Positions 1 through 64,000 of a DNA stretch of 64,000 nucleotides are shown here, one piece after another. How positions within the stretch are numbered: the stretch's first letter is position 1; each line of letters opens with the position of its first letter. A program made the position numbers and the translations under genes. The notes beneath the pieces were generated by a model. The model saw only the letters and a list, made by a program, of their open reading frames with translations. It ran no database searches and was not told where the DNA came from. The stretch is from Cupriavidus neocaledonicus (lineage in GTDB: Bacteria; Pseudomonadota; Gammaproteobacteria; Burkholderiales; Burkholderiaceae). Where the stretch lies: the NCBI RefSeq assembly GCF_000372525.1, contig NZ_AQUR01000105.1, positions 225,435 to 289,434 of the forward strand. Direction: 5' to 3'.

Positions 1-3000
1 CCGCGGCAGCGCCGGCGGCTGTGGCGCGCGCTGGGCTGGCTGGCCGGCATCCTGCTGTTGCTGGTGGTGGTGCTGGCGGCCGCCGGCGTGGCGGCGCTGC
101 GCACCGAAACCGGCACGCGCCACCTGTGGACGCTGGCCACGCGGCTGTCGGCCGGCATGCTCAGCGGCCAGCTCGAAGGCGGCACCGTGGCGCACGGCCT
201 GCGTTTGCGCGACGTGGTGTTCGCCAGCGGCCAGACGCGCGTCACGGTCGACCGCGTCGACGGCAGCTGGAACCTGAACTGGCAGCCACGGCGGCTGCAT
301 GTGCAGTGGCTGCGCATTGGCAAGGCCGAAGTGCGGCTCGGGCCGTCCGAGCCCAGCACGGAACCGATGCGCAAACCCGCTTCGCTCGAATTGCCGCTGG
401 CCATCGATGTCGATGCGCTGACGCTCGAGCGCCTGGCGCTGGTGCAGGGCCCGGCGCCCACGGCCGAGCCGATGGTGTTCGGCAACCTGGCCGGCGCGCT
501 GCACAGCGACGGCCAGCGCCACCGCGTCAGCATCGACAAGCTGGAAACGCCCTACGGCAAGCTGGCCGCCAACGCGCAGCTGGGCGCCGCCGCGCCGTTC
601 GCGCTCAGCGCCGAAGCCTTGCTGGAAAGCAGCTGGCAGGACGAGGCTTTCGCTGTCAATGCCACCGCCAACGGCAATCTCGACGCCTTGCGCGCCGAGG
701 TGCAGGCCAGCGGCGAGCGCATCCACCTGCGTGCCGGCGCGGACCTGACGCCGTTCGGCAAGGTCCCGTTCACGCACCTGCTGGTCGACGGCGACCGCAT
801 CAACCCGCGCCTGTTCAGCCCGTCGGCGCCGCAGGCCAACCTGACCGTGCATGCCGAGCTGCGGCCGGTGGACGGCGCGGGGGCGGCGGCGCCCCCGGCG
901 GCCTCCGCGCCGTCCGCGGCATCGGCGCCCGCCTCCGCGCCGGCCGCGGTGCCCGTGCCGGCGCCGCTGGCGGTCGCCGGCGAGATCGAGATCCGCAACC
1001 TGGAAGCCGGCCCGCTCGACCGGCAGCGGCTGCCGGTGCATTCGGTGCGCGCCCGGGTCGAGCTGAGCGAGGCCGCGCAGACGGTGTCGGACCTGCGCGT
1101 GGCGCTGGCGGGCAAGGCCGAGATCGCCGGCAGCGGTTCGCTGCGCGGCGGCCGCGGCGGCTTCGACCTGGACGTGCGCAGGCTGGACCCGGCGGCGCTG
1201 CATGGCTCGCTGACCAGCGCCAGCCTGTCGGGCCCGGTGGTGGTCCGCATGGAGCCGGGCCGCCAGAGCGTGGCGCTGGATCTGGCGGGCGCCCAGCTCA
1301 AGATATTTGCCGACGCCAGCATGGATGCCGACACCGTGACCCTGGCCGCGCTGCGCGCGGTGGTCGGCACCGGGCTGCTGACTGCAGAAGGCAAGCTGGG
1401 GCTGAAGGACAAGCAGCCGTACAGCTTCAAGGGCAGGCTGTCGGCGTTCGATCCGTCGCGCCTGGCCAGGGTGGCCGCGGGCCGGATCAACGCGGATTTC
1501 ACCGCGACCGGCGAGCTCGCGCCGCAACTGGGCGTGGCGCTGGACTTCGCCGTGCATGAAAGCGAATACGCGGGCCTGCCGATGACCGGCGGCGGCAAGC
1601 TGCGCCTGGCGGGCGAGCGGTTGCTGCCGAGCGAGGCCGCGCTCAGCATGGCCGGCAACCAGGCCAGCCTGCGCGGCAGCTTCGGCGCGCGCGGCGACGC
1701 GCTGAAACTCGCGGTCGATGCGCCGCAACTGGAGCGCCTGAAGTTCGGCGTGGCCGGCAAGCTCAAGCTCGATGCCACCATCACCGGCACGCTGAAGAAG
1801 CCCGAGGTGGTGGCCGACTACAACGCGCAAACGCTGGAAGTGGGCCCGCACAAGGTGGCCAGCGCCAGCGGCCGCGCCGAGATCCGCGGCGGGCTGGACG
1901 GCCCGCTGTCGGTGCAGCTGGCCGCGCGCGGCTACCGTGGCCCGCACGCCAGCCTGGCCACGCTCGATGCAACCCTGAACGGCACCCAGGCCAACCACGG
2001 CTTCGACGTCAAGGCGGCCGGCAGCCTCAACCAGCGGCCCCTGCAGCTGGCGCTGGCGGGGCAGGGCGCGTGGCGGGGCAAGGACGGCTGGAACGGCACC
2101 ATCCGCACGCTCGAAGAGCGCGGCACCGTCAACCTGCGCCTGGCCGCGCCGACGCAGCTGCTGGTGGCCGATCAGCGCGTGCGCCTGGGCGCGACGCGCC
2201 TGCTGCTGGACCGCGCCACGCTGGCGATCGACAGCCTGGACTGGGACCACGGCCGCATCCGCAGCGCCGGCAGCCTCGACGGCCTGCAGGTGGGGCGCGT
2301 GCTGGAGCTGATGGAAACCATCACCGGCGAGCGCCCGCCGGTGCGTTCCGACCTGGTCATCGACGGCCGCTGGAACCTGGCGCTGGCCGAGACCGCCACC
2401 GGCTTTGCCGAGCTGCGCCGGCGCAGCGGCGATCTGTCGGTCAACGCGGGGCGGGGCTTCACCACGCTCGGCCTGGGCGAGACCAGCCTGCGCGCCGACG
2501 CCGGCGGCAACCGCATCGCGCTGCGCGGCGGCATGGTGTCGGGCCGCATCGGCAAGGTGGTGGTCGACGCCTCGGCCGGCCTGGTGCAGGAGCAGGGGCT
2601 GCAGACGGTGGGCCCGGATTCGACGCTGGGCGGCACCGTCACCGTCGACGTGCCGCGGCTGAAGTCGCTGGAAGCGCTGACCGGCCCGCAGTACGCCTTC
2701 GACGGCCGCCTGGCCGCGGCGATGCGGCTGGCGGGGACGGTGGGGGCGCCGCTGCTGACCGGCACCATCAACGGCGACAACCTTGCGGTCACGCTGTACG
2801 ACCAGGGGCTGCGCCTGACCGACGGCACCGTGCGCGTGGTGCTGGACCAGAACACGGTCGAGCTGCGGCAGGTGGAGTTCCATGGTGGCGACGGCAAGCT
2901 CACCGCCACCGGCAACATCAAGCTGGGCGAGGCCGATCCCAACCTGACCGGCCGGATCGTCGCCGACAAGCTGCAGCTGTTCGCCAGCCCGGAACGCACG

Positions 3001-4059
3001 CTGGTGGTGTCGGGCGATGCCAGCATTGCCAACGAGAACAAGCAGGTGGTGATCCGCGGCAGGTTCCGCGTCGACCGCGGCCTGTTCGACCTGCCCAAGG
3101 CCGGCGCCCCGGTGCTGGGCGACGATGTCGTGGTGATCCGGCGCAAGGACCAGCGCGCGGTCAAGACCGCGGCCACGCCGGTGCCGGAAAGCAAGCCCGC
3201 CAGCCGCTTCAGCCCGGTGATCGACCTGACCGTCGACCTGGGCAACAACTTCCGCTTCCGCGGCGCCGGCGCCGACCTGCTGCTGGCCGGGCAGATGGGC
3301 GTGAAGAGCGAGCCGCTGGCACCGATGAAGGCCACCGGCACGGTGCGCGTCACCGACGGCACCTACGAGGCCTTCGGGCGCAAGCTGGACATCGAACGCG
3401 GCATCATCAATTTCAACGGCCCGATCGACAACCCGAACATGAACATCCGCGCCATGCGCCGCAACCAGGAGGTCGAGGCCGGCGTCGAGGTCACCGGCAC
3501 GGTGCGGCTGCCGCGGGTGCGGCTGGTGTCGGAGCCCAACGTGCCCGACGAGGACAAGCTGTCGTGGCTGATGTTCGGCTACGGCGCGGAAAGCGCGGGC
3601 GCCGGCCAGCAGCGTCAGCTGAGCGGCTCGGCGCTGGGCGGCGCCGCGCTGGGGCTGATCGGCGGCAAGGCCGGCAAGGGCATCGTCTCGCATTTCGGCA
3701 TCGACGAGTTCTCGATCGGGCCCAGCACCGCGGGCCTGAACGACCAGCAGGTGGTCAGCATGGGCAAGGCCATCACCGAGCGCATGTCGGTCGGCTACGA
3801 GCAGAGCCTGACCTCGGCCTCGAACGTGGTGAAGCTGAGCTGGCAGTTCTCGCGGCGCTGGTCGCTGATTGCCAAGGGCGGTTCCATCAACGGTTTGTCG
3901 GTCTTGTTCAACCGCCGCTTCGATACCTGGGCCAACCTGTTCAGCGGGGCCCCGAATCGCGGCACCAGGAGGAGCCAGCAGGATGAAAGCCAGCCACTCG
4001 ACCCCGACAGCGCCGCGCAGGCGGCCTCGGCCGCCATCGCCGAGCCGGTGCGCCGGTGA
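1..4059 (+). CDS. tamB: Translocation and assembly module protein TamB (5' end missing)
   Basis: This is the inner-membrane-anchored periplasmic subunit of the TamA–TamB system, which helps insert outer-membrane proteins and/or moves phospholipid across the periplasm. The reading frame is open from the first base, so the true start lies before the window; 1352 codons are visible. It begins with one hydrophobic segment (about residues 8–35), followed by a very long region rich in alternating beta-strand sequence typical of the TamB family, with an Ala/Pro-rich linker near residues 295–325. The C-terminal DUF490 domain is present, including the NVPDEDKLSWLMFGY region at about residue 1180. tamA would be expected just upstream, outside the window. 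The 3' end overlaps the next gene by 77 bases. Confidence 0.93.
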   Translation, partial: PRQRRRLWRALGWLAGILLLLVVVLAAAGVAALRTETGTRHLWTLATRLSAGMLSGQLEGGTVAHGLRLRDVVFASGQTRVTVDRVDGSWNLNWQPRRLHVQWLRIGKAEVRLGPSEPSTEPMRKPASLELPLAIDVDALTLERLALVQGPAPTAEPMVFGNLAGALHSDGQRHRVSIDKLETPYGKLAANAQLGAAAPFALSAEALLESSWQDEAFAVNATANGNLDALRAEVQASGERIHLRAGADLTPFGKVPFTHLLVDGDRINPRLFSPSAPQANLTVHAELRPVDGAGAAAPPAASAPSAASAPASAPAAVPVPAPLAVAGEIEIRNLEAGPLDRQRLPVHSVRARVELSEAAQTVSDLRVALAGKAEIAGSGSLRGGRGGFDLDVRRLDPAALHGSLTSASLSGPVVVRMEPGRQSVALDLAGAQLKIFADASMDADTVTLAALRAVVGTGLLTAEGKLGLKDKQPYSFKGRLSAFDPSRLARVAAGRINADFTATGELAPQLGVALDFAVHESEYAGLPMTGGGKLRLAGERLLPSEAALSMAGNQASLRGSFGARGDALKLAVDAPQLERLKFGVAGKLKLDATITGTLKKPEVVADYNAQTLEVGPHKVASASGRAEIRGGLDGPLSVQLAARGYRGPHASLATLDATLNGTQANHGFDVKAAGSLNQRPLQLALAGQGAWRGKDGWNGTIRTLEERGTVNLRLAAPTQLLVADQRVRLGATRLLLDRATLAIDSLDWDHGRIRSAGSLDGLQVGRVLELMETITGERPPVRSDLVIDGRWNLALAETATGFAELRRRSGDLSVNAGRGFTTLGLGETSLRADAGGNRIALRGGMVSGRIGKVVVDASAGLVQEQGLQTVGPDSTLGGTVTVDVPRLKSLEALTGPQYAFDGRLAAAMRLAGTVGAPLLTGTINGDNLAVTLYDQGLRLTDGTVRVVLDQNTVELRQVEFHGGDGKLTATGNIKLGEADPNLTGRIVADKLQLFASPERTLVVSGDASIANENKQVVIRGRFRVDRGLFDLPKAGAPVLGDDVVVIRRKDQRAVKTAATPVPESKPASRFSPVIDLTVDLGNNFRFRGAGADLLLAGQMGVKSEPLAPMKATGTVRVTDGTYEAFGRKLDIERGIINFNGPIDNPNMNIRAMRRNQEVEAGVEVTGTVRLPRVRLVSEPNVPDEDKLSWLMFGYGAESAGAGQQRQLSGSALGGAALGLIGGKAGKGIVSHFGIDEFSIGPSTAGLNDQQVVSMGKAITERMSVGYEQSLTSASNVVKLSWQFSRRWSLIAKGGSINGLSVLFNRRFDTWANLFSGAPNRGTRRSQQDESQPLDPDSAAQAASAAIAEPVRR
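3967..3974 (+). promoter_or_regulatory. Ribosome binding site inside tamB for the lipoprotein gene
   Basis: AGGAGGAG lies 8 bases before the ATG at 3983, within the end of tamB. It is the main reason for choosing that start over the in-frame ATG at 4104, which has no Shine–Dalgarno sequence. Confidence 0.6.
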
Positions 4060-4651
4060 TTTCCCTTCGACCTTCGCCGCGTCGCCGCGACGCCTTGCCG
4101 CCATGGGACTGATTGCCTCGATGCTTGCGCTGTTCGGCTGCGACCAGCAGAAGGTCGATGAAGCCATGAAGAAGGCGGGCGAGACCGTCCGCAACACGTG
4201 GAACGCGATCAAGCCCGACAGCGAGCTGTTCAAGGGCATCGTGCCGGGCCAGTCGACCGAGGAAGAGCTGCGCCGCCAGGCCGGCAAGCCCGAGATCGTC
4301 TGGGAAGAGGCCGACGGCGGGCGCCGGCTGGAATACCCGCGCGGCCCCGAGGGCACCACCACGTGGATGGTCACCATCGGCGCCGACGGCAAGGTCGCGA
4401 AGATCGAGCAGGTGCTGTCGGCCGAGAATTTCGCACGCGTGCGCGCCGGCATGAGCAAAGACGATATCCGCCGCCTGCTGGGCAAGCCCAGCAGGGTGGA
4501 AGCGTTCGCGCTGAAGAAGGAAGAGGTGTGGGGCTACCGCTGGATGGAGACCTCGACCGACAAGGCCTTCTTCAACGTGCATTTCAACAGCGACGGCAGC
4601 GTCACCACCACCTCGCGCAGCGACGATCCGTCGCGGATGCAGGGCGGCTGA
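3983..4651 (+). CDS. BamE/SmpA-OmlA-like outer membrane lipoprotein
   Basis: The 222-residue product is a probable lipoprotein of unknown specific role. A hydrophobic stretch ends in LALFGC followed by Asp (Cys near residue 53), which fits a lipobox, although the residue after Cys is Asp. The mature part has two BamE-like units: GIVPGQSTEEELRRQAGKP and, about 70 residues later, RAGMSKDDIRRLLGKPSRVE, each with the 'G-x-(T/S)-x-x-(E/D)-(L/I)-x-x-x-x-GKP' pattern of SmpA/OmlA proteins. The start at 3983 is supported by a strong ribosome binding site, but it gives a 40-residue Arg/Pro-rich leader before the hydrophobic core; a start at 4104 would give a very short signal. The gene overlaps tamB, so the two are probably co-expressed and may both serve outer-membrane biogenesis. 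BamE itself is usually about 110–180 residues with one unit, so this is a paralogue rather than BamE. Confidence 0.75.
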   Translation: MKASHSTPTAPRRRPRPPSPSRCAGDFPSTFAASPRRLAAMGLIASMLALFGCDQQKVDEAMKKAGETVRNTWNAIKPDSELFKGIVPGQSTEEELRRQAGKPEIVWEEADGGRRLEYPRGPEGTTTWMVTIGADGKVAKIEQVLSAENFARVRAGMSKDDIRRLLGKPSRVEAFALKKEEVWGYRWMETSTDKAFFNVHFNSDGSVTTTSRSDDPSRMQGG

Positions 4652-4686
4652 AGCGGTTCGGCCGCCCCGGCGGCCCGCGCCAGCTG

Positions 4687-4711
4687 CCCTCTCCCGCGTG
4701 CCGGGAGAGGG
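4687..4711. repeat. Palindrome CCCTCTCCCG/CGGGAGAGGG between convergent genes
   Basis: A perfect 10-base inverted repeat with a 5-base loop lies between the convergent lipoprotein gene and metG. No T-run follows on either strand, so it is a poor classical terminator. The arm sequence reappears in the argH–ppc spacer (30544–30565), which suggests a dispersed intergenic repeat family. Confidence 0.65.
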
Positions 4712-4729
4712 ACCAGCGATACCGAACGA

Positions 4730-6802
4730 TCAGCCGATGCGCATGCCGGGCACCGCGCCGCTGTGCGGCTCCAGGATGTACAGGCCGGGCGTGGCCTTTT
4801 CATCCGCGGCCGAGGCCGCCAGCACCATGCCTTCGGAGACGCCGAACTTCATCTTGCGCGGCGCCAGGTTCGCCACCACTACGGTCAGCTTGCCCACCAG
4901 CTGCTCGGGAGTGTAGGCCGACTGGATGCCGGAGAACACGTTGCGGGTGCGGCCTTCGCCCAGGTCGAGCGTCAGCTGCAGCAGCTTGTTCGAGCCTTCC
5001 ACCTTCTGGCATTCGACGATTTTCGCCACGCGCAGGTCGATCCTGGCGAAGTCGTCGATGGTGATGGTGTCGGCGATCGGCTCGATCGCGGCGGCGCTGG
5101 TGGCCGCGGTGTTGGCCGGAGCGGCAGCCGCCTGCAGCGACTCGCGGTTGGCGGCGAGCAGCGCGTCGACCTGCTTGGCATCGACGCGCGTCATCAGGTG
5201 CTGGTAGGGCTGCACGGGGCTGGCGGCCGACAGCTGCTGGTCGATCGCGCGCCAGTCCAGCGGCGCGATGTTGAGGAAGCGTTCGACGCCGGCGGCCACG
5301 TTGGGCACCACCGGCTTGAGGTAGATGGTCAGCAGGCGGAACGCCTCCAGCGAGACCGAGCACGCCGCATGCAGCGCGGCGCGCTTGCTGTCGTCCTTGG
5401 CCAGTTCCCACGGCTTCTCGGTATCGACGAAGGCGTTGACGGCATCGGTCAGCTCCATCACCAGGCGCAGCGCCTTGCTGTACTCGCGGCTTTCATACAG
5501 GTGGGCCACCTGCGGCGCCGCCTGGCGCAACTGCTCCAGCAGCGGATGGGCCAGCGCGGCCTCGTCGACCTTGCCGTCGAAGCGCTTGACCAGGAAGCCG
5601 GCGGCGCGGCTGGCGATGTTGACGTACTTGCCGATCAGGTCGCTGTTCACGCGCGCGATGAAGTCATCGAGGTTCAGGTCGAGGTCTTCCATGCTGGCGT
5701 TGAGCTTGGCGGCGAAGTAATAGCGCAGCCACTCCGGGTTCATGCCGGTGTCGATATAGCTCTGGGCGGTGATGAAGGTGCCGCGCGACTTGCTCATCTT
5801 GGCGCCGTCGACGGTCAGGAAACCGTGGGCAAACACATTGGTCGGGTTGCGGTAGCCCGAGAAGCGCAGCATCGCCGGCCAGAACAGCGTGTGGAAGTAC
5901 AGGATGTCCTTGCCGATGAAGTGGTACTGCTCGGCGGTCGAGTGCGGGCCGACCCAGGCGTCGAAATCGATGCCGCGCTGCTGCGCCAGGTTCTTGAAGC
6001 TGGCGTAGTAGCCGATCGGCGCGTCCAGCCACACGTAGAAGTACTTGCCCGGCGCGCCCGGGATCTCGAAGCCGAAGTAGGGCGCATCGCGCGAGATATC
6101 CCAGTCGGACAGGGTCGAGGCCTCGCCCTCGGCGCCCAGCCATTCCTGCATCTTGTTGGCGGCTTCGGGCTGCGCCAGGTCGGCCACCCATTCGCGCAGG
6201 AAGCTTTCGCAGCGCGGATCGGACAGCTTGAAGAAGTAGTGGGCCGACGACTTGCGCACCGGCGTCGCCCCGGACACCACCGAGTAGGGGTTCTTCAGGT
6301 CGGTCGGCACGTAGGTGGTGCCGCACACCTCGCACGAATCGCCGTACTGGTCCTTGGCGCCGCACTTCGGGCACTCGCCCTTGATGAAGCGGTCGGGCAG
6401 GAACATGTTCTTGACCGGGTCGTAGAACTGCTCGACCTCGCGCTCGGCGATCAGGTCCTCGGCCTTCAGTGCCAGGTAGATCTTCTCGCACAGCTCGCGG
6501 TTTTCTTCGGCGTCGGTGCTGTAGTAGTTGTCGAACGACACCAGGAAGCTGTCGAAATCGCGCTTGTGCTCGGTCCAGACGCGGTCGATCAGCGCCTTGG
6601 GCGTGATGCCTTCCTTCTCGGCGCGCAGCATGACCGGGGTGCCGTGGGTGTCGTCGGCGCCGACGTAATAGACCTCGTTGCCCATCATGCGCTGGAACCG
6701 CACCCAGATATCGGTCTGGATGTACTCCACCAGGTGGCCGATATGGATCTGGCCATTGGCGTAGGGCAGGGCGGATGTGACGAGGATGCGACGTGCGGTC
6801 AT
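4730..6802 (-). CDS. metG: Methionine–tRNA ligase
   Basis: Charges tRNA-Met with methionine in the cytoplasm. The 690-residue product has the class I signature HIGH at residues 20–23, a zinc-knuckle region with CPKCG and CEVCG pairs (about residues 145–160), and the KMSKS loop in [11 protein letters not shown] (near residue 335). After an anticodon-binding helical domain and an Ala-rich linker there is a C-terminal EMAP/tRNA-binding domain (about residues 585–690, [14 protein letters not shown]), typical of the long dimeric MetG. The ATG at 6802 gives the standard start [17 protein letters not shown]. It is transcribed away from the upstream OmpA-like gene's terminator, so it probably has its own promoter in 6803–6950. 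Confidence 0.97.
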
Positions 6803-6955
6803 AAACAGGAGCCGGTCAGGAGCGGGGAAATCGTGGGGACGGCGCCAGCCAGGACGGGCGGGCGCGTGCCGGGAAGGGGCTATTTTAACAACTGGCCGGC
6901 CGCCGCGCGGCGGTTCCGCATCGCGGAATGGGCGGGACGCCGACTGCGCACGGGC

Positions 6956-6983
6956 AAAAAAAAGCGCCGGTCAGTGCCGGCGC
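6956..6983 (-). terminator. Rho-independent terminator downstream of the OmpA-like gene
   Basis: On the reverse strand a 7-base-pair GC stem (GCGCCGG/CCGGCGC, 6-base loop) is followed directly by eight T residues. It lies about 107 bases after the stop of the OmpA-family gene and upstream of metG. Confidence 0.8.
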
Positions 6984-7089
6984 AGCTTTCCACAACGGAA
7001 AAGGAGGAGAAATCAGGTACCGCCCGGGAGGTCAGCCACCCATCGCGAGCCAGCAACGGTGGCAAGCGGCACCTGTTTCTATGACAGGG

Positions 7090-7728
7090 TCACCCTTGAA
7101 TTGGTTTCAAAAAAATTTCGACGCGGCGATTTTGTGCCCGTCCGGCCTCGGTCCCGTTGTCCGCGACCGGCTGGCTTTGGCCGCGGCCTTCGGCGCTCAG
7201 GCGGTTGCGTGCGACGCCGCGATCACCCAGGTATCCGGCCACGCTCTGGGCGCGGCGCTGCGACAGTTGCATGTTGTAGTTGGGGTTGCCGGTGCTGTCG
7301 GTATGGCCGACCACGTTGGCGCTGACGTCCTGGTGCTGGCCCAGGGTCTGCGCGACCTGGTCGAGCACCGAGCGGAACGACGGCTTGATGGTGGCGCTGT
7401 CGGTGTCGAAGGTGACCTGGCTCGGGATATTGACCTTCAGCGAGCCGTCCGGCTGCTCGGTGATCTGCGTGCCCGTGCCGGCGGTGTCCTTGTTCAGCTT
7501 GCCGCGGATTGCGTTCCAGTTGTAGCCGGTCGCGCCGCCGATGGCGCCGCCGACGGCGGCGCCCACCAGCGTGCCGGTGGTGTTGCCGCCGATCAGGTTG
7601 CCAAGCCCAGCGCCGACCGCGGCGCCGACGCCGGTACCGACCGCCGTATGCGTTTGCTGTTCGGTGGCGCAGCCAGCGGCCAGCAGCGTGGCGGCTGCGA
7701 GCGAAACGGTAACGAGCTTGATCTTCAT
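7090..7728 (-). CDS. OmpA-family outer membrane lipoprotein (YiaD-like)
   Basis: A 212-residue lipoprotein probably tethering the outer membrane to peptidoglycan. The signal peptide ends in LLAAGC (Cys at about residue 20). A Gly-rich region follows (about residues 35–80, many GxxxG, glycine-zipper style), then a C-terminal OmpA domain with the peptidoglycan-binding residues in NVVGHTDSTGNPNYNMQLSQRRAQSV and NRRVEIFL. The start at 7728 was chosen because GAAGGAG sits 6 bases upstream and the signal peptide begins there; longer upstream reading is spurious. The domain order (lipobox, glycine zipper, OmpA) matches YiaD/Pal-like proteins. No partner gene is adjacent on the same strand. Confidence 0.9.
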   Translation of the reverse strand: MKIKLVTVSLAAATLLAAGCATEQQTHTAVGTGVGAAVGAGLGNLIGGNTTGTLVGAAVGGAIGGATGYNWNAIRGKLNKDTAGTGTQITEQPDGSLKVNIPSQVTFDTDSATIKPSFRSVLDQVAQTLGQHQDVSANVVGHTDSTGNPNYNMQLSQRRAQSVAGYLGDRGVARNRLSAEGRGQSQPVADNGTEAGRAQNRRVEIFLKPIQG

Positions 7729-7879
7729 GCTTTCTCCTTCTGATGTTCCCGTAAATGTTCTTGGTACCGCGTCGCGATGGTAACGCCAAGGCAAGCGGCA
7801 GGTAACCCATTGTGCGCGTCGGCCCGGCCGGGCGCGGCACCGCTTGCGGTGTCGACCTGCCGGGCCGTCCAACCGCACT

Positions 7880-7908
7880 ACAATATGGATATGGCGGCGC
7901 GCGCACAA
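7880..7908 (-). promoter_or_regulatory. Candidate sigma-70 promoter for the OmpA-like gene
   Basis: On the reverse strand TTGTGC (7908–7903) and TATTGT (7885–7880) are 17 bases apart and would start a leader of about 145 bases. The match is moderate (3/6 and 4/6). The rest of the 336-base spacer 7729–8064 holds no gene; it includes an inverted repeat AATCCCC/GGGGATT at 7940–7964 of unknown role and the upstream region of mrp. Confidence 0.35.
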
Positions 7909-8064
7909 GTGCAAGCTTGTGAGATTTGTAATTGTCTGTAATCCCCCACCCCATAGAGGGGATTGCGCGCGGACTTCCGGCGTTCATGGCCGGTGTTGCA
8001 TACTTTGATACATTAGGCGCAAGGCCATCATGCGCCCGTTCCCACTATCCAAGCGGAGTTTGTC

Positions 8065-9153
8065 TTGAGCCTCAGCACTGAGCAGGTTACCGAAGCCCTG
8101 CGCACCGTCATCGACCCCAATACGGGCAAGGACCTGGTCTCCACCCGCTCGGCCCGCAACATCCGCGTCGATGGCGGCGAGGTATCGCTGGAGGTCGAAC
8201 TCGGCTATCCCGCCCGGAGCCAGTTCGATCCGATCCGCAAGCTGGTGGTGGCCGCGGTCCGGCAGCTGCAGGGCGTGACCAATGTCAGCGTGGCCGTGAA
8301 CATGAAGATCGTCGCCCACGCGGTGCAGCGCGGCGTCAAGCTGCTGCCGGGAGTGAAGAACGTGATCGCGGTGGCCTCGGGCAAGGGCGGCGTGGGCAAG
8401 TCGACCACGGCCGTGAACCTGGCGCTGGCGCTGGCCGCCGAAGGCGCGCGCGTGGGCATGCTCGATGCCGACATCTACGGCCCCAGCCTGCCGATGATGC
8501 TGGGCATCGACGGCCGCCCCGAATCCGCCGACGGCCAGACCATGGAGCCGCTGGAGGGCCACGGCCTGCAGGCCAACTCGATCGGCTTCCTGATCGAGCA
8601 GGACAACCCCATGGTATGGCGCGGCCCGATGGTCACGTCGGCGCTGGAGCAGCTGCTGCGCCAGACCAACTGGCGCGACCTCGATTACCTGATCGTCGAC
8701 ATGCCGCCGGGCACCGGCGACGTGCAACTGACGCTGTCGCAGAAGGTGCCGGTCACCGGCGCGGTGATCGTGACCACGCCGCAGGACATCGCGCTGCTGG
8801 ATGCCAAGAAGGGCCTGAAGATGTTCGAGAAGGTGGGCATCCCGATCCTCGGCATCGTCGAGAACATGGCGGTCTATTGCTGCCCGAACTGCGGCCATGT
8901 CGAGCATATCTTCGGCCATGGCGGCGGCGAGAAGATGTGCGCCGACTACGGCGTCGACCTGCTCGGCAGCCTGCCGCTGAACCTGAGCATCCGCGAGCAG
9001 GCCGATTCCGGCCGCCCGACCGTGGTCGCCGAGCCCGACAGCCCGGTGGCGGAGATGTACCGCGCCATCGCGCGCAAGGTGGCGATCAAGGTCGCCGACA
9101 AGGCGCGCGACATGACCAGCAAGTTCCCCAGCATCGTGGTGCAGAACACCTGA
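8065..9153 (+). CDS. apbC: Iron–sulfur cluster carrier protein ApbC/Mrp
   Basis: A P-loop ATPase of the Mrp/NBP35 family that carries Fe-S clusters to apoproteins in the cytoplasm. The 362-residue product has an N-terminal MIP18/DUF59 domain (about residues 1–90), the deviant Walker A SGKGGVGKST at residues 105–114, the DADIYGPS switch region and the cluster-binding pair in YCCPNC near residue 272. It starts with TTG at 8065 with AAGCGGAG upstream. It lies 16 bases before the DUF3305 gene at the head of the formate dehydrogenase locus, so co-transcription is likely; supplying Fe-S clusters to the many-cluster proteins downstream is a reasonable inference. Confidence 0.93.
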   Translation: MSLSTEQVTEALRTVIDPNTGKDLVSTRSARNIRVDGGEVSLEVELGYPARSQFDPIRKLVVAAVRQLQGVTNVSVAVNMKIVAHAVQRGVKLLPGVKNVIAVASGKGGVGKSTTAVNLALALAAEGARVGMLDADIYGPSLPMMLGIDGRPESADGQTMEPLEGHGLQANSIGFLIEQDNPMVWRGPMVTSALEQLLRQTNWRDLDYLIVDMPPGTGDVQLTLSQKVPVTGAVIVTTPQDIALLDAKKGLKMFEKVGIPILGIVENMAVYCCPNCGHVEHIFGHGGGEKMCADYGVDLLGSLPLNLSIREQADSGRPTVVAEPDSPVAEMYRAIARKVAIKVADKARDMTSKFPSIVVQNT

Positions 9154-9169
9154 GCGCCCGCCTGCCGCC

Positions 9170-9703
9170 ATGGACATGCAGCCCACCGCCAACCTGCCGC
9201 CGCCCGGTGCCCGCCCCGCCGTCACCATGGCCGTGGTGATGCGCAAGGTCGCGCTGGCCAGCCGCTGGCAGCCCTGGAAGTGGCAGCTCGACGCGGTCCT
9301 GCCGGACCTGGGCGAGTTCGGCACGCAGCCGGTGTGCCTGGAGCATGATGCCCATGGCGCGCGCTGGCTGTATCCCGGCTACGAGGTGGAGCTGTTCCGC
9401 GACCAGGGCGAGGGCTACTACCTGAACCTGACCTCGGTCACGCCATGCTGGTTCGTGCTGTGGCGCATGCCCGAGGATGAGGGCGACGCAGACCGGGCGC
9501 ATCCGGTGCCGGTCACCGTATCGCTGTCGTACAACGAGGCCGGCCGCTGGCTGGATGCCGGCGAGACCGTCGAGAACGTGCCGCTGGCGCCGGAGCAGCG
9601 CGACTGGCTGCAGGCCTACGTCAATGAACATTACCGGCCCGAGCCCAAGCAGCGGCGCCGGCCCGAATCGTTCAAGGCGCCGGACCAGCGCGCACGCTAC
9701 TGA
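9170..9703 (+). CDS. DUF3305-type protein of the formate dehydrogenase locus
   Basis: Unknown function. The 177-residue product resembles the DUF3305 family by its features: an early AVVMRKVALASRWQPWKWQ segment, a GxxWLYPGYEVELFRDQGEGYYLNL core and a long C-terminal run of Arg/Pro. It has no signal peptide and no membrane segment, so it is probably cytoplasmic. From general knowledge, DUF3305 and DUF3306 genes are found next to formate dehydrogenase genes in beta- and alphaproteobacteria, and the order here fits that. It may help mature or regulate the enzyme, which is inference. The family name is from recall, not from a search. Confidence 0.75.
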   Translation: MDMQPTANLPPPGARPAVTMAVVMRKVALASRWQPWKWQLDAVLPDLGEFGTQPVCLEHDAHGARWLYPGYEVELFRDQGEGYYLNLTSVTPCWFVLWRMPEDEGDADRAHPVPVTVSLSYNEAGRWLDAGETVENVPLAPEQRDWLQAYVNEHYRPEPKQRRRPESFKAPDQRARY

Positions 9704-9734
9704 TCCCTGACACCACCGAGAGGCGGCCCTGCCC

Positions 9735-10388
9735 ATGAGCGAATCGTCCTTCCTGTCGCGCTGGTCGCGCCGCAAGGCCGCGGTGCGCGAGGGCGTGGCC
9801 GTTCCCGCCGAACCGCCGCAGCCGCCGCAGCCGCGGCAGCCCGAGAGCGGGCCTGTCCCTGCGACCGTCGAAGCCGCTGCCGAGGCGCCGCGGGATCCGC
9901 CGCCGACGCTGGCCGATGTCGCGGCATTGCGGCCCGGTGACGAGATCGCCCGCTTCGTCGCGCGCGGCGTGGACGAATCGGTCAAGCGCGCCGCGCTGAA
10001 GACACTGTTCGCCGATCCGCACTTCAATGTGATGGACGGGCTCGATATCTACATCGACGATTACAGCAAGCCGGACCCGATCCCGGCCGAGATCCTGCGC
10101 CAGTTGCGCCAGGCGCAGACGCTGGGCCTGTTCGAGCCCACCGACGAGGAACGCGCCGCGGCCGCAGCCGCTGCCCGGGTATCGGAGCCGGAACAGGTAC
10201 CGCCAGCAGCGCAAACGGACGCGCAGCAGGAACCGCATCAGGCGGGCGCAGCAACAGGCGAAGGCGCCGACGCGCCGCCGGTGCAGGCCGATGCACCGGC
10301 CGGCGCCGAAACGCCGCCGCCGCACGCCAGTCAAAGCGAACAACAGGGCCAGCAAGACCCGCACGCAAGACCCGATAAACGCGCGTAG
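9735..10388 (+). CDS. DUF3306-type protein of the formate dehydrogenase locus
   Basis: Unknown function. The 217-residue product starts FLSRWSRRKAAV, has a Pro-rich linker, then a conserved core at about residues 55–135 (ADVAALRPGDEIARFVARGVDE, then KTLFADPHFNVMDGLDIYIDDY), and ends in a low-complexity Gln/Ala/Pro/Glu tail of about 70 residues. This layout is what is known for DUF3306 proteins. No export signal is seen. It follows the DUF3305 gene by 31 bases and precedes the multi-cluster ferredoxin gene by 101 bases. The acidic core and disordered tail suggest a binding role rather than an enzyme. Confidence 0.75.
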   Translation: MSESSFLSRWSRRKAAVREGVAVPAEPPQPPQPRQPESGPVPATVEAAAEAPRDPPPTLADVAALRPGDEIARFVARGVDESVKRAALKTLFADPHFNVMDGLDIYIDDYSKPDPIPAEILRQLRQAQTLGLFEPTDEERAAAAAAARVSEPEQVPPAAQTDAQQEPHQAGAATGEGADAPPVQADAPAGAETPPPHASQSEQQGQQDPHARPDKRA

Positions 10389-10489
10389 CCCCCACCGGCA
10401 GCGCAGCCTACAATAGGCATCCCCCACAATCCGCCGGCCCGCAGACCCCCGCCAAGAAGGGACGTCCGGACCGGTCAGCCGCACTCGCC

Positions 10490-12655
10490 ATGCCGACGCT
10501 GATCTGCAATTGCAACGACACCATGCCGCTGGACGGGGCGGCATTGTCAGACGCAACCCCCGCCCCCGGCCAGGGGCCGCTCAAGGTCCATCGACTGCTG
10601 TGCCGGCGCGAAATCGGTGACTTCACCGCCGCGCTGGACGGCACCGAGGACGTGATCGTCGCCTGCACCCAGGAGCGCCAGCTGTTTACCGAGGTTGCCG
10701 CGCAGGCCGCGCGGGGCCGCGATGGCCAACCGGTGGTGACCGCGCCGGTGCGCTTCGTCAATATCCGCGAGACCGGCGGCTGGTCGCAGGGCGCCCGGCG
10801 CGATCCCAGGACCGCCAACGCCAAGATCGCCGCGCTGCTGGCGGTGGCCGCGCTGCCCGAACCCGAGCCGGTGCCGGTGGTGGACTACCGCAGCGACGGC
10901 GCGGTGCTGGTGCTGGGGCCGGCCGCGCGCGCGCTGCCGTGGGCCGAGCGGCTGGCCGCGATGCAGCTCGAAGTCACGGTGCTGCTGACCGGCGGCGACG
11001 CGCGCGACGGCACCGCGGCGCAACCCGCGGCGCGCGCATATCCGGTCCACAGCGGCCGGCTGGCGGCGCTGACGGGCTGGCTCGGCGCCTTCGAGGCGAG
11101 CTGGGAGACCGGCGCCGGCCGCAGCAATCCGATCGACCTGGACCTGTGCACGCGCTGCAATGCCTGCATCGAAGCCTGTCCGGAAGGCGCGATCGATTTC
11201 AGCTACCAGATCGACCTGTCGCGCTGCCGCGCGCACCGCGATTGCGTGCGCGCCTGCGGCGCCGCCGCGGCGATCGACTTCGACCGTCCGCAGGGCACCG
11301 GCGCGGGCCGCTTCGACCTGGTCTTCGACCTGTGCGACACGCCCGCCTTCACCATGCACCAGCCGCCGCAGGGCTACCTGCATGCCGGTGCCGACCCGGC
11401 CCGGCAGCAGGCCCAGGCGCTGGCGCTGGCCGGGCTGGTGGGCGAGTTCGAGAAGCCCAGGTTCTTCCGCTACAAGGAAAGCCTGTGCGCGCACGGCCGC
11501 AACCAGACCACCGGCTGCACCGCCTGCATCGACATCTGCTCGACCCAGGCCATCGTCTCGCGCTGGCATGACGGCAAGGGCCGCATCGAGGTCACGCCCA
11601 ACCTGTGCATGGGCTGCGGCGCGTGCACCACGGTCTGCCCCAGCGGCGCCATCAGCTACGGTTACCCCGGGCCGGAGACCACCGGCGCGCGGCTGCGCAC
11701 GCTGCTGTCCGCCTACCGGCAGGCCGGCGCGCGCGATCCGATGGTGCTGCTGCACGGCGAGGAATCCGGCACGCCCGCGCTGCTGGCGCTGGGCCGCGCC
11801 GCCCGCGGCGGCAAGGCGCGCGGCGTGCCCGCGCAGGTCATGCCGCTGTCGCTGTTCCATCCGGCCTCGGTGGGGCTGGAGCTGTGGCTGGCGGCGCTGT
11901 GCTGGGGCGCGAGCCGCGTCGCCGTGCTGCTGACCGGCGACGAGGCGCCGCAATACCGCACCGCGCTGCTTGAGCAGATGGCGGTCGGGCGCGCGCTGCT
12001 GTCGGGCCTGGGCTATGACGGCGAGGCGCTGTCGCTGCTCGAGGCCGCCGACACGGAAGCGCTCGATGCCGGCCTGGCGGCGCTGCGCCCGGCCGGTAAC
12101 GCATTGCCGCCCGCGGCCTTCGGCCCGGTCGCGGCCAAGCGCGAGATGCTCGACTTCGCGCTCGACCACCTGGTGCGCCATGCGCCGTCGCCGGCGCAGA
12201 GCGTGCCGCTGCCGGCGGGCGCGCCGATCGGCGCCATCGCCGTCGATACCGGCAAGTGCACCTTGTGCCTGGCGTGCGTGGGCGCGTGCCCGTCCCAGGC
12301 GCTGCGCGACAACCCCGAGCGCCCCGTGCTCAGCTTTATCGAGCGCAACTGCGTGCAGTGCGGGCTGTGCCAGAAGACCTGTCCGGAAGACGCCGTAACC
12401 CTGGTGCCGCGCCTGCTGGCCGGCGACGCGGCCCGGCGCCCGGTCACGCTCAACGAGGCCCAGCCGTTCCATTGCGTGCGCTGCGCCAAGCCGTTCGGCA
12501 CGGCGCAGATGGTCGAGTCGATGCTGGTGCGCCTGGCCGGCCATCCCGCCTTTGCCGGCGCGGCCGCGGAGCGCCTCAGGATGTGCCCGGACTGCCGCGT
12601 GGTGGATATGATGGAACGCGACCCTGGCGCCGTCAGCGGCGCCACCCTGCGCTGA
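10490..12655 (+). CDS. Large multi-cluster 4Fe-4S ferredoxin-like protein of the formate dehydrogenase locus
   Basis: A 721-residue soluble protein with no signal peptide. Cysteine motifs, in order: CTRCNACIEACPEG (near 222), a CRAHRDCVRAC group (near 245), CTACIDIC (near 345), CMGCGACTTVCPSG (near 375), CTLCLACVGACPSQ (near 590), CVQCGLCQKTCPED (near 622) and a C-terminal CVRC...CPDC set (near 665–705). About six [4Fe-4S] sites are therefore likely, plus a possible zinc ribbon. Between them, residues 400–540 have an MvhD-like look. Homologues are usually annotated only as '4Fe-4S binding protein' beside formate dehydrogenases. It may carry electrons between cytoplasmic partners and the enzyme, or take part in maturation; neither is shown here. 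The ATG at 10490 has no clear ribosome binding site, and TACAAT at 10409–10414 could be a -10 element. Confidence 0.85.
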   Translation: MPTLICNCNDTMPLDGAALSDATPAPGQGPLKVHRLLCRREIGDFTAALDGTEDVIVACTQERQLFTEVAAQAARGRDGQPVVTAPVRFVNIRETGGWSQGARRDPRTANAKIAALLAVAALPEPEPVPVVDYRSDGAVLVLGPAARALPWAERLAAMQLEVTVLLTGGDARDGTAAQPAARAYPVHSGRLAALTGWLGAFEASWETGAGRSNPIDLDLCTRCNACIEACPEGAIDFSYQIDLSRCRAHRDCVRACGAAAAIDFDRPQGTGAGRFDLVFDLCDTPAFTMHQPPQGYLHAGADPARQQAQALALAGLVGEFEKPRFFRYKESLCAHGRNQTTGCTACIDICSTQAIVSRWHDGKGRIEVTPNLCMGCGACTTVCPSGAISYGYPGPETTGARLRTLLSAYRQAGARDPMVLLHGEESGTPALLALGRAARGGKARGVPAQVMPLSLFHPASVGLELWLAALCWGASRVAVLLTGDEAPQYRTALLEQMAVGRALLSGLGYDGEALSLLEAADTEALDAGLAALRPAGNALPPAAFGPVAAKREMLDFALDHLVRHAPSPAQSVPLPAGAPIGAIAVDTGKCTLCLACVGACPSQALRDNPERPVLSFIERNCVQCGLCQKTCPEDAVTLVPRLLAGDAARRPVTLNEAQPFHCVRCAKPFGTAQMVESMLVRLAGHPAFAGAAAERLRMCPDCRVVDMMERDPGAVSGATLR

Positions 12656-12692
12656 GACCCGGCCCGGGCCACCGGGCACAATTCATCACGAC

Positions 12693-13331
12693 ATGACAGA
12701 TTTCCAGCCGATCCAGCTCACCGCCGCGCCGCCCGCCGACCCTGCGGACAGCGAAGACACCGCCCGCGCCGACCTGTACGGCCTGCTGGCCACGCTGTTC
12801 TACCGCGCCCCGGACGCGGCCTTGCTGCATCACATCGCGGCCAACCGCGCCGTGGGCGAAGACGCGCAGACCGTACTGGGCAAGGCGTGGAATGCGTTGT
12901 GCGACGCAGCATCCGAGACCACCGCGGCCGAGGCCGAAGAGGAATACCGGCAACTGTTCGTCGGCGTGGGCCGCCAGGACGTCTTCCTGTACGCCTCTTT
13001 CTATCTGACCGGCTTTCTCAACGAGCGCCCGCTGGTGGCGCTGCGCGAAGACCTGGCCCGCTATGGCCTGGAGCGCCACGAAGGCGTCAGCGAGACCGAG
13101 GACCACATCGCCACGCTGTGCGAGGTGATGCGCTTCCTGGTGGCCGGGGACGACCTGTCGGTGTCCAACCTGGGCGAGCAGCAGCGCTTCTATGCAAAGC
13201 ATCTGCAGCCCTGGATCGAGCCCTTGTGCGAGGCGGTGGTGGCGCACCCGCAGGCGCGCTTCTATCGCAGCGTGGCCGGACTGCTGGGCACCTTCGCCGG
13301 CGTCGAGGCGGTGGCGCTGGAGATGACCTGA
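12693..13331 (+). CDS. TorD/DmsD-family molecular chaperone
   Basis: A 212-residue all-helical chaperone of the TorD family, which binds the Tat signal of molybdoenzymes and holds them back from export until the cofactor is inserted. Visible features: an ADLYGLLATLFYRAPD start of the helical bundle, the EEYRQLFVGVG segment, and the family hallmark VSETEDHIATLCEVMRFLV (about residues 128–147) with its E-x-x-D-H-I core. Its place between the ferredoxin gene and the Tat-targeted subunits suggests that it serves the formate dehydrogenase catalytic subunit. Confidence 0.9.
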   Translation: MTDFQPIQLTAAPPADPADSEDTARADLYGLLATLFYRAPDAALLHHIAANRAVGEDAQTVLGKAWNALCDAASETTAAEAEEEYRQLFVGVGRQDVFLYASFYLTGFLNERPLVALREDLARYGLERHEGVSETEDHIATLCEVMRFLVAGDDLSVSNLGEQQRFYAKHLQPWIEPLCEAVVAHPQARFYRSVAGLLGTFAGVEAVALEMT

Positions 13332-13442
13332 GCGCGGGACCGATGCGGCGCAAGGCGCTGGCTTCTTAGCTCAAGTTGGAACAGAAGGTAAGGAAAAACC
13401 CGTGCTTGTCATGGTCTTTCCTTCCAGTTGATTCTAGAATAT

Positions 13443-13458
13443 GCATAACAACGCATAA
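13443..13458. promoter_or_regulatory. Direct repeat GCATAAC x2 upstream of the structural fdh genes
   Basis: Two GCATAAC copies start 9 bases apart, just after a TAGAAT hexamer (13435–13440) that could be a -10 element. They lie in the only sizeable spacer (13332–13498) inside the locus. A regulator site or promoter for the fdhX-type gene and the subunits is plausible; no good -35 was found. Confidence 0.3.
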
Positions 13459-13498
13459 CGGCACAACCATCGGGCTTTGACAGCCGAGGAGCCCCCAC

Positions 13499-13714
13499 AT
13501 GAGAGAGAAGCCAACCAGGGTCGCGCGCCGCACGTTTCTAGCGGGCGCCGGAGTTGTAGCCGCCGCCACCGGTGCGGCAGCGCTGAGCACGCGCACACCC
13601 GCCATGCCGGGCCAGGCTGCAGCCCTGCCGGAACCCACCGATCCTCCATCGGACAGCAAGGGTTACCGGGTCTCGGACCACATCCGCAAGTATTACCGGA
13701 CCACGCTGGTGTAA
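13499..13714 (+). CDS. Small Tat-signal protein of formate dehydrogenase loci
   Basis: A 71-residue protein with a twin-arginine signal (VARRTFLAGAG, Arg10–Arg11), a hydrophobic Ala-rich segment and a short mature tail ending DHIRKYYRTTLV. It matches the small 'formate dehydrogenase region TAT target' proteins found just upstream of fdh catalytic subunits. Its role is unknown; it could be a small structural subunit or help the folded catalytic subunit through the Tat pore. It lies 73 bases before the catalytic subunit gene. Confidence 0.85.
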   Translation: MREKPTRVARRTFLAGAGVVAAATGAAALSTRTPAMPGQAAALPEPTDPPSDSKGYRVSDHIRKYYRTTLV

Positions 13715-13787
13715 CTGCCACGGCGGCGTGGTCTGGCGCGCCGCCTGCAACCGGACGCTACCCAATCGTCCGTTTCTGAGGTGAGAC

Positions 13788-16700
13788 ATGATCTTGACCC
13801 GCAAACGCGCGGCGCAGGGCGCATCCGCCCGCCTCGCTGATGGCCTCGGCAATCGGCCCGAATCCGCCGGCGCAGGCTCCGGCCGGCTCTCCCAACGACT
13901 TGCGGCCAGCCTGGCCGGCGCCATGCCGACCATGGACCGCCGCAGCTTCCTCAAGCGCTCCGGCATCGGCGTCGGCGCCGGCCTCGCGGCCTCGCAGCTG
14001 ACGCTGCTGCGCAAGGCCGATGCCGCCGACGACAAGAAGGCCGCCGGCGACGGCAAGACCGGCATCGTGGTCCGGCGCACCGTGTGCGGCCACTGCTCGG
14101 TCGGCTGCGCGGTCGACGCGGTGGTGCAGAACGGCGTGTGGATCCGCCAGGAGCCGGTGTTCGATTCGCCCCTGAACATGGGCGCGCACTGTGCCAAGGG
14201 CGCGGCGCTGCGCGAGCACGGCCACGGCGAATACCGGCTCAAGTACCCGATGAAGCTGGTCAACGGCAAGTACCAGCGCATCGGCTGGAACCAGGCGCTC
14301 GACGAGATCACCGCGAAGATGAAGGAGATCCGCCAGCAGAGCGGCCCGGACTCGATGTTCTTCGTCGGCTCTTCCAAGCACAGCAACGAGCAGTCTTACC
14401 TGCTGCGCAAGTGGGTGTCCTTCTTCGGCACCAACAACACCGACCACCAGGCGCGCATCTGCCACTCCACCACCGTGGCGGGCGTGGCCAACACCTGGGG
14501 CTACGGTGCGATGACCAACTCGTACAACGATATGCAGAACGCCAAGGCGGCGCTGTATATCGGCTCCAACGCGGCCGAGGCGCACCCGGTGTCGATGCTG
14601 CACCTGTTGCATGCCAAGGAGAACGGCTGCAAGGTGATCGTGGTCGATCCGCGCTTCACGCGCACCGCGGCCAAGGCGCACCACTATGTGCGGATCCGCT
14701 CGGGCACCGATATCGCCTTCCTGTTCGGCGTGCTGTACCACATCTTCAAGAACGGCTGGGAAGACCAGAAGTACCTGAACGACCGTGTCTACGGCATGGA
14801 CAAGATCAAGGAAGAGGTGCTGGCCAAGTGGACCCCGGACAAGGTGGAGGAAGTCACCGGCGTGCCCGAGGCGCAGGTCTACCTGGTGGCCGAGACCATG
14901 GCCAAGAACCGCCCCAGCACGCTGGTGTGGTGCATGGGCCAGACCCAGCACACTATTGGCAATGCGATCGTGCGCGCCTCGTGCATCGTACAGCTGGCGC
15001 TGGGCAACATCGGCGTGTCGGGCGGCGGCGCCAACATCTTCCGCGGCCACGATAACGTGCAGGGTGCCACCGACGTGGGCCCCAATCCCGATTCGCTGCC
15101 GGGCTACTACGGCCTGGCCACCGGCGCGTGGAAGCACTACGCGGCGGTCTGGGGCGTGGACTACGAATGGATCAAGAAGCAGTTCGTGTCGCAGACGATG
15201 ATGGAGAAGTCCGGCACCACGGTGTCGCGCTGGATCGATATCGTCACCGAGAAGAACGAGCTGATCGACCAGGACAACAACGTGCGCGGCGTGTTCTTCT
15301 GGGGCCATGCCCCGAACTCGCAGACGCGCGGGCTGGAAATGAAGAAGGCGCTCGACAAGCTCGACCTGCTGGTGGTGGTGGACCCGTACCCGTCGGCGAC
15401 CGCGGCCATGGCCAACATGCCGCCGGCCGAGGGCGACAAGGTCAATCCCAACCGCGCGGTGTACCTGCTGCCCGCGGCCACGCAGTTCGAGACCTCGGGC
15501 TCGTGCACGGCGTCGAACCGCTCGCTGCAATGGCGCGAGAAGGTGATCGAGCCCCTGTTCGAATCGATGCCCGACCACACCATCATGCAGGCGTTCGCCG
15601 ACAAGCTCGGCTTCGGCAAGGAGCTGTCGAAGAACTTCAAGATGATCGAGGTCAAGCGGGCCGGCCGGACCTGGATGGAGCCCGAGCCGGAATCGATCCT
15701 GCGCGAGATCAACGCCAGCAACTGGACCATTGGCTACACCGGCCAGTCGCCCGAACGCCTGAAGTCGCACATGCGCAATATGCAGATGTTCGACGTCAAG
15801 ACGCTGCGCTGCAAGTCGGGCAAGGACCCGGTCACCGGCTACGACCTGACCGGCGACTACTTCGGGCTGCCGTGGCCATGCTATGGCACGCCGGAGCTGA
15901 AGCATCCGGGCTCGCCCAACCTGTACGACACCACCAAGCATGTGATGGACGGCGGCGGCAACTTCCGCGCCAATTTTGGCGTCGAGCGCGACGGCGTCAA
16001 CCTGCTGGCCGAGGACGGCTCGCACTCGCTGGGCGCGGAGATCACCACCGGCTATCCCGAGTTCGACCACGTGCTGCTGAAGAAGCTGGGCTGGTGGGAC
16101 GACCTGACCGATGCCGAGAAGGCCAAGGCCGAAGGCAAGAACTGGAAGACCGACCTGTCCGGCGGCATCCAGCGCGTGGTGCTGAAGAACCACGGCTGCC
16201 ACCCGTTCGGCAATGCCAAGGCGCGCGCGGTGGTGTGGAACTTCCCGGACCCGATCCCGCAGCACCGCGAGCCGCTGTACTCCACGCGTCCCGACATGGT
16301 CGCGAAGTACCCGACCCACGACGACAAGATGGCGTTCTGGCGGCTGCCGACGCTGTACAAGTCGGTGCAGCAGCGCAATCTCGAGAACAAGGTGGCCGAG
16401 AAGTTCCCGATCATCCTGACTTCCGGGCGCCTGGTCGAGTACGAGGGCGGGGGCGAGGAAACCCGTTCCAACCCGTGGCTGGCGGAGCTGCAGCAGGAGA
16501 ACTTCGTCGAGATCAACCCGCGCGCCGCGTCCGACCGCGGCATCCGCAACGGCGACTACTGCTGGGTCAAGACCCCGACCGGCGCCACGCTGAAGGTGCG
16601 CGCGCTGGTGACCGAGCGGGTCGGGCCCGATACCGCCTTCATCCCGTTCCATTTCTCGGGCTGGTGGCAGGGCAAGGACCTCAAGGACTACTACCCCGAG

Positions 16701-16820
16701 GGGGCGATGCCGGTGGTGCGTGGCGAAGCGGTCAATACCGCGACCACGTATGGCTATGACTCGGTGACGATGATGCAGGAAACCAAGACCACCATTTGCC
16801 AGATCGAGCGGTTTGCCTAA
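13788..16820 (+). CDS. fdhA: Formate dehydrogenase, catalytic (alpha) subunit, Cys-type
   Basis: Oxidises formate to CO2 at a Mo- or W-bis-pterin site, in the periplasm. The 1010-residue product has a Tat signal (RR at residues 51–52, DRRSFLKRSG) after an unusually long 45–50 residue leader. It then has the 4Fe-4S ligands Cys100, Cys103, Cys107 and Cys135, followed by the molybdopterin oxidoreductase core and the C-terminal dinucleotide-binding domain with TSGRLVEYEGGG. The active-site residue is Cys225 in DHQARICHSTT, encoded by TGC, where FdnG has selenocysteine, so no selenocysteine insertion is needed. The start at 13788 has GAGGTGAG upstream; an ATG at 13923 would give a more normal Tat signal but lacks a ribosome binding site. 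It is followed by the Fe-S subunit 15 bases later. Confidence 0.95.
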   Translation: MILTRKRAAQGASARLADGLGNRPESAGAGSGRLSQRLAASLAGAMPTMDRRSFLKRSGIGVGAGLAASQLTLLRKADAADDKKAAGDGKTGIVVRRTVCGHCSVGCAVDAVVQNGVWIRQEPVFDSPLNMGAHCAKGAALREHGHGEYRLKYPMKLVNGKYQRIGWNQALDEITAKMKEIRQQSGPDSMFFVGSSKHSNEQSYLLRKWVSFFGTNNTDHQARICHSTTVAGVANTWGYGAMTNSYNDMQNAKAALYIGSNAAEAHPVSMLHLLHAKENGCKVIVVDPRFTRTAAKAHHYVRIRSGTDIAFLFGVLYHIFKNGWEDQKYLNDRVYGMDKIKEEVLAKWTPDKVEEVTGVPEAQVYLVAETMAKNRPSTLVWCMGQTQHTIGNAIVRASCIVQLALGNIGVSGGGANIFRGHDNVQGATDVGPNPDSLPGYYGLATGAWKHYAAVWGVDYEWIKKQFVSQTMMEKSGTTVSRWIDIVTEKNELIDQDNNVRGVFFWGHAPNSQTRGLEMKKALDKLDLLVVVDPYPSATAAMANMPPAEGDKVNPNRAVYLLPAATQFETSGSCTASNRSLQWREKVIEPLFESMPDHTIMQAFADKLGFGKELSKNFKMIEVKRAGRTWMEPEPESILREINASNWTIGYTGQSPERLKSHMRNMQMFDVKTLRCKSGKDPVTGYDLTGDYFGLPWPCYGTPELKHPGSPNLYDTTKHVMDGGGNFRANFGVERDGVNLLAEDGSHSLGAEITTGYPEFDHVLLKKLGWWDDLTDAEKAKAEGKNWKTDLSGGIQRVVLKNHGCHPFGNAKARAVVWNFPDPIPQHREPLYSTRPDMVAKYPTHDDKMAFWRLPTLYKSVQQRNLENKVAEKFPIILTSGRLVEYEGGGEETRSNPWLAELQQENFVEINPRAASDRGIRNGDYCWVKTPTGATLKVRALVTERVGPDTAFIPFHFSGWWQGKDLKDYYPEGAMPVVRGEAVNTATTYGYDSVTMMQETKTTICQIERFA

Positions 16821-16835
16821 GCGCAGAGGAACACC

Positions 16836-17546
16836 ATGGCACGCATGAAATTTATCTGTGACGCCGAGCGCTGCATCGAGTGCAACAGCTGCGTCACTGC
16901 CTGCAAGAACGAGCACGAGGTGCCCTGGGGAGTGAACCGGCGCCGCGTGGTCACGGTCAACGACGGCATGGTCGGCGCCGAGAAATCGATCTCGGTGGCC
17001 TGCATGCACTGCTCGGACGCGCCCTGCATGGCGGTCTGCCCGGTCGACTGCTTCTACCGCACCGAAGACGGCGTGGTGCTGCACGACAAGGACGTCTGCA
17101 TCGGCTGCGGCTACTGTTCGTACGCCTGTCCGTTTGGCGCGCCGCAGTTTCCTTCGACCGGCACCTTCGGCGTGCGCGGCAAGATGGACAAGTGCACCTT
17201 CTGCGCGGGCGGCCCGGAGAAGAACGGCTCGGAAGCCGAGTTCGAGAAGTACGGCCGCAACCGGCTCGCCGAAGGCAAGCTGCCGCTGTGCGCCGAAATG
17301 TGCTCGACCAAGGCGCTGCTGGGCGGCGATGGCGACGTGATTGCCGACATCCTGCGCAACCGCGTGATCAAGCGCGGCACCGGCGGCGACGTGTTCGGCT
17401 GGGGCACGGCCTATGGCAATGCCCAGGCCGGCGCGAAGCCCGCGCCACCGGCGCAGCAGGCCGCACCCGCGACCACGGCGCCCGCCGCGCCCGCCGCGCC
17501 GGCCGCGCCCGCAGCGACGGTACCTGCAGGAGGGAAAGCGTCATGA
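16836..17546 (+). CDS. fdhB: Formate dehydrogenase, Fe-S (beta) subunit
   Basis: Passes electrons from the catalytic subunit to the cytochrome b subunit. The 236-residue protein has four ferredoxin-type clusters: CIECNSCVTACKN (from Cys13), CMHCSDAPCMAVCPVD, CIGCGYCSYACPFG, and the CTFC...CAEMCSTKALL set. After residue about 190, where FdnH-type subunits have a membrane helix, it instead ends in a roughly 40-residue Ala/Pro repeat tail and has no hydrophobic anchor. It has no signal of its own and probably hitch-hikes with the alpha subunit through Tat. The stop overlaps the next ATG (ATGA). Confidence 0.93.
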   Translation: MARMKFICDAERCIECNSCVTACKNEHEVPWGVNRRRVVTVNDGMVGAEKSISVACMHCSDAPCMAVCPVDCFYRTEDGVVLHDKDVCIGCGYCSYACPFGAPQFPSTGTFGVRGKMDKCTFCAGGPEKNGSEAEFEKYGRNRLAEGKLPLCAEMCSTKALLGGDGDVIADILRNRVIKRGTGGDVFGWGTAYGNAQAGAKPAPPAQQAAPATTAPAAPAAPAAPAATVPAGGKAS

Positions 17547-17779
17547 ATCGCATCCGCGTCGTTGCACTGGTGTCGCTGTGCGGCGTGCTGCTGGCCGCGT
17601 GCGGCGAGAAGCCGCAGACCATCGGCCCGTCGCACCGCAAGGCCGACGCCCAGGCGTTCCAAGGGGCCCCGGACGATCCGTTCGTGGCCAAGGGCTGGAC
17701 CGCGGGCGACCGCAACAGCTGGAACAACCAGATCCGCCAGCGCAACCAGTTGCAGAACGAGTACAACCGGGTGCAATGA
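17543..17779 (+). CDS. Small lipoprotein of the formate dehydrogenase locus
   Basis: A 78-residue protein with a classical lipoprotein signal ending LLAACGE (Cys near residue 20), followed by a short polar tail with KGWTAGDRNSWNNQIRQRNQLQNEYNRVQ-type sequence. Its ATG overlaps the fdhB stop, so translation is coupled. Function is unknown. Membrane attachment next to the periplasmic enzyme suggests an accessory or anchoring subunit, which is inference. Confidence 0.8.
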   Translation: MNRIRVVALVSLCGVLLAACGEKPQTIGPSHRKADAQAFQGAPDDPFVAKGWTAGDRNSWNNQIRQRNQLQNEYNRVQ

Positions 17780-17828
17780 GCGCGCCGCCGTGTGGACTTC
17801 CCGCCAGCCGGGAACTGAAGGAGGGGCT

Positions 17829-19055
17829 ATGACGCCGTCGCACAATCGATGCCGCGCCGCAGGCTGGCGCGGCTGGCGGGGTTGGCTGACTGCCGGCGCG
17901 CTGGCGCTGGCCGCGGCCGGCAATGCCGTGGCACAGGCCCCGGCACCCGCGCCCGGGCCGTCGACCGGACCGGCGACCGCATCGGCCGGCGCCGACGCCA
18001 ACAACCCGGCCACGCATCCGGCCCAGCCGCTGGCCGGCATTGCGTCCGAGAACATCTTCAACATCCCGCCGCGCGACATCGCCGCCGAGGCCAGGTCGCA
18101 GCAGCAGCGCAGCGTCACGCAGCCCGGCAACAACGCGCCGATGTGGCGCGAGGTCAATTCCGACCAGCGCCACTACAGCAGCCTGCCCGACAAGGAAGCC
18201 GGGGTGCTGATCCAGCGCACCGGCCAGTCGTGGCGGCTGTTCCGCAACGGCGTGATCACGGTCTGGGGCGGCTGGCTGCTGCTGATCGTGCCGGTGGCGA
18301 TCCTCGGCTTCTTCCTGTGGCGCGGCACCATCCCGCTGCGCACGCCCAGGACCGGCCGCATGATCGAGCGCTTTACCCCGCTCGAGCGCATCGTCCACTG
18401 GACCATGGCGATTTCCTTCGTGGTGCTGGCGGTGTCGGGCATCGTGATGCTGCTGGGCAAGCATTTCCTGCTGCCGCTGATGGGCCATATGCTGTTCGGC
18501 TGGCTCAGCTACATCCTGAAGAACCTGCACAACGTGGTGGGGCCGATCTTCACGCTGTCGGTGATCGTCGCCTTCGTGGTGTTCCTGCGCGACAACCTGC
18601 CCAGCCGCGACGACGTCCGCTGGGTCACCAGCCTCGGCGGGCTGGCCTCGGGCAGGCACGTGCCGAGCGGGCGCTTCAACGCCGGCGAGAAGATGTGGTT
18701 CTGGGTCGGCGTGTTCGTATTCGGTCTGGTGCTGTCGGCCTCGGGCTGGGTGCTCGACATGATCGTACCCGGCATGGACTACTACCGCGCCACCATGCAG
18801 ATCGCCAACGTGATCCACGCGATCTCGGCGGTGCTGATGATTGCCATGGCGTGCGGCCATATCTATATGGGCACCATCGGCATGGAAGGCGCGTACCGCG
18901 CCATGCGCGATGGCTGGGTTGACGAGGCCTGGGCCAAGGAACACCACGAGCTCTGGTACGACGACATCAAGTCAGGCAAGATCCCGGCCCAGCGTTCGGC
19001 CAGCCAGGATGCCGCCGCGGCCCGGCCGGCGCGGCAGAGTCCCGGCGAAGCCTGA
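17829..19055 (+). CDS. fdhC: Formate dehydrogenase, cytochrome b (gamma) subunit
   Basis: A membrane cytochrome b that takes electrons from the Fe-S subunit to reduce quinone. The 408-residue product starts with a signal peptide (about residues 1–36) and a Pro/Ala-rich stretch of about 100 residues, probably periplasmic, then has a membrane helix (WGGWLLLIVPVAILGFFLW) and four more in the FdnI-like domain. Candidate haem histidines lie in ERIVHW, KNLHNVV, ANVIHAI and ACGHIYMG. It begins at 17829 with GAAGGAGGGG directly upstream. FdnI itself is about 217 residues, so the N-terminal extension is a clear difference; this longer form is known in beta- and other proteobacteria. Confidence 0.92.
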   Translation: MTPSHNRCRAAGWRGWRGWLTAGALALAAAGNAVAQAPAPAPGPSTGPATASAGADANNPATHPAQPLAGIASENIFNIPPRDIAAEARSQQQRSVTQPGNNAPMWREVNSDQRHYSSLPDKEAGVLIQRTGQSWRLFRNGVITVWGGWLLLIVPVAILGFFLWRGTIPLRTPRTGRMIERFTPLERIVHWTMAISFVVLAVSGIVMLLGKHFLLPLMGHMLFGWLSYILKNLHNVVGPIFTLSVIVAFVVFLRDNLPSRDDVRWVTSLGGLASGRHVPSGRFNAGEKMWFWVGVFVFGLVLSASGWVLDMIVPGMDYYRATMQIANVIHAISAVLMIAMACGHIYMGTIGMEGAYRAMRDGWVDEAWAKEHHELWYDDIKSGKIPAQRSASQDAAAARPARQSPGEA

Positions 19056-19102
19056 CGCAGGCCTGGCGAGCGGGCCCCACGACACAGCAGGAAACCAGAA
19101 CC

Positions 19103-19462
19103 ATGACACGCATCCCGACGCTGATCGCCGTAGCCGCCGGTGCCGCCTGCGCGGCCTTCGCCCCGGGCGCGCTGGCCAAGCTGCCCGCGCCGACCGAGGC
19201 CCAGCAGGCCAGGGCCGCCGAGACCAGGGCACGCGCCGCCTGGTCCGACAAGGTCGCGGCGTACCAGCTGTGCCGTGCCCAGGACAAGATCGCCGCGCAT
19301 TACCTGGCCGACCGCAAGGCGCACGGGCAGCCGCCGCGCGAGCCGGTGCAGACGGCCGCCTGCGCCGACCCGGGACCATTTGTGGCCCCGGTTCCTGCCA
19401 TCGCCAGCACCGCCGGTGCACCCGCGGCAGGCGCGGTACAATCGCCCGCAAAGGCGCCGTAA
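19103..19462 (+). CDS. Small exported protein of the formate dehydrogenase locus
   Basis: A 119-residue protein with a Sec-type signal peptide (cleavage probably after GALA-K near residue 25). The mature part is Ala-rich and helical (PTEAQQARAAETRARAAWSDKVAAYQLCRAQDK), with two cysteines (LCRAQ and AACADPG) that could pair, and a disordered tail. Function is unknown. It lies between fdhC and fdhD on the same strand. Confidence 0.75.
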   Translation: MTRIPTLIAVAAGAACAAFAPGALAKLPAPTEAQQARAAETRARAAWSDKVAAYQLCRAQDKIAAHYLADRKAHGQPPREPVQTAACADPGPFVAPVPAIASTAGAPAAGAVQSPAKAP

Positions 19463-19518
19463 CTTCCGCCCCCTGCATGCCGCTCGGGGCCTTCACCCGC
19501 AGCCCCGAGACCCTCGTC

Positions 19519-20349
19519 ATGACCTTGCGTCCCGAGCTTACCCAGGCAGCCGTTCCCCTGATCGAAGAAGTTGAAGTCGTCGACGAGCAAGGGCGCGTGC
19601 GCGCGGCCTACCTGCCGGGCGAGCGGCCGCTGACGGTCTATCTCGACAAGCGCGAGCTGGTCACGCTGATGACGCTGGGCGGCGCGCCCGAGCACCTGGT
19701 GCTGGGCTACCTGCGCAACCAGCGCCTGGTGGAATCGATCGAGGACATTGCCGCGGTGCAGGTCGACTGGGAAACCGAATCCGCCGCGGTGACCACCCGC
19801 ACCGGTGTCGACCGCATCGAGGAGCGCACCGCGCGCCGCGTGGTGACCACCGGCTGCGGCCAGGGCACCGTGTTCGGCTCGCTGCTGGACGAGGTCGACA
19901 GCATCCGCCTGCCGGTTGGCGCCATGCTCGACCAGGACACCCTGTACGGCATCATCAACACCATCCGGCTGCAGCAGTCGGTGTACAAGCAGGCCGGTTC
20001 GGTGCATGGCTGCGCGCTGTTCCAGGGCACCGAACTGCTGATGTTCGTCGAGGACGTCGGCCGCCACAATGCCGTCGACGCGATTGCCGGGCGCATGTGG
20101 CTCGAAGGCATGACTGGCGGCGACAAGATCTTCTACACCACCGGGCGCCTCACTTCCGAAATGGTGATCAAGGGCGCGCAGATGGGCATCCCGTTCCTGC
20201 TGTCGCGCTCCGGCGTGACGCAGATGGGCTACCAGATGGCCAGGCGCGTCAACCTGACGCTGTTCGCGCGCTGCACCGGCAAGCACTTCCTGCTCTATAC
20301 CGGCCGCGAGCGCTTCCGCCACCGCCAGCCCGAAGATGTAGTGGTGTAG
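19519..20349 (+). CDS. fdhD: Formate dehydrogenase accessory sulfurtransferase FdhD
   Basis: Transfers sulfur from a cysteine desulfurase (IscS) to the molybdenum cofactor, which is essential for formate dehydrogenase activity. The 276-residue length fits the family (E. coli 277). Conserved features: RPLTVYLDKRELVTLMTLG near the start, the catalytic-loop TTGCGQGTVFG (one Cys), VEDVGRHNAVDAIAG, and TTGRLTSEMVIKGAQMGIPFLLSRS. E. coli FdhD has a C-x-x-C pair in the loop; here only the first Cys is kept. An upstream ATG at 19477 is also in frame and neither start has a strong ribosome binding site; 19519 was chosen by length. Confidence 0.92.
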   Translation: MTLRPELTQAAVPLIEEVEVVDEQGRVRAAYLPGERPLTVYLDKRELVTLMTLGGAPEHLVLGYLRNQRLVESIEDIAAVQVDWETESAAVTTRTGVDRIEERTARRVVTTGCGQGTVFGSLLDEVDSIRLPVGAMLDQDTLYGIINTIRLQQSVYKQAGSVHGCALFQGTELLMFVEDVGRHNAVDAIAGRMWLEGMTGGDKIFYTTGRLTSEMVIKGAQMGIPFLLSRSGVTQMGYQMARRVNLTLFARCTGKHFLLYTGRERFRHRQPEDVVV

Positions 20350-20376
20350 CGGCCACTTGCCCCGCCTGCCGCGGGC

Positions 20377-20416
20377 TTGAGGAGTGTGCGCCGAATGGTT
20401 GTACAATGCGGCGCAC
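20377..20416 (+). promoter_or_regulatory. Candidate dcd promoter with overlapping inverted repeat
   Basis: TACAAT at 20402–20407 is a good -10; TTGAGG at 20377–20382 is a possible -35 but 19 bases away. A perfect 8-base inverted repeat GTGCGCCG (20386–20393)/CGGCGCAC (20409–20416) brackets the -10, as an operator would. Confidence 0.4.
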
Positions 20417-20443
20417 TCCGAGCCGTCTATCCCTCCCAACCTT

Positions 20444-21010
20444 ATGAGCATCAAATCCGACAAATGGATCCGCCGCATGGCGGAGCAGCACGGCATGATC
20501 GAGCCGTTCGAGCCAGGCCAGGTCCGGGAGGCCGACGGCCGCAAGATCGTCTCGTACGGCACCTCGAGCTACGGCTACGATATCCGCTGTGCCGACGAAT
20601 TCAAGATCTTCACCAATATCAACAGCACCATCGTCGATCCGAAGAACTTCGACGAGAAGTCGTTCGTCGATTTCAAGGGCGAGGTCTGCATCATTCCGCC
20701 CAACTCGTTCGCGCTGGCGCGCACGATGGAATATTTCCGCATCCCGCGCAGCGTGCTGACCATCTGCCTGGGCAAGAGCACCTACGCCCGCTGCGGCATC
20801 ATCGTCAATGTGACGCCGTTCGAGCCGGAATGGGAAGGCTATGTGACGCTGGAGTTTTCGAACACCACGCCGCTGCCGGCCAAGATCTACGCCGGCGAGG
20901 GCTGCGCCCAGGTATTGTTCTTCGAGAGCGACGAGATCTGCGAGACCTCGTATGCCGACCGGGGCGGCAAGTACCAGGGCCAGCACGGTGTCACACTGCC
21001 GAAGACCTGA
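20444..21010 (+). CDS. dcd: dCTP deaminase
   Basis: Deaminates dCTP to dUTP in the cytoplasm, feeding dTTP synthesis. The 188-residue product is close to the family length (193 in E. coli). Visible motifs: [16 protein letters not shown] near the start, and the conserved [32 protein letters not shown] segment with the catalytic Glu in its EGYVTLE part, then [12 protein letters not shown]. Translation most likely starts at 20444 ([15 protein letters not shown]), as in homologues; a longer frame from 20384 overlaps the probable promoter. Confidence 0.95.
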
Positions 21011-21073
21011 GCGCATTACAATCCGGCGTCTGCCGGCACGGCGGGCCCCCCAGGGCCGCCAAACCTGACGTGA

Positions 21074-21120
21074 GAGCCACATGCCGCCGTCGCGGGGAAC
21101 CCCTGCCGGCCATGTGGCTC
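21074..21120 (+). promoter_or_regulatory. Leader hairpin upstream of the decarboxylase gene
   Basis: A perfect 10-base inverted repeat GAGCCACATG (21074–21083)/CATGTGGCTC (21111–21120), extendable by three pairs past a bulged C, lies 37 bases before the decarboxylase start. No T-run follows, so it looks like an RNA control structure rather than a terminator. TACAAT at 21017–21022 could be the -10 of the transcript. Confidence 0.5.
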
Positions 21121-21161
21121 AAGTCCTTTATGTCCTGCTTTCCATCAAGGATGCCCGATGA
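21081..21161 (+). CDS. Possible 26-residue leader peptide coupled to the decarboxylase gene
   Basis: An ATG inside the left arm of the leader hairpin opens a 26-codon frame that ends KDAR and stops with a TGA overlapping the decarboxylase ATG (ATGA). The weak GTGAG just upstream could be a ribosome binding site. Short open frames are common in GC-rich DNA, so this is only a candidate; the exact coupling and the Lys/Arg codons close to the stop are what make it worth listing. Confidence 0.3.
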   Translation: MPPSRGTPAGHVAQVLYVLLSIKDAR

Positions 21162-23428
21162 AATTCCGCTTCCCCGTCATCATCATTGACGAAGACTTCC
21201 GCTCCGAGAACATCTCCGGCTCCGGCATCCGCGCGCTGGCCGAGGCGATCGAGAAAGAGGGCATGGAAGTCATGGGGCTGACCAGCTACGGCGACCTGAC
21301 CTCGTTCGCCCAGCAGGCCAGCCGGGCATCGACCTTCATCGTGTCGATCGACGACGACGAGTTCGCCAGCGACAGCGAGGAGCTCGAGGCCGCCGCGATC
21401 GAGAAGCTGCGCGCCTTCGTCGCCGAGGTGCGCCGCCGCAACTCCGACCTGCCGATCTTCCTGTACGGCGAGACCCGCACCTCGCGCCATATCCCCAACG
21501 ATATCCTGCGCGAGCTGCACGGCTTCATCCACATGTTCGAGGACACGCCCGAGTTCGTGGCGCGCCACATCATCCGCGAGGCCAAGGTCTACCTGGACAC
21601 GCTGGCGCCGCCGTTCTTCAAGGCGCTGATCGACTACGCGCAGGACAGCTCGTATTCGTGGCACTGCCCGGGGCACTCGGGCGGCGTGGCGTTCCTGAAG
21701 AGCCCGGTCGGCCAGGTGTTCCACCAGTTCTTCGGCGAGAACATGCTGCGCGCCGACGTCTGCAACGCCGTCGACGAGCTGGGCCAGCTGCTGGACCACA
21801 CCGGTCCGGTGGCAGCGTCGGAGCGCAATGCCGCGCGCATCTTCAACTCCGACCACATGTATTTCGTCACCAACGGCACCTCCACCTCGAACAAGATGGT
21901 GTGGCATGCCAACGTGGCCCCGGGCGACATCGTGGTGGTGGACCGCAACTGCCACAAGTCGATCCTGCACGCGATCATGATGACCGGCGCGATCCCGGTG
22001 TTCCTGATGCCGACGCGCAACCACTACGGCATCATCGGCCCGATCCCGAAGAGCGAGTTCGATCCGCAGACGATCAGGAAGAAGATCGCCAGCCACCCGT
22101 TCGCCAGCAAGGCGAAGAACCAGAAGCCGCGCATCCTGACCATCACCCAGGGCACCTACGACGGCGTGCTGTACAACGCCGAGCAGATCAAGGAAATGCT
22201 GGCGGCCGAGATCGACACGCTGCACTTCGACGAAGCCTGGCTGCCGCACGCGGCGTTCCACGACTTCTATCGCAACATGCACGCGATCGGCAAGGACCGT
22301 CCGCGCAGCAAGGATGCGCTGGTGTTCGCGACGCAGTCCACGCACAAGCTTCTGGCCGGCCTGTCGCAGGCCTCGCAGATCCTGGTGCAGGACTCCGAGA
22401 CGCGCAAGCTGGACCGCTACCGCTTCAATGAAGCGTACCTGATGCACACCTCGACCAGCCCGCAGTACTCGATCATCGCCTCTTGCGACGTGGCCGCGGC
22501 GATGATGGAAGCGCCGGGCGGCACCGCGCTGGTGGAAGAGAGCATCCAGGAAGCGATGGACTTCCGCCGCGCCATGCGCAAGGTCGAGGGCGACTACGAT
22601 GCCGGCAACAACGGCGACTGGTGGTTCAAGGTATGGGGCCCGGACGCGCTGATCGAGGACGGCATCGGCGACCGCGAGGAATGGATGCTGAAGGCCAATG
22701 AGCGCTGGCACGGCTTCGGCGACCTCGCCGATGGCTTCAACCTGCTCGACCCGATCAAGGCCACCATCATCACCCCGGGCCTGGACGTCGACGGCGAGTT
22801 CAGCGAGCGCGGCATCCCGGCGGCCATCGTCACCAAGTACCTGGCCGAGCACGGCATCATCATCGAGAAGACCGGGCTGTACTCGTTCTTCATCATGTTC
22901 ACCATCGGCATTACCAAGGGCCGCTGGAATTCGCTGGTGACCGAGCTGCAGCAGTTCAAGGACGACTACGACCAGAACCAGCCGCTGTGGCGCGTGCTGC
23001 CGGAATTCGTCGGCAAGTATCCGCAATACGAGCGCATGGGCCTGCGTGACCTGTGCGATGCGATCCACAGCGTCTACAAGGCCAACGACGTGGCGCGCGT
23101 GACCACCGAGATGTATCTTTCGGACATGGAACCGGCGATGAAGCCGTCGGACGCGTGGGCCATGATGGCCCACCGCGAGATCGAGCGCGTGCCGGTCGAC
23201 GACCTGGAAGGCCGTGTCACCGCCATCCTGCTGACGCCGTACCCGCCGGGCATTCCGCTGCTGATCCCGGGCGAGCGCTTCAACCGCACCATCGTGCAAT
23301 ACCTGAAGTTCGCGCGCGAATTCAACAAGCTGTTCCCGGGCTTCGAGACCGATATCCACGGCCTGGTGGAGGACGAGGTCGACGGCAAGAAGGCATACTT
23401 CGTCGACTGCGTGAAGCAGGGCGCCTGA
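21158..23428 (+). CDS. Orn/Lys/Arg decarboxylase, class I (PLP-dependent)
   Basis: Decarboxylates a basic amino acid (arginine, lysine or ornithine) to a polyamine or diamine. The 756-residue product has the full fold-type I layout: an N-terminal wing/response-regulator-like domain (FPVIIIDEDFRSENISGSG), the core with HCPGHSGG near 167 and the PLP lysine Lys397 in STHKLLAG, and a C-terminal domain ending LVEDEVDGKKAYFVDC. Length suits the AdiA/LdcI/CadA group (about 710–756). The exact substrate cannot be read from the sequence. GGAT upstream and an overlapping leader frame suggest coupled translation. No antiporter gene is adjacent, unlike classical acid-resistance operons. Confidence 0.93.
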   Translation: MKFRFPVIIIDEDFRSENISGSGIRALAEAIEKEGMEVMGLTSYGDLTSFAQQASRASTFIVSIDDDEFASDSEELEAAAIEKLRAFVAEVRRRNSDLPIFLYGETRTSRHIPNDILRELHGFIHMFEDTPEFVARHIIREAKVYLDTLAPPFFKALIDYAQDSSYSWHCPGHSGGVAFLKSPVGQVFHQFFGENMLRADVCNAVDELGQLLDHTGPVAASERNAARIFNSDHMYFVTNGTSTSNKMVWHANVAPGDIVVVDRNCHKSILHAIMMTGAIPVFLMPTRNHYGIIGPIPKSEFDPQTIRKKIASHPFASKAKNQKPRILTITQGTYDGVLYNAEQIKEMLAAEIDTLHFDEAWLPHAAFHDFYRNMHAIGKDRPRSKDALVFATQSTHKLLAGLSQASQILVQDSETRKLDRYRFNEAYLMHTSTSPQYSIIASCDVAAAMMEAPGGTALVEESIQEAMDFRRAMRKVEGDYDAGNNGDWWFKVWGPDALIEDGIGDREEWMLKANERWHGFGDLADGFNLLDPIKATIITPGLDVDGEFSERGIPAAIVTKYLAEHGIIIEKTGLYSFFIMFTIGITKGRWNSLVTELQQFKDDYDQNQPLWRVLPEFVGKYPQYERMGLRDLCDAIHSVYKANDVARVTTEMYLSDMEPAMKPSDAWAMMAHREIERVPVDDLEGRVTAILLTPYPPGIPLLIPGERFNRTIVQYLKFAREFNKLFPGFETDIHGLVEDEVDGKKAYFVDCVKQGA

Positions 23429-23458
23429 GCGCCAGCCGGCCTTCCGCTGATGCAACAG

Positions 23459-23484
23459 GGGCCCCGCCTTGGCGGGGCCCTTTC
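23459..23484 (+). terminator. Rho-independent terminator of the decarboxylase gene
   Basis: Stem GGGCCCCGCC/GGCGGGGCCC (10 pairs, very tight loop) followed by TTTC and a TTT. It lies 30 bases after the decarboxylase stop and against the end of the reverse-strand toxin gene. Confidence 0.85.
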
Positions 23485-23909
23485 TATTTGTCCTGGCTGA
23501 ACGGATTCATCACCATCGTGCCGGTGCCGCGGAAGTCCGCGACATTGCGCGTGACGATGGTAAGGCGGTGGATCAGCGCGGTCGCGGCGATGAACTTGTC
23601 CAGCGCGTGCTCGGGCCGCGCCGCCCGCAACTGGCCCCAGACCTGCGCGACCTCGGCATCGACCGGCAGCACCTGGCGGCCGAAGTCCTCCAGCACATGG
23701 GCCAGCCAGCGCTCCAGCAGCGCTGCCTGCACCGCGTCGCCGCGATGGCGGATCAGTGCCACGCCGCGCTGGAGTTCACCCACGGTCAGCGCCGACAGGT
23801 AGAGCGCGGCCCCATCGCGCGCGGCCTGCCGGAAGAAGGCACGGACGCCGGGGTTGGCGCGCTCCCGCTTGCGGGTCTCGCTGATGACGTTGGTATCAAT
23901 CAAATACAC
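23484..23909 (-). CDS. PIN-domain ribonuclease toxin (VapC/FitB type)
   Basis: A probable RNase toxin of 141 residues. It begins VYLIDTNVISETRKRE, with the first acidic residue of the PIN active site (Asp in LIDTNV), then Glu in TVGELQRGV, an Asp-rich C-terminal part (PEHALDKFIAATALIHRLTIVTRNVADF) with the third and fourth acidic positions, and ends with a typical PIN strand. The start is GTG at 23909, which overlaps the antitoxin end by 14 bases, as in coupled pairs. The closest style is FitB/VapC of betaproteobacteria. Confidence 0.88.
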   Translation of the reverse strand: MYLIDTNVISETRKRERANPGVRAFFRQAARDGAALYLSALTVGELQRGVALIRHRGDAVQAALLERWLAHVLEDFGRQVLPVDAEVAQVWGQLRAARPEHALDKFIAATALIHRLTIVTRNVADFRGTGTMVMNPFSQDK

Positions 23910-24132
23910 GCGGCGCCTCGCCCGTATCCTGGATGCGCTCGAAGTCGGCGTCCTGCCCGACGTCTGGCATGGCCGCCAGCACCTCGGCAAAGCTGAGCCG
24001 GGCCGTGCCGCCCAGCGCCTGCGCCAGGATGGCGCGGTGTTCGGCCTCGGCGCTGCGGCCATTGGCGACGGCCTGCTCGCGCAGGCGCTGCACCAGCGCT
24101 TCATCGACGCCCCGAACCAGTAGGGTTGCCAT
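23896..24132 (-). CDS. FitA/VapB-type antitoxin (ribbon-helix-helix)
   Basis: A 78-residue antitoxin. The N-terminal MATLLVRGVDEALVQRLREQAVANGRSAEAEHRAIL has the ribbon-helix-helix layout of FitA-like proteins (strand followed by two helices), and the C-terminal half (FAEVLAAMPDVGQDADF) is the likely toxin-binding tail. Start at 24132 has GAGGAG upstream. It precedes and overlaps the toxin gene, as usual. Confidence 0.88.
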   Translation of the reverse strand: MATLLVRGVDEALVQRLREQAVANGRSAEAEHRAILAQALGGTARLSFAEVLAAMPDVGQDADFERIQDTGEAPRVFD

Positions 24133-24160
24133 CTTGAACTCCTCACCGTTGGATGGCGTG

Positions 24161-24179
24161 ATGATAGCATTGTTATCAT
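24161..24179 (-). promoter_or_regulatory. Candidate operator of the toxin–antitoxin pair
   Basis: ATGATA (24161–24166) and TATCAT (24174–24179) form an AT-rich inverted repeat with a 7-base spacer, 29 bases before the antitoxin start, in an otherwise GC-rich setting. Such palindromes are bound by FitA/VapB-type antitoxins, and the TATCAT could serve as -10. Bases 24180–24375 hold no other feature I can support. Confidence 0.4.
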
Positions 24180-24375
24180 TACGGCGGTCACGTATCGATG
24201 GCAGGCAGTAGATCGGGGTCGCGGCGGAATGCCCCGTGCATTTGGTGCTCGGCATGTTGTTCTCCTGGGTCATGGGCTGGACGCAGGCACCAGTCTGGGC
24301 CGTGCCGGCCCGCTGGTCGATGAGCCGATTCGCAATTGGCCGGGTTGCCCCGCCGCGACGCCGATGCCTGGCGCA

Positions 24376-25071
24376 TCAGCGCTGCGCCAGCACTTCCTCC
24401 AGCGTCACGTGGCCCTGGAAACCGCCCGCGCTTTGCGCCGGCGCCTGGCGCTCGATGGCATGGGCGAAGCGCACCGCCGGCTCGGCTTCCAGCTGGTTGC
24501 AGAGGCGCTGCAGGTTCGGGAAGTCTTCGACGTTCAGCACCTTGTGGTACTTCGCCCAGCGCGCGATGCCGCTGAAGTAGGCGTCGGCCACGGTGCGGTG
24601 CTCACCCAGCAGCCAGGGCCGCTCGCCCAGCATGGCTTCGAGTTCCTGATGCACATGGCGGACCTGCTTCGTGCCGTAGCGGACCAGCGCCGGCCGGTCG
24701 GTCTCGTCCACGCCTTCCAGGGCGTGCCAGAGCGGCGCAAAGGCGCCGAAGTAGCTGGTGTTGAGGTAGGCCAGTTGCTGGTTGAGCCGGTCGAAATCGC
24801 GCGTGCCCTGGGCAAAGCCAAGCTTGCGCTCGATGCCGCGCGCGCCGATGTGGTTCAGGATCGCCATGCTTTCGCTGAGGAAATTGCCTTGCGCGTCCAT
24901 CAGTGTCGGCGTTTCGCCGACCGGGTTGATCTGGCGGTAGGCATCGCTGGTCACGACTTCGGGCATGTCGATGCGGCTCAGGCGATAGGGCAGGCCAAGC
25001 CATTCCAGCGCCACGATCGAGCCGAACGAGCAGCCGGAGGGAACGCCGTAAAAGAGGATGGGGGTCGTCAT
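24376..25071 (-). CDS. Glutathione S-transferase family protein
   Basis: A 231-residue GST-like protein. The N-terminal thioredoxin-like domain (about residues 1–80: ILFYGVPSGCSFGSIVALEWLGLPYRL, then INPVGETPTLMDAQGNFLSESMAILNHI) has the glutathione-binding cis-Pro and ESxAI motif, followed by the all-helical C-terminal domain (GERPWLLGEHRTVADAYFSGIARW). Start at 25071 is supported by AAGGAG 8 bases upstream. Substrate unknown. It is divergent from a LysR regulator, which probably controls it. Confidence 0.92.
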   Translation of the reverse strand: MTTPILFYGVPSGCSFGSIVALEWLGLPYRLSRIDMPEVVTSDAYRQINPVGETPTLMDAQGNFLSESMAILNHIGARGIERKLGFAQGTRDFDRLNQQLAYLNTSYFGAFAPLWHALEGVDETDRPALVRYGTKQVRHVHQELEAMLGERPWLLGEHRTVADAYFSGIARWAKYHKVLNVEDFPNLQRLCNQLEAEPAVRFAHAIERQAPAQSAGGFQGHVTLEEVLAQR

Positions 25072-25130
25072 GGGAATTCTCCTTGGATTTGGTGGGGGCC
25101 CGTCGAGCGGGCACAGCGGAACTGTAGATG

Positions 25131-25194
25131 CATGGACTTTGCGCGAATAGTGGGCAAAAATCCGACCCATCGTCCACATTCATAGACTTTGCGC
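25131..25194. repeat. 14-base direct repeat in the GST/LysR intergenic region
   Basis: CATGGACTTTGCGC (25131–25144) and CATAGACTTTGCGC (25181–25194) match at 13 of 14 bases and start exactly 50 bases apart in the 126-base divergent promoter region. The right copy ends four bases before the LysR ATG. They may be regulator sites. Confidence 0.5.
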
Positions 25195-25197
25195 ACC

Positions 25198-26112
25198 ATG
25201 ATCAACCTCAACGACCTGCGCTTCTTCGTCGTCGCCGTGACCCATGGCGGTTTTGCCGCCGCGGGGCGGGCGCTGGGGGTGCCCAAGTCCACGGTCAGCA
25301 AGCGTGTGGCCGAGCTGGAGCAGGCCCTGCAGGCGCGGCTGCTCTACCGCAGTTCGCGCAGCTTCACGCTGACCGATGCCGGCCGCGACTTCTACGATCA
25401 TGCGCACGCCGCGCTGATCGAGGCCGAGGCCGCGCAAGAGGCGGTGCAGCGGCGCGTGGCCGAGCCCAGCGGCACGGTGCGGATCACGGCCGCGGTGCCC
25501 ACCGCGCAGCGCTACCTGGCGCCGCACTTGCCGGCGCTGGCGCGCGCCTATCCGCGCCTGCACGTGCAGCTGGAGGTGTCCGACCGCATGGTCGACCTGG
25601 TGCAGGAAGGCTTCGATATCGCGGTGCGCAGCCATTTCGCGCCGCTGCCCGACTCTGGCCTGGTGCAACGCCAGCTTGCCGTCGAGGACATCGTGCTGGT
25701 GGCGTCGCCCGGGTACCTGGACGGGCGCGGCACGCCCGAAGCGCCCGCGCAGCTGGCCGGCCACGACGGGCTGCTCACCGGGGCGACCGCGGGCACGTGG
25801 CGCCTGTGGGGTCCACAGGGTGCGCGCGCGGAAGCCAGTCCGGTGCCCCGCATGACCGTGAACGAATCCACCGTGCTGCTCGGCGCGGCGATCGCGGGAT
25901 TGGGCATCGTGCCGCTGCCGCACGAGCTGTGCCGCGCGGCGCTGGCGGCCGGTCAACTCGCGCGCGTGCTGCCGCAGTGGACCGCCGGCAGCGTGACCAC
26001 CACGCTGCTGCTGCCGGCACGGCGCGGGCAGTTGCCCGGGGTGCGGGCCACCGTCGACTTCCTGGCGCAATGCCTGGCGCCCGGCAGCGCCGGCACTGCC
26101 ATGCCGCAATGA
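25198..26112 (+). CDS. LysR-family transcriptional regulator
   Basis: A 304-residue DNA-binding regulator. N-terminal winged HTH (about residues 1–60: NDLRFFVVAVTHGGFAAAGRALGVPKSTVSKRVAELEQAL), then the periplasmic-binding-like effector domain (from about residue 85), with a standard length for the family. ATG 25198 was preferred to TTG 25189. Divergent orientation with the GST gene suggests that it regulates this neighbour and itself. It ends at the terminator shared with the TRAP genes. Confidence 0.93.
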   Translation: MINLNDLRFFVVAVTHGGFAAAGRALGVPKSTVSKRVAELEQALQARLLYRSSRSFTLTDAGRDFYDHAHAALIEAEAAQEAVQRRVAEPSGTVRITAAVPTAQRYLAPHLPALARAYPRLHVQLEVSDRMVDLVQEGFDIAVRSHFAPLPDSGLVQRQLAVEDIVLVASPGYLDGRGTPEAPAQLAGHDGLLTGATAGTWRLWGPQGARAEASPVPRMTVNESTVLLGAAIAGLGIVPLPHELCRAALAAGQLARVLPQWTAGSVTTTLLLPARRGQLPGVRATVDFLAQCLAPGSAGTAMPQ

Positions 26113-26136
26113 AAAAGCCCCGCATCGCTGCGGGGC
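26112..26136 (-). terminator. Terminator of the TRAP transporter operon
   Basis: On the reverse strand the stem GCCCCGCA/TGCGGGGC (loop of four) is followed by five T residues. It sits between the convergent lysR and TRAP genes and touches the lysR stop codon. On the forward strand it lacks a good T-run. Confidence 0.75.
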
Positions 26137-26172
26137 CTGGCGGGTTTGCCTGAGACTGCCGCTGGGGCAGGC

Positions 26173-27891
26173 TTATTTCTTCTTCTCGAACTCGAACTGC
26201 GGCGCGGCCGATTCGCTTTCCGCCGGCGGCTGCGTCGGCAACTCGAGCGAGCCGGACTCGGCCGGCGCGGAACCCGGGCCCGGAATCGACAAGCCCGGCG
26301 TGGCGGGTTTGGGGCTGCTGCCGTCCAGGTCGATGTTCAGGTCGCGCGTGATGCTGCGGTCCTGCGCCTTCTGCGTGCCGGTGCTGACCAGGCCGGGGAA
26401 GACGATGATCAGCGCCACCATCACCAGCTGGATCACCACGAACGGTACCGCGCCCCAGTAGATTTCCGAGGTCTTGACTTCGCGCGGCGCCACCGAGCGC
26501 AGGTAGAACAGCGAGAAGCCGAACGGCGGGTGCATGAACGAGGTCTGCATGTTCACCGCCAGCAGCACGCCGAACCAGATCAGGTCGATGCCGAGCTTGT
26601 CCGCCACCGGGCCGACCAGCGGCACCAGGATAAAGGCCAGCTCGAAGAAGTCGAGGAAGAACGCCAGCAGGAAGAACAGCACGTTCACCGCCACCAGGAA
26701 GCCGGTCTGGCCGCCGGGCAGCGCGGTCAGCAGGTGTTCGACCCAGAGATGGCCGTCGACGCCGTAGAACGTCAGCGAGAACACGCGCGCGCCAATCAGG
26801 ATGAAGATCACGAAGGCCGACAGCTTGAGCGTGGCTTCCATGGCCTGCTTGGTCAGGCCCAGGTCGAGGCGGCGCTTGACCATGGCCAGAATCAGCGCGC
26901 CGAGCGCGCCCATGCCGCCGCCTTCGGTGGGCGTGGCCACGCCGATGAAGATGGTGCCGAGTACCAGGAAGATCAGCGCCAGCGGCGGGATCAGCACGAA
27001 GGTGACCTTCTCCGCCATCTGCGACAGCAGGCCGAGCTTCAGCGTCTTGTTGATCACCGCCAGCACGAAGGCGAACAGGATCGCCGCGCCCACCGAGACC
27101 ACCAGGCGCTCGTCCAGCGGCGCCTCCGGCTTGTAGAACAGGTCCACCAGCACGCCCACCGCCACCGCCAGCCCGGTCAGCACCAGCACCGAGGCGGCGC
27201 CGCTCTTGCCGCTGGGCTCGCGGAAGGTACGCGCCTCGAGCGGCAGTGCCGGCGCGGCGGCCGGCTTGATCAGCGTGACCAGCAGCACGTACAGCATGTA
27301 CAGGCCGGTCAGCACCAGCCCCGGCACGAACGCGCCCTTGTACATGTCGCCCACCGAGCGGCCGAGCTGGTCGGCCAGCACGATCAGCACCAGCGACGGC
27401 GGGATGATCTGCGCCAGCGTGCCCGACGCCGCGATCACGCCCGAGGCCAGCCGCTTGTCGTACTTGTACTTGAGCATCAGCGGCAGCGAGATCAGCCCCA
27501 TCGAGATCACCGAGGCCGCCACCACGCCGGTGGTCGCCGCCAGCAGCGCGCCGACGAAGATCACCGCGTAGGCCAGGCCGCCGCGGATCGGGCCGAACAG
27601 CTGCCCGATGGTGTCGAGCAGGTCCTCGGCCATGCCCGAGCGTTCCAGGATCAGGCCCATGAAGGTGAAGAACGGGATCGCCAGCAGCGTATCGTTCTCG
27701 ATGATGCCGAACAGCCGGCTCGGCAGCGCCTGCAGCAACTCGGGCGGCAGCATCCCCAGCTCGATGCCGAGAAAGGCGAACAGCAGCCCGTTGGCGGCCA
27801 GCGCAAAGGCGATCGGGAAGCCCGACAGCAGGAATACCACCAGCGAGGCGAACATGATCGGTGCCATGTTCGCAATCAGGAATTGCGTCAT
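26173..27891 (-). CDS. TRAP transporter, large permease subunit (DctM-type)
   Basis: The 572-residue membrane protein is the ion-coupled channel subunit of a TRAP transporter for an unknown (probably organic acid) solute. It has the DctM features: multiple hydrophobic segments from the N-terminus (IMFASLVVFLLSGFPIAFALAANGLLFAFLG), LAIPFFTFMGLILERSGMAEDLLD, TLAQIIPPSLVLIVLAD, and TPTEGGGMGALGALIL. Compared with the usual about 430 residues it has an extra middle insertion (about residues 215–300) and a Pro/Ser/Glu-rich tail of about 60 residues ending KKK, probably disordered. The small subunit lies 12 bases upstream. Confidence 0.92.
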   Translation of the reverse strand: MTQFLIANMAPIMFASLVVFLLSGFPIAFALAANGLLFAFLGIELGMLPPELLQALPSRLFGIIENDTLLAIPFFTFMGLILERSGMAEDLLDTIGQLFGPIRGGLAYAVIFVGALLAATTGVVAASVISMGLISLPLMLKYKYDKRLASGVIAASGTLAQIIPPSLVLIVLADQLGRSVGDMYKGAFVPGLVLTGLYMLYVLLVTLIKPAAAPALPLEARTFREPSGKSGAASVLVLTGLAVAVGVLVDLFYKPEAPLDERLVVSVGAAILFAFVLAVINKTLKLGLLSQMAEKVTFVLIPPLALIFLVLGTIFIGVATPTEGGGMGALGALILAMVKRRLDLGLTKQAMEATLKLSAFVIFILIGARVFSLTFYGVDGHLWVEHLLTALPGGQTGFLVAVNVLFFLLAFFLDFFELAFILVPLVGPVADKLGIDLIWFGVLLAVNMQTSFMHPPFGFSLFYLRSVAPREVKTSEIYWGAVPFVVIQLVMVALIIVFPGLVSTGTQKAQDRSITRDLNIDLDGSSPKPATPGLSIPGPGSAPAESGSLELPTQPPAESESAAPQFEFEKKK

Positions 27892-27903
27892 CGTGCGCGC
27901 CTC

Positions 27904-28503
27904 TTATCGTTTTTCAGACGCGGCGGTCTGGTTGGCCTCCGCGATCGCGGCAATCTCCAGCGCCGGGTCGACCGCGTGCTTGCGGAAGGCCGAGAACGGC
28001 AGTTCCCCCTTCAGGTAGGCAAAGCGCTTGATCAGCTCGGACAGGCCCTGCAGGATCATCAGGGCGAAGCCCGCGACGATCAGGAACTTGGCCGGCCAGC
28101 GGATCAGGCCGCCGGCATTTCCGGACATCTCGTGGCCGGCGTAGGACAACCAGAAGTAGGGGATCGCCAGCCAGAGGATGATCGCGGAGATCGGCAGCAG
28201 GAAGAACAGGATGCCGAACACATCGATCCAGACCTGGGTACGCTCGGAGAAGCGGCCGGCGATCACGTCGATGCGCACATGCTCGTCGCGGCGCAGGGTA
28301 TACGGGGCGCCGAGCAGGAACACGCCGGCGAACATATACCACTGCAGTTCGAGCCAGGCGTTGGAACTGATGCTGAAGGTGTAGCGAATGATGGCGTTGC
28401 CTGCGCAGACCAGCACGGCCAGCAGGACCAGCCATTTCGCCCACTGCCCGATGAAAGCATTCACGGCGTCGATAAGCCGCGAGATCCTCATGAGGGAAGA
28501 CAT
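27904..28503 (-). CDS. TRAP transporter, small permease subunit (DctQ-type)
   Basis: A 199-residue membrane protein with four probable helices: WLVLLAVLVCAGNAIIRY, an ELQWYMFAGVFLLGAPYTLRRDEHVRIDV loop (family hallmark), FGILFFLLPISAIILWLAIPYF, and FLIVAGFALMILQGLSEL. It pairs with the large subunit and is in the same operon, 12 bases apart. No DctP-type solute receptor gene is next to either gene within the window. Start at 28503 is the longest plausible ATG; another ATG at 28491 is possible. Confidence 0.9.
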   Translation of the reverse strand: MSSLMRISRLIDAVNAFIGQWAKWLVLLAVLVCAGNAIIRYTFSISSNAWLELQWYMFAGVFLLGAPYTLRRDEHVRIDVIAGRFSERTQVWIDVFGILFFLLPISAIILWLAIPYFWLSYAGHEMSGNAGGLIRWPAKFLIVAGFALMILQGLSELIKRFAYLKGELPFSAFRKHAVDPALEIAAIAEANQTAASEKR

Positions 28504-28733
28504 GTGATCGTCCTAGGGATGGGGGATACAGGGGTGGCGCGTTAGTCTACGGCGTCGGCAGCCCCGCATCTTTAGGGTGAATCCCCAGTGCATCACATTT
28601 TTCGGCCAACTTGCACCGGTTATGTGCAGATTCGCCGCCATGCCTCGCCGATTCGATATTCCCTGTGGGGGAAATGGCGACGCGGCCTGGTCCCTTCATG
28701 CAATATGCAACAGTCGTCGCCGCGCCCGCGGAC
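28504..28733. other. Gene-free spacer upstream of the TRAP operon
   Basis: About 230 bases with no supported gene. It probably holds the TRAP operon promoter (reverse strand), but I found no convincing -35/-10 pair; only a short direct repeat TTGCATA/TTGCATG (reverse strand, near 28700–28715) stands out. Confidence 0.4.
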
Positions 28734-28765
28734 GGAAAAGAAAAACGGGAGCGTGCGCTCCCGTT
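28734..28765 (-). terminator. Rho-independent terminator of argH
   Basis: Reverse-strand stem AACGGGAGCG/CGCTCCCGTT (10 pairs) followed by TTTTTCTTTTCC. It begins 30 bases after the argH stop. Confidence 0.88.
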
Positions 28766-28794
28766 GCGGCTTGCCGGGTTACCCGGGCAGGATC

Positions 28795-30213
28795 TCAGCC
28801 GTTCAGCGCCTGGCGCGCCGTGGCGATGGCCGCGCGCACCTGGTCCGGCGCGGTGCCGCCGATATGGTTGCGCGCCGCGACCGAGCCTTCCAGCGTCAGC
28901 ACCGCATGCACGTCGTCGCCGATCAGCGCGGCCTGGTCGCCCAGGCCGGAGACCTCGCGCAGCTCGGCCACGGTCAGGTCGGCCAGGTCGCACTGGCGGC
29001 CGTCGCAGGCGCGCACGGCGTGGGCCACGGCCTCGTGCGCGTCGCGGAAGGGCAGGCCCTTCTTCACCAGGTAATCGGCCAGGTCGGTGGCGGTGGCATA
29101 GCCCTGCAGCGCGGCGGCGCGCATCGCTTCGGGCTTGACGCTGATGCCCGGCACCATGTCGGCGAAGATGCGCAGCGTGTCGACCACGGTATCGACCGTG
29201 TCGAACAGCGGCTCCTTGTCTTCCTGGTTGTCCTTGTTGTACGCCAGCGGCTGGCCCTTCATCAGCGTCAGCAGGCCGATCAGGTGGCCGTTGACGCGGC
29301 CGGTCTTGCCGCGCGCCAGCTCGGGCACGTCCGGGTTCTTCTTCTGCGGCATGATCGAGCTGCCGGTGCAGAAGCGGTCGGCGATGTCGATAAAGCCCAC
29401 GCGCGGGCTCATCCACAGCACCAGCTCTTCAGAGAAGCGCGACACGTGGGTCATCACCAGCGCCGCGGCGGCGCAGAATTCGATGGCGAAGTCGCGGTCC
29501 GAGACGGCGTCGAGCGAATTGCGGCAGACGCCGTCGAAGCCCAGCTGCTGCGCCACGAACTCGCGGTCGATCGGGTAGCTGGTGCCGGCCAGCGCGGCGG
29601 CGCCGAGCGGCAGGCGGTTGACGCGCTTGCGGCAGTCGGCCATGCGCTCGGCATCGCGCGTGAACATCTCGTTGTACGCCAGCAGGTGGTGGCCGAAGGT
29701 GACCGGCTGCGCCACCTGCAGGTGGGTGAAGCCCGGCAGGATGGTGTCGGCGTGCTGCTCGGCCAGGTCCAGCAGCGAGGTGCGCAGCGCCCCCAGCAGC
29801 ACGAGGATGTTGTCGATCTCGCTGCGCAGCCACAGGCGGATGTCGGTGGCGACCTGGTCGTTGCGCGAGCGGCCGGTGTGCAGGCGCTTGCCGGCATCGC
29901 CCACCAGCGCGGTCAGGCGCGCCTCGATGTTCAGGTGGACGTCTTCCAGGTCCAGCTTCCATTCGAAGCTGCCGGCCTCGATCTCGCCCTTGATCTGCGC
30001 CATGCCGCGCTCGATCTCGGCGCGGTCGGCCTCGGCGATGATGCCCTGCTTCGCCAGCATGGCCGCGTGGGCCAGCGAGCCCTGGATGTCGAAGAGGGCC
30101 AGGCGCTTGTCGAAGAACACCGAGGCGGTGTAGCGCTTCACCAGGTCGGACATCGGTTCGGAGAAGCGGGCGGACCAGGCTTCGCCTTTCTTGGCAAGTT
30201 GGGAGGTGGACAT
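28795..30213 (-). CDS. argH: Argininosuccinate lyase
   Basis: Splits argininosuccinate to arginine and fumarate, the last step of arginine synthesis. The 472-residue product has the fumarase/aspartase fold, with the signature [24 protein letters not shown] (about residues 283–306) carrying the catalytic Ser, [13 protein letters not shown] (about 104–116) and [22 protein letters not shown]. Start at 30213 ([13 protein letters not shown]) is the conserved one; upstream reading is spurious. A perfect TATAAT on the reverse strand (30298–30293) lies about 80 bases before the start, but its -35 is weak. Confidence 0.96.
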
Positions 30214-30292
30214 GGACGTCGGCTGCAGTGGCTCGCGCGGCATGGCGGCCGGCGTGCGGTCGGCGGCGGGCGCGAAAAATTGGGAAACGGCG

Positions 30293-30298
30293 ATTATA
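30293..30298 (-). promoter_or_regulatory. Candidate -10 element of argH
   Basis: Reverse-strand TATAAT, about 80 bases before the argH ATG. The hexamer 17 bases upstream (ACCGCC) is a poor -35, so the promoter call rests on the -10 alone. Confidence 0.4.
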
Positions 30299-30543
30299 TC
30301 GCCCGGCGGCACGCTGGCGGTGCGGGCGGCGAAGGCGGGGCGGTGGTCAGGGCCGGCTGTGGAGCACGGGGCGCTTGACACCGCGGGCCGGTGGGCCGGT
30401 GCCAGCCGTGGCTTGTGGTACACGGCAGATCAGGCGCAGGGACTGTGGCATGCCGCGGTCCGGTAGCGGCCTATGGCTGCATTACCTGCTGATCGCTCGG
30501 GCGCAGGTGCTCCAGCCGGCGCACCACGAAGAGGGTTTGCTCG

Positions 30544-30690
30544 CCTCTCCCCCGCGCGGGAGAGGGGTCGGGGGGAGAGGGCAGGCGCGTCAAAGGCTGA
30601 GGCCGGGGGGGTTTAACACCGTTGGCCTTGCTGGATGTGGTTCCTCGTCAAACCGCCCCTCACCCCGGCCCCCTCCCCGTGAGGGGAGAG
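30544..30690. repeat. Two palindromic CTCTCCC-type repeats in the argH–ppc spacer
   Basis: The gene-free stretch 30214–30771 (558 bases) contains CCTCTCCC/GGGAGAGG (30544–30565) and CTCCCC-GTGA-GGGGAG (30673–30688), the latter inside a longer run of CCCCTCACCCC and GGGGAGAGGGG. They are about 110 bases apart, and the first shares its arms with the palindrome at 4687–4711. No coding potential is seen. They look like a dispersed REP-like family and could act as an RNA-stabilising or terminator-like structure between ppc and argH. Confidence 0.55.
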
Positions 30691-30771
30691 GGGGAACACC
30701 TTGCTTGGGCCAGGTCGGGCGGCTTTGGAGCATCCAAAACCGCTCTCTTGGCCGAGGTTGGGGTTGGCCTG

Positions 30772-33834
<3,063 letters not shown>

Positions 33835-33908
33835 GCAATCTCCTCTTGCTTCTCTAAGCTTATCTAATGGTGCGGAGGGGCGATTGGGGCGCGTGCTACC
33901 ATTGACGC

Positions 33909-34919
33909 ATGTCGTCCGCCACCCCGTCTTCCGCTACCGCTGTCGTGTCTCGCAACCTTCCGCAAAAGCTCGTCATTGCCTCCCGAGAGAGCCGTCTGGC
34001 GCTGTGGCAGGCAGAACATGTGCGTGCTGCATTGCAACAATACTATCCCGCGTGCGACGTGTCCATTCTCGGCATGACCACGCGCGGAGACCAGATTCTA
34101 GACCGTACGCTGTCCAAAGTCGGCGGCAAGGGTTTGTTTGTCAAAGAACTGGAGTTCGCGATGGACGAAGGCCGGGCCGACCTCGCGGTGCATTCGCTCA
34201 AGGATGTGCCGATGGAGCTGCCCCCGGGCTTCACCCTGGCCGCGGTGATGGAGCGCGAAGACCCGCGCGACGCGCTGGTGTCGTCCGCGTATGCGTCGCT
34301 GGACGAGATGCCGGCCGGCACCGTGGTTGGCACCTCCAGCCTGCGCCGCGAAGCCGCTTTGCGCAGCCGCTACCCGCACCTGGTGGTCAAGCCGCTGCGC
34401 GGCAACCTGGACACGCGGCTGGGCAAGCTCGATCGCGGCGAATATGGCGCCATCATCCTGGCCGCCGCGGGCCTGAAGCGGCTCGGACTGGGCCAACGCA
34501 TCCGCGCGCTGATCCCGGTCGAGGCGTCGCTGCCGGCCGCGGGGCAGGGCGCGCTGGGGATCGAGACCCTTTCCACCCGCCCCGAACTGGCCGAATGGCT
34601 GGCGCCGCTGAACCACCAGCCGACCGCGCTGGCCGTGACCGCCGAGCGCGCCGTGTCGCGCCGGCTGGGCGGCTCCTGCCAGGTCCCGCTGGCGGCGCAC
34701 GCGCGCTGGGACGGCGACCAGCTGCGGCTGGAGGCCTTTGTCGCCTTGCCCGACGGCAGCCGCGCCATCCGCGCCGCGGCGACGGGGCCGGCCGCCGACC
34801 TGGGTGCCGCCGAAGCGCTCGGACAGGCCTGCGCGAGCGACCTGCTGGCGCAGGGCGCCGAGTCGATCCTCGCCGCGCTGGCCGATTCAGGCGACGCCGC
34901 TGCTCCATCTCCCGCCTGA
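33909..34919 (+). CDS. hemC: Porphobilinogen deaminase (hydroxymethylbilane synthase)
   Basis: Joins four porphobilinogens to hydroxymethylbilane in haem synthesis. The 336-residue product has [15 protein letters not shown] near the start, [34 protein letters not shown], and the dipyrromethane-binding Cys257 in [14 protein letters not shown]. It is the first gene of the hemC–hemD/X–hemY block; the next gene begins 9 bases later. The N-terminal about 15 residues (Ser/Ala-rich) are not conserved, so a slightly later start is possible. Confidence 0.96.
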
Positions 34920-34928
34920 GGCTGCCCG

Positions 34929-37103
34929 ATGCCCCGCCCGACCGTCGTTGTCACACGACCCGCCGGGCAGTCCCGGCAACTGACCGAGGCCCTGCAGGGC
35001 GCCGGTCTGGACGTACTCAGCTTCCCGCTGCTGGCGATCGGCCCGGCCGCTGACGACGCGCCGCTGCGCGCGGCGCTGGCGCGGCTGGACACCTTTGCGC
35101 TGGTGGTGTTCGTCAGTCCCAATGCCATTGCCTTTGCGCTGGACGCGCTCGCCGGCGTGCAGGGCTCGGCCGTGGCGCGCTGGCCGGCTCAGGTCGCGGT
35201 GGCGGTGGTGGGTCCGGCCAGCGTCGCCGCGCTGGCCGAGCGCGGCATCGCCGCACCGGCGTATCGCGTGATCGCGCCCGCCGGCGCCAGCGCCAACGGG
35301 GCGGGCCATGACGATACGGTGCCCGATGCCGAGGTGCTGCGCTTCGATTCCGAGGCGCTGTGGGCGCAGCTCGATCCCGTCGCGCTGGCCGGCAAGCCGG
35401 TGCTGATCATCCGCGGCAACGGCGGGCGCGACTGGCTCGGCGACCGCCTGCGCGAGGCCGGCGCCCGGGTCGAGGCCGTCGAGGCCTACCAGCGCACGCT
35501 GCCTGAACCGACCGCGATGCAATGGCAGGCCGTACGCGACCACCTGCTTCCCGGCGCCGCCCCGCACGCCTGGCTGCTAACCAGTTCCGAGGCGGTGCGC
35601 AACCTCGACGTGCTGGCACGGCAGCATTTGTCGCCCCAGGAAGACGCTTCCCTGCGGCAGGTGCAGTGCATCGCGCCCCATGCGAGAATCGCCGAACAGG
35701 CGCTGGCGCTGGGCTTCGCCCATATCCAGCGCGCCGCGCCCGGCGATGCCGGCCTGCTGGCGGCGTGCCTGCAGTGGGCCGATGCTTATGCTGGTCCTCC
35801 GCCTGCTGGCCCCGCGCCCGCCGGTCCTGCGCGATCGAGCCTGCCGGCGCCGACCGCGGCGGCGGCTGCCAAGCCGGTCGAAGCAACGCCGCCGGCCGCC
35901 AGCGTCCCTGCCGCAGTCCCTGCAATGTCAACGAAGGTCGAACGCGTGACGCAAGAAACCACGTCCTCCTCCGCTACGCCGCCGCCCGGCGCCGCCTCTG
36001 TCCACACGGCGCAGTCCGCGCAAGCGGTGCCGCCGCAAGGCGCCGGCCACGCCGGCGCTGCCCGTCCCGCCGCGCGCCGCTCCGCCGCGCTATGGGCGCT
36101 GGTCGCCGTGCTGGTGGTGGCGACGGCCGGCGGCTTCTGGTGGCTGCAGCAGCGTGTCGACCACCTGACCGGCGAGCTGGCGCGCCGCCAGCAAAGCAAC
36201 GACGCGCTGGTGCAGGAGTCGCGCGTGCTGACGCGCAACGCCCAGGACACCGTCAAGGAACTGCAGGCCAAGGTCGGCGCGCTGGAGAACCAGGTCGGCG
36301 AGACCCGCGACAAGCAGGTGGCGCTGGAGCAGGTCTACCAGGACCTGATGCGCAACCGCGACGACTGGGAAATCGCCGAGATCCAGCAGTTGCTGACCAG
36401 CGCCGGCCAGCAGCTGCAGCTGACCGGCAACGTGCAGGTCGCACTGGCCGCGCTGCAAAGCGCCGATGCGCGCCTGGCGCGCGCCGACAAGCCGCAATAC
36501 AACCTGCTGCGCCGGGCCATCGCGCGCGACGTGGCGCGCATGAAGGCGGTACCCGACACCGACCTGACCGGCGCCGCGATCAAGCTGGACGAAGCCATCA
36601 ACCAGGTCGACGCGCTGCCGTTGCTGTCCAGCGAACGCATGCTCGAGCGCAGCGAGGCCGATGCCCGCAAGGGCGCCGCCGCCAACGGTGGCAATGGCGC
36701 CAATGGCGCCAGCGCGCCGGCCGCCGCCAGCGGCAGCGGCGCGGGCTGGTTCACCCGCTTCTGGGACTACCTGCGCGAAGAGCTGGCGCAGGTGATCCGC
36801 ATCCGCAAGGTCGACGATGCCGAGGCGCTGCTGCTTTCGGGCGACCAGGGCTGGTTCCTGCGCGAGAACGTCAAGCTGCGCCTGCTCAATGCGCGCCTGG
36901 CGCTGCTGTCGCGCAACGAGCCCGTGTTCCGCAACGACCTGGCCGCGGCACAGGCGATGATCAGCCGCTATTTCGATACCAAGTCGCGCCGCGTGCAGGG
37001 CGTGCTGACGCTGCTGCGCCAGGCGCAGGCCGGCGCGGTCTCGGTGCAGCTGCCGACCATGGCCGAAAGCCTGGGCGCGCTGCAGGCCCTGAAGAAGGAG
37101 TAA
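34929..37103 (+). CDS. hemDX: Uroporphyrinogen-III synthase fused to HemX
   Basis: A 724-residue fusion. Residues 1 to about 285 are uroporphyrinogen-III synthase (VVTRPAGQSRQLTEAL, FVSPNAIAFAL, LIIRGNGGRDWLGDRLREAGARVEAVEAYQR, WLLTSSEAVRNL), which cyclises hydroxymethylbilane. A Pro/Ala linker (about 285–375) leads to a membrane helix (ALWALVAVLVVATAGGFWWL, about 386–405), a coiled-coil (about 410–460), and the HemX domain (about 460–724). HemX function is unclear; despite its old name it lacks the methyltransferase fold. Fusion of hemD and hemX is known in Burkholderiaceae. The gene runs directly into hemY. Confidence 0.9.
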   Translation: MPRPTVVVTRPAGQSRQLTEALQGAGLDVLSFPLLAIGPAADDAPLRAALARLDTFALVVFVSPNAIAFALDALAGVQGSAVARWPAQVAVAVVGPASVAALAERGIAAPAYRVIAPAGASANGAGHDDTVPDAEVLRFDSEALWAQLDPVALAGKPVLIIRGNGGRDWLGDRLREAGARVEAVEAYQRTLPEPTAMQWQAVRDHLLPGAAPHAWLLTSSEAVRNLDVLARQHLSPQEDASLRQVQCIAPHARIAEQALALGFAHIQRAAPGDAGLLAACLQWADAYAGPPPAGPAPAGPARSSLPAPTAAAAAKPVEATPPAASVPAAVPAMSTKVERVTQETTSSSATPPPGAASVHTAQSAQAVPPQGAGHAGAARPAARRSAALWALVAVLVVATAGGFWWLQQRVDHLTGELARRQQSNDALVQESRVLTRNAQDTVKELQAKVGALENQVGETRDKQVALEQVYQDLMRNRDDWEIAEIQQLLTSAGQQLQLTGNVQVALAALQSADARLARADKPQYNLLRRAIARDVARMKAVPDTDLTGAAIKLDEAINQVDALPLLSSERMLERSEADARKGAAANGGNGANGASAPAAASGSGAGWFTRFWDYLREELAQVIRIRKVDDAEALLLSGDQGWFLRENVKLRLLNARLALLSRNEPVFRNDLAAAQAMISRYFDTKSRRVQGVLTLLRQAQAGAVSVQLPTMAESLGALQALKKE

Positions 37104-37107
37104 GCCC

Positions 37108-38298
37108 ATGCGCCTTCTGTTCTGGGTTGCGGTCCTGTTTGGCGGCGCCGTCGGGCTGGCCCTGTTCACGCAGTTCAACCACAGCAATGTGGTGCTGTTC
37201 TATCCGCCGTACCGCGTCGAGCTGTCGCTCAACCTGGCGCTGGCGTTGCTGCTGCTGATCTTCTTCGTGGTGTGGACGGTGATGTCCACCATCCGCCATC
37301 TGGCCGAGATGCCGCGCCGCGCCGCCGCCTACCGGGAGCGCAGCCGCATGAGCAAGGCCCAGGCGGCGCTGCGCGAGTCGATCGAAAACCTGTTCGCCGG
37401 TCGTTTCGCCCGCGCCGAGCGCGCCGCGCGCGAAGCCCAGTCATGGCACGACCAGGCCCAGACCGCCGCGCTGATCGGCGCGCGCGCCGCCCACCGCATG
37501 CAGGAAACCGAGCGGCGCGACGCCTGGATGGCGCAGGTGACCGACCCGGAGCGCGAGCAGGCCCGGCTGGTGTCGATGGCCGAGCTGCTGGTCGACGCCC
37601 GCGACGCCGACGGCGCGCTGGAGACCATCGCCCAGCTGCAGTCGCAGGGCGCGCGCCAGATCCATGTGCAGCGCATCGCGCTGCGCGCGCACCAGCACCT
37701 GAAGAACTGGTCCGAGGTGCTGCGCCTGGCGCGCTCGCTGGAGAAGCGCAACGCGCTGCATCCGGTGCTGGCGCTGCGGCTCAAGCAGATGGCGGTCGAA
37801 GCCATGCTGGAAGAGCGCCGCCACGATGCCGAGGCGCTGTCCGAGTTCTGGCGCTCGCTGTCCGCCGACGAGCGCCGCGCCACCCGCATCGCCGAACCGG
37901 CGGCGCGCTATTTCGCTGCGCTCGGCCGGCAGAACGAGGCCCGCCGCATCATCGAAGACGCGCTCAAGGTCAACTGGGACAGCCGCCTGGTGCTGCGCTA
38001 TGCCGATTGCGCCGTGCCGGGCCATGCGCTGCCGCAGATCCAGCAGGCCGAGAAATGGCTGGCCGCGCATCCCGCCGACGCCGACCTGTACTACACGCTG
38101 GGCGTGCTGTGCCTGGGCGAGAAGCTGTGGGGCAAGGCCCAGTCCAGCTTCGAGCGGGCGCTCAAGTATGCCGACCCCGACCAGCAGCGCCGCCTGCGCG
38201 TGCGCACGCACCTGGCGCTGGCGCGGCTGTTCGAGGAAACCGAGCGCTTTGAAGACGCGCAGCGCCACTATCGCGAAAGCGCGATGCTGGCCGCCTGA
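37108..38298 (+). CDS. hemY: HemY-type tetratricopeptide membrane protein
   Basis: A 396-residue inner-membrane protein of haem biosynthesis operons. Two N-terminal helices (about 3–23 and 43–62) are followed by a TPR-like helical region (about 85–396), including FERALKYADPDQQRRLRVRTHLALARLFEE near the C-terminus. It is the proteobacterial HemY/YfgM-like type, not the Bacillus oxidase of the same name. It starts 4 bases after hemDX, and GGAG precedes the ATG. Exact function is unknown. Confidence 0.9.
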   Translation: MRLLFWVAVLFGGAVGLALFTQFNHSNVVLFYPPYRVELSLNLALALLLLIFFVVWTVMSTIRHLAEMPRRAAAYRERSRMSKAQAALRESIENLFAGRFARAERAAREAQSWHDQAQTAALIGARAAHRMQETERRDAWMAQVTDPEREQARLVSMAELLVDARDADGALETIAQLQSQGARQIHVQRIALRAHQHLKNWSEVLRLARSLEKRNALHPVLALRLKQMAVEAMLEERRHDAEALSEFWRSLSADERRATRIAEPAARYFAALGRQNEARRIIEDALKVNWDSRLVLRYADCAVPGHALPQIQQAEKWLAAHPADADLYYTLGVLCLGEKLWGKAQSSFERALKYADPDQQRRLRVRTHLALARLFEETERFEDAQRHYRESAMLAA

Positions 38299-38319
38299 GC
38301 CGCACGGCGGCCGGCGCGC

Positions 38320-39879
38320 TCAGTCCTCCGCGCCGGCGCCCTTTACCTCCGGCTTCACCACCTGCTTCACCACTTCATAGCGCCGCAGCGTTTGCTGGCG
38401 CGCCACATCGTGCTGCACCAGCGGGCGCGGGTAATTGTCACCCAGCCGCACGCCGGCCTCGGCCAGCACGGTTTCCGGCGCGGTCCACGGCGCATGCAGG
38501 TACTTGTCCGGCAAGGCCGCCAGCTGCGGCAGGTATTTGCGGATAAAGCGGCCCTGCGGATCGAACTTCTGCGACTGCGTCACCGGATTGAAGATGCGGA
38601 ACCACGGCTGCGCGTCGCAGCCGGTGGATGCGGCCCATTGCCAGCCGCCGTTGTTGGCGGCCAGGTCGAAGTCATTGAGCTGGTCGGCAAAGTACTGCTC
38701 GCCGCGGCGCCAGTCGACGCCCAGGTCCTTGACCAGGAAGCTGGCCGTGACCATGCGCAGGCGGTTGTGCATATAGCCGCTTTGCCGGATCTGCAGCATC
38801 GCCGCGTCGACCAGCGGATAGCCGGTGGCGGCGTCGCACCAGGCGCGGAAATAGCGCTCGCCGGTGTCGCCATCCTGCCAGCGGATCGCGTCATAGGCCG
38901 GGTGGAACGCGGCCCCGGCGCCGACGCGCGGATGGTGATGCAGGATCATGAAGTAGAAGTCGCGCCAGATCAGCTCCGACAGCCACACCGCCGCGCCCGC
39001 ACTGTCGGCGCCGCCGCGCAGCACGGCTGCGTGCGCCGTGCGCGCCAGCGTGCGGATCGAGATGGTGCCGAAGCGCAGGTGCACCGACAGGTAGCTGGGG
39101 CCGCGCAGGGCAGGGTAGTCGCGCCGGCGGCCGTAGTCGCCCATGCGCTCGACGAATTCCGCGAACAAGGCCTGCGCGCCCGAGGCGCCGGTGGGCATCG
39201 CGATCTCGGCGAGGTTGCTGGCGCCAAAGCCGAGTTGCGCAAGCGTCGGCACCGGCTGGCGGTACGCCGCGGGCACCGGCGCCAGCGCCGGCAGGTATGG
39301 TTCGACGGCATAGGGGCGCAGGTCGAACGGCTCGACGGTCCTGAGCCAGGCGTTCTTGTACGGGGTGAACACCGCGAACGGCTTGCCCTGGCCGTTCAGG
39401 ATCTCGTCGCGCTCGAACACCGCCTGGTCCTTGAAGGTAAAGAGTGCGCAGGCCTGCGCCGACAGCGCCTGGCGCACCGCTTGGTCGCGGGCATTGGCAG
39501 CCGGCTCGTAGTCGTGGTTGGCAAAGACCGCCTCCACCTCCAGGGCGCGCGCCAGCGCCGGGATGGCGGTCTGCGCGCGGCCGTGAAGCACGATCAGGCC
39601 ACCGCCGGCCGCGGCCAGTGTCCCGGCGAGTTCCACCAGCGATTGGCGGATGAACTCTACCCGGCGGTCGCTTTGCAGCCCGCGCGCGAGCAGCGGGTCG
39701 AGGATGTCGCGGTCGAACACGAACACGCACCACACCTGCGCGCAGTGCCGCAGGGCATAATGCAGCGCCGCGTGGTCGGTGGCGCGCAGGTCGCGCCGGA
39801 ACCAGACCAGCCCGCGTGCAAAGGTGTTGCCGATCCGGTACGGTGGCCGGGACGTAGCCGGGTGGGCTGCTGCCTGCAT
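38320..39879 (-). CDS. phrB: Deoxyribodipyrimidine photolyase
   Basis: Repairs cyclobutane pyrimidine dimers using light. The 519-residue product has the N-terminal antenna-binding alpha/beta domain (LVWFRRDLRATDHAAL) and the C-terminal FAD domain with WFRIFNPVTQSQKFDPQGRFIRKYLPQL and NGGWQWAASTG, the class I signature. Start at 39879 (MQAAAHPATS) is the best ATG; upstream reading is spurious. It is convergent with hemY. Confidence 0.93.
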   Translation of the reverse strand: MQAAAHPATSRPPYRIGNTFARGLVWFRRDLRATDHAALHYALRHCAQVWCVFVFDRDILDPLLARGLQSDRRVEFIRQSLVELAGTLAAAGGGLIVLHGRAQTAIPALARALEVEAVFANHDYEPAANARDQAVRQALSAQACALFTFKDQAVFERDEILNGQGKPFAVFTPYKNAWLRTVEPFDLRPYAVEPYLPALAPVPAAYRQPVPTLAQLGFGASNLAEIAMPTGASGAQALFAEFVERMGDYGRRRDYPALRGPSYLSVHLRFGTISIRTLARTAHAAVLRGGADSAGAAVWLSELIWRDFYFMILHHHPRVGAGAAFHPAYDAIRWQDGDTGERYFRAWCDAATGYPLVDAAMLQIRQSGYMHNRLRMVTASFLVKDLGVDWRRGEQYFADQLNDFDLAANNGGWQWAASTGCDAQPWFRIFNPVTQSQKFDPQGRFIRKYLPQLAALPDKYLHAPWTAPETVLAEAGVRLGDNYPRPLVQHDVARQQTLRRYEVVKQVVKPEVKGAGAED

Positions 39880-40014
39880 GTTCGCTTGCCTGTCTGACGG
39901 GTTTGCCGGCGCTGGACCTTGTGCAACGCCGGATCGATCGCGCCGATACCCTAACATAGCGGTACCAGGCCGGCACACCGGCCAATGCCGCCATTCCATT
40001 CTCTACAGAAGCTC

Positions 40015-40722
40015 ATGACTCTCGAACGTATTCTTCAATCCCAGGGCTTTGGCACGCGCCGGTACTGCGGCGACCTGATCGCCGCCGGGCTGGTCGAGGT
40101 CAACGGCGAGCTGTGCGAGGACCCACGCGCGCAGTTCGAGGTGGACGGCCTGCGCCTGACCGTCGACGGCGAGGAATGGCTGGCCTGCACCAAGGCTTAC
40201 CTGATGCTGAACAAGCCCGCCGGCTACGAATGCTCGCAGCGCCCGCGCCATCACCCCAGCGTCTACAACCTGCTGCCGGTGCCGCTGCGCCAGCGCGAGG
40301 TGCAGGCGGTGGGACGGCTCGACCACGACACCACCGGCCTGCTGCTGCTGACCGACGATGGCCAGTTCATCCACGCCCAGACCTCGCCCAAGCGCAAGGT
40401 GCCCAAGGTCTATGAAGTGACCACCGCCGAGCCGGTCACGCCGGCGCAGACCGGGGCGCTGCGCAGCGGCGTGCAGCTGCTGGACGAACCGGCGCCGATC
40501 GCGGCGGAAGCCTGCGAGATCACCGGCGAACGCAGCCTGCGGCTGACGCTGGTGCAAGGCAAGTACCACCAGGTCAAGCGCATGGTCGCGGCCGCGGGCA
40601 ACCACGTCGACGCGCTGCATCGCAGCGCCATCGGCGGCCTGCAGCTGGATCCGGCGCTGGCCGAAGGCGAATGGCGCTGGCTCACGGCGCAGGAACTGGC
40701 CGTGCTGAGCGGCAAGGCGTGA
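40015..40722 (+). CDS. rsuA: RsuA-family 16S rRNA pseudouridine synthase
   Basis: A 235-residue enzyme that isomerises a uridine in rRNA. It has an N-terminal S4 RNA-binding domain (LERILQSQGFGTRRYCGDLIAAGLVEVNG) and the RsuA/RluB-type catalytic domain with AVGRLDHDTTGLLLLTDDGQFIH (catalytic Asp in GRLDHDT) and KGKYHQVKRM-like QGKYHQVKRMVAAAGNHV. RsuA versus another small-subunit or large-subunit member cannot be decided from sequence alone. Start at 40015 (MTLERIL). Confidence 0.9.
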   Translation: MTLERILQSQGFGTRRYCGDLIAAGLVEVNGELCEDPRAQFEVDGLRLTVDGEEWLACTKAYLMLNKPAGYECSQRPRHHPSVYNLLPVPLRQREVQAVGRLDHDTTGLLLLTDDGQFIHAQTSPKRKVPKVYEVTTAEPVTPAQTGALRSGVQLLDEPAPIAAEACEITGERSLRLTLVQGKYHQVKRMVAAAGNHVDALHRSAIGGLQLDPALAEGEWRWLTAQELAVLSGKA

Positions 40723-40825
40723 GCCGTCGCGCCGCTCGCGGCGCCTCGCGGAGCGCCCATTGCTGCACTGGGATGCCCGCCAATCTTTTCCGGAAGACCC
40801 CCGGCGATTTGATAAAATGCAAGGC

Positions 40826-41398
40826 ATGGCGAAGCCCGAAGCACCCATCAATCTGACCAATCAGTTCCTGATTGCCATGCCCGGCATGGCCGATCCGACC
40901 TTTTCGGGTTCCGTCGTCTATATCTGCGAACACAATGAGCGTGGCGCGCTCGGGCTGGTGATCAACCGGCCCATCGACATCGACATGGCCACGCTGTTCG
41001 ACAAGATCGACCTCAAGCTCGAGATCCAGCCCGTGGCGCACCAGCCGGTCTACTTCGGCGGCCCGGTCCAGACCGAGCGCGGTTTCGTGCTGCACGACCC
41101 GGTCGGCGTCTATGTCTCGTCGCTGGCCGTGCCGGGCGGGCTGGAGATGACCACCTCCAAGGACGTGCTCGAGGCCGTGGCCAACGGCAGCGGTCCGCAC
41201 CGCTTCCTGCTGACGCTGGGCTATTCCGGCTGGGGCGCCGGCCAGCTGGAGGAAGAACTCAGCCGCAACGGCTGGCTCACGGTCCAGGCCGATCCCGAGA
41301 TCATCTTCAGCGTGCCGCCCGACGAGCGCTTCGCCGCCGCCATCCGACTGCTGGGCATCGATTTCACCATGCTGTCCGGCGAGGCCGGGCATGCCTGA
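40826..41398 (+). CDS. yqgE: YqgE/AlgH family protein (DUF179)
   Basis: Function unknown. The 190-residue product fits the family: [41 protein letters not shown] near the start, [14 protein letters not shown], and [19 protein letters not shown]. It stands directly before ruvX, which is the common order in proteobacteria; the ruvX ATG overlaps its end by 8 bases. Start at 40826 is by similarity; 40817 is another possibility. GATAAA at 40811–40816 could be a -10, which would make a very short or leaderless message. Confidence 0.9.
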
Positions 41399-41816
41399 TG
41401 CCGTGGGGCGTGAACTGCCCCGCGACGGCACGGTCCTGGCATTCGACTACGGCGAAAAAAAAATCGGCGTTGCGCTGGGCAACTTCATCACGCGCGAGGC
41501 GCGTGCCCTGACCATCCTCCCCAATATCACCGTCGAAGGCCGCTTCGAGGCCGTGGCCGCGCTGATCCAGGAGTGGAACCCGGTGCAGCTGATCGTCGGC
41601 ATGCCGGTCAACCCGGAAGGCGGCGAACAACCGTCGATGAAGCTGGCGCGGCGCTTCGGCAACCAGCTCAACGGCCGCTTCGGCCTGCCGGTGGAATGGG
41701 TGGACGAGCGCTACACCTCGCGCGCCGCGTCGATGGCCGGTGCCCGCCGCGGCGAACTCGATGCCGAGGCCGCGCGCATCATCCTGCAACAGTATTTCGA
41801 CCAATTCCCGCTATGA
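41391..41816 (+). CDS. ruvX: Putative pre-16S rRNA nuclease / Holliday junction resolvase-like RuvX (YqgF)
   Basis: A 141-residue RNase H-fold protein involved in 16S rRNA 5' processing and earlier proposed as a resolvase. Motifs: [16 protein letters not shown] (first active-site Asp in FDYG), [14 protein letters not shown], and [12 protein letters not shown] (Glu/Asp). It has a run of nine A bases (41455–41463) in the GEKKI codons. Its stop overlaps the pyrR start (ATGA). Confidence 0.92.
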
Positions 41817-42349
41817 CGCAGATTTCCGTTCCCGACGCCGAGTCGCTGTACCGCAAGCTGCTGGAGCAGGCGCAGGCGCTGATCCCCGAGGCCGAGCGCG
41901 CGCGCTGGTCGGTGGCCGGCATCCATTCCGGCGGGGCCTGGATCGCCGCGCGGCTGGCGGCGGACCTGCAGCTGCCCGAGCACGGCGTGATCAACGTCGC
42001 CTTCCATCGTGACGACTACGCCAAGAAGGGCCTGCACAGCCAGGCCCAGCCGACCACGCTGCCGTTTGCCGTGGATGAGCGCAACATCTTGCTGATCGAC
42101 GACGTGCTGGCCACCGGCCGCACCATCCGCGCCGCCGTCAACGAGCTGTTCGACTACGGCCGCCCCGCGCGCGTGGCGCTGGGCGTGCTGGTCGACCGCG
42201 GCGGACGCCAGCTGCCGATCGCCGCCGACCTGTGCGCGGCCGAGATGGCGCTGCCGCCCGGCACGACCCTGGTGCTGTCGCGCCAGGGCGAAGGCGCCGC
42301 CGCGCAATTCACCTTCGCCACCGAACCCACCGATTCCGTCACCGGCTGA
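41813..42349 (+). CDS. pyrR: PyrR-like bifunctional regulator / uracil phosphoribosyltransferase
   Basis: A 178-residue type I phosphoribosyltransferase. The PRPP-binding motif [21 protein letters not shown] (near residues 94–113) and the 5' RDDYAKKGL region match PyrR. In Bacillus PyrR binds pyr mRNA; in betaproteobacteria its regulatory role is not established. It sits directly before pyrB, so a link to pyrimidine synthesis is clear. The start overlaps the ruvX stop by 4 bases. Confidence 0.9.
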
Positions 42350-42361
42350 ACCGGCACCGAG

Positions 42362-42380
42362 GGGCGCGCCCGGCGCGCCC
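42362..42380 (+). promoter_or_regulatory. GC-rich hairpin between pyrR and pyrB
   Basis: A perfect 8-base inverted repeat GGGCGCGC/GCGCGCCC with a 3-base loop lies in the 101-base pyrR–pyrB spacer. A T6 run (42427–42432) comes about 46 bases later, too far for a simple terminator. It may influence pyrB expression; I saw no sequence matching the Bacillus PyrR-binding consensus. Confidence 0.4.
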
Positions 42381-42450
42381 GAACGCCGGAAAGCCCGAAA
42401 GCCTGCCCGAGACCAGACCACCCCCGTTTTTTGCCCGCGCCCGACCAGCC

Positions 42451-43422
42451 ATGACCAAGACGTTCCGCAACCCGCAGCTCACCAAGAACGGCGAACTGAA
42501 GCACCTGCTGTCGATCGAGGGGTTGTCGCGTGACATGATCACGCACATCCTCGACACCGCCAGCCAGTTTGTCTCGCTGTCCGACTCCGACCGCGATGTC
42601 AAGAAGGTGCCGCTGCTGCGCGGCAAGAGCGTGTTCAACCTGTTCTTCGAGAACTCGACCCGCACCCGCACCACCTTCGAGATCGCCGCCAAGCGGCTGT
42701 CGGCGGACGTGCTGAACCTGAACATCAACGCCTCGTCGACCAGCAAGGGCGAGTCGCTGCTGGACACCATCAACAACCTGTCGGCGATGTCCGCCGACAT
42801 GTTCGTGGTGCGCCATGCCAGCTCGGGCGCGCCTTACCTGATCGCCGAGCATGTCGCCCCGCACGTGCACGTGATCAATGCCGGCGACGGGCGCCATGCG
42901 CACCCGACGCAGGGCCTGCTGGACATGTACACCATCCGGCATTTCAAGAAGGACTTCACCAACCTGACGGTGGCCATCGTTGGCGACATCCTGCACTCGC
43001 GCGTGGCGCGTTCCGACATCCACGCGCTGACCACGCTGGGCGTTCCCGAGGTGCGCGCCATCGGCCCGCGCACGCTGCTGCCGTCCGGGCTGGAGCAGAT
43101 GGGCGTGCGCGTGTTCCACAGCATGGAAGAGGGCCTCAAGGGCGTCGACGTGGTGATCATGCTGCGGTTGCAAAACGAGCGCATGAGCGGCGCGCTGCTG
43201 CCGTCCGCGCAGGAATACTTCAAGGCCTACGGCCTGACGCCGGAGCGCCTGGCGCTGGCCAGGCCCGACGCCATCGTGATGCACCCGGGGCCGATGAACC
43301 GCGGCGTCGAGATCGACTCCGCCGTGGCCGATGGCTCCCAGTCGGTGATCCTGAACCAGGTGACCTTCGGCATCGCCGTGCGCATGGCGGTGATGGGCAT
43401 CGTCGCCGGGAACAACGACTGA
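42451..43422 (+). CDS. pyrB: Aspartate carbamoyltransferase, catalytic chain
   Basis: Condenses carbamoyl phosphate and aspartate, the first committed step of pyrimidine synthesis. The 323-residue product has the carbamoyl phosphate motif [12 protein letters not shown] (about 61–72), the loop with [24 protein letters not shown] (His near 151), and [13 protein letters not shown]. Start at 42451 by homology. No pyrI is present; the dihydroorotase-like gene follows directly. Confidence 0.96.
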
Positions 43423-43505
43423 TGCCGGCCAGCCCCACCTCGCACGCCAGCCCGCACGCCAGCCAGAACACACCGAACCAGCCCAGCGACACGACAAGCC
43501 AAGCT

Positions 43506-44789
43506 ATGAAGATTCACATCCAGGGCGGCCGCCTGATCGATCCGGCCAGCAACACCGACGCCGCGCAGGACCTCTATATCGCCGCCGGCAAGATCGTCGG
43601 CGTCGGCAGCGCCCCGGCGGACTTCACCGCCAACAAGGTCATCGACGCCAGGGGCCTGATCGTGTGCCCCGGCCTGGTCGACCTGTCCGCGCGCCTGCGC
43701 GAGCCCGGCTACGAATACAAGGCCACGCTCGAGTCCGAGGTCGCCGCCGCCACCGCCGGCGGCGTGACCAGCCTGGTCTGCCCGCCGGACACCGAGCCGG
43801 TGCTCGACGAGCCCGGCCTGGTCGAAATGCTGAAGTTCCGCGCGCGCACGCTGAACCAGACCCACGTCTACCCGCTGGGCGCGCTGACGCTGGGCCTTAA
43901 GGGCGAGACCCTGACCGAGATGGGCCAGCTGACCGAGGCCGGCTGCGTCGGCTTCAGCCAGGCCGAGGCGCCGGTGCGCAACACCCAGGTGCTGCTGCGC
44001 GCGCTGCAATACGCGCAGACCTTCGGCTTTACCGTGTGGTTGCGCCCGGAAGACCCGTTCCTTGGCGGCGGCGTCGCCGCCAGCGGCGCGGTGGCGTCGC
44101 GCCTGGGCTTGTCGGGCGTGTCGGTCATTGCCGAGACCGTGCGCCTGCATACCATCTTCGAGCTGATGCGCAGCACCGGCGCGCGCGTGCACCTGTGCCG
44201 GCTGTCGTCCGCCGCCGGGCTGGAACTGGTGCGCCAGGCCAAGCGCGAAGGCCTGAAGGTGACCTGCGACGTCAATATCCACCACGTCTCGCTGACCGAC
44301 ATGGATATCGGCTACTTCAATTCGCAGATGCGCTTCTCGCCGCCGCTGCGCAGCCCGCGCGACCGCGACGCCATCGTCGCCGCGCTGGCCGACGGCACCA
44401 TCGACGCGCTGTGCTCGGATCACACGCCGGTCGACGACGACGAGAAACTGCTGCCCTTCGCCGAAGCTTCCCCGGGCGCAACCGGCCTGGAGCTGCTGCT
44501 GCCGCTGACGCTGCGCTGGGCCAGCGAGCACAAGGTCCCGCTGGCGCAGGCGCTGGCCCGCATCACCGCCGAGCCCGCCCGCGTGATCGGCCTCAAGGCC
44601 GGCACGCTCGCTGTCGGCAGCGCCGCCGACGTGTGCTTGTTCGATCCGAAGCAGGTGTGGAAAGTCGAGCGCCGCTCGCTCAAGAGCCAGGGCAAGAACT
44701 CGCCGTGGCTCGGCTACGAAATGGAAGGCAAGGTCCGCATGACCCTGGTCGGCGGGCAAGTCGTCTACGGCAACCACGCCCAGGCATGA
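43506..44789 (+). CDS. pyrX: Dihydroorotase-like protein without the metal-binding HxH (PyrX type)
   Basis: The 427-residue product has the overall class I dihydroorotase sequence (DARGLIVCPGLVDL near 47–60, GALTLGLKGETLTEMGQL, DALCSDHTPVDDDEKLLPFAEASPGATGLELLLPL). However, the metal-ligand pair normally written D-x-H-x-H-L-R is D-L-S-A-R-L-R (Ser61, Arg63), so it should not bind the alpha metal. In Pseudomonas a matching pyrB-linked inactive homologue (PyrC') is needed for ATCase assembly, so a structural role is likely here too; a separate active dihydroorotase is expected elsewhere. Start MKIHIQGG at 43506 was preferred over the longer frame at 43422, which overlaps pyrB. Its stop overlaps the acyltransferase start (ATGA). 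Confidence 0.9.
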   Translation: MKIHIQGGRLIDPASNTDAAQDLYIAAGKIVGVGSAPADFTANKVIDARGLIVCPGLVDLSARLREPGYEYKATLESEVAAATAGGVTSLVCPPDTEPVLDEPGLVEMLKFRARTLNQTHVYPLGALTLGLKGETLTEMGQLTEAGCVGFSQAEAPVRNTQVLLRALQYAQTFGFTVWLRPEDPFLGGGVAASGAVASRLGLSGVSVIAETVRLHTIFELMRSTGARVHLCRLSSAAGLELVRQAKREGLKVTCDVNIHHVSLTDMDIGYFNSQMRFSPPLRSPRDRDAIVAALADGTIDALCSDHTPVDDDEKLLPFAEASPGATGLELLLPLTLRWASEHKVPLAQALARITAEPARVIGLKAGTLAVGSAADVCLFDPKQVWKVERRSLKSQGKNSPWLGYEMEGKVRMTLVGGQVVYGNHAQA

Positions 44790-45619
44790 TCTGGCTGCGC
44801 AAGACCGCACTGGTCCTGCACCTGCTGCGCGGGTTGCTGACCTGCGCCTTGCTGTTCCCATGGCTGGGCGTGCGCTCGCGCGAATGGCATATCCGGCGCT
44901 GGTCGCGCCGGTTGTTGCAGATCTGCGGGGTGGAAGTGGAGGTGGTCGACGCCACCGGCGCCACGCACACCGGCGCGGCGCGCCAGGGAGCGATGGTGGT
45001 GTCCAACCACATCTCGTGGCTGGACATCTACGTCATCCACAGCTGGCAGCCGGTGCGCTTCGTCGCCAAGTCCGAGATCCGCAGCTGGCCGCTGATCGGC
45101 TGGCTGTGCGACAAGACCGGCACCATCTTTATCGAACGGGCGCGCAAGCGGGACGCGCACCGCGTGCTGCACGACATTACGGATGTGATGCTGCAGGGCG
45201 ACCTGGTCGGGGTGTTTCCGGAAGGAACGACCACGGACGGAACCAGCGTGCTGCCGTTCCATGCCAACCTGATGCAGGCGCCGATTTCGGGCGGGCTGCC
45301 GGTGCAGCCATTGGGCCTGAACTACCTCGATGCCGCCACCGGCCAGCCGACGCTGGCCGCTGCCTATATCGGCGACACCACGCTGCTGCAATCGCTGGAG
45401 GCGGTCCTGCGCGCGCCGCGGATCAAGGCGCGGCTGGTGCTCGGGCCGGCGCTGGTGCCGGCCTCGGGCGACCGCCGCGAACTGGCGGCTTCCGCAAGGG
45501 AAGTCGTCGCCCATCTCAGCCAGGGCGCCGCCGAGCACGCCGCCACGGCCGCGCAACGGCTGAATCAGCCATCAGAACCGGGCGGCGCGGCACAGCCGGC
45601 ATCCGTTGCCATCGGCTAG
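44786..45619 (+). CDS. plsC: 1-acyl-sn-glycerol-3-phosphate acyltransferase family protein
   Basis: A 277-residue lysophosphatidate acyltransferase-like enzyme of the inner membrane. The catalytic motif NHISWLD (His75, Asp80) and the substrate motif FPEGTTTDG (near 146–154) are both present, and the N-terminus is hydrophobic (ALVLHLLRGLLTCALLFPWL). It is translationally coupled to pyrX and may be the last gene of the pyr operon. Whether it makes phosphatidate or acylates another lipid cannot be told. Confidence 0.9.
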   Translation: MIWLRKTALVLHLLRGLLTCALLFPWLGVRSREWHIRRWSRRLLQICGVEVEVVDATGATHTGAARQGAMVVSNHISWLDIYVIHSWQPVRFVAKSEIRSWPLIGWLCDKTGTIFIERARKRDAHRVLHDITDVMLQGDLVGVFPEGTTTDGTSVLPFHANLMQAPISGGLPVQPLGLNYLDAATGQPTLAAAYIGDTTLLQSLEAVLRAPRIKARLVLGPALVPASGDRRELAASAREVVAHLSQGAAEHAATAAQRLNQPSEPGGAAQPASVAIG

Positions 45620-45654
45620 CCGTCCTGTCGTCCCCGCCAACGCAGGATAGCGAG

Positions 45655-46512
45655 TCACGCCAGCGGATCGCAGTATTGCGGGCAATCGACCTGGATCACC
45701 GTCCGCTCGGCCGGATCGTGCGCCAGGCGCGCGGCCGTCAGCTTGCCACCCCAGACGCAGCCCGTATCCAGCGCCATCAGGTTTGGCCGCATGACCAGGC
45801 CCAGCGTCGACCAGTGCCCGCAGACCACCGTCACGTCCTCGGTGCGCCGCCCAGGCACATCGAACCAGGGCATGAAGCCTTCCGGCGCCTTGCCCGGGCC
45901 ATCCTTGGTCTTGAAGTCCATGACACCGTCCGGCGTGCAATAGCGCAGGCGGGTGAGGGCATTCACCACCACGCGGAGACGGTCGATGCCGCGCAGGTCG
46001 TCGTGCCAGCGGTCGGAGGCGTTGCCGAAGATGTCGGCAAGGAAGCCTTGCCAGTTGGCGCCCTGCAGCTGTTCTTCGACTTCGTGGGCGAGGTCGATCA
46101 CCTGGGATGCGGTCCATTGGGGGAGGACGCCTGCGTGGACCAGCAGGAAGTTGTTTTCCAGCAGGGCCAACGGGCGGTGGCGCAGCCAGGTCAGCAGGTC
46201 GTCCCGGTCGGGTGCGGCGAGGATGTCGTCCAGGGTGTCGTGGCGGCCTTTCTTGCGCACGCCGGAGGCTACGGCCAGCAGGTGGATGTCGTGGTTGCCG
46301 AGGACGGTTTCGGCGCGGCCGCCCATGGCGCGGATGGTGCGCAGGGTTGCAAGAGAGGCGGGGCCACGGTTGACGAGATCGCCAACCAGGCGCACGGCTG
46401 GCTGCGCCGGCATGCGACCCAGCAAGGCGTCCAGGGAAGGCGCGCAACCTTGCAGGTCGCCTATCGCATAAAGTGATGAATGGGTAACTTTGTTGTTGGG
46501 CATCTGGTCCAT
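45655..46512 (-). CDS. apaH: Bis(5'-nucleosyl)-tetraphosphatase, symmetrical
   Basis: Cleaves diadenosine tetraphosphate to two ADP. The 285-residue metallophosphatase shows the motifs GDLQGC (near 20), VGDLVNRGP (near 44), [10 protein letters not shown] (near 71) and VHAGV (near 124), with GHWSTLG towards the end. A TTG nine bases upstream is possible, but ATG 46512 is preferred. It lies alone, convergent with plsC. Confidence 0.94.
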
Positions 46513-46721
46513 GGAGAACAAATTCGCTTCTATTTGTAGTTTTGTGACCGATATACCGTGGCACGGTTACATGAGGCTACAAAAAGGCGCCGCCGCCACG
46601 CAGGCTAGGGCATTCCGTCGGATAGAATACCGCCACTTCTGCAGGCACTTAGGCCCCGCCGTCCAGATTGAGGACAAGGTGGGCGCTCGGCTTTTGTCGG
46701 GTCATCGAAACATATCGAGGC

Positions 46722-46727
46722 AAGGAG
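46722..46727 (+). promoter_or_regulatory. Ribosome binding site for the TTG start of rmlB
   Basis: AAGGAG sits 6 bases before the TTG at 46734 and decides that start. Upstream, TAGAAT at 46623–46628 is a possible -10 for the rml operon, without a good -35. Bases 46513–46720 otherwise hold only the divergent apaH/rml promoter region and are noticeably more AT-rich. Confidence 0.6.
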
Positions 46728-46733
46728 CAAGTT

Positions 46734-47798
46734 TTGTCCCATATTTTGGTCACTGGGGGCGCCGGGTTCATTGGCGCCAATTTCGTTCTCGCCTGGTTGA
46801 GCGACAAGTCCGCGGACGGTGTGGTCAACGTCGACAAGCTCACCTATGCGGGGAATCGAAAGACCCTGGCATCGGTCGAGGACGACCCCCGCCACGTGTT
46901 TTCGCAAACCGATATTTGCGACCGTGCCGCACTGGACCAGCTCTTCGCCACCTACCAGCCGCGTGCCGTGGTGCACTTTGCCGCCGAGAGTCACGTTGAC
47001 CGGTCCATCCATGGGCCCGGCGAGTTTATCCAGACCAATATCGTTGGCACCTTTACGCTGCTGGAAGCCGCGCGCGCCTATTGGAGCGGCCTGGAAGAAC
47101 CGGCCAGGTCCGAGTTCCGCTTCCTGCATGTGTCGACCGACGAGGTGTTCGGCTCGCTGAGCGAAACCGACCCGCAGTTCTCGGAAACCACCGCCTACGC
47201 GCCCAACAGCCCGTACTCGGCATCCAAGGCCGCATCGGACCACCTGGTGCGCGCATATCACCATACCTATGGCTTGCCGGTTCTGACGACGAACTGCTCG
47301 AACAACTACGGTCCCTACCATTTCCCCGAGAAGCTGATCCCGCTGATCATCGCCAATGCACTGGCAGGCAAGCCGCTGCCCATTTACGGCGATGGCCTGA
47401 ATGTGCGTGACTGGCTGTACGTGCGCGACCACTGCTCGGCCATCCGCGAGGTGCTGGCACGCGGCCGCCTGGGGGAAACCTACAACGTTGGCGGCTGGAA
47501 CGAGAAGACAAATCTCGACGTCGTCCACACGCTGTGCGACCTGCTCGACGAACTGTCGCCCAAGGCCGCCGGCTCGTATCGCGACCAGATCACCTTCGTC
47601 AAGGATCGCCCGGGACACGATCGCCGCTATGCGATCGATGCACGCAAGCTGGAACGCGAACTGGGCTGGAAACCGGCCGAGACGTTTGAAAGCGGTCTGC
47701 GCAAGACGGTCCAGTGGTATCTGGATAACCAGGCTTGGGTGCAGGACGTGATGTCGGGGGAGTATCGGAATTGGGTGGCGAAGCAATATGCCGCGTGA
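46734..47798 (+). CDS. rmlB: dTDP-glucose 4,6-dehydratase
   Basis: Second step of dTDP-L-rhamnose synthesis: converts dTDP-glucose to dTDP-4-keto-6-deoxyglucose. The 354-residue SDR enzyme has the NAD motif [12 protein letters not shown] near residue 7, [13 protein letters not shown], and the Tyr-x-x-x-Lys pair in [13 protein letters not shown]. It begins with TTG. The stop overlaps rmlD by 11 bases; the order is rmlB-D-A-C. Confidence 0.95.
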
Positions 47799-48702
47799 CG
47801 CCGCCATTCCCACTTTTCTTGTAACTGGCAGCAACGGCCAGGTCGGCTTTGAACTGCGCCGCAGCCTGGCACCGCTGGGCAAGGTCGTGGCGCTCGATCG
47901 TTTGAGCTGTGACTTGACCCGGCCCGACGACATCCGTCGCGTGGTGCGTGAGCACCAGCCCGATGTCATCGTCAATCCGGCCGCCTATACGGCGGTCGAC
48001 AAGGCGGAGTCGGAACCGGAGCTGGCTTACGCCATCAATGGCACGGCTGTGGAAGTGCTGGCCGCGGAGGCAAAGGCGCTCGGCAGCCTGCTGGTGCATT
48101 ACTCCACCGATTACGTGTTCGATGGCAGCAAGGCGGGGGCCTATGTCGAAACCGATGCGGTGAACCCGCAATCGGTGTACGGCAAAAGCAAGCTCGCGGG
48201 CGAGCAGGCCATTGCCGCGGCCGGCGCAGCCCATCTCGTCTTCCGCACCTGCTGGGTTGCCGGCGCGCATGGCGGCAACTTTGCCAAGACCATGCTGAAG
48301 CTGGGTCGCGAGCGCGACAGCCTGCGCGTGATTGCCGATCAATTTGGGGCCCCGACTACGGCCGCGCTGATTGCCGATGTGACTGCGCAGGTGGTGGCGC
48401 GACACTGGCTGTCGGGCGACCGGACATCGTTCACCTCCGGCATCTACCATCTTGCCGCGGCTGGCGAAACCACCTGGCATGCGTACGCCAGCGAAGTGCT
48501 GCGCTACGCCGCCGCCAAAGGCATCGAACTGAAGGTAGACCCGGCCCGCATCGAAGCGATTCCCGCCACGGCGTATCCGTTGCCTGCACCGCGCCCGGCG
48601 AACTCGCGCCTGGACACGAGCAAGCTGCGTCAGATCTTCGGCATCCATCTTCCAGACTGGCAGCAGGGCGTGCACTACCTGTTGGACCAGATTTTCTCCT
48701 GA
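47788..48702 (+). CDS. rmlD: dTDP-4-dehydrorhamnose reductase
   Basis: Last step of dTDP-L-rhamnose synthesis. The 304-residue SDR protein has [12 protein letters not shown] (near 12–23), the STDYVFDG segment, the YGKSKLAGE catalytic motif, and C-terminal [17 protein letters not shown]. It overlaps rmlB by 11 bases, pointing to coupled translation. Confidence 0.95.
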
Positions 48703-48712
48703 GCTAGACACC

Positions 48713-49591
48713 ATGCGTAAAGGCATTATCCTGGCTGGGGGTTCCGGCACCCGGCTCTACCCGATCACGAGATCGGTGTCCAAGCAGTTGCTGCCCGTAT
48801 ATGACAAGCCGATGATTTACTATCCGCTGTCGACACTAATGCTGGCGGGCATTCGAGATATTTTGATTATCTCCACGCCCGAGGATACCCCGCGTTTCAG
48901 CGAAATGCTGGGGGATGGCAGCAAGTGGGGTATCAATCTCCAATATGCGGTGCAGCCCTCTCCGGACGGACTGGCGCAAGCCTTCATTATCGGCCGTGAC
49001 TTTGTCGGCGCTGATCCGAGCACGCTGATCCTGGGGGATAACATTTTCCACGGTCACGATCTGGTGGCGCAGTTGCAGCGCGCTTCGGCCCAGCAGAGCG
49101 GGGCTACCGTCTTTGCCTATCACGTGCACGATCCGGAACGCTACGGCGTGGTGGAGTTCGACGCGAATTTCCGCGCCCTGTCGCTTGAAGAAAAACCCGC
49201 GAAGCCGCGCTCCAACTACGCGGTGACGGGCCTGTATTTTTACGACAGCCAGGTCTGCGACATTGCGGCGGACATCCGGCCCTCGGCGCGCGGCGAGCTG
49301 GAGATCACCGATGTGAACAAGCGCTACCTCGAACTGGCGAAGCTTGACGTGGAGATCATGGGGCGTGGCTACGCCTGGCTCGACACCGGTACGCACGATT
49401 CGCTGCTCGAGGCGGCAAGCTTTATCGCGACCTTGCAGAGCCGACAGGGCCTGATGGTGGCGTGCCCCGAGGAGATTGCCTTCCGCAACAAGTGGATTTC
49501 TGCAGAGCAGGTCGCCGAACTGGCGACGCCATTGTTGAAGAACGGCTATGGCAAGTATCTCCAGCAAATTATTTCGGAGCCGATTAAATGA
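48713..49591 (+). CDS. rmlA: Glucose-1-phosphate thymidylyltransferase
   Basis: First step: joins glucose-1-phosphate and dTTP to dTDP-glucose. The 292-residue product has [16 protein letters not shown] (residues 4–19), [27 protein letters not shown] and [20 protein letters not shown], all typical of RmlA. The stop and the rmlC start overlap by 4 bases. Confidence 0.96.
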
Positions 49592-50139
49592 GTGTGACAG
49601 TTGTTCCTACTTCGCTGCCGGAAGTACTGATTATCGAGCCCAAGGTGTTTGGGGACGAGCGCGGGTTTTTCTTCGAAAGCTTCAATGCCAGGGAATTCGA
49701 GCAGGTTACCGGCCTGCAACGGCAGTTCGTCCAGGACAACCATTCGCGGTCCGCGCAAGGCGTGCTGAGGGGCCTGCATTACCAGATCCAGTGCCCACAG
49801 GGCAAGCTGGTGCGTGTGGTCTCGGGCGAAGTGTTTGATGTCGCGGTCGACATCCGGCGCAGCTCCCCTAATTTCGGCAAATGGGTCGGGGTTAGCCTCT
49901 CTGCCGAGAACAAGCGCCAGATATGGATTCCGGAGGGTTTTGCCCACGGCTTTCTCGTGATGTCGGAGTCCGCAGAGTTTCTCTACAAGACCACGGATTA
50001 CTACGCGCCGGAGTTTGAACGCAGTATCCGCTGGAACGATCCCGATATCGGCATCGAATGGCCGATCGCAGGAACGCCAGTGTTGGCGAAAAAGGACGAG
50101 GCTGGCAGTCTGTTGAGCCAGGCTGAATTGTTTGACTGA
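49588..50139 (+). CDS. rmlC: dTDP-4-dehydrorhamnose 3,5-epimerase
   Basis: Third step of the pathway. The 183-residue cupin has the RmlC pattern: [36 protein letters not shown] (catalytic His in RGLHYQ), [16 protein letters not shown], and [11 protein letters not shown] near the end. This completes a full rhamnose set. Confidence 0.96.
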
Positions 50140-50186
50140 GCGAACGCTGGCGCGACGGTTCGGTATGGCAGAAGGAAGGGGTGCCC

Positions 50187-51020
50187 ATGCACAGTGACTT
50201 ATCCGTACTTATTCCATTCAAAGACAAGGCGGAGATGACTTTGCAATGCGTCGACTCCTTGTACCGGTTCGGCCCTGCATGCCGGGAAATCCTGCTGATC
50301 AGCAACAATTCATCGGCAGCGGAGTTGAAGGCGGTCGAGCAGGGCCTGGCGAAGTACGACAACGCGCGCGTGTTGGTCTACGACCAGCCCTTCAACTACC
50401 AGAAGCTGAATAACTGGGCCGTAGCGCAGTCGCAGGGAAGCGACCTGCTGTTCCTGAACAACGATACCGAACTGGTCGAGCAGTCGCGCGGTTTGCTGGA
50501 ATCGATGGTGGAGCGTGCGCACGCGCCCGAGGTCGGCGCGGTAGGGTGTGTATTGCTGTATGGCGATGCCAAGACCATCCAGCACGGCGGGGTGTTCCTG
50601 GTATCCGGCGGACTTGCCGATCATTTGTATGTCGGGCGTCGGTTGGCCGACGTGCTGGAAGACTGCAAGGCCGGCCGGGTCGAACCGGATATTCGTGGCG
50701 ACGTACGGCTCAGCGCCGTGACTGGTGCAGTCACCGTGGTGCAGCGATCAAAGTTTGCCGAGATCGGGGGGTTCGACGAGGGCTTCATCATCTGCGGTGG
50801 TGACGTCGACATGTGCATCCGCCTCGAGAAGCTTGGTTATCAGACGGTGCTGGCAGGAGCCAACTCCGGCTTCATCCTGCACAAGGAAAGCCAGTCACGG
50901 GCGCACAAGCCGATCCCGTTCAACGACTTCTACCGCTCGTATCTCTCTTACCTGGAAAGTTACGATCCGAAACGGGGGGACCGCTTCGTCCCGACGAAAT
51001 ACAAGGCCGCTCATACATGA
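50187..51020 (+). CDS. Glycosyltransferase family 2 protein
   Basis: A 277-residue GT2 enzyme that adds one sugar to the growing polysaccharide; the acceptor is unknown. It has SVLIPFKDKAEMTLQCVDSLYR, the FLNNDTELVEQ metal-binding segment, and FAEIGGFDEGFIICGGDVDMCIRLEKLGY typical of rhamnosyl/galactosyl-type GT2. The ATG at 50187 follows GAAGGAAGGGG with good spacing; GTG 50181 is less likely. Its stop overlaps the next ATG (ATGA). Confidence 0.88.
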   Translation: MHSDLSVLIPFKDKAEMTLQCVDSLYRFGPACREILLISNNSSAAELKAVEQGLAKYDNARVLVYDQPFNYQKLNNWAVAQSQGSDLLFLNNDTELVEQSRGLLESMVERAHAPEVGAVGCVLLYGDAKTIQHGGVFLVSGGLADHLYVGRRLADVLEDCKAGRVEPDIRGDVRLSAVTGAVTVVQRSKFAEIGGFDEGFIICGGDVDMCIRLEKLGYQTVLAGANSGFILHKESQSRAHKPIPFNDFYRSYLSYLESYDPKRGDRFVPTKYKAAHT

Positions 51021-52405
51021 GTCAACGAATTTTCCTGCTACGTGTCATCCGACGCCTGGTCTTTATTGGTCGCAAGGCTACCAACCGCCTGTATCAGCTG
51101 GCCTCGGATACTGAGCATCGCCTGAGCGCCATGATCGAGTCGCGACCCGTGGTTGCAGGGGACGGGATGGTGGCGAAGGCAAGGCAATTTGCCGAGGTCT
51201 ATTACGGCGCCAACGCCGCCGTCACGCCGGTCATGCCGGCGCTTCCCCGGGCGGGGCGCGAGCCGGCCGTGGTGCTGCTGCTGCCAACCTTGTCGAATTC
51301 ATCGCTGTTCGGCGGGGCTGCCACGGCGCTGATATTCGCCGCATTGCTGAGCCAGCGGCGCGGTATGCCGCTGCGCGTGGTGCAGACCGTTGTCAATGGC
51401 GAAGCCAGCCGCCTGCAGGGGTTGTTCGACAAATATGGCATCCCGGTCAACGCCGCAACGGTGGAAGTCCTGAGCGTGGCGGAGCGCCGCCATAACTTCT
51501 ATGGCTACCTGGACCTGCATCCCGAGGATCAGCTGGTGGTCAGCGCCTGGTGGGATGCCGCACTGGTCGCAGCCTTCCCGCTGCGTCGCAAGTTCATCTA
51601 TCTGGTGCAGGACTACGAGCCAATTTTCTACGCCAACAGCGACCAGAAATTGCTGGCTGAGCAGAGCTACGCCAGCGGCAATTTTGTCGCGGTCTGCAAT
51701 ACGGTATTGATGGCGCAGTGCATTAGTGAAAGCGGGAAGCTGGCGAAGGACACGCCGGTGCTGCATTTTGAGCCCATGGTGGCCAGGCTGCCGAGGACCA
51801 AGCCGCAGGGCACGGCTCGCGCAAAGCGCACGCTGTTCTTCTATGGGCGTCCGAGCGTGGAGCGCAATCTGTTCTATTTTGGCCTGCGCATCCTGAACGA
51901 GGTGTTCTCGCGCAGCCTGTTGCGCGCTGAAGAGTGGGACGTGGTAATGGCCGGTGAAGGATCGGCGCCCAATATCCAGCTCGAGTCCGGGGTGGTGATC
52001 CGAAATCTGGGCAAGCTGACGCTCGATGAATACGACGCGCTGAAGATGAAGACCGACGTGGCGTTGTCGCTGATGATGGCGCCGCATCCCAGCTATCCGC
52101 CGCTTGAGCTGGCGTTGGCCGGGGCCGCCGTCGTGACGTCGCGCTACGGGCCCAAACATAGCCTCGGCAGCTATTCGGAGAACATCCTTTGCGTGCCGGC
52201 CGATCTGGAAGCGATGATCGAGGCCGTGGTGAAGGCGTCGCAGATGAGTGAATCGGAGCGGTTGGCCAACGTCAAGCGCAGCATTCTGCCGCTGGACTGG
52301 CAATCGGCCTTTGCCGCGTGCTTCGAAGAACTGGATCTGCTTCTCGACCGTCCTGCGGCCGGCCAGACCGGCACGCCTGCGCTGGCGGCCAGAACTACCG
52401 CGTAA
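51017..52405 (+). CDS. WsaF-like rhamnosyltransferase (GT-B fold)
   Basis: A 462-residue glycosyltransferase. The YLVQDYEPIFY segment (near residue 197) and the two-Rossmann GT4 layout (TLFFYGRPSVERNLFYFGLRILNEV, then LGKLTLDEYDALKMKTDVALSLMMAPHPSYPPLELALAGAAVV) resemble the rhamnosyltransferase WsaF. Since dTDP-rhamnose is made next door, it probably adds rhamnose. An N-terminal basic helix could associate it with the membrane. Confidence 0.8.
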   Translation: MSQRIFLLRVIRRLVFIGRKATNRLYQLASDTEHRLSAMIESRPVVAGDGMVAKARQFAEVYYGANAAVTPVMPALPRAGREPAVVLLLPTLSNSSLFGGAATALIFAALLSQRRGMPLRVVQTVVNGEASRLQGLFDKYGIPVNAATVEVLSVAERRHNFYGYLDLHPEDQLVVSAWWDAALVAAFPLRRKFIYLVQDYEPIFYANSDQKLLAEQSYASGNFVAVCNTVLMAQCISESGKLAKDTPVLHFEPMVARLPRTKPQGTARAKRTLFFYGRPSVERNLFYFGLRILNEVFSRSLLRAEEWDVVMAGEGSAPNIQLESGVVIRNLGKLTLDEYDALKMKTDVALSLMMAPHPSYPPLELALAGAAVVTSRYGPKHSLGSYSENILCVPADLEAMIEAVVKASQMSESERLANVKRSILPLDWQSAFAACFEELDLLLDRPAAGQTGTPALAARTTA

Positions 52406-52434
52406 GCGCCTTGGTCCTCAATCGAAGTTCCTGC

Positions 52435-53478
52435 ATGCATCCCTGCTCCCCCAGCGCGCAAAACACTGACGCCGAGCGCGATTCGGCCCGCAGCCTTAGC
52501 ACTGGGGTTGCCATGTGCACCTGCAATGCAGGCGTCTTTATCCATCAGCAGCTCGAATCCATTGTCAATCAGACCGTGGTGCCGGATCAGATCGTTATCA
52601 GCGATGACCGGTCGGACGACGACACCTGGACGGTACTGCAGTCCTGGGCAGCAGCTACCCAGGCACAGCGCGGCATCCGCGTTACGCTGTTGCGTAACGA
52701 TCCGCGCCTCGGCGTGACCCGGAACTTCGAACAGGCGATCCGGTTGCTGGATACAGACATCATCTTTCTCGCTGACCAGGACGATGTCTGGACGCCCGGC
52801 AAGGTCGGTGCGCTGCTGGAGTGCTTTGCGGCGGATCCGGAGCTGTTGCTGGTGCACTCCGACGCGGAACTGATCGACGAGCAAGGACACGACCTGGGCA
52901 AGTCGCTTTTTGCCGCGCTGAGGCTGTCGGAACGGGAACAAGCGCTGGTGCGACAGGGCAAGTTCTTCGAGGTGTATTGCCGACGCAACCTGGTGACTGG
53001 CACGACCGCCGCCTTCCGCCGGCAGTTGCTTGACGTGGCGCTGCCGTTTGCCGAGGACTGGATCCACGACGAATGGCTGGCGGCATGCGCGGCATCCGAA
53101 GGCAAGGTCGGCATGCTCGCGGACAAGCTCACACAGTATCGCCAGCATCGGACCAACGTCATTGGTATTCCCGTTGGCACGGTCTCGCGTCTTATGTCCT
53201 ACGCAATCCGCGTGGCAAGAACACCCCGCGACGAACACCTGCAATACAAGTTGCGTCGCTTGCAGGCGCTGCGCAGCAGGCTGGTCGCAACCAATCCGGC
53301 GGCGGTCGACAAGCTTGCGCTGGTCGACGAAGCGATTGCCCACTATGCCCGACGTATCGCCTTTGGACGCAGCCCGGTGTCGCGGCTGGCCAGCATCCGG
53401 CACGAATACAAGGCGCGCGGTTATCACCGGTTTGCCGATGGCTTCGCCGGCATGGTGCGAGATGCCATTCATCTCTGA
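52435..53478 (+). CDS. Glycosyltransferase family 2 protein
   Basis: A 347-residue GT2 enzyme. It has VAMCTCNAGVFIHQQLESIVNQTVVPDQIVISDDRSDDDTW, FLADQDDVWTPGKVGALLE (the acidic DxD-type motif), and GTTAAFRRQLLDVALPFAEDWIHDEWLAACA. The fold is clear; the sugar is not. The start is uncertain between 52435 and the later ATG 52513; the first is needed to keep the first beta strand. Confidence 0.88.
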   Translation: MHPCSPSAQNTDAERDSARSLSTGVAMCTCNAGVFIHQQLESIVNQTVVPDQIVISDDRSDDDTWTVLQSWAAATQAQRGIRVTLLRNDPRLGVTRNFEQAIRLLDTDIIFLADQDDVWTPGKVGALLECFAADPELLLVHSDAELIDEQGHDLGKSLFAALRLSEREQALVRQGKFFEVYCRRNLVTGTTAAFRRQLLDVALPFAEDWIHDEWLAACAASEGKVGMLADKLTQYRQHRTNVIGIPVGTVSRLMSYAIRVARTPRDEHLQYKLRRLQALRSRLVATNPAAVDKLALVDEAIAHYARRIAFGRSPVSRLASIRHEYKARGYHRFADGFAGMVRDAIHL

Positions 53479-53488
53479 GGACGCGGCC

Positions 53489-54286
53489 ATGCATCCTTCC
53501 ACCCCGTGGATGCCGCGGCTGACCGTGTCGGTCGTCAGCCATGGCCAGGGCCAGCTGCTCGCGCCGCTGCTGCACCAGTTGCGTGAGGCTTCGCGGCAGG
53601 TGCGGATGCACGTCATTGTCACGCTGAACCTGCCGGAGCCCCGTATTCCGGTCGAGGAATCCGAAGATTTCCGGCTGACCTGGATCGTCAATACAGGCCC
53701 GCTCGGCTTTGCCGAGAATCACAATGCTGCATTCACATATTGCCGTTCGCCATTTTTCTGCGTGATGAATCCAGACGTGCGGCTGGAACCGCGAAGCCTG
53801 CTGCCGCTGCTCGACTGTGCCGCGCAATCGCCGGGTGTGGCCGGACCGCGCGTGCTGGCACCGGACGGGCGTGTCGAAGACAGCGCCCGGCGTGTTCCTT
53901 CCGTGGTCCGGCTGCTGCGCAGGACTTTGCGCAAACGTTGCGAAGCTGACTATGCGGTTACGCAAAAGATCCAGCAGGTCGACTGGCTCGCGGGAATGTG
54001 CATGGTGTTCCATGCAGATTCCTACCGCAGGGTGGGCGGATTTGACCAACGCTTTCATCTTTACTGCGAAGACGTCGACATCTGTTTGAAGATCCATTTG
54101 TCCGGCGGCTATGTGTCGTGGGTGCCCAATGCCGTCATCGTTCACGATGCCCAGCGCGCCAGCCGGCGCAACTGGCAGTATTTGCGCTGGCATATAGGGA
54201 GCCTGTTGCGGCTGTTCGCTTCCGGCACATACTGGCGGTTCCGGTTTTTTGCTTCAGGTCACGACAAGAGGACCATGCATGTTTGA
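53489..54286 (+). CDS. Glycosyltransferase family 2 protein (rhamnosyltransferase-like)
   Basis: A 265-residue GT2 enzyme with a CVMNPDVRLEPRSLLPLLD motif and VDWLAGMCMVFHADSYRRVGGFDQRFHLYCEDVDICLKIHLSGGYVSWVPNAVIVHDAQR, which resembles rhamnosyltransferases of the RfbF/WbbL type. Rhamnose donor use fits the neighbouring rml genes but is inference. It overlaps the WecA-type gene by 8 bases. Confidence 0.87.
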   Translation: MHPSTPWMPRLTVSVVSHGQGQLLAPLLHQLREASRQVRMHVIVTLNLPEPRIPVEESEDFRLTWIVNTGPLGFAENHNAAFTYCRSPFFCVMNPDVRLEPRSLLPLLDCAAQSPGVAGPRVLAPDGRVEDSARRVPSVVRLLRRTLRKRCEADYAVTQKIQQVDWLAGMCMVFHADSYRRVGGFDQRFHLYCEDVDICLKIHLSGGYVSWVPNAVIVHDAQRASRRNWQYLRWHIGSLLRLFASGTYWRFRFFASGHDKRTMHV

Positions 54287-55370
54287 TTTCTTCTGGGTGC
54301 CGTGCTTCGTATTCCTGGTATGCGCCTTTGCCATCATGGCACTGAGGCCGCTGGCGCCGATCATGGGACTGATGGACCGGCCCGATATGCGCAAGCGGCA
54401 TCAGGGCGAAGTGCCGCTCGTGGGCGGCATCGCCATCACGCTGGCCGTCTGGATCGGCGCGCTGATGTTCATGCGTACGCAGGGCTACTATGTGGCATTG
54501 CTCGCCGGTTTGTCGGTACTTGCGCTGGTAGGCATGGTCGACGATCTGAAAGGCATGTCGCCGGCCGCCAAGCTGGTGGTCCAGCTGTTCGCCGCGATCC
54601 TGATGACATCGTGGGGCGGAGTCTATTTGTCTTCGTTGGGCGACCTGTTCGGCCGCCGCGAGATCGAGTTGCTCAACTGGGGCATTCCACTGACGCTGTT
54701 CGCGGTGGTCTCGGTGGTAAACGCGATGAATATGAGCGACGGCCTCGATGGCCTTGCCGGCGGCCTGGCGTTCTTCATCTTTGTGTGGCTGGCGGTGGTG
54801 GCCGGCGAACTGGGCAATAACGCGGCACAGCGGATCTGTGTAATTTTCTGCGGCGCCGTTCTCGGTTTCCTGGTCTTCAATATTCGCAATCCGCTGCGCG
54901 GCAAGCGAAGGGTTTTTCTGGGAGACGCCGGCAGCCTGATGCTTGGGTTCGGCATTGTATGGTTTGCCGTGGAGCTGTCTCAGCCCGTCTATAACGGAGG
55001 GGCCCGGCTTCCCCCTGTGGTGATGCTGTGGATTCTCGGCTTCCTGCTGATCGATTTGCTGGCAGTGGTGGTGCGGCGTGCGATGAAGGGCAAGAACCCG
55101 CTCTCGGCGGACCGCACCCATCTGCACCACATTTTGCTGCGGCTGGATATTGGCCACGGCACCATCGTCTGGCTGATCGTGCTGAGCAACGCGCTGATGG
55201 GTTTCGTCGGCGTGCTCGGGTGGAAAATGGGGGTCTCCGAGCAGGTCCTGTTCCTGGCGTTTCTTGCCGTGACCGGCGCGCATCTGTTGGTAACCCGCAA
55301 TGCATGGCGGTTTATCCGGATCGGGCGCCGGATGCTGAAGGGCCGCAAGCCTCGGATGCCAGCGCCGTGA
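54279..55370 (+). CDS. wecA: Undecaprenyl-phosphate sugar-1-phosphate transferase (WecA/MraY type)
   Basis: A 363-residue polytopic enzyme that starts polysaccharide synthesis by placing an N-acetylhexosamine-phosphate on the lipid carrier. The acidic motifs are all present: GMVDDLKGM (near 87–95), NAMNMSDGLDGLAGG (near 146–160), FLGDAGSLMLG (near 212–222) and the HLHHILLRL loop (near 286). The sugar could be GlcNAc, QuiNAc or FucNAc; WecA is a best guess. Start at 54279 follows AAGAGGACC. Confidence 0.9.
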   Translation: MFDFFWVPCFVFLVCAFAIMALRPLAPIMGLMDRPDMRKRHQGEVPLVGGIAITLAVWIGALMFMRTQGYYVALLAGLSVLALVGMVDDLKGMSPAAKLVVQLFAAILMTSWGGVYLSSLGDLFGRREIELLNWGIPLTLFAVVSVVNAMNMSDGLDGLAGGLAFFIFVWLAVVAGELGNNAAQRICVIFCGAVLGFLVFNIRNPLRGKRRVFLGDAGSLMLGFGIVWFAVELSQPVYNGGARLPPVVMLWILGFLLIDLLAVVVRRAMKGKNPLSADRTHLHHILLRLDIGHGTIVWLIVLSNALMGFVGVLGWKMGVSEQVLFLAFLAVTGAHLLVTRNAWRFIRIGRRMLKGRKPRMPAP

Positions 55371-55583
55371 GGGTGCGCCCAACCGGCTTTGATCCCCTCG
55401 CACAAGGCCGCCGTATGCGCCCCCCGACGGGTTGCCGCGGCTGCTTGACGGCAAAGTCTTTATGGTATCGTGGCGCCTTTCGCGGCAAGGCAGCACCTGC
55501 CGGTGAATCCGCCGCCGCGTTGATTGATTCCGCATCACCGCGCCGGGAACCCGGCGCGGCATCGTACTATCTTGGTAATCCCT
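55371..55583. other. Gene-free spacer before the ABC exporter genes
   Basis: 213 bases with no supported gene. TTGACG at 55445–55450 with TATCGT at 55466–55471 (15-base spacing) is a weak promoter candidate; it would drive the exporter and downstream glycosyltransferase. Confidence 0.3.
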
Positions 55584-56366
55584 ATGCTTTTGACTGCAAT
55601 CGATGACCTCCGGGAGAGCGTTGCCTCCTGGCGCCTTTGGTCGTTACTCGGCTGGATTGAAATTCGCCAGCGTTACGCGCGTTCGGCGGTTGGGCCGTTC
55701 TGGCTGACCATCAGCATGGCGATCATGATCGCGTCGATTGGTGCTGTGTACGGTACCTTGTTCGGCCAGGAGTTGCGTGAATACCTGCCGTTCCTCAGCA
55801 TCGGGCTGGTGATGTGGTTCCTGCTCGCGACGATAGTAAACGAGGGCGCGGTAGTCTATATCCATAATGCCCATTTCATCCGCCAGGCTGCGACCCCCAA
55901 GTTGCTTTACGTGCTGCAGGTGATGTGGCGCAATGTGATTATCCTGGGCCATAACTTCATTATTGTGGTGGCGCTGTTGATCATTTTTGGCGTGAAAAAT
56001 TGGGCCACGCTGCCATTGTTCATTCCGGCACTCCTGCTGTATGTGCTGAATGCGATGTGGATGGCAATGATTTCGGGTTTGCTGTCTGCGCGTTTTCGCG
56101 ATCTGCCGCAGATCATTTCGTCCCTGTTCCAGGTGGCTTTCTATGTCACGCCGATCATGTACCGGCCGGATGCACTGGTCCGGTTTTCGTGGATCGTTGA
56201 CTACAATCCGCTCTCCTATTTGCTGCATCTGGTACGTGCGCCGCTGGTGGGCGAATTTCCGTCGATGCTTACCTGGGGTGTTTCGCTCGGCATGGCTGTG
56301 GTGGGCTGGACTGCCGCACTGTGGCTGACCGGGCGCTATCTCAAACGCATCCCGTACTGGGTGTGA
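55584..56366 (+). CDS. wzm: O-antigen/polysaccharide ABC exporter, permease (Wzm type)
   Basis: A 260-residue inner-membrane protein with six probable helices (for example SMAIMIASIGAVYGTLFG, FLSIGLVMWFLLATIVNEGA, HNFIIVVALLIIFGV, LLLYVLNAMWMAMISGLL, and ISSLFQVAFYVTPIMYRP). This is the ABC2-type layout of Wzm/KpsM. Lower GC than flanking genes. The ATPase gene follows 14 bases later. Confidence 0.9.
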   Translation: MLLTAIDDLRESVASWRLWSLLGWIEIRQRYARSAVGPFWLTISMAIMIASIGAVYGTLFGQELREYLPFLSIGLVMWFLLATIVNEGAVVYIHNAHFIRQAATPKLLYVLQVMWRNVIILGHNFIIVVALLIIFGVKNWATLPLFIPALLLYVLNAMWMAMISGLLSARFRDLPQIISSLFQVAFYVTPIMYRPDALVRFSWIVDYNPLSYLLHLVRAPLVGEFPSMLTWGVSLGMAVVGWTAALWLTGRYLKRIPYWV

Positions 56367-56380
56367 ACGAATTCAGTAAC

Positions 56381-57127
56381 ATGGCATACATAGAACTTCG
56401 CAATGTCCGCCTCGAGCTTCCGATTTATGACGTCCAGGGGCGTTCGCTGAAGAAGCGGGTGCTTCGCCTTGGCCGGCGTAACCAGATCGCCGAAGAAGCT
56501 ACCGGTGTGGTCGTCGTCAAGGCACTCGACGGTATCGATCTCCGGCTCGAGCCGGGCGACCGTGTCGGCCTGATCGGCCACAATGGCGCGGGCAAGTCGA
56601 CCCTGCTCAGGTTGCTGGCCGGCATCTACGCGCCGACCTCGGGCAGCTATGACCGTCAGGGCAAGGCGGTGCCGCTGCTCGATATCAGCCTCGGCATGGA
56701 CGAGAACTCGACGGGCTACCAGAACATCCGCCTGCGCGGCTTGCTGCTCGGCATGAGCGATGCCGAATTGCGTGCCAAGGAAAAGGATATTGCCGAATTC
56801 ACCGACCTCGGCGATTCGCTTGACCTGCCGCTGCGCACCTACTCCAGCGGCATGCGCATGCGGCTGGCTTTTGCAGTGTCCACTGCTGTTGACGCGGATA
56901 TCCTGCTGCTTGACGAAGTGATCGGGGTTGGCGACGCATCGTTCCAGGACAAGGCCAACGCGCGCCTGCATGATCTGCATAATCGCGCCCAGATCGTGGT
57001 GCTGGCCATCCATTCGAATGAGGTCATTCGCAAGATGTGCAACAAGGTCATCTGGCTGGAGCACGGAAAGATCCGCATGGCGGGTGCGGTCGAGGAAGTC
57101 CTGCCGGTCTACGAGGCCAATCATTAA
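56381..57127 (+). CDS. wzt: O-antigen/polysaccharide ABC exporter, ATPase (Wzt type, short)
   Basis: A 248-residue ATPase with Walker A GHNGAGKST (near 68–76), the signature YSSGMRMRLAFAVS (near 153), Walker B DILLLDEVIGVGD and the H-loop in AIHSNEV. Many Wzt proteins have a further C-terminal domain that binds the glycan end; this one ends after the nucleotide-binding domain and so is the short type. Start MAYIELRNVRL at 56381. Confidence 0.92.
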   Translation: MAYIELRNVRLELPIYDVQGRSLKKRVLRLGRRNQIAEEATGVVVVKALDGIDLRLEPGDRVGLIGHNGAGKSTLLRLLAGIYAPTSGSYDRQGKAVPLLDISLGMDENSTGYQNIRLRGLLLGMSDAELRAKEKDIAEFTDLGDSLDLPLRTYSSGMRMRLAFAVSTAVDADILLLDEVIGVGDASFQDKANARLHDLHNRAQIVVLAIHSNEVIRKMCNKVIWLEHGKIRMAGAVEEVLPVYEANH

Positions 57128-57171
57128 GCTGCTCCGCGCCGCGGCCCAATCACATTGATCAAGATGTCCGT

Positions 57172-59499
57172 ATGACGGTTGATATCTCGTGCATCGTTAC
57201 GCTGCACCAGGAAGGCATCCTTGCTCACAAGACCCTGGCCAGCATCGCGCGTGCGATGCGCTTTGCGGCTGTCAAGGGAGCCCGTACGGAGCTGTTGCTG
57301 GTCGCGGATCGAGCCGACGGCGAAACGCTGCAATATCTCCAGCGCAGCCCGCACCTTCCGCCGGATACGCGGATTCTGACGACCGACTTCGGCGATCCGG
57401 GCCTGGCGCGAATCCACGGCGCTCAGCATGCCCGCGGCGAGTACATCGCAATCCTTGATGGGGACGACCTCTGCTCCGAGAACTGGCTGGCCAGTGCATT
57501 GCGGCAAGCGCGCGAGAACCCCGCCTATATCGTCCATCCCGACTACAACGTCTACTTCGGTGCCGAGCGTTGGATCCTGCGGCATCCGGACCAGCGCGAT
57601 GCCGACTTTCGCGCGTCACAGTTGCTGGTCGAGAATGCGTGGACCGCACTATGCGTGGTGCGTCGCGAGACGCTTTTGGCCATCCCTTATCGCGATACGC
57701 CCGCGAGCTCCGGTTTCGGCTACGAAGACTGGCATTGGAATTGCGACACGATTGCCGCAGGCTTCATGCATGTCGTTGCCGCCGATACGGTGCACTTCAT
57801 CCGGCTGAAGGCCTCGGGCAGCCGTAATGCGGCTGCGAGCGAGCGCTCGCGGCTGATCCGGCATTCCTCCCTGTTCGACCGTGCCGATTTGCTGGGACTG
57901 GCAGGGAAGTCGGCGCCGGCAACGGATACGCCTGCCGTGGATGCGGCCGACACGGATTGGGACGAGGAAGCTTATCTTCGGGTCCATCCCGATGTCAGGG
58001 ACGCCGTGCGCGCGCGCAGTATGAAGTCCGGCAAGGACCACTGGCGACTGTTCGGTCGTGCGGAAGGCCGCCTGCTGCCCACCCGGGCGCAGCGCGCCAC
58101 AGTCAGGGCGTGGTCGGAAGAAGCTTACCTGGATGCGAACGAGGACGTGCGCGCGTCGGTGGCCCAGGGAAAGATCGCATCGGGGCTGCATCACTGGCTG
58201 CGCTTCGGCGACCGGGAGGGCCGTGACCTCAAGGCTCCGGAAGTGCCAGCCTGGATCCGCGACGAAATGCTGGCGCTGGCGGCCTACGAGTTGCAACTGT
58301 TCCCGTCCCGCCAGTTCTTCAAGGAAGCGCGGCGCCGCACCTTTCGCGCCAGCATTGCCGTGGGAAACGCCTATCGCGATATGCTGAAGGTGGTGGGGGC
58401 GGAGCCGGTCACACATGTCTTCATGTTGCCCTGGCTCAAGCGCGGCGGTGCTGACCTGGTGGCACTGCATCACATCCATGGCCTGGTTCGCGATTTCTCG
58501 GCGCGGGTCCTGGTCATCACCACCGAGAATACAGAGTCGCCATGGATGTCGCGCTTGCCGCCGGAGGTGCGCGTGCTGCCGTTCGGCACCACCCACGCGC
58601 CATACCTGCAGCCAATAGAGCAGCGGCTGCTGCTGTCTCGACTCTTGTTGAAGCTGCGCCCTCGCGTAATTCACAACGTCAACAGTGCGACGGCGTGGGA
58701 CCTGTACGTGCGTCATGGCAATGCCTTGTCGGAGGACTGCGGCCTCTATGCCTCCCTGTTCGGTTTTGATTACACCGAAGAGCTGGAGCCATATGGCTAT
58801 GGTGGCGCCCTCGAGGCATCGTACCGTCACCTGACCAAGGTGATGACCGATAACCAGACTTTCGTCGGTCGGCTGATCTCGATGTACGGCCTGCCACCGG
58901 ACTTGTTCGAGCGCTTCCGTTATCCCCAGCGCAGCCGTCCGCGCTTCGAATTCGATGCCCGGCAAAAACCGCGGATCCTGTGGGCAGGCAGGTTCGACAG
59001 GGAGAAGCGGCCCGACCTGTTGCTGCAGATTGCGCAACGCTTGCCGGAATGCCACTTCGACGTCTACGGCTCTCCCACGCTGTCGACGCCGCCGGAAATT
59101 CTTGCCGTGCTGGCGGCGTTGAAGCGCATGCGCAATGTTTCCGTCTTGGGCGCTTACGAAGGCTTCGACAGCGTGCCGGCAGAAAACTATGCGCTGCTGC
59201 TCTATACCACACAGTGGGATGGCCTTCCCAACGTGGTGCTGGAGGCCCAGGCTTCGGGCCTGCCCGTACTGGCTCCCGACATCGGTGGTATCAGCGAAGT
59301 CATTCCTGCCGACAGCGGCTTCCTGCTGAAGCGTTTCGATGACGTCGAGGGTTATGTTGCCAGCATTCGTCAGTTTCTGAGGGAGCCGGCCGCGCTCTTG
59401 CACGAACGGGCCCGCGCATTGAGCCTGATCGAAGAAAAACACTCCCTGGAAGCCTTCCGAGAGCATCTCGCGCGCCTGCCGTCATACTCAGCAAGCTAG
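57172..59499 (+). CDS. Two-domain glycosyltransferase (GT2 + GT4) with two central repeats
   Basis: A 775-residue protein that probably adds two sugars or polymerises. The N-terminal GT2 domain (about 1–235) has ISCIVTLHQEG and AILDGDDLCSENW. The middle holds two similar units of about 40 residues (near 263–302 and 316–355), each with E-E-A-Y-L, a D-V-R pair, H-W and a final F-G-x-x-E-G-R. The C-terminal GT4 domain (about 430–760) has GRFDREKRPDLLLQIAQRLP and the donor-binding DGLPNVVLEAQASGLPVLAPDIGG. The repeats resemble those seen in several surface-polysaccharide proteins; their role is unknown. It follows wzt by 44 bases. Confidence 0.85.
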   Translation: MTVDISCIVTLHQEGILAHKTLASIARAMRFAAVKGARTELLLVADRADGETLQYLQRSPHLPPDTRILTTDFGDPGLARIHGAQHARGEYIAILDGDDLCSENWLASALRQARENPAYIVHPDYNVYFGAERWILRHPDQRDADFRASQLLVENAWTALCVVRRETLLAIPYRDTPASSGFGYEDWHWNCDTIAAGFMHVVAADTVHFIRLKASGSRNAAASERSRLIRHSSLFDRADLLGLAGKSAPATDTPAVDAADTDWDEEAYLRVHPDVRDAVRARSMKSGKDHWRLFGRAEGRLLPTRAQRATVRAWSEEAYLDANEDVRASVAQGKIASGLHHWLRFGDREGRDLKAPEVPAWIRDEMLALAAYELQLFPSRQFFKEARRRTFRASIAVGNAYRDMLKVVGAEPVTHVFMLPWLKRGGADLVALHHIHGLVRDFSARVLVITTENTESPWMSRLPPEVRVLPFGTTHAPYLQPIEQRLLLSRLLLKLRPRVIHNVNSATAWDLYVRHGNALSEDCGLYASLFGFDYTEELEPYGYGGALEASYRHLTKVMTDNQTFVGRLISMYGLPPDLFERFRYPQRSRPRFEFDARQKPRILWAGRFDREKRPDLLLQIAQRLPECHFDVYGSPTLSTPPEILAVLAALKRMRNVSVLGAYEGFDSVPAENYALLLYTTQWDGLPNVVLEAQASGLPVLAPDIGGISEVIPADSGFLLKRFDDVEGYVASIRQFLREPAALLHERARALSLIEEKHSLEAFREHLARLPSYSAS

Positions 59500-59609
59500 C
59501 GGGCGCGCAGCCATGCCCTGGCATGTGGTCTGAAGCCGAGGTGGCTGCGCCGTGAGCGTGATAAGGTGCCGCGGCGGTGCAGCCGATCAAATAAGGCCTG
59601 CGCGCCCCA

Positions 59610-60692
59610 TCAGTGGGGTGCTCTCTCGCCCAGCTCCCGAAAGACATCATCATAGGTGTCCATCATCTGCTGGCGGCTGAAGTGCCGCTCCGCGTATAGC
59701 CGGGCGCTTTGCTTGAAGCGTGCCAGTTCAGCGGGATTTTCCCGCCATGCGGAGAGAATGCCCAGGATCCGGTCCGACTCCGCAGGGTGCGCCAGGAAGC
59801 CATTTACGCCTTCGGCAATCAGTTCGGGAACACCGCCCACCGGGGCCCCAATAACGGGAATGCCGCAGGCATTGGCTTCCATCACGATATTGGGTCGGCC
59901 GTCCAGCTTGGACGGCAGCACCAGTACGTCCAGGGTCTGCAGCACGGCCCTTACATCAGACGCATAGCCGTGATACTTCAGCTGGCCGCCTGCCGGGCTT
60001 TCCTTGACCCGACGCCGGACTTCCTCCGTTTGCGCGCCGTCGCCCGCCAGCACAAAGCGCGCGTCAGGTAACTGCGGATATATCTTCTCAATCAGGTCGA
60101 TAAAGCCGAGCGGGTTTTTTTCCGGCGACATCCGGCCCACGTAGCCCACCACCAGCCCGTTCCGGGACGAAGCCTGTGCCGCGGGCGTCAGCCAATCCGT
60201 GTCGATGCCATTCCGAACGATCCGGACCTTTGCGTCCTTCTTTGCGGAGTTACGCTCCACAAAGCGCTTCATGTGCTCGGTTTCGACGATCACGCCGTCG
60301 AGACACTGCTCATAGAGAAAGTGGTTCAGGGTATGACCAATCTCGTTGTACAGCGTATCGACGATGCGCAGCGACGGATTACGCTCCTTCCAGTAAGGAA
60401 GGTGATGGTAGAGCAGGGGGGCCCCGATCTGCAGCACCAGTCCGGTAGCCCGACGTTGCATCTCTTTCCAGACAACCTCAAGGGTGTCGTGATGCGGCAC
60501 GGCACTCAGGTCAAGCAATTGCTTGTCGCTGCGAAAATCCTCCATATCGTCCGGCGTGTAGACGGACGAGGCGTCCGAGCAGAACGCGACAGTGACGTCG
60601 AAATTGCGGCGTCGCATCTCCCGTAACACCTGAAGCGACAAGGCCCCTTTAACAAGGAACGGAAGAAGGGCTAGGATTCTCGGGTTACTCAT
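59610..60692 (-). CDS. Glycosyltransferase family 4 protein
   Basis: A 360-residue GT-B enzyme. N-terminal domain with ILALLPFLVKGALSLQVLREM, C-terminal donor domain with VGYVGRMSPEKNPLGFIDLIEKI, FVLAGDGAQTEEVRRR and the E-x7-E region DGRPNIVMEANACGIPVIGAPVGGVPELI. Sugar unknown. It overlaps the upstream methyltransferase gene by 8 bases and is the last gene of the reverse-strand set, convergent with the two-domain transferase. Confidence 0.9.
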   Translation of the reverse strand: MSNPRILALLPFLVKGALSLQVLREMRRRNFDVTVAFCSDASSVYTPDDMEDFRSDKQLLDLSAVPHHDTLEVVWKEMQRRATGLVLQIGAPLLYHHLPYWKERNPSLRIVDTLYNEIGHTLNHFLYEQCLDGVIVETEHMKRFVERNSAKKDAKVRIVRNGIDTDWLTPAAQASSRNGLVVGYVGRMSPEKNPLGFIDLIEKIYPQLPDARFVLAGDGAQTEEVRRRVKESPAGGQLKYHGYASDVRAVLQTLDVLVLPSKLDGRPNIVMEANACGIPVIGAPVGGVPELIAEGVNGFLAHPAESDRILGILSAWRENPAELARFKQSARLYAERHFSRQQMMDTYDDVFRELGERAPH

Positions 60693-61800
60693 CAGTTTTT
60701 TTGCTTTCTTCCAGTGCTTTCAAGTATCGAGTTTGCTTCGAATGCACGTCCTGCAAGTTGTCAAATGAAGCTTTCCAGTTGGCTGCCTGCGTCTGGTACC
60801 ACTCGACGTTGTTCGCTGCTGTGCAATCCGCATACCAGAGCTGCATCAAGTGCGTAATCAGTCTGGGGCTGCAGTTCTTCTCGATGAGCGCAGGCAAGGC
60901 CAGGATGCGCTCGGGGCTAGGCCGGAACGAGTGGACTACGTGGTAAGCCACATTCACATTGCTTTCCTGTTCAGTCAGCCCCGTCGGGGCTTCCTGTCTC
61001 ATGCAGCGGAACAGATGCTCGACCCTGGCAAAAGTCCCCGGCTCGCTTGCCAGGGCACCGATGTAGGTTGAGCTATAGCCTTTGATGTCTGACTCAAAGC
61101 CGGTGAAGGCATAGCCGGGAAAGGTGCCGAGCAGGGTTTCGATACCTTGAATGGTCGGATAGTAGATATGCTCATACGACCCTTCCAGCCAATCCTTGTT
61201 GTCGCGCGTTTGCGACATCAACGGAATCTCGAAGATCAGCACGCCTGCTGGCTTCAGGGCTTCCAGGCAGGCATGGAAGGCGCCACGCAGATCCAGCACA
61301 TGCTCGAACGTTGCAATCGACGTGATCACGTCGAAGTGGCGCCTGAATTCATCGTGTCCCAGGTCCGCCAGCACATCATTACCGATGATCCTCACGCCGC
61401 CTTGGCGCGCGCGCTCGGCTGCGTGCGCATTGACCTCGATGCCGTAAGTCTCGTAGGTTGGGCCAAGGCCGCGCAGCATGAAGCCATCGGCACAGCCCAC
61501 ATCCAGTACGCGCCCGCTGCCGGTCAGGGCTTCAACCAAAAGCCTTGCCCATAACAGTGCGTGCTCGGCGGTAAAGGCATAGTCGGCGTAGCCGACCTCG
61601 AGATGGGCTTCGCCGCCGTAATAGCCGTCCTGATAAAAGACACTGGTATCTGCGGGCGGGTTCTCGATCATTCCCATGCCGCAGTTTGCGCAGAAAAGGA
61701 CTCGCCGGCCGTCGCCACGCACTGCAGTATGAGAATAATGCCGGTGGCCACACACATTGCATTCGAAGGTGCCACTCTCGCCTTGCCTGGTCTCTGTCAT
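60685..61800 (-). CDS. Class I SAM-dependent methyltransferase with zinc-ribbon start
   Basis: A 371-residue methyltransferase. The N-terminus has two Cys pairs (CNVCG near 14 and CANCG near 38), the C-methyltransferase-style zinc site, then the SAM-binding motif VLDVGCADGFML (near 99–110), and FDVITSIATFEHVLDL. It may methylate a sugar of the polysaccharide, perhaps as a terminal modification; this is inference from context. The ATG overlaps the stop of the upstream glycosyltransferase (ATGA). Confidence 0.85.
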   Translation of the reverse strand: MTETRQGESGTFECNVCGHRHYSHTAVRGDGRRVLFCANCGMGMIENPPADTSVFYQDGYYGGEAHLEVGYADYAFTAEHALLWARLLVEALTGSGRVLDVGCADGFMLRGLGPTYETYGIEVNAHAAERARQGGVRIIGNDVLADLGHDEFRRHFDVITSIATFEHVLDLRGAFHACLEALKPAGVLIFEIPLMSQTRDNKDWLEGSYEHIYYPTIQGIETLLGTFPGYAFTGFESDIKGYSSTYIGALASEPGTFARVEHLFRCMRQEAPTGLTEQESNVNVAYHVVHSFRPSPERILALPALIEKNCSPRLITHLMQLWYADCTAANNVEWYQTQAANWKASFDNLQDVHSKQTRYLKALEESKKTDE

Positions 61801-62966
61801 CGGGAGCCGTCGAGTTTCCGCAATAATTGAGGCGCGATCTTGGCGCGTCGCAGCAAGGCCGCGGCGATTCGGCGCGGCGTGTATCGGGTCCGCTGCATGT
61901 GATAGACCCGTTCCCAATGCTCGGCCTGAGCTTGCCAGTAATTGCGCGCATGGATGAACTCGCCAATATCCCGCTCCAGCTTATTGGCGTAGGCGAACCC
62001 CGGCGAACCTTCCCGATATGTGGTGAGCGCACGGCGTCCGGCGCGTACCAGCGCATTGTCTGGCTCGTCGGACAGCACCTCACTGCGAAAGGCGGTGAAG
62101 TCAGCGAATTCAGGCGTTGCCAGCACGATGCCCAGCAGACGATAGGCGTGGCGGGGTTCCAGCTTGCACAACTCGCCGTGTCGTGCCACCCACGCGATGA
62201 TGCTCTCGACGGTCGGATGAAGGGCGCGCGCTTCCGCCAGCGGGATCAGGTTGCGCATCATGGCGTAGCTGAGTTCAAGGAACTGCCCGAGCGGGTCGGC
62301 GTGGGTGACGCCGCGCTTGTGCAAACGCATGAAGGTCAGTTGCTGAGGCACGATGGCGAATTTGCAGCCCATTCTCAGGGCGCGTGTCCACAACTCGTAG
62401 TCGGGGGCGCGTACCATGGCCGCGTCGTCCAGGCCGATACGAAGGTGCGCTTCGCGACGTACCATGCTGGATGAGCGGCACAACCAGTTCATGCCAACCC
62501 AGTTTTGCACCAGGTTGAGGTTGTGAGGCTGATTGATGCCCGCTTCGAGGGAAGGCGCATCGGGATGCGGCTTGCCCTCGTGGTCCAGGATCTTGACGTG
62601 GGTGCCAATGATGTCGAGGCGGGGGTCTTTCTGGGCCGCGCGCAACTGGATTTCCGCCTTGTTGGGCGCGATCCAGTCATCGGCGTCCAAATTGACCAGC
62701 CATGTGCCGCGGGCCGCTTCCACCGCACGGTTGTAACTGCCTGCGCCGCCGAGGTTCTGTTCGTTGACAATGAGGCGGATGCGGGGGTCATTGAAGCTGC
62801 GGACCACCTCGACCGAGCGGTCACGCGAGCAATCGTCCACCACCACGATCTCGAAGTCCTGGACAGTCTGTTCCAGGATCGAGCGCAGCGTCGTACCGAT
62901 GTACTCTTCGTAGTTGTATGACAGGACGATATAGGACAGCAGCGGCTGGCTGTTCATTTCAGGCAT
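61797..62966 (-). CDS. Glycosyltransferase family 2 protein
   Basis: A 389-residue GT2 enzyme with SYIVLSYNYEEYIGTTLRSILEQTVQDFEIVVVDDCSRDRS, NEQNLGGAGSYNRAVEAARGTWLVNLDADDW (DxD) and the acceptor-side PDYELWTRALRMG region. A basic C-terminal helix region (RRIAAALLRRAKIAPQLLRKL) could bind membrane. ATG 62966 overlaps the end of the aminotransferase gene by 13 bases; 62957 is also possible. Confidence 0.89.
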   Translation of the reverse strand: MPEMNSQPLLSYIVLSYNYEEYIGTTLRSILEQTVQDFEIVVVDDCSRDRSVEVVRSFNDPRIRLIVNEQNLGGAGSYNRAVEAARGTWLVNLDADDWIAPNKAEIQLRAAQKDPRLDIIGTHVKILDHEGKPHPDAPSLEAGINQPHNLNLVQNWVGMNWLCRSSSMVRREAHLRIGLDDAAMVRAPDYELWTRALRMGCKFAIVPQQLTFMRLHKRGVTHADPLGQFLELSYAMMRNLIPLAEARALHPTVESIIAWVARHGELCKLEPRHAYRLLGIVLATPEFADFTAFRSEVLSDEPDNALVRAGRRALTTYREGSPGFAYANKLERDIGEFIHARNYWQAQAEHWERVYHMQRTRYTPRRIAAALLRRAKIAPQLLRKLDGSR

Positions 62967-64000
62967 GCTGTGATCCGGTCGAGGTCGGCGTCGGAGAGGT
63001 TGTCATGAAACGGCAGGCCAATGACGCGGGTCGCCAGTTTGTCGGTGCCGGACAGATCCGCGCGCGGAACATCGGCAAATGCCGGGTGCCGATGGCACCC
63101 CAGACCCCACCAGCGACGCCATTCGATGCCCGCGGCATCGAGGCGCTCGATGGTCCCGGCCACGTCTTGCTCGGGAATCGTCACATTCAGCGTCATGGTT
63201 ACCCACTTCACGCCAACGCCGCGTTGCAGGATGGCTGCCTTGCCCTCGAGACGCTGCCGGTAGGCTTCGGTGAGATCGCGCAGAGCGCGCAGCCGGTCCG
63301 GCAGTGCATCGAGTGCGGCCAGGCCCACCGCGGCACTGTACTCGGAAATCCGGTAGTTGCCGCCGCGGATGCTCGACAACCGCTCGACACCCATAAAACC
63401 GAAACCGGTCATGGCCGTCGTGCGGGCAGTCAGCTCCGTGTCGGCGGTCAAGATTGCGCCACCTTCGCCGATACCGAGTACCTTGGTCGCATGAAGGCTT
63501 ACACACGCGGGTTGTTCGCCAACGTCGGAAATCGCCGTAACCGCAGCGGCAGCATCGAACACTACCGGTATCGCGTGTCGCGCCTCGAATGCTGCCCAGG
63601 CCTTGAAGTCGGGTGGCGCGCCAAATGCACTCACCACCAGTACGGCCGCGGGCCGCTCAGGGACTGTGGCAAGCGCTGCTTCGGCGATTTCGGGCGTCAG
63701 GGCGAGACTGTCGGGATTGACTTCAAGCAGATAAGGCGTGAGCCCGGCATTGCAAACGGCATGGGCGCTTGCAATAAACGTGTAGGAGGGCATCAGGCAA
63801 TAGCGCCCGCCCGGCGTTGCTCGCGAGCGCAGGGCAAGTTCGATCGCTGTCGTGCCATTGCTCGTGATCGTTACCCCCTTGGCACCCGTCAGCGCACTCA
63901 GCCGAGCAACGAACTCGCGATACAGTGGGCCGTAATTGCTGTAGCTGCGGTTCTCATCGATACGCCGCAGATAGGGCAGCAATGCTTCGACTTCAGGCAG
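62954..64000 (-). CDS. DegT/DnrJ/EryC1/StrS family sugar aminotransferase (5' end missing)
   Basis: A PLP-dependent aminotransferase that makes an amino sugar nucleotide from a keto sugar. The frame is open to the window edge, so the start lies outside; 348 codons are visible. Motifs: ITSNGTTAIELALRS, PSYTFIASAHAVCNAG, VVFDAAAAVTAI and the PLP lysine in SLHATKVLGIGEGGAI. The product sugar is unknown. It heads the reverse-strand set and is likely co-transcribed with the genes to its left. Confidence 0.9.
   Translation of the reverse strand: MPEVEALLPYLRRIDENRSYSNYGPLYREFVARLSALTGAKGVTITSNGTTAIELALRSRATPGGRYCLMPSYTFIASAHAVCNAGLTPYLLEVNPDSLALTPEIAEAALATVPERPAAVLVVSAFGAPPDFKAWAAFEARHAIPVVFDAAAAVTAISDVGEQPACVSLHATKVLGIGEGGAILTADTELTARTTAMTGFGFMGVERLSSIRGGNYRISEYSAAVGLAALDALPDRLRALRDLTEAYRQRLEGKAAILQRGVGVKWVTMTLNVTIPEQDVAGTIERLDAAGIEWRRWWGLGCHRHPAFADVPRADLSGTDKLATRVIGLPFHDNLSDADLDRITACLK

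Follow-up and report, generated by a model that had tools for sequence, protein, structure and literature searches.

The available text of PMC10609526 leaves open how an Fe-S cluster and an active molybdenum centre enter exported formate dehydrogenases. For NapF, the same source carries the proposal that the protein stays behind when NapA is exported via Tat. In HycF, a Cys quartet binds one metal at the interface with FdhF, and this site has been proposed to control the affinity for FdhF through its redox state (PMC9474812). The domains of HdrA, including those of type Ia HdrA, are listed in PMC12054007. DUF3305, DUF3306, and ferredoxin-type genes (hybA, fer4) occur together with dmsD/torD-fdh operons (PMC4464133), and an "iron-sulfur cluster-binding protein" of S. 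oneidensis, SO_4506, changes together with FdhT, FdhA, and FdhB (PMC5826389); from gene order, we infer that SO_4506 is the ortholog of the protein labeled FER here. A literature search, with most subscription papers beyond its reach, found no title or abstract describing the architecture of FER.

The window, i.e., the whole 64,000-nucleotide stretch of DNA that was analyzed, contains the following genes around the one encoding FER (our own label):

8065..9153, forward strand: Mrp/NUBPL-type Fe-S carrier ATPase (PF10609 and PF01883; sole match in its own genome at E 1e-40)
9170..9703, forward strand: DUF3305 (PF11749, 2.6e-53)
9735..10388, forward strand: DUF3306 (PF11748, 2.1e-35)
10490..12655, forward strand: FER, a 721-aa polyferredoxin, HdrA/MvhD/HycF-like mosaic (ORF with ATG start; AF2 model)
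12693..13331, forward strand: TorD/FdhT-type chaperone (PF02613, 3.6e-30; best NCBIfam model TorD, under its cut-off)
13499..13714, forward strand: FdhX-like small Tat-signal protein (ORF; matched in 39 of 56 related loci)
13788..16820, forward strand: FdhA, molybdopterin subunit with predicted Tat signal, start likely near 13932 (family scans, sequence)
16836..17546, forward strand: FdhB, FDH3 beta (NF038355, 337.5 bits, cut-off 240)
17829..19055, forward strand: FdhC, cytochrome b subunit (TIGR01583, 174.5 bits, cut-off 115.85)
19519..20349, forward strand: FdhD, accessory sulfurtransferase (PF02634, 2.7e-76)

The small ORF at 13499..13714 presumably is the one that goes by the name FdhX. 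The first-pass annotation had considered the neighboring enzyme to be periplasmic and FER to lack an export signal, and the sequences agree with both statements: FdhA has a predicted twin-arginine start, MDRRSFLKRSGIG, and the N-terminus of FER is not hydrophobic, the top 19-residue hydropathy in a scan of the protein being 1.57, for the segment that begins with residue 463. Judged from these sequences, export would thus be expected for the target enzyme but not for FER. The model of DUF3305 (pLDDT 89.7) yielded no useful match with Foldseek or VIA (best Z 2.0) and none in a profile search, which does not make it a new fold. No Rfam match was found in the window.

In a sample of 249 genomes, the genome sets containing FER, FDH3-beta, and DUF3306 were the same for 34 of the 35 genomes (Fisher p 3.7e-41, with no correction for phylogeny). 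In the one FER genome outside the FDH3/DUF3306 overlap, and in one more, FER is paired with a chaperone that is TorD-like and with a molybdoenzyme of a non-FDH3 kind. Among the related loci, neighborhoods were counted for those longer than 20 kb (56 of 80). All 56 matched DUF3305, DUF3306, FER, and TorD, and 50 matched FdhB and FdhC; the count for FdhA (52) includes three loci (L092, L095, and L117) where the match is upstream or on the opposite strand. Six of the 56 contained FER, TorD, DUF3305, and DUF3306 without FdhB inside the 10-kb flanks. In genomes G354 (L126) and G466 (L158), a FER relative directly follows a TorD-like gene, and the same cluster encodes an ArrA/PhsA-like molybdo subunit together with an Fe-S subunit; neither region matched DUF3305 or DUF3306, and the TorD-like gene of L126 matched chaperone models weakly (24.3 of 152.3 bits). 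Because of the six loci lacking FdhB and the two clusters with a non-FDH3 molybdoenzyme, FER tracks the chaperone (TorD) rather than formate. The 20 regions scanned first were hand-picked from the 35 FER genomes; nine further regions were scanned, seven of which had the FDH order and one of which (L158) did not; L165 and L166 belong to the at least seven that have FDH genes.

Outside the gene order of the window, an Mrp gene adjoined FER in 7 of the 20 regions scanned. Two or more Mrp genes were present in 10 of 16 follow-up genomes, and in all 10 one of them was located ≤1.2 kb from the FER match; the 16 had been hand-picked after the adjacency was seen in seven of them, so 10/16 is not an unbiased rate. 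A single Mrp was found in the other six, including the genome of the window, which means that a private Mrp is not needed and that the Mrp gene directly upstream in the window proves little by itself; the argument for a role of FER in Fe-S delivery comes from the Mrp genes beside FER in other genomes.

The HdrA/MvhD/HycF architecture with its lost flavin loop (see below), the genetic linkage, the tracking of TorD, the Mrp genes beside FER in other genomes, and the absence of an export signal on FER versus the Tat signal on FdhA together favor the reading, to which we assign a probability of about 0.55, that FER is a cytosolic NapF-like redox scaffold that helps to mature a Tat-exported molybdoenzyme before export, in this case an FDH3-type formate dehydrogenase.

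FER is single-copy (one match in its own genome), and its family is widespread in proteobacteria under a generic annotation ("4Fe-4S binding protein", the label on 28 of 30 plasmid records among the matches listed). Its AF2 model had a pLDDT of 89.1 and a pTM of 0.87. Conservation was counted in 116 rows, i.e., FER itself, 43 unnamed relatives, and the 72 named relatives remaining after a start-motif filter had removed 8 of 80 named loci; 66 of these 72 plus FER itself made up the AF2 alignment. The roughly six 4Fe-4S motifs noted earlier were located at residues 220-230, 246-256, 333-350, 373-383, 590-600, and 621-631; the two groups, described as some 200 residues apart, are separated by 206 (C383 to C590), and the protein indeed closes with a CxxC…CxxC set (662/665 and 699/702). 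Two details were amended: the motif at 246-256 reads CxxHxxCxxxC, with His at the second position in 78/78 relatives that have the insert, and an N-terminal Cys set (C6, C8, C38, and C59) had been overlooked. The latter is complete in 94/94 relatives having CxC (94 of the 116), and 21/116 have a gap at the position of C6. Sixteen positions (333, 343, 346, 350, 373, 379, 383, 590, 593, 596, 600, 621, 624, 627, 631, and 662) are Cys in 116/116 relatives, which puts the layout beyond chance, and C665, C699, and C702 are Cys in 115/116, one row being gapped. The predicted core cluster ligands are not missing in related proteins, except for C376, which is Cys in just 95/116 and not Cys in the other 21. 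The domains of FER are as follows:

10490..10888, forward strand: residues 1-133, HdrA-type N-terminal Fe-S domain with probable ligands C6, C8, C38, and C59 (profile search, NCBIfam, Cys conservation)
10889..11110, forward strand: residues 134-207, TrxR-like FAD domain, first half, with degenerate GxGxxG loop (VIA, motif count)
11126..11281, forward strand: residues 213-264, inserted ferredoxin, CxxCxxCxxxC plus CxxHxxCxxxC (at the place of the inserted ferredoxin of HdrA; 78/116 relatives)
11285..11455, forward strand: residues 266-322, degenerate FAD domain, second half (NAD(P)H subdomain missing in VIA alignments)
11462..11665, forward strand: residues 325-392, dicluster ferredoxin corresponding to the C-terminal ferredoxin of HdrA (phmmer to HdrA 591-645; Cys conservation)
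11717..12124, forward strand: residues 410-545, MvhD-like domain that lacks the [2Fe-2S] cysteines (VIA, FlpD profile matches, Cys count)
12227..12607, forward strand: residues 580-706, HycF-like dicluster ferredoxin plus putative CxxC-x33-CPxC single-metal site (VIA to 7z0t_F; Cys quartet)

When compared by VIA, the C-terminal module aligned with HycF (7z0t_F) over 121 residues (Z 10.7, 26% identity). The spacing from CxxC to CPxC is 33 residues in 80/116 relatives and 34 in 19/116, and the quartet positions are Cys in 115-116 of 116; residues 662/665/699/702 may thus form a single-metal site matching that of HycF. If this site, or the occupancy of the clusters, gated the release of the TorD-bound apo-enzyme for export, FER would be a checkpoint for redox or iron status that donates neither clusters nor electrons, a role in keeping with the redox control of affinity proposed for HycF (PMC9474812), with the near-invariant closing quartet, and with FER traveling with a TorD-type gene. 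However, a pure sensor would hardly need fifteen further invariant cysteines, and Mrp beside FER in a third of the scanned regions suggests delivery, which makes a checkpoint unlikely.

The N-terminal ∼400 residues of FER are HdrA-like, which the first-pass annotation had overlooked. The profile of the N-terminal domain, built from 31 of 32 rows (L009 was omitted for its unclear start), matched three HdrA chains in the PDB (E 1.3e-4 to 1.5e-4), the sole matches with E < 0.2, and HdrA was the NCBIfam family matched by most members (9/31). The window's domain alone matched NCBIfam weakly (HdrA2, E 0.33), and in Pfam no HdrA-related family was found, scattered weak matches being the only ones. 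In VIA, FER aligned with HdrA 8rvy_A at Z 12.2 over 377 residues, and in Foldseek, HdrA chains occupied ranks 1-10 and 12, with HycF at rank 11 (chain names partly assigned by PDB entry and chain letter). The order of the HdrA ferredoxins is kept, the insert being present in 78/116 and the C-terminal ferredoxin in 116/116 relatives. Residues 136-321 resemble TrxR-type flavoproteins (VIA, Z about 10-11), although only ∼125 FER residues aligned to TrxR chains of ∼300 and the NAD(P)H half was absent from the alignments. The dinucleotide loop GxGxx[GA] is intact in 8/116 relatives and lost in 108/116 (GPAARA in the window), and an acidic residue at 167 occurs in just 15/116. The stretch that in bifurcating HdrA contains the flavin-stabilizing K409 and E356 appears to be largely missing, as judged from the VIA alignment as a whole rather than residue by residue.

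For the middle domain, an MvhD-like insert had been proposed, to be checked by a profile search of residues 400-540. Its fold was supported by the family profile and by structure; sequence searches with the insert of FER alone against Pfam, or with two single relatives against PDB sequences, did not find it. VIA ranked 7bkb_F (Z 15.1; rmsd 3.1 over 128 of 137 residues), 5odh_D (14.9), 8rvu_F (14.6), and 5odc_D (14.6) first to fourth, with 121-128 residues aligned; we take these chains to be MvhD, as the search outputs give only entry titles. Foldseek returned two of these MvhD-type chains with a probability of 0.97-0.98, but an E-value of only 0.12-0.13. Of the 41 rows left in the middle-domain alignment after identity filtering, nine matched Pfam FlpD/MvhD (PF02662; best E 0.0082), the family matched by most members. 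When ten members were searched singly against Pfam, three matched FlpD, all under the cut-off (best 13.8 versus 22.3 bits), and the profile against the PDB placed AmtR, an unrelated regulator (0.0024), ahead of the MvhD-type chain 9sfi_K (0.029). No MvhD was found with the middle domain in NCBIfam, with two relatives searched singly against PDB sequences, or with the window's insert alone in Pfam (no match to any family), so that the evidence for MvhD consists of family profile and structure, and it is the comparison of predicted structure, not sequence alone, that decides the assignment. The cysteines of MvhD are not there: in every column between residues 392 and 578, Cys occurs in at most 5/116 rows, i.e., there is no conserved Cys and the [2Fe-2S] ligands are absent. 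In its build, FER thus resembles an HdrA-MvhD fusion to which HycF has been added, with no recognizable flavin or [2Fe-2S] site.

The Hdr/MvhD-type layout suggested earlier is therefore more Hdr-like than had been noted, given the N-terminal half, whereas electron bifurcation is not supported, because the flavin loop is lost in 108/116, the NAD(P)H half is absent from the alignments, and conserved Cys are lacking in the MvhD-like domain. These losses, together with the scarcity of the acidic residue at 167, speak against FER working as an Hdr/MvhD-type electron hub, in which a cytosolic complex for electron transfer or bifurcation would exchange electrons with formate dehydrogenase, as do the Tat signal on the enzyme and the lack of matches to HdrB/HdrC or hydrogenase models among the operon proteins scanned; despite the HdrA-MvhD domain order (compare type Ia HdrA; PMC12054007) and the presence of 7bkb, a formate dehydrogenase-heterodisulfide reductase complex, among the structural matches, such a hub is quite improbable. 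Least probable is that FER is a bound electron-transfer subunit on the cytosolic face of the mature complex, for which its strict co-occurrence with FDH3 beta and the interaction of the ferredoxin-like HydN and YsaA with FDH-H (PMC6004506) could be cited, but a Tat signal is present on FdhA and absent from FER, FdhA/B/C already provide an electron path to cytochrome b, and FER is also found with a non-FDH3 molybdoenzyme.

For FER as a maturation factor, we infer its function, its binding to apo-FdhA/B, and the step and chemistry of transfer as follows. FER would descend from an electron hub of the HdrA-MvhD type; the cluster-bearing domains are still there, and the flavin loop and the [2Fe-2S] ligands of MvhD are gone. 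Its HycF-like module would probably dock on FdhA/FdhB; before export, FER would associate with the apo-enzyme while the TorD-type chaperone holds it, and would give it electrons and/or Fe-S clusters, perhaps being fed by an Mrp-type ATPase in many genomes. The Fe-S cluster and the molybdenum centre would thereby be installed in an active state, and mature FdhAB would exit via Tat while FER remains in the cytosol. Against maturation, a chaperone helper would seem to have little use for as many as seven clusters, a number that would fit an electron wire just as well, and some organisms can do without NapF or depend on it only marginally (PMC10609526). In C. necator, the soluble FDH dominates on formate, and knocking out the membrane-bound fdh did not alter fitness on this substrate (PMC11540253); for that reason, these fitness data do not test a role in maturation.

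More tentatively, and with the odds rather against it, a methanogen-type bifurcating hub (HdrA-MvhD) may have lost its flavin and, in Proteobacteria, become a dedicated enzyme-assembly machine, which would dock apo-formate dehydrogenase and other Tat-exported molybdoenzymes beside TorD and, helped in many lineages by an Mrp ATPase of its own, build or reductively activate their metal centres before export. If true, a bioenergetic hub would have been reused as an assembly factor, and a generic annotation would be sharpened. The definable architecture of FER, its strict co-occurrence, and its transferable partner (TorD) make part of the question of how exported formate dehydrogenases acquire their metal centres testable.

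Among known systems, NapF shares with FER that it is a cytosolic multi-[4Fe-4S] protein serving a Tat-exported molybdoenzyme (PMC10609526). FER fits the NapF-like profile of traits in being cluster-rich, free of an export signal, and encoded with a Tat-exported Mo enzyme, but it has up to seven clusters versus four in NapF and, at 49.5 bits, does not reach the cut-off (102.2) of the napF NCBIfam model (TIGR00402). To our knowledge, NapF has no HdrA or MvhD parts. By analogy, FER, as a NapF-like factor, might bind the apo catalytic subunit and be required for its activity. FdhE is comparable as a CxxC metal-binding accessory protein required for the periplasmic FDHs of E. coli (PMC10609526), but no FdhE match was found in family scans of the FER operon proteins. 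Replacement of FdhE by FER was considered and set aside: FdhE (PF04216) occurs in 1 of the 35 FER genomes versus 3.65 expected from the 249 (Fisher p 0.14), which is suggestive only. With type Ia HdrA (HdrA2 with C-terminal MvhD), FER has in common, in the same order, the N-terminal cluster domain, the TrxR-like domain, the inserted and the C-terminal ferredoxin, and MvhD; in contrast, it lacks the intact flavin loop, the NAD(P)H subdomain, and the MvhD cysteines, adds a HycF-like C-terminus, and resides in a proteobacterial FDH operon. MvhD/FlpD (PF02662) shares the fold of residues 413-545, but FER has no [2Fe-2S] ligands and a sub-cut-off Pfam score or none. HycF/HyfH, the Fe-S subunit of formate hydrogenlyase, shares the dicluster ferredoxin and the CxxC-x33/34-CPxC quartet; there it is a hydrogenase subunit, whereas the FER version is a domain inside a larger soluble protein.

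FER, the polyferredoxin of the window, has a single match in its own genome, and its closest named relative, from a Cupriavidus sp., is 87% identical in the best segment. Its gene lies in an operon-like order on the forward strand: Mrp, DUF3305, DUF3306, FER, a TorD-type chaperone, a small Tat protein, FdhA, FdhB, a small lipoprotein-like ORF, FdhC, a small ORF and FdhD. FdhB exceeds the cut-off for the beta subunit of FDH3-type formate dehydrogenases (337.5 versus 240 bits), FdhC exceeds that of TIGR01583, and FdhA carries a twin-arginine signal. The N-terminus of FER is not hydrophobic, in agreement with the first-pass annotation, which had seen no export signal. The coordinates are as follows:

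9170-9703, forward strand: DUF3305 protein; its confident AlphaFold2 model (pLDDT 89.7, pTM 0.80) has no useful match in the PDB (best VIA Z 2.0), and its sequence weakly matches an NCBIfam family of MobA-DUF3305 fusions (29.1 bits)
10490-12655, forward strand: FER, 721 residues
12693-13331, forward strand: TorD-type chaperone
17543-17779, forward strand: lipoprotein-like ORF of 78 aa lying between FdhB and FdhC; 48 of 56 related loci contain a match
19103-19462, forward strand: ORF of 119 aa lying between FdhC and FdhD, its start signal-like; 37 of 56 related loci contain a match, and Pfam gives only a sub-threshold one
23484-24273, reverse strand: two small, overlapping ORFs, presumably resembling a VapBC/FitAB-type toxin-antitoxin pair

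The AlphaFold2 model of FER was built from 67 sequences (pLDDT 89.1, pTM 0.87). When it was compared with the PDB by Foldseek, HdrA chains occupied ranks 1-10 and 12 (best 1.2e-14) and HycF, the Fe-S subunit of formate hydrogenlyase, rank 11 (2e-5), the chain names being assigned partly by entry and chain letter. With VIA, model residues 1-407 matched HdrA 8rvy_A (Z 12.2, 377 residues, rmsd 7.2), residues 136-321 thioredoxin-reductase (TrxR)-like flavoproteins (Z around 10-11) and residues 580-704 HycF (Z 10.7, 26% identity). The sequence profile of the N-domain agreed with the structure comparison: three HdrA chains were found in the PDB at 1.3e-4 to 1.5e-4 (the next hit at 0.23), and HdrA was the NCBIfam family matched by most members (9 of 31, best 5.7e-4); Pfam gave nothing for this domain. 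The MvhD-like insert proposed in the first-pass annotation was borne out by structure, the chains at VIA ranks 1-4, all on residues 413-545 (7bkb_F, 5odh_D, 8rvu_F and 5odc_D; Z 15.1, 14.9, 14.6 and 14.6 over 121-128 residues), being what we take to be MvhD, but its sequence signal was weak. In Pfam, nine of the 41 members matched FlpD, at E 0.0082 in the best case, and the window's own MvhD-like part did not; the profile placed a delta-subunit chain of the PDB (9sfi_K) second at 0.029 after an unrelated chain, and two relatives searched singly against PDB sequences found no MvhD. According to the available text of PMC12054007, HdrA comprises an N-terminal cluster domain, a TrxR domain, an inserted ferredoxin and a C-terminal ferredoxin; type Ia additionally has MvhD as a C-terminal fusion. 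FER has the same domain order as type Ia HdrA but then adds the HycF-like end.

All six ferredoxin-type motifs and the closing CxxC...CxxC noticed earlier were found in FER. Across 116 rows (the window's FER plus 43 and 72 relatives), sixteen of its cysteines never vary, while 115 rows have cysteine at C665, C699 and C702. C376 is cysteine in 95 rows; since it is replaced in the remaining 21, which have CxGxGxC, the cluster may be [3Fe-4S] or use other ligands there. An insert at 220-256 is present in 78/116, and its second motif (window 11225-11257, residues 246-256) reads CxxHxxCxxxC in 78/78; the invariant histidine in place of the second cysteine suggests a 3Cys-1His cluster. An N-terminal set not noticed earlier (C6, C8, C38 and C59) is complete in all 94 relatives with CxC. 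With this set counted, the motifs would allow as many as seven Fe-S clusters plus one single-metal site. In E. coli HycF, CxxC-x34-CPxC (C117, C120, C155, C158) holds one metal, tentatively iron, near the FdhF interface of formate hydrogenlyase (available text of PMC9474812). FER has CxxC-x33-CPxC instead, the spacing being 33 in 80/116 and 34 in 19/116, and this likeness points to the HycF-like end as a putative docking surface for a catalytic subunit of formate dehydrogenase.

The first-pass annotation had been reminded of electron-bifurcation or hub proteins by the layout, but the alignment and the model give strong arguments against flavin-based bifurcation. The dinucleotide loop GxGxx[GA] is kept in 8/116 rows (GPAARA in the window) and an acidic residue at 167 in 15/116, only ~125 residues align to TrxR chains of ~300, which suggests the absence of an NAD(P)H subdomain, and the MvhD-like stretch has no conserved cysteine (no column with cysteine in more than 5/116 rows).

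At a threshold of E 1e-40, FER occurred in 17 of 143 genomes sampled from the class and 35 of 249 from the phylum, C. neocaledonicus counted in. In the latter sample FDH3 beta exceeded its cut-off in 34 genomes and DUF3306 was found in 34, both sets being the FER set minus G354 (raw counts, relatedness ignored). DUF3305, DUF3306, FER and TorD matched in all 56 named loci longer than 20 kb, FdhA in 52, FdhB and FdhC in 50, FdhX in 39, FdhD in 35 and Mrp in 33. No FdhB was found within the 10-kb flanks of six of these loci (L077, L078, L092, L112, L117 and L120), although the DUF3305-DUF3306-FER-TorD block was present; thus, these four genes can occur as a block separated from the structural genes. 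Of 20 regions chosen among the 35 FER-carrying genomes in the phylum sample, 18 have FdhA and TorD matches near FER; in G156 the FDH3-beta gene is ~37 kb away.

In G354 (L126), where no FDH3 beta exceeded the cut-off, a 511-aa FER relative comes directly after a TorD-like gene that matches chaperone models weakly. Their cluster also encodes an Fe-S subunit, an HmcC/DsrP-like membrane protein and an ArrA/PhsA-like molybdo subunit with a start resembling a Tat signal. The relative in G466 (L158), 51% identical to that of G354, comes right after an ArrA-like/Fe-S pair and a gene that matches the TorD of the window. Neither region had a DUF3305 or DUF3306 match. From these two cases, few as they are, what FER constantly accompanies seems to be the chaperone that serves an exported molybdoenzyme rather than formate. 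The TorD-like chaperone of L126 (7846-8784, immediately upstream) has a C-terminal CxxC...CxxC tail like FER's closing motif.

An Mrp gene adjoins FER in seven of the 20 regions (L127, L128, L129, L131, L132, L133 and L143), and L145 has Mrp in the window's gene order. Among 16 genomes hand-picked after that scan, ten have at least two Mrp genes, one copy always lying no more than 1.2 kb from the FER match, and six, C. neocaledonicus included, have one. Duplication of an Fe-S carrier ATPase beside FER suggests cluster delivery. In G206, G273 and G309 (two of them L127 and L128) the copy by FER matches only from ~residue 91-99 of the query, and may therefore lack the N-terminal FeS-assembly domain.

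A NapF-like role is the best fit by analogy: with its HycF-like end, FER would attach to the apo-enzyme held by the chaperone, and it would hand over clusters or electrons from its chain. Among the papers that the literature searches listed, none showed a functional test of FER or a description of its architecture, and 28 of 30 FER-type plasmid records among the matches listed read '4Fe-4S binding protein'. Fitness data from C. necator cannot inform on this role, since knockouts of the membrane-bound fdh show no phenotype on formate in the available text of PMC11540253. As far as the sources are available, S. oneidensis SO_4506, which by gene order takes the corresponding place (PMC5826389, PMC2535785), is co-expressed with FdhT, FdhA and FdhB (PMC5826389), and HydN and YsaA are ferredoxin-like proteins affecting a formate dehydrogenase (PMC6004506). 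NapF itself, in the portion available of PMC10609526, is cytosolic, has four clusters, was found complexed with NapA and is needed for in vitro reconstitution of the cluster of R. sphaeroides NapA, its deletion having little effect in other organisms. The HdrA, MvhD and HycF parts are already known; as far as our searches show, a fusion of them that apparently lacks flavin and is encoded in molybdoenzyme operons is undescribed.
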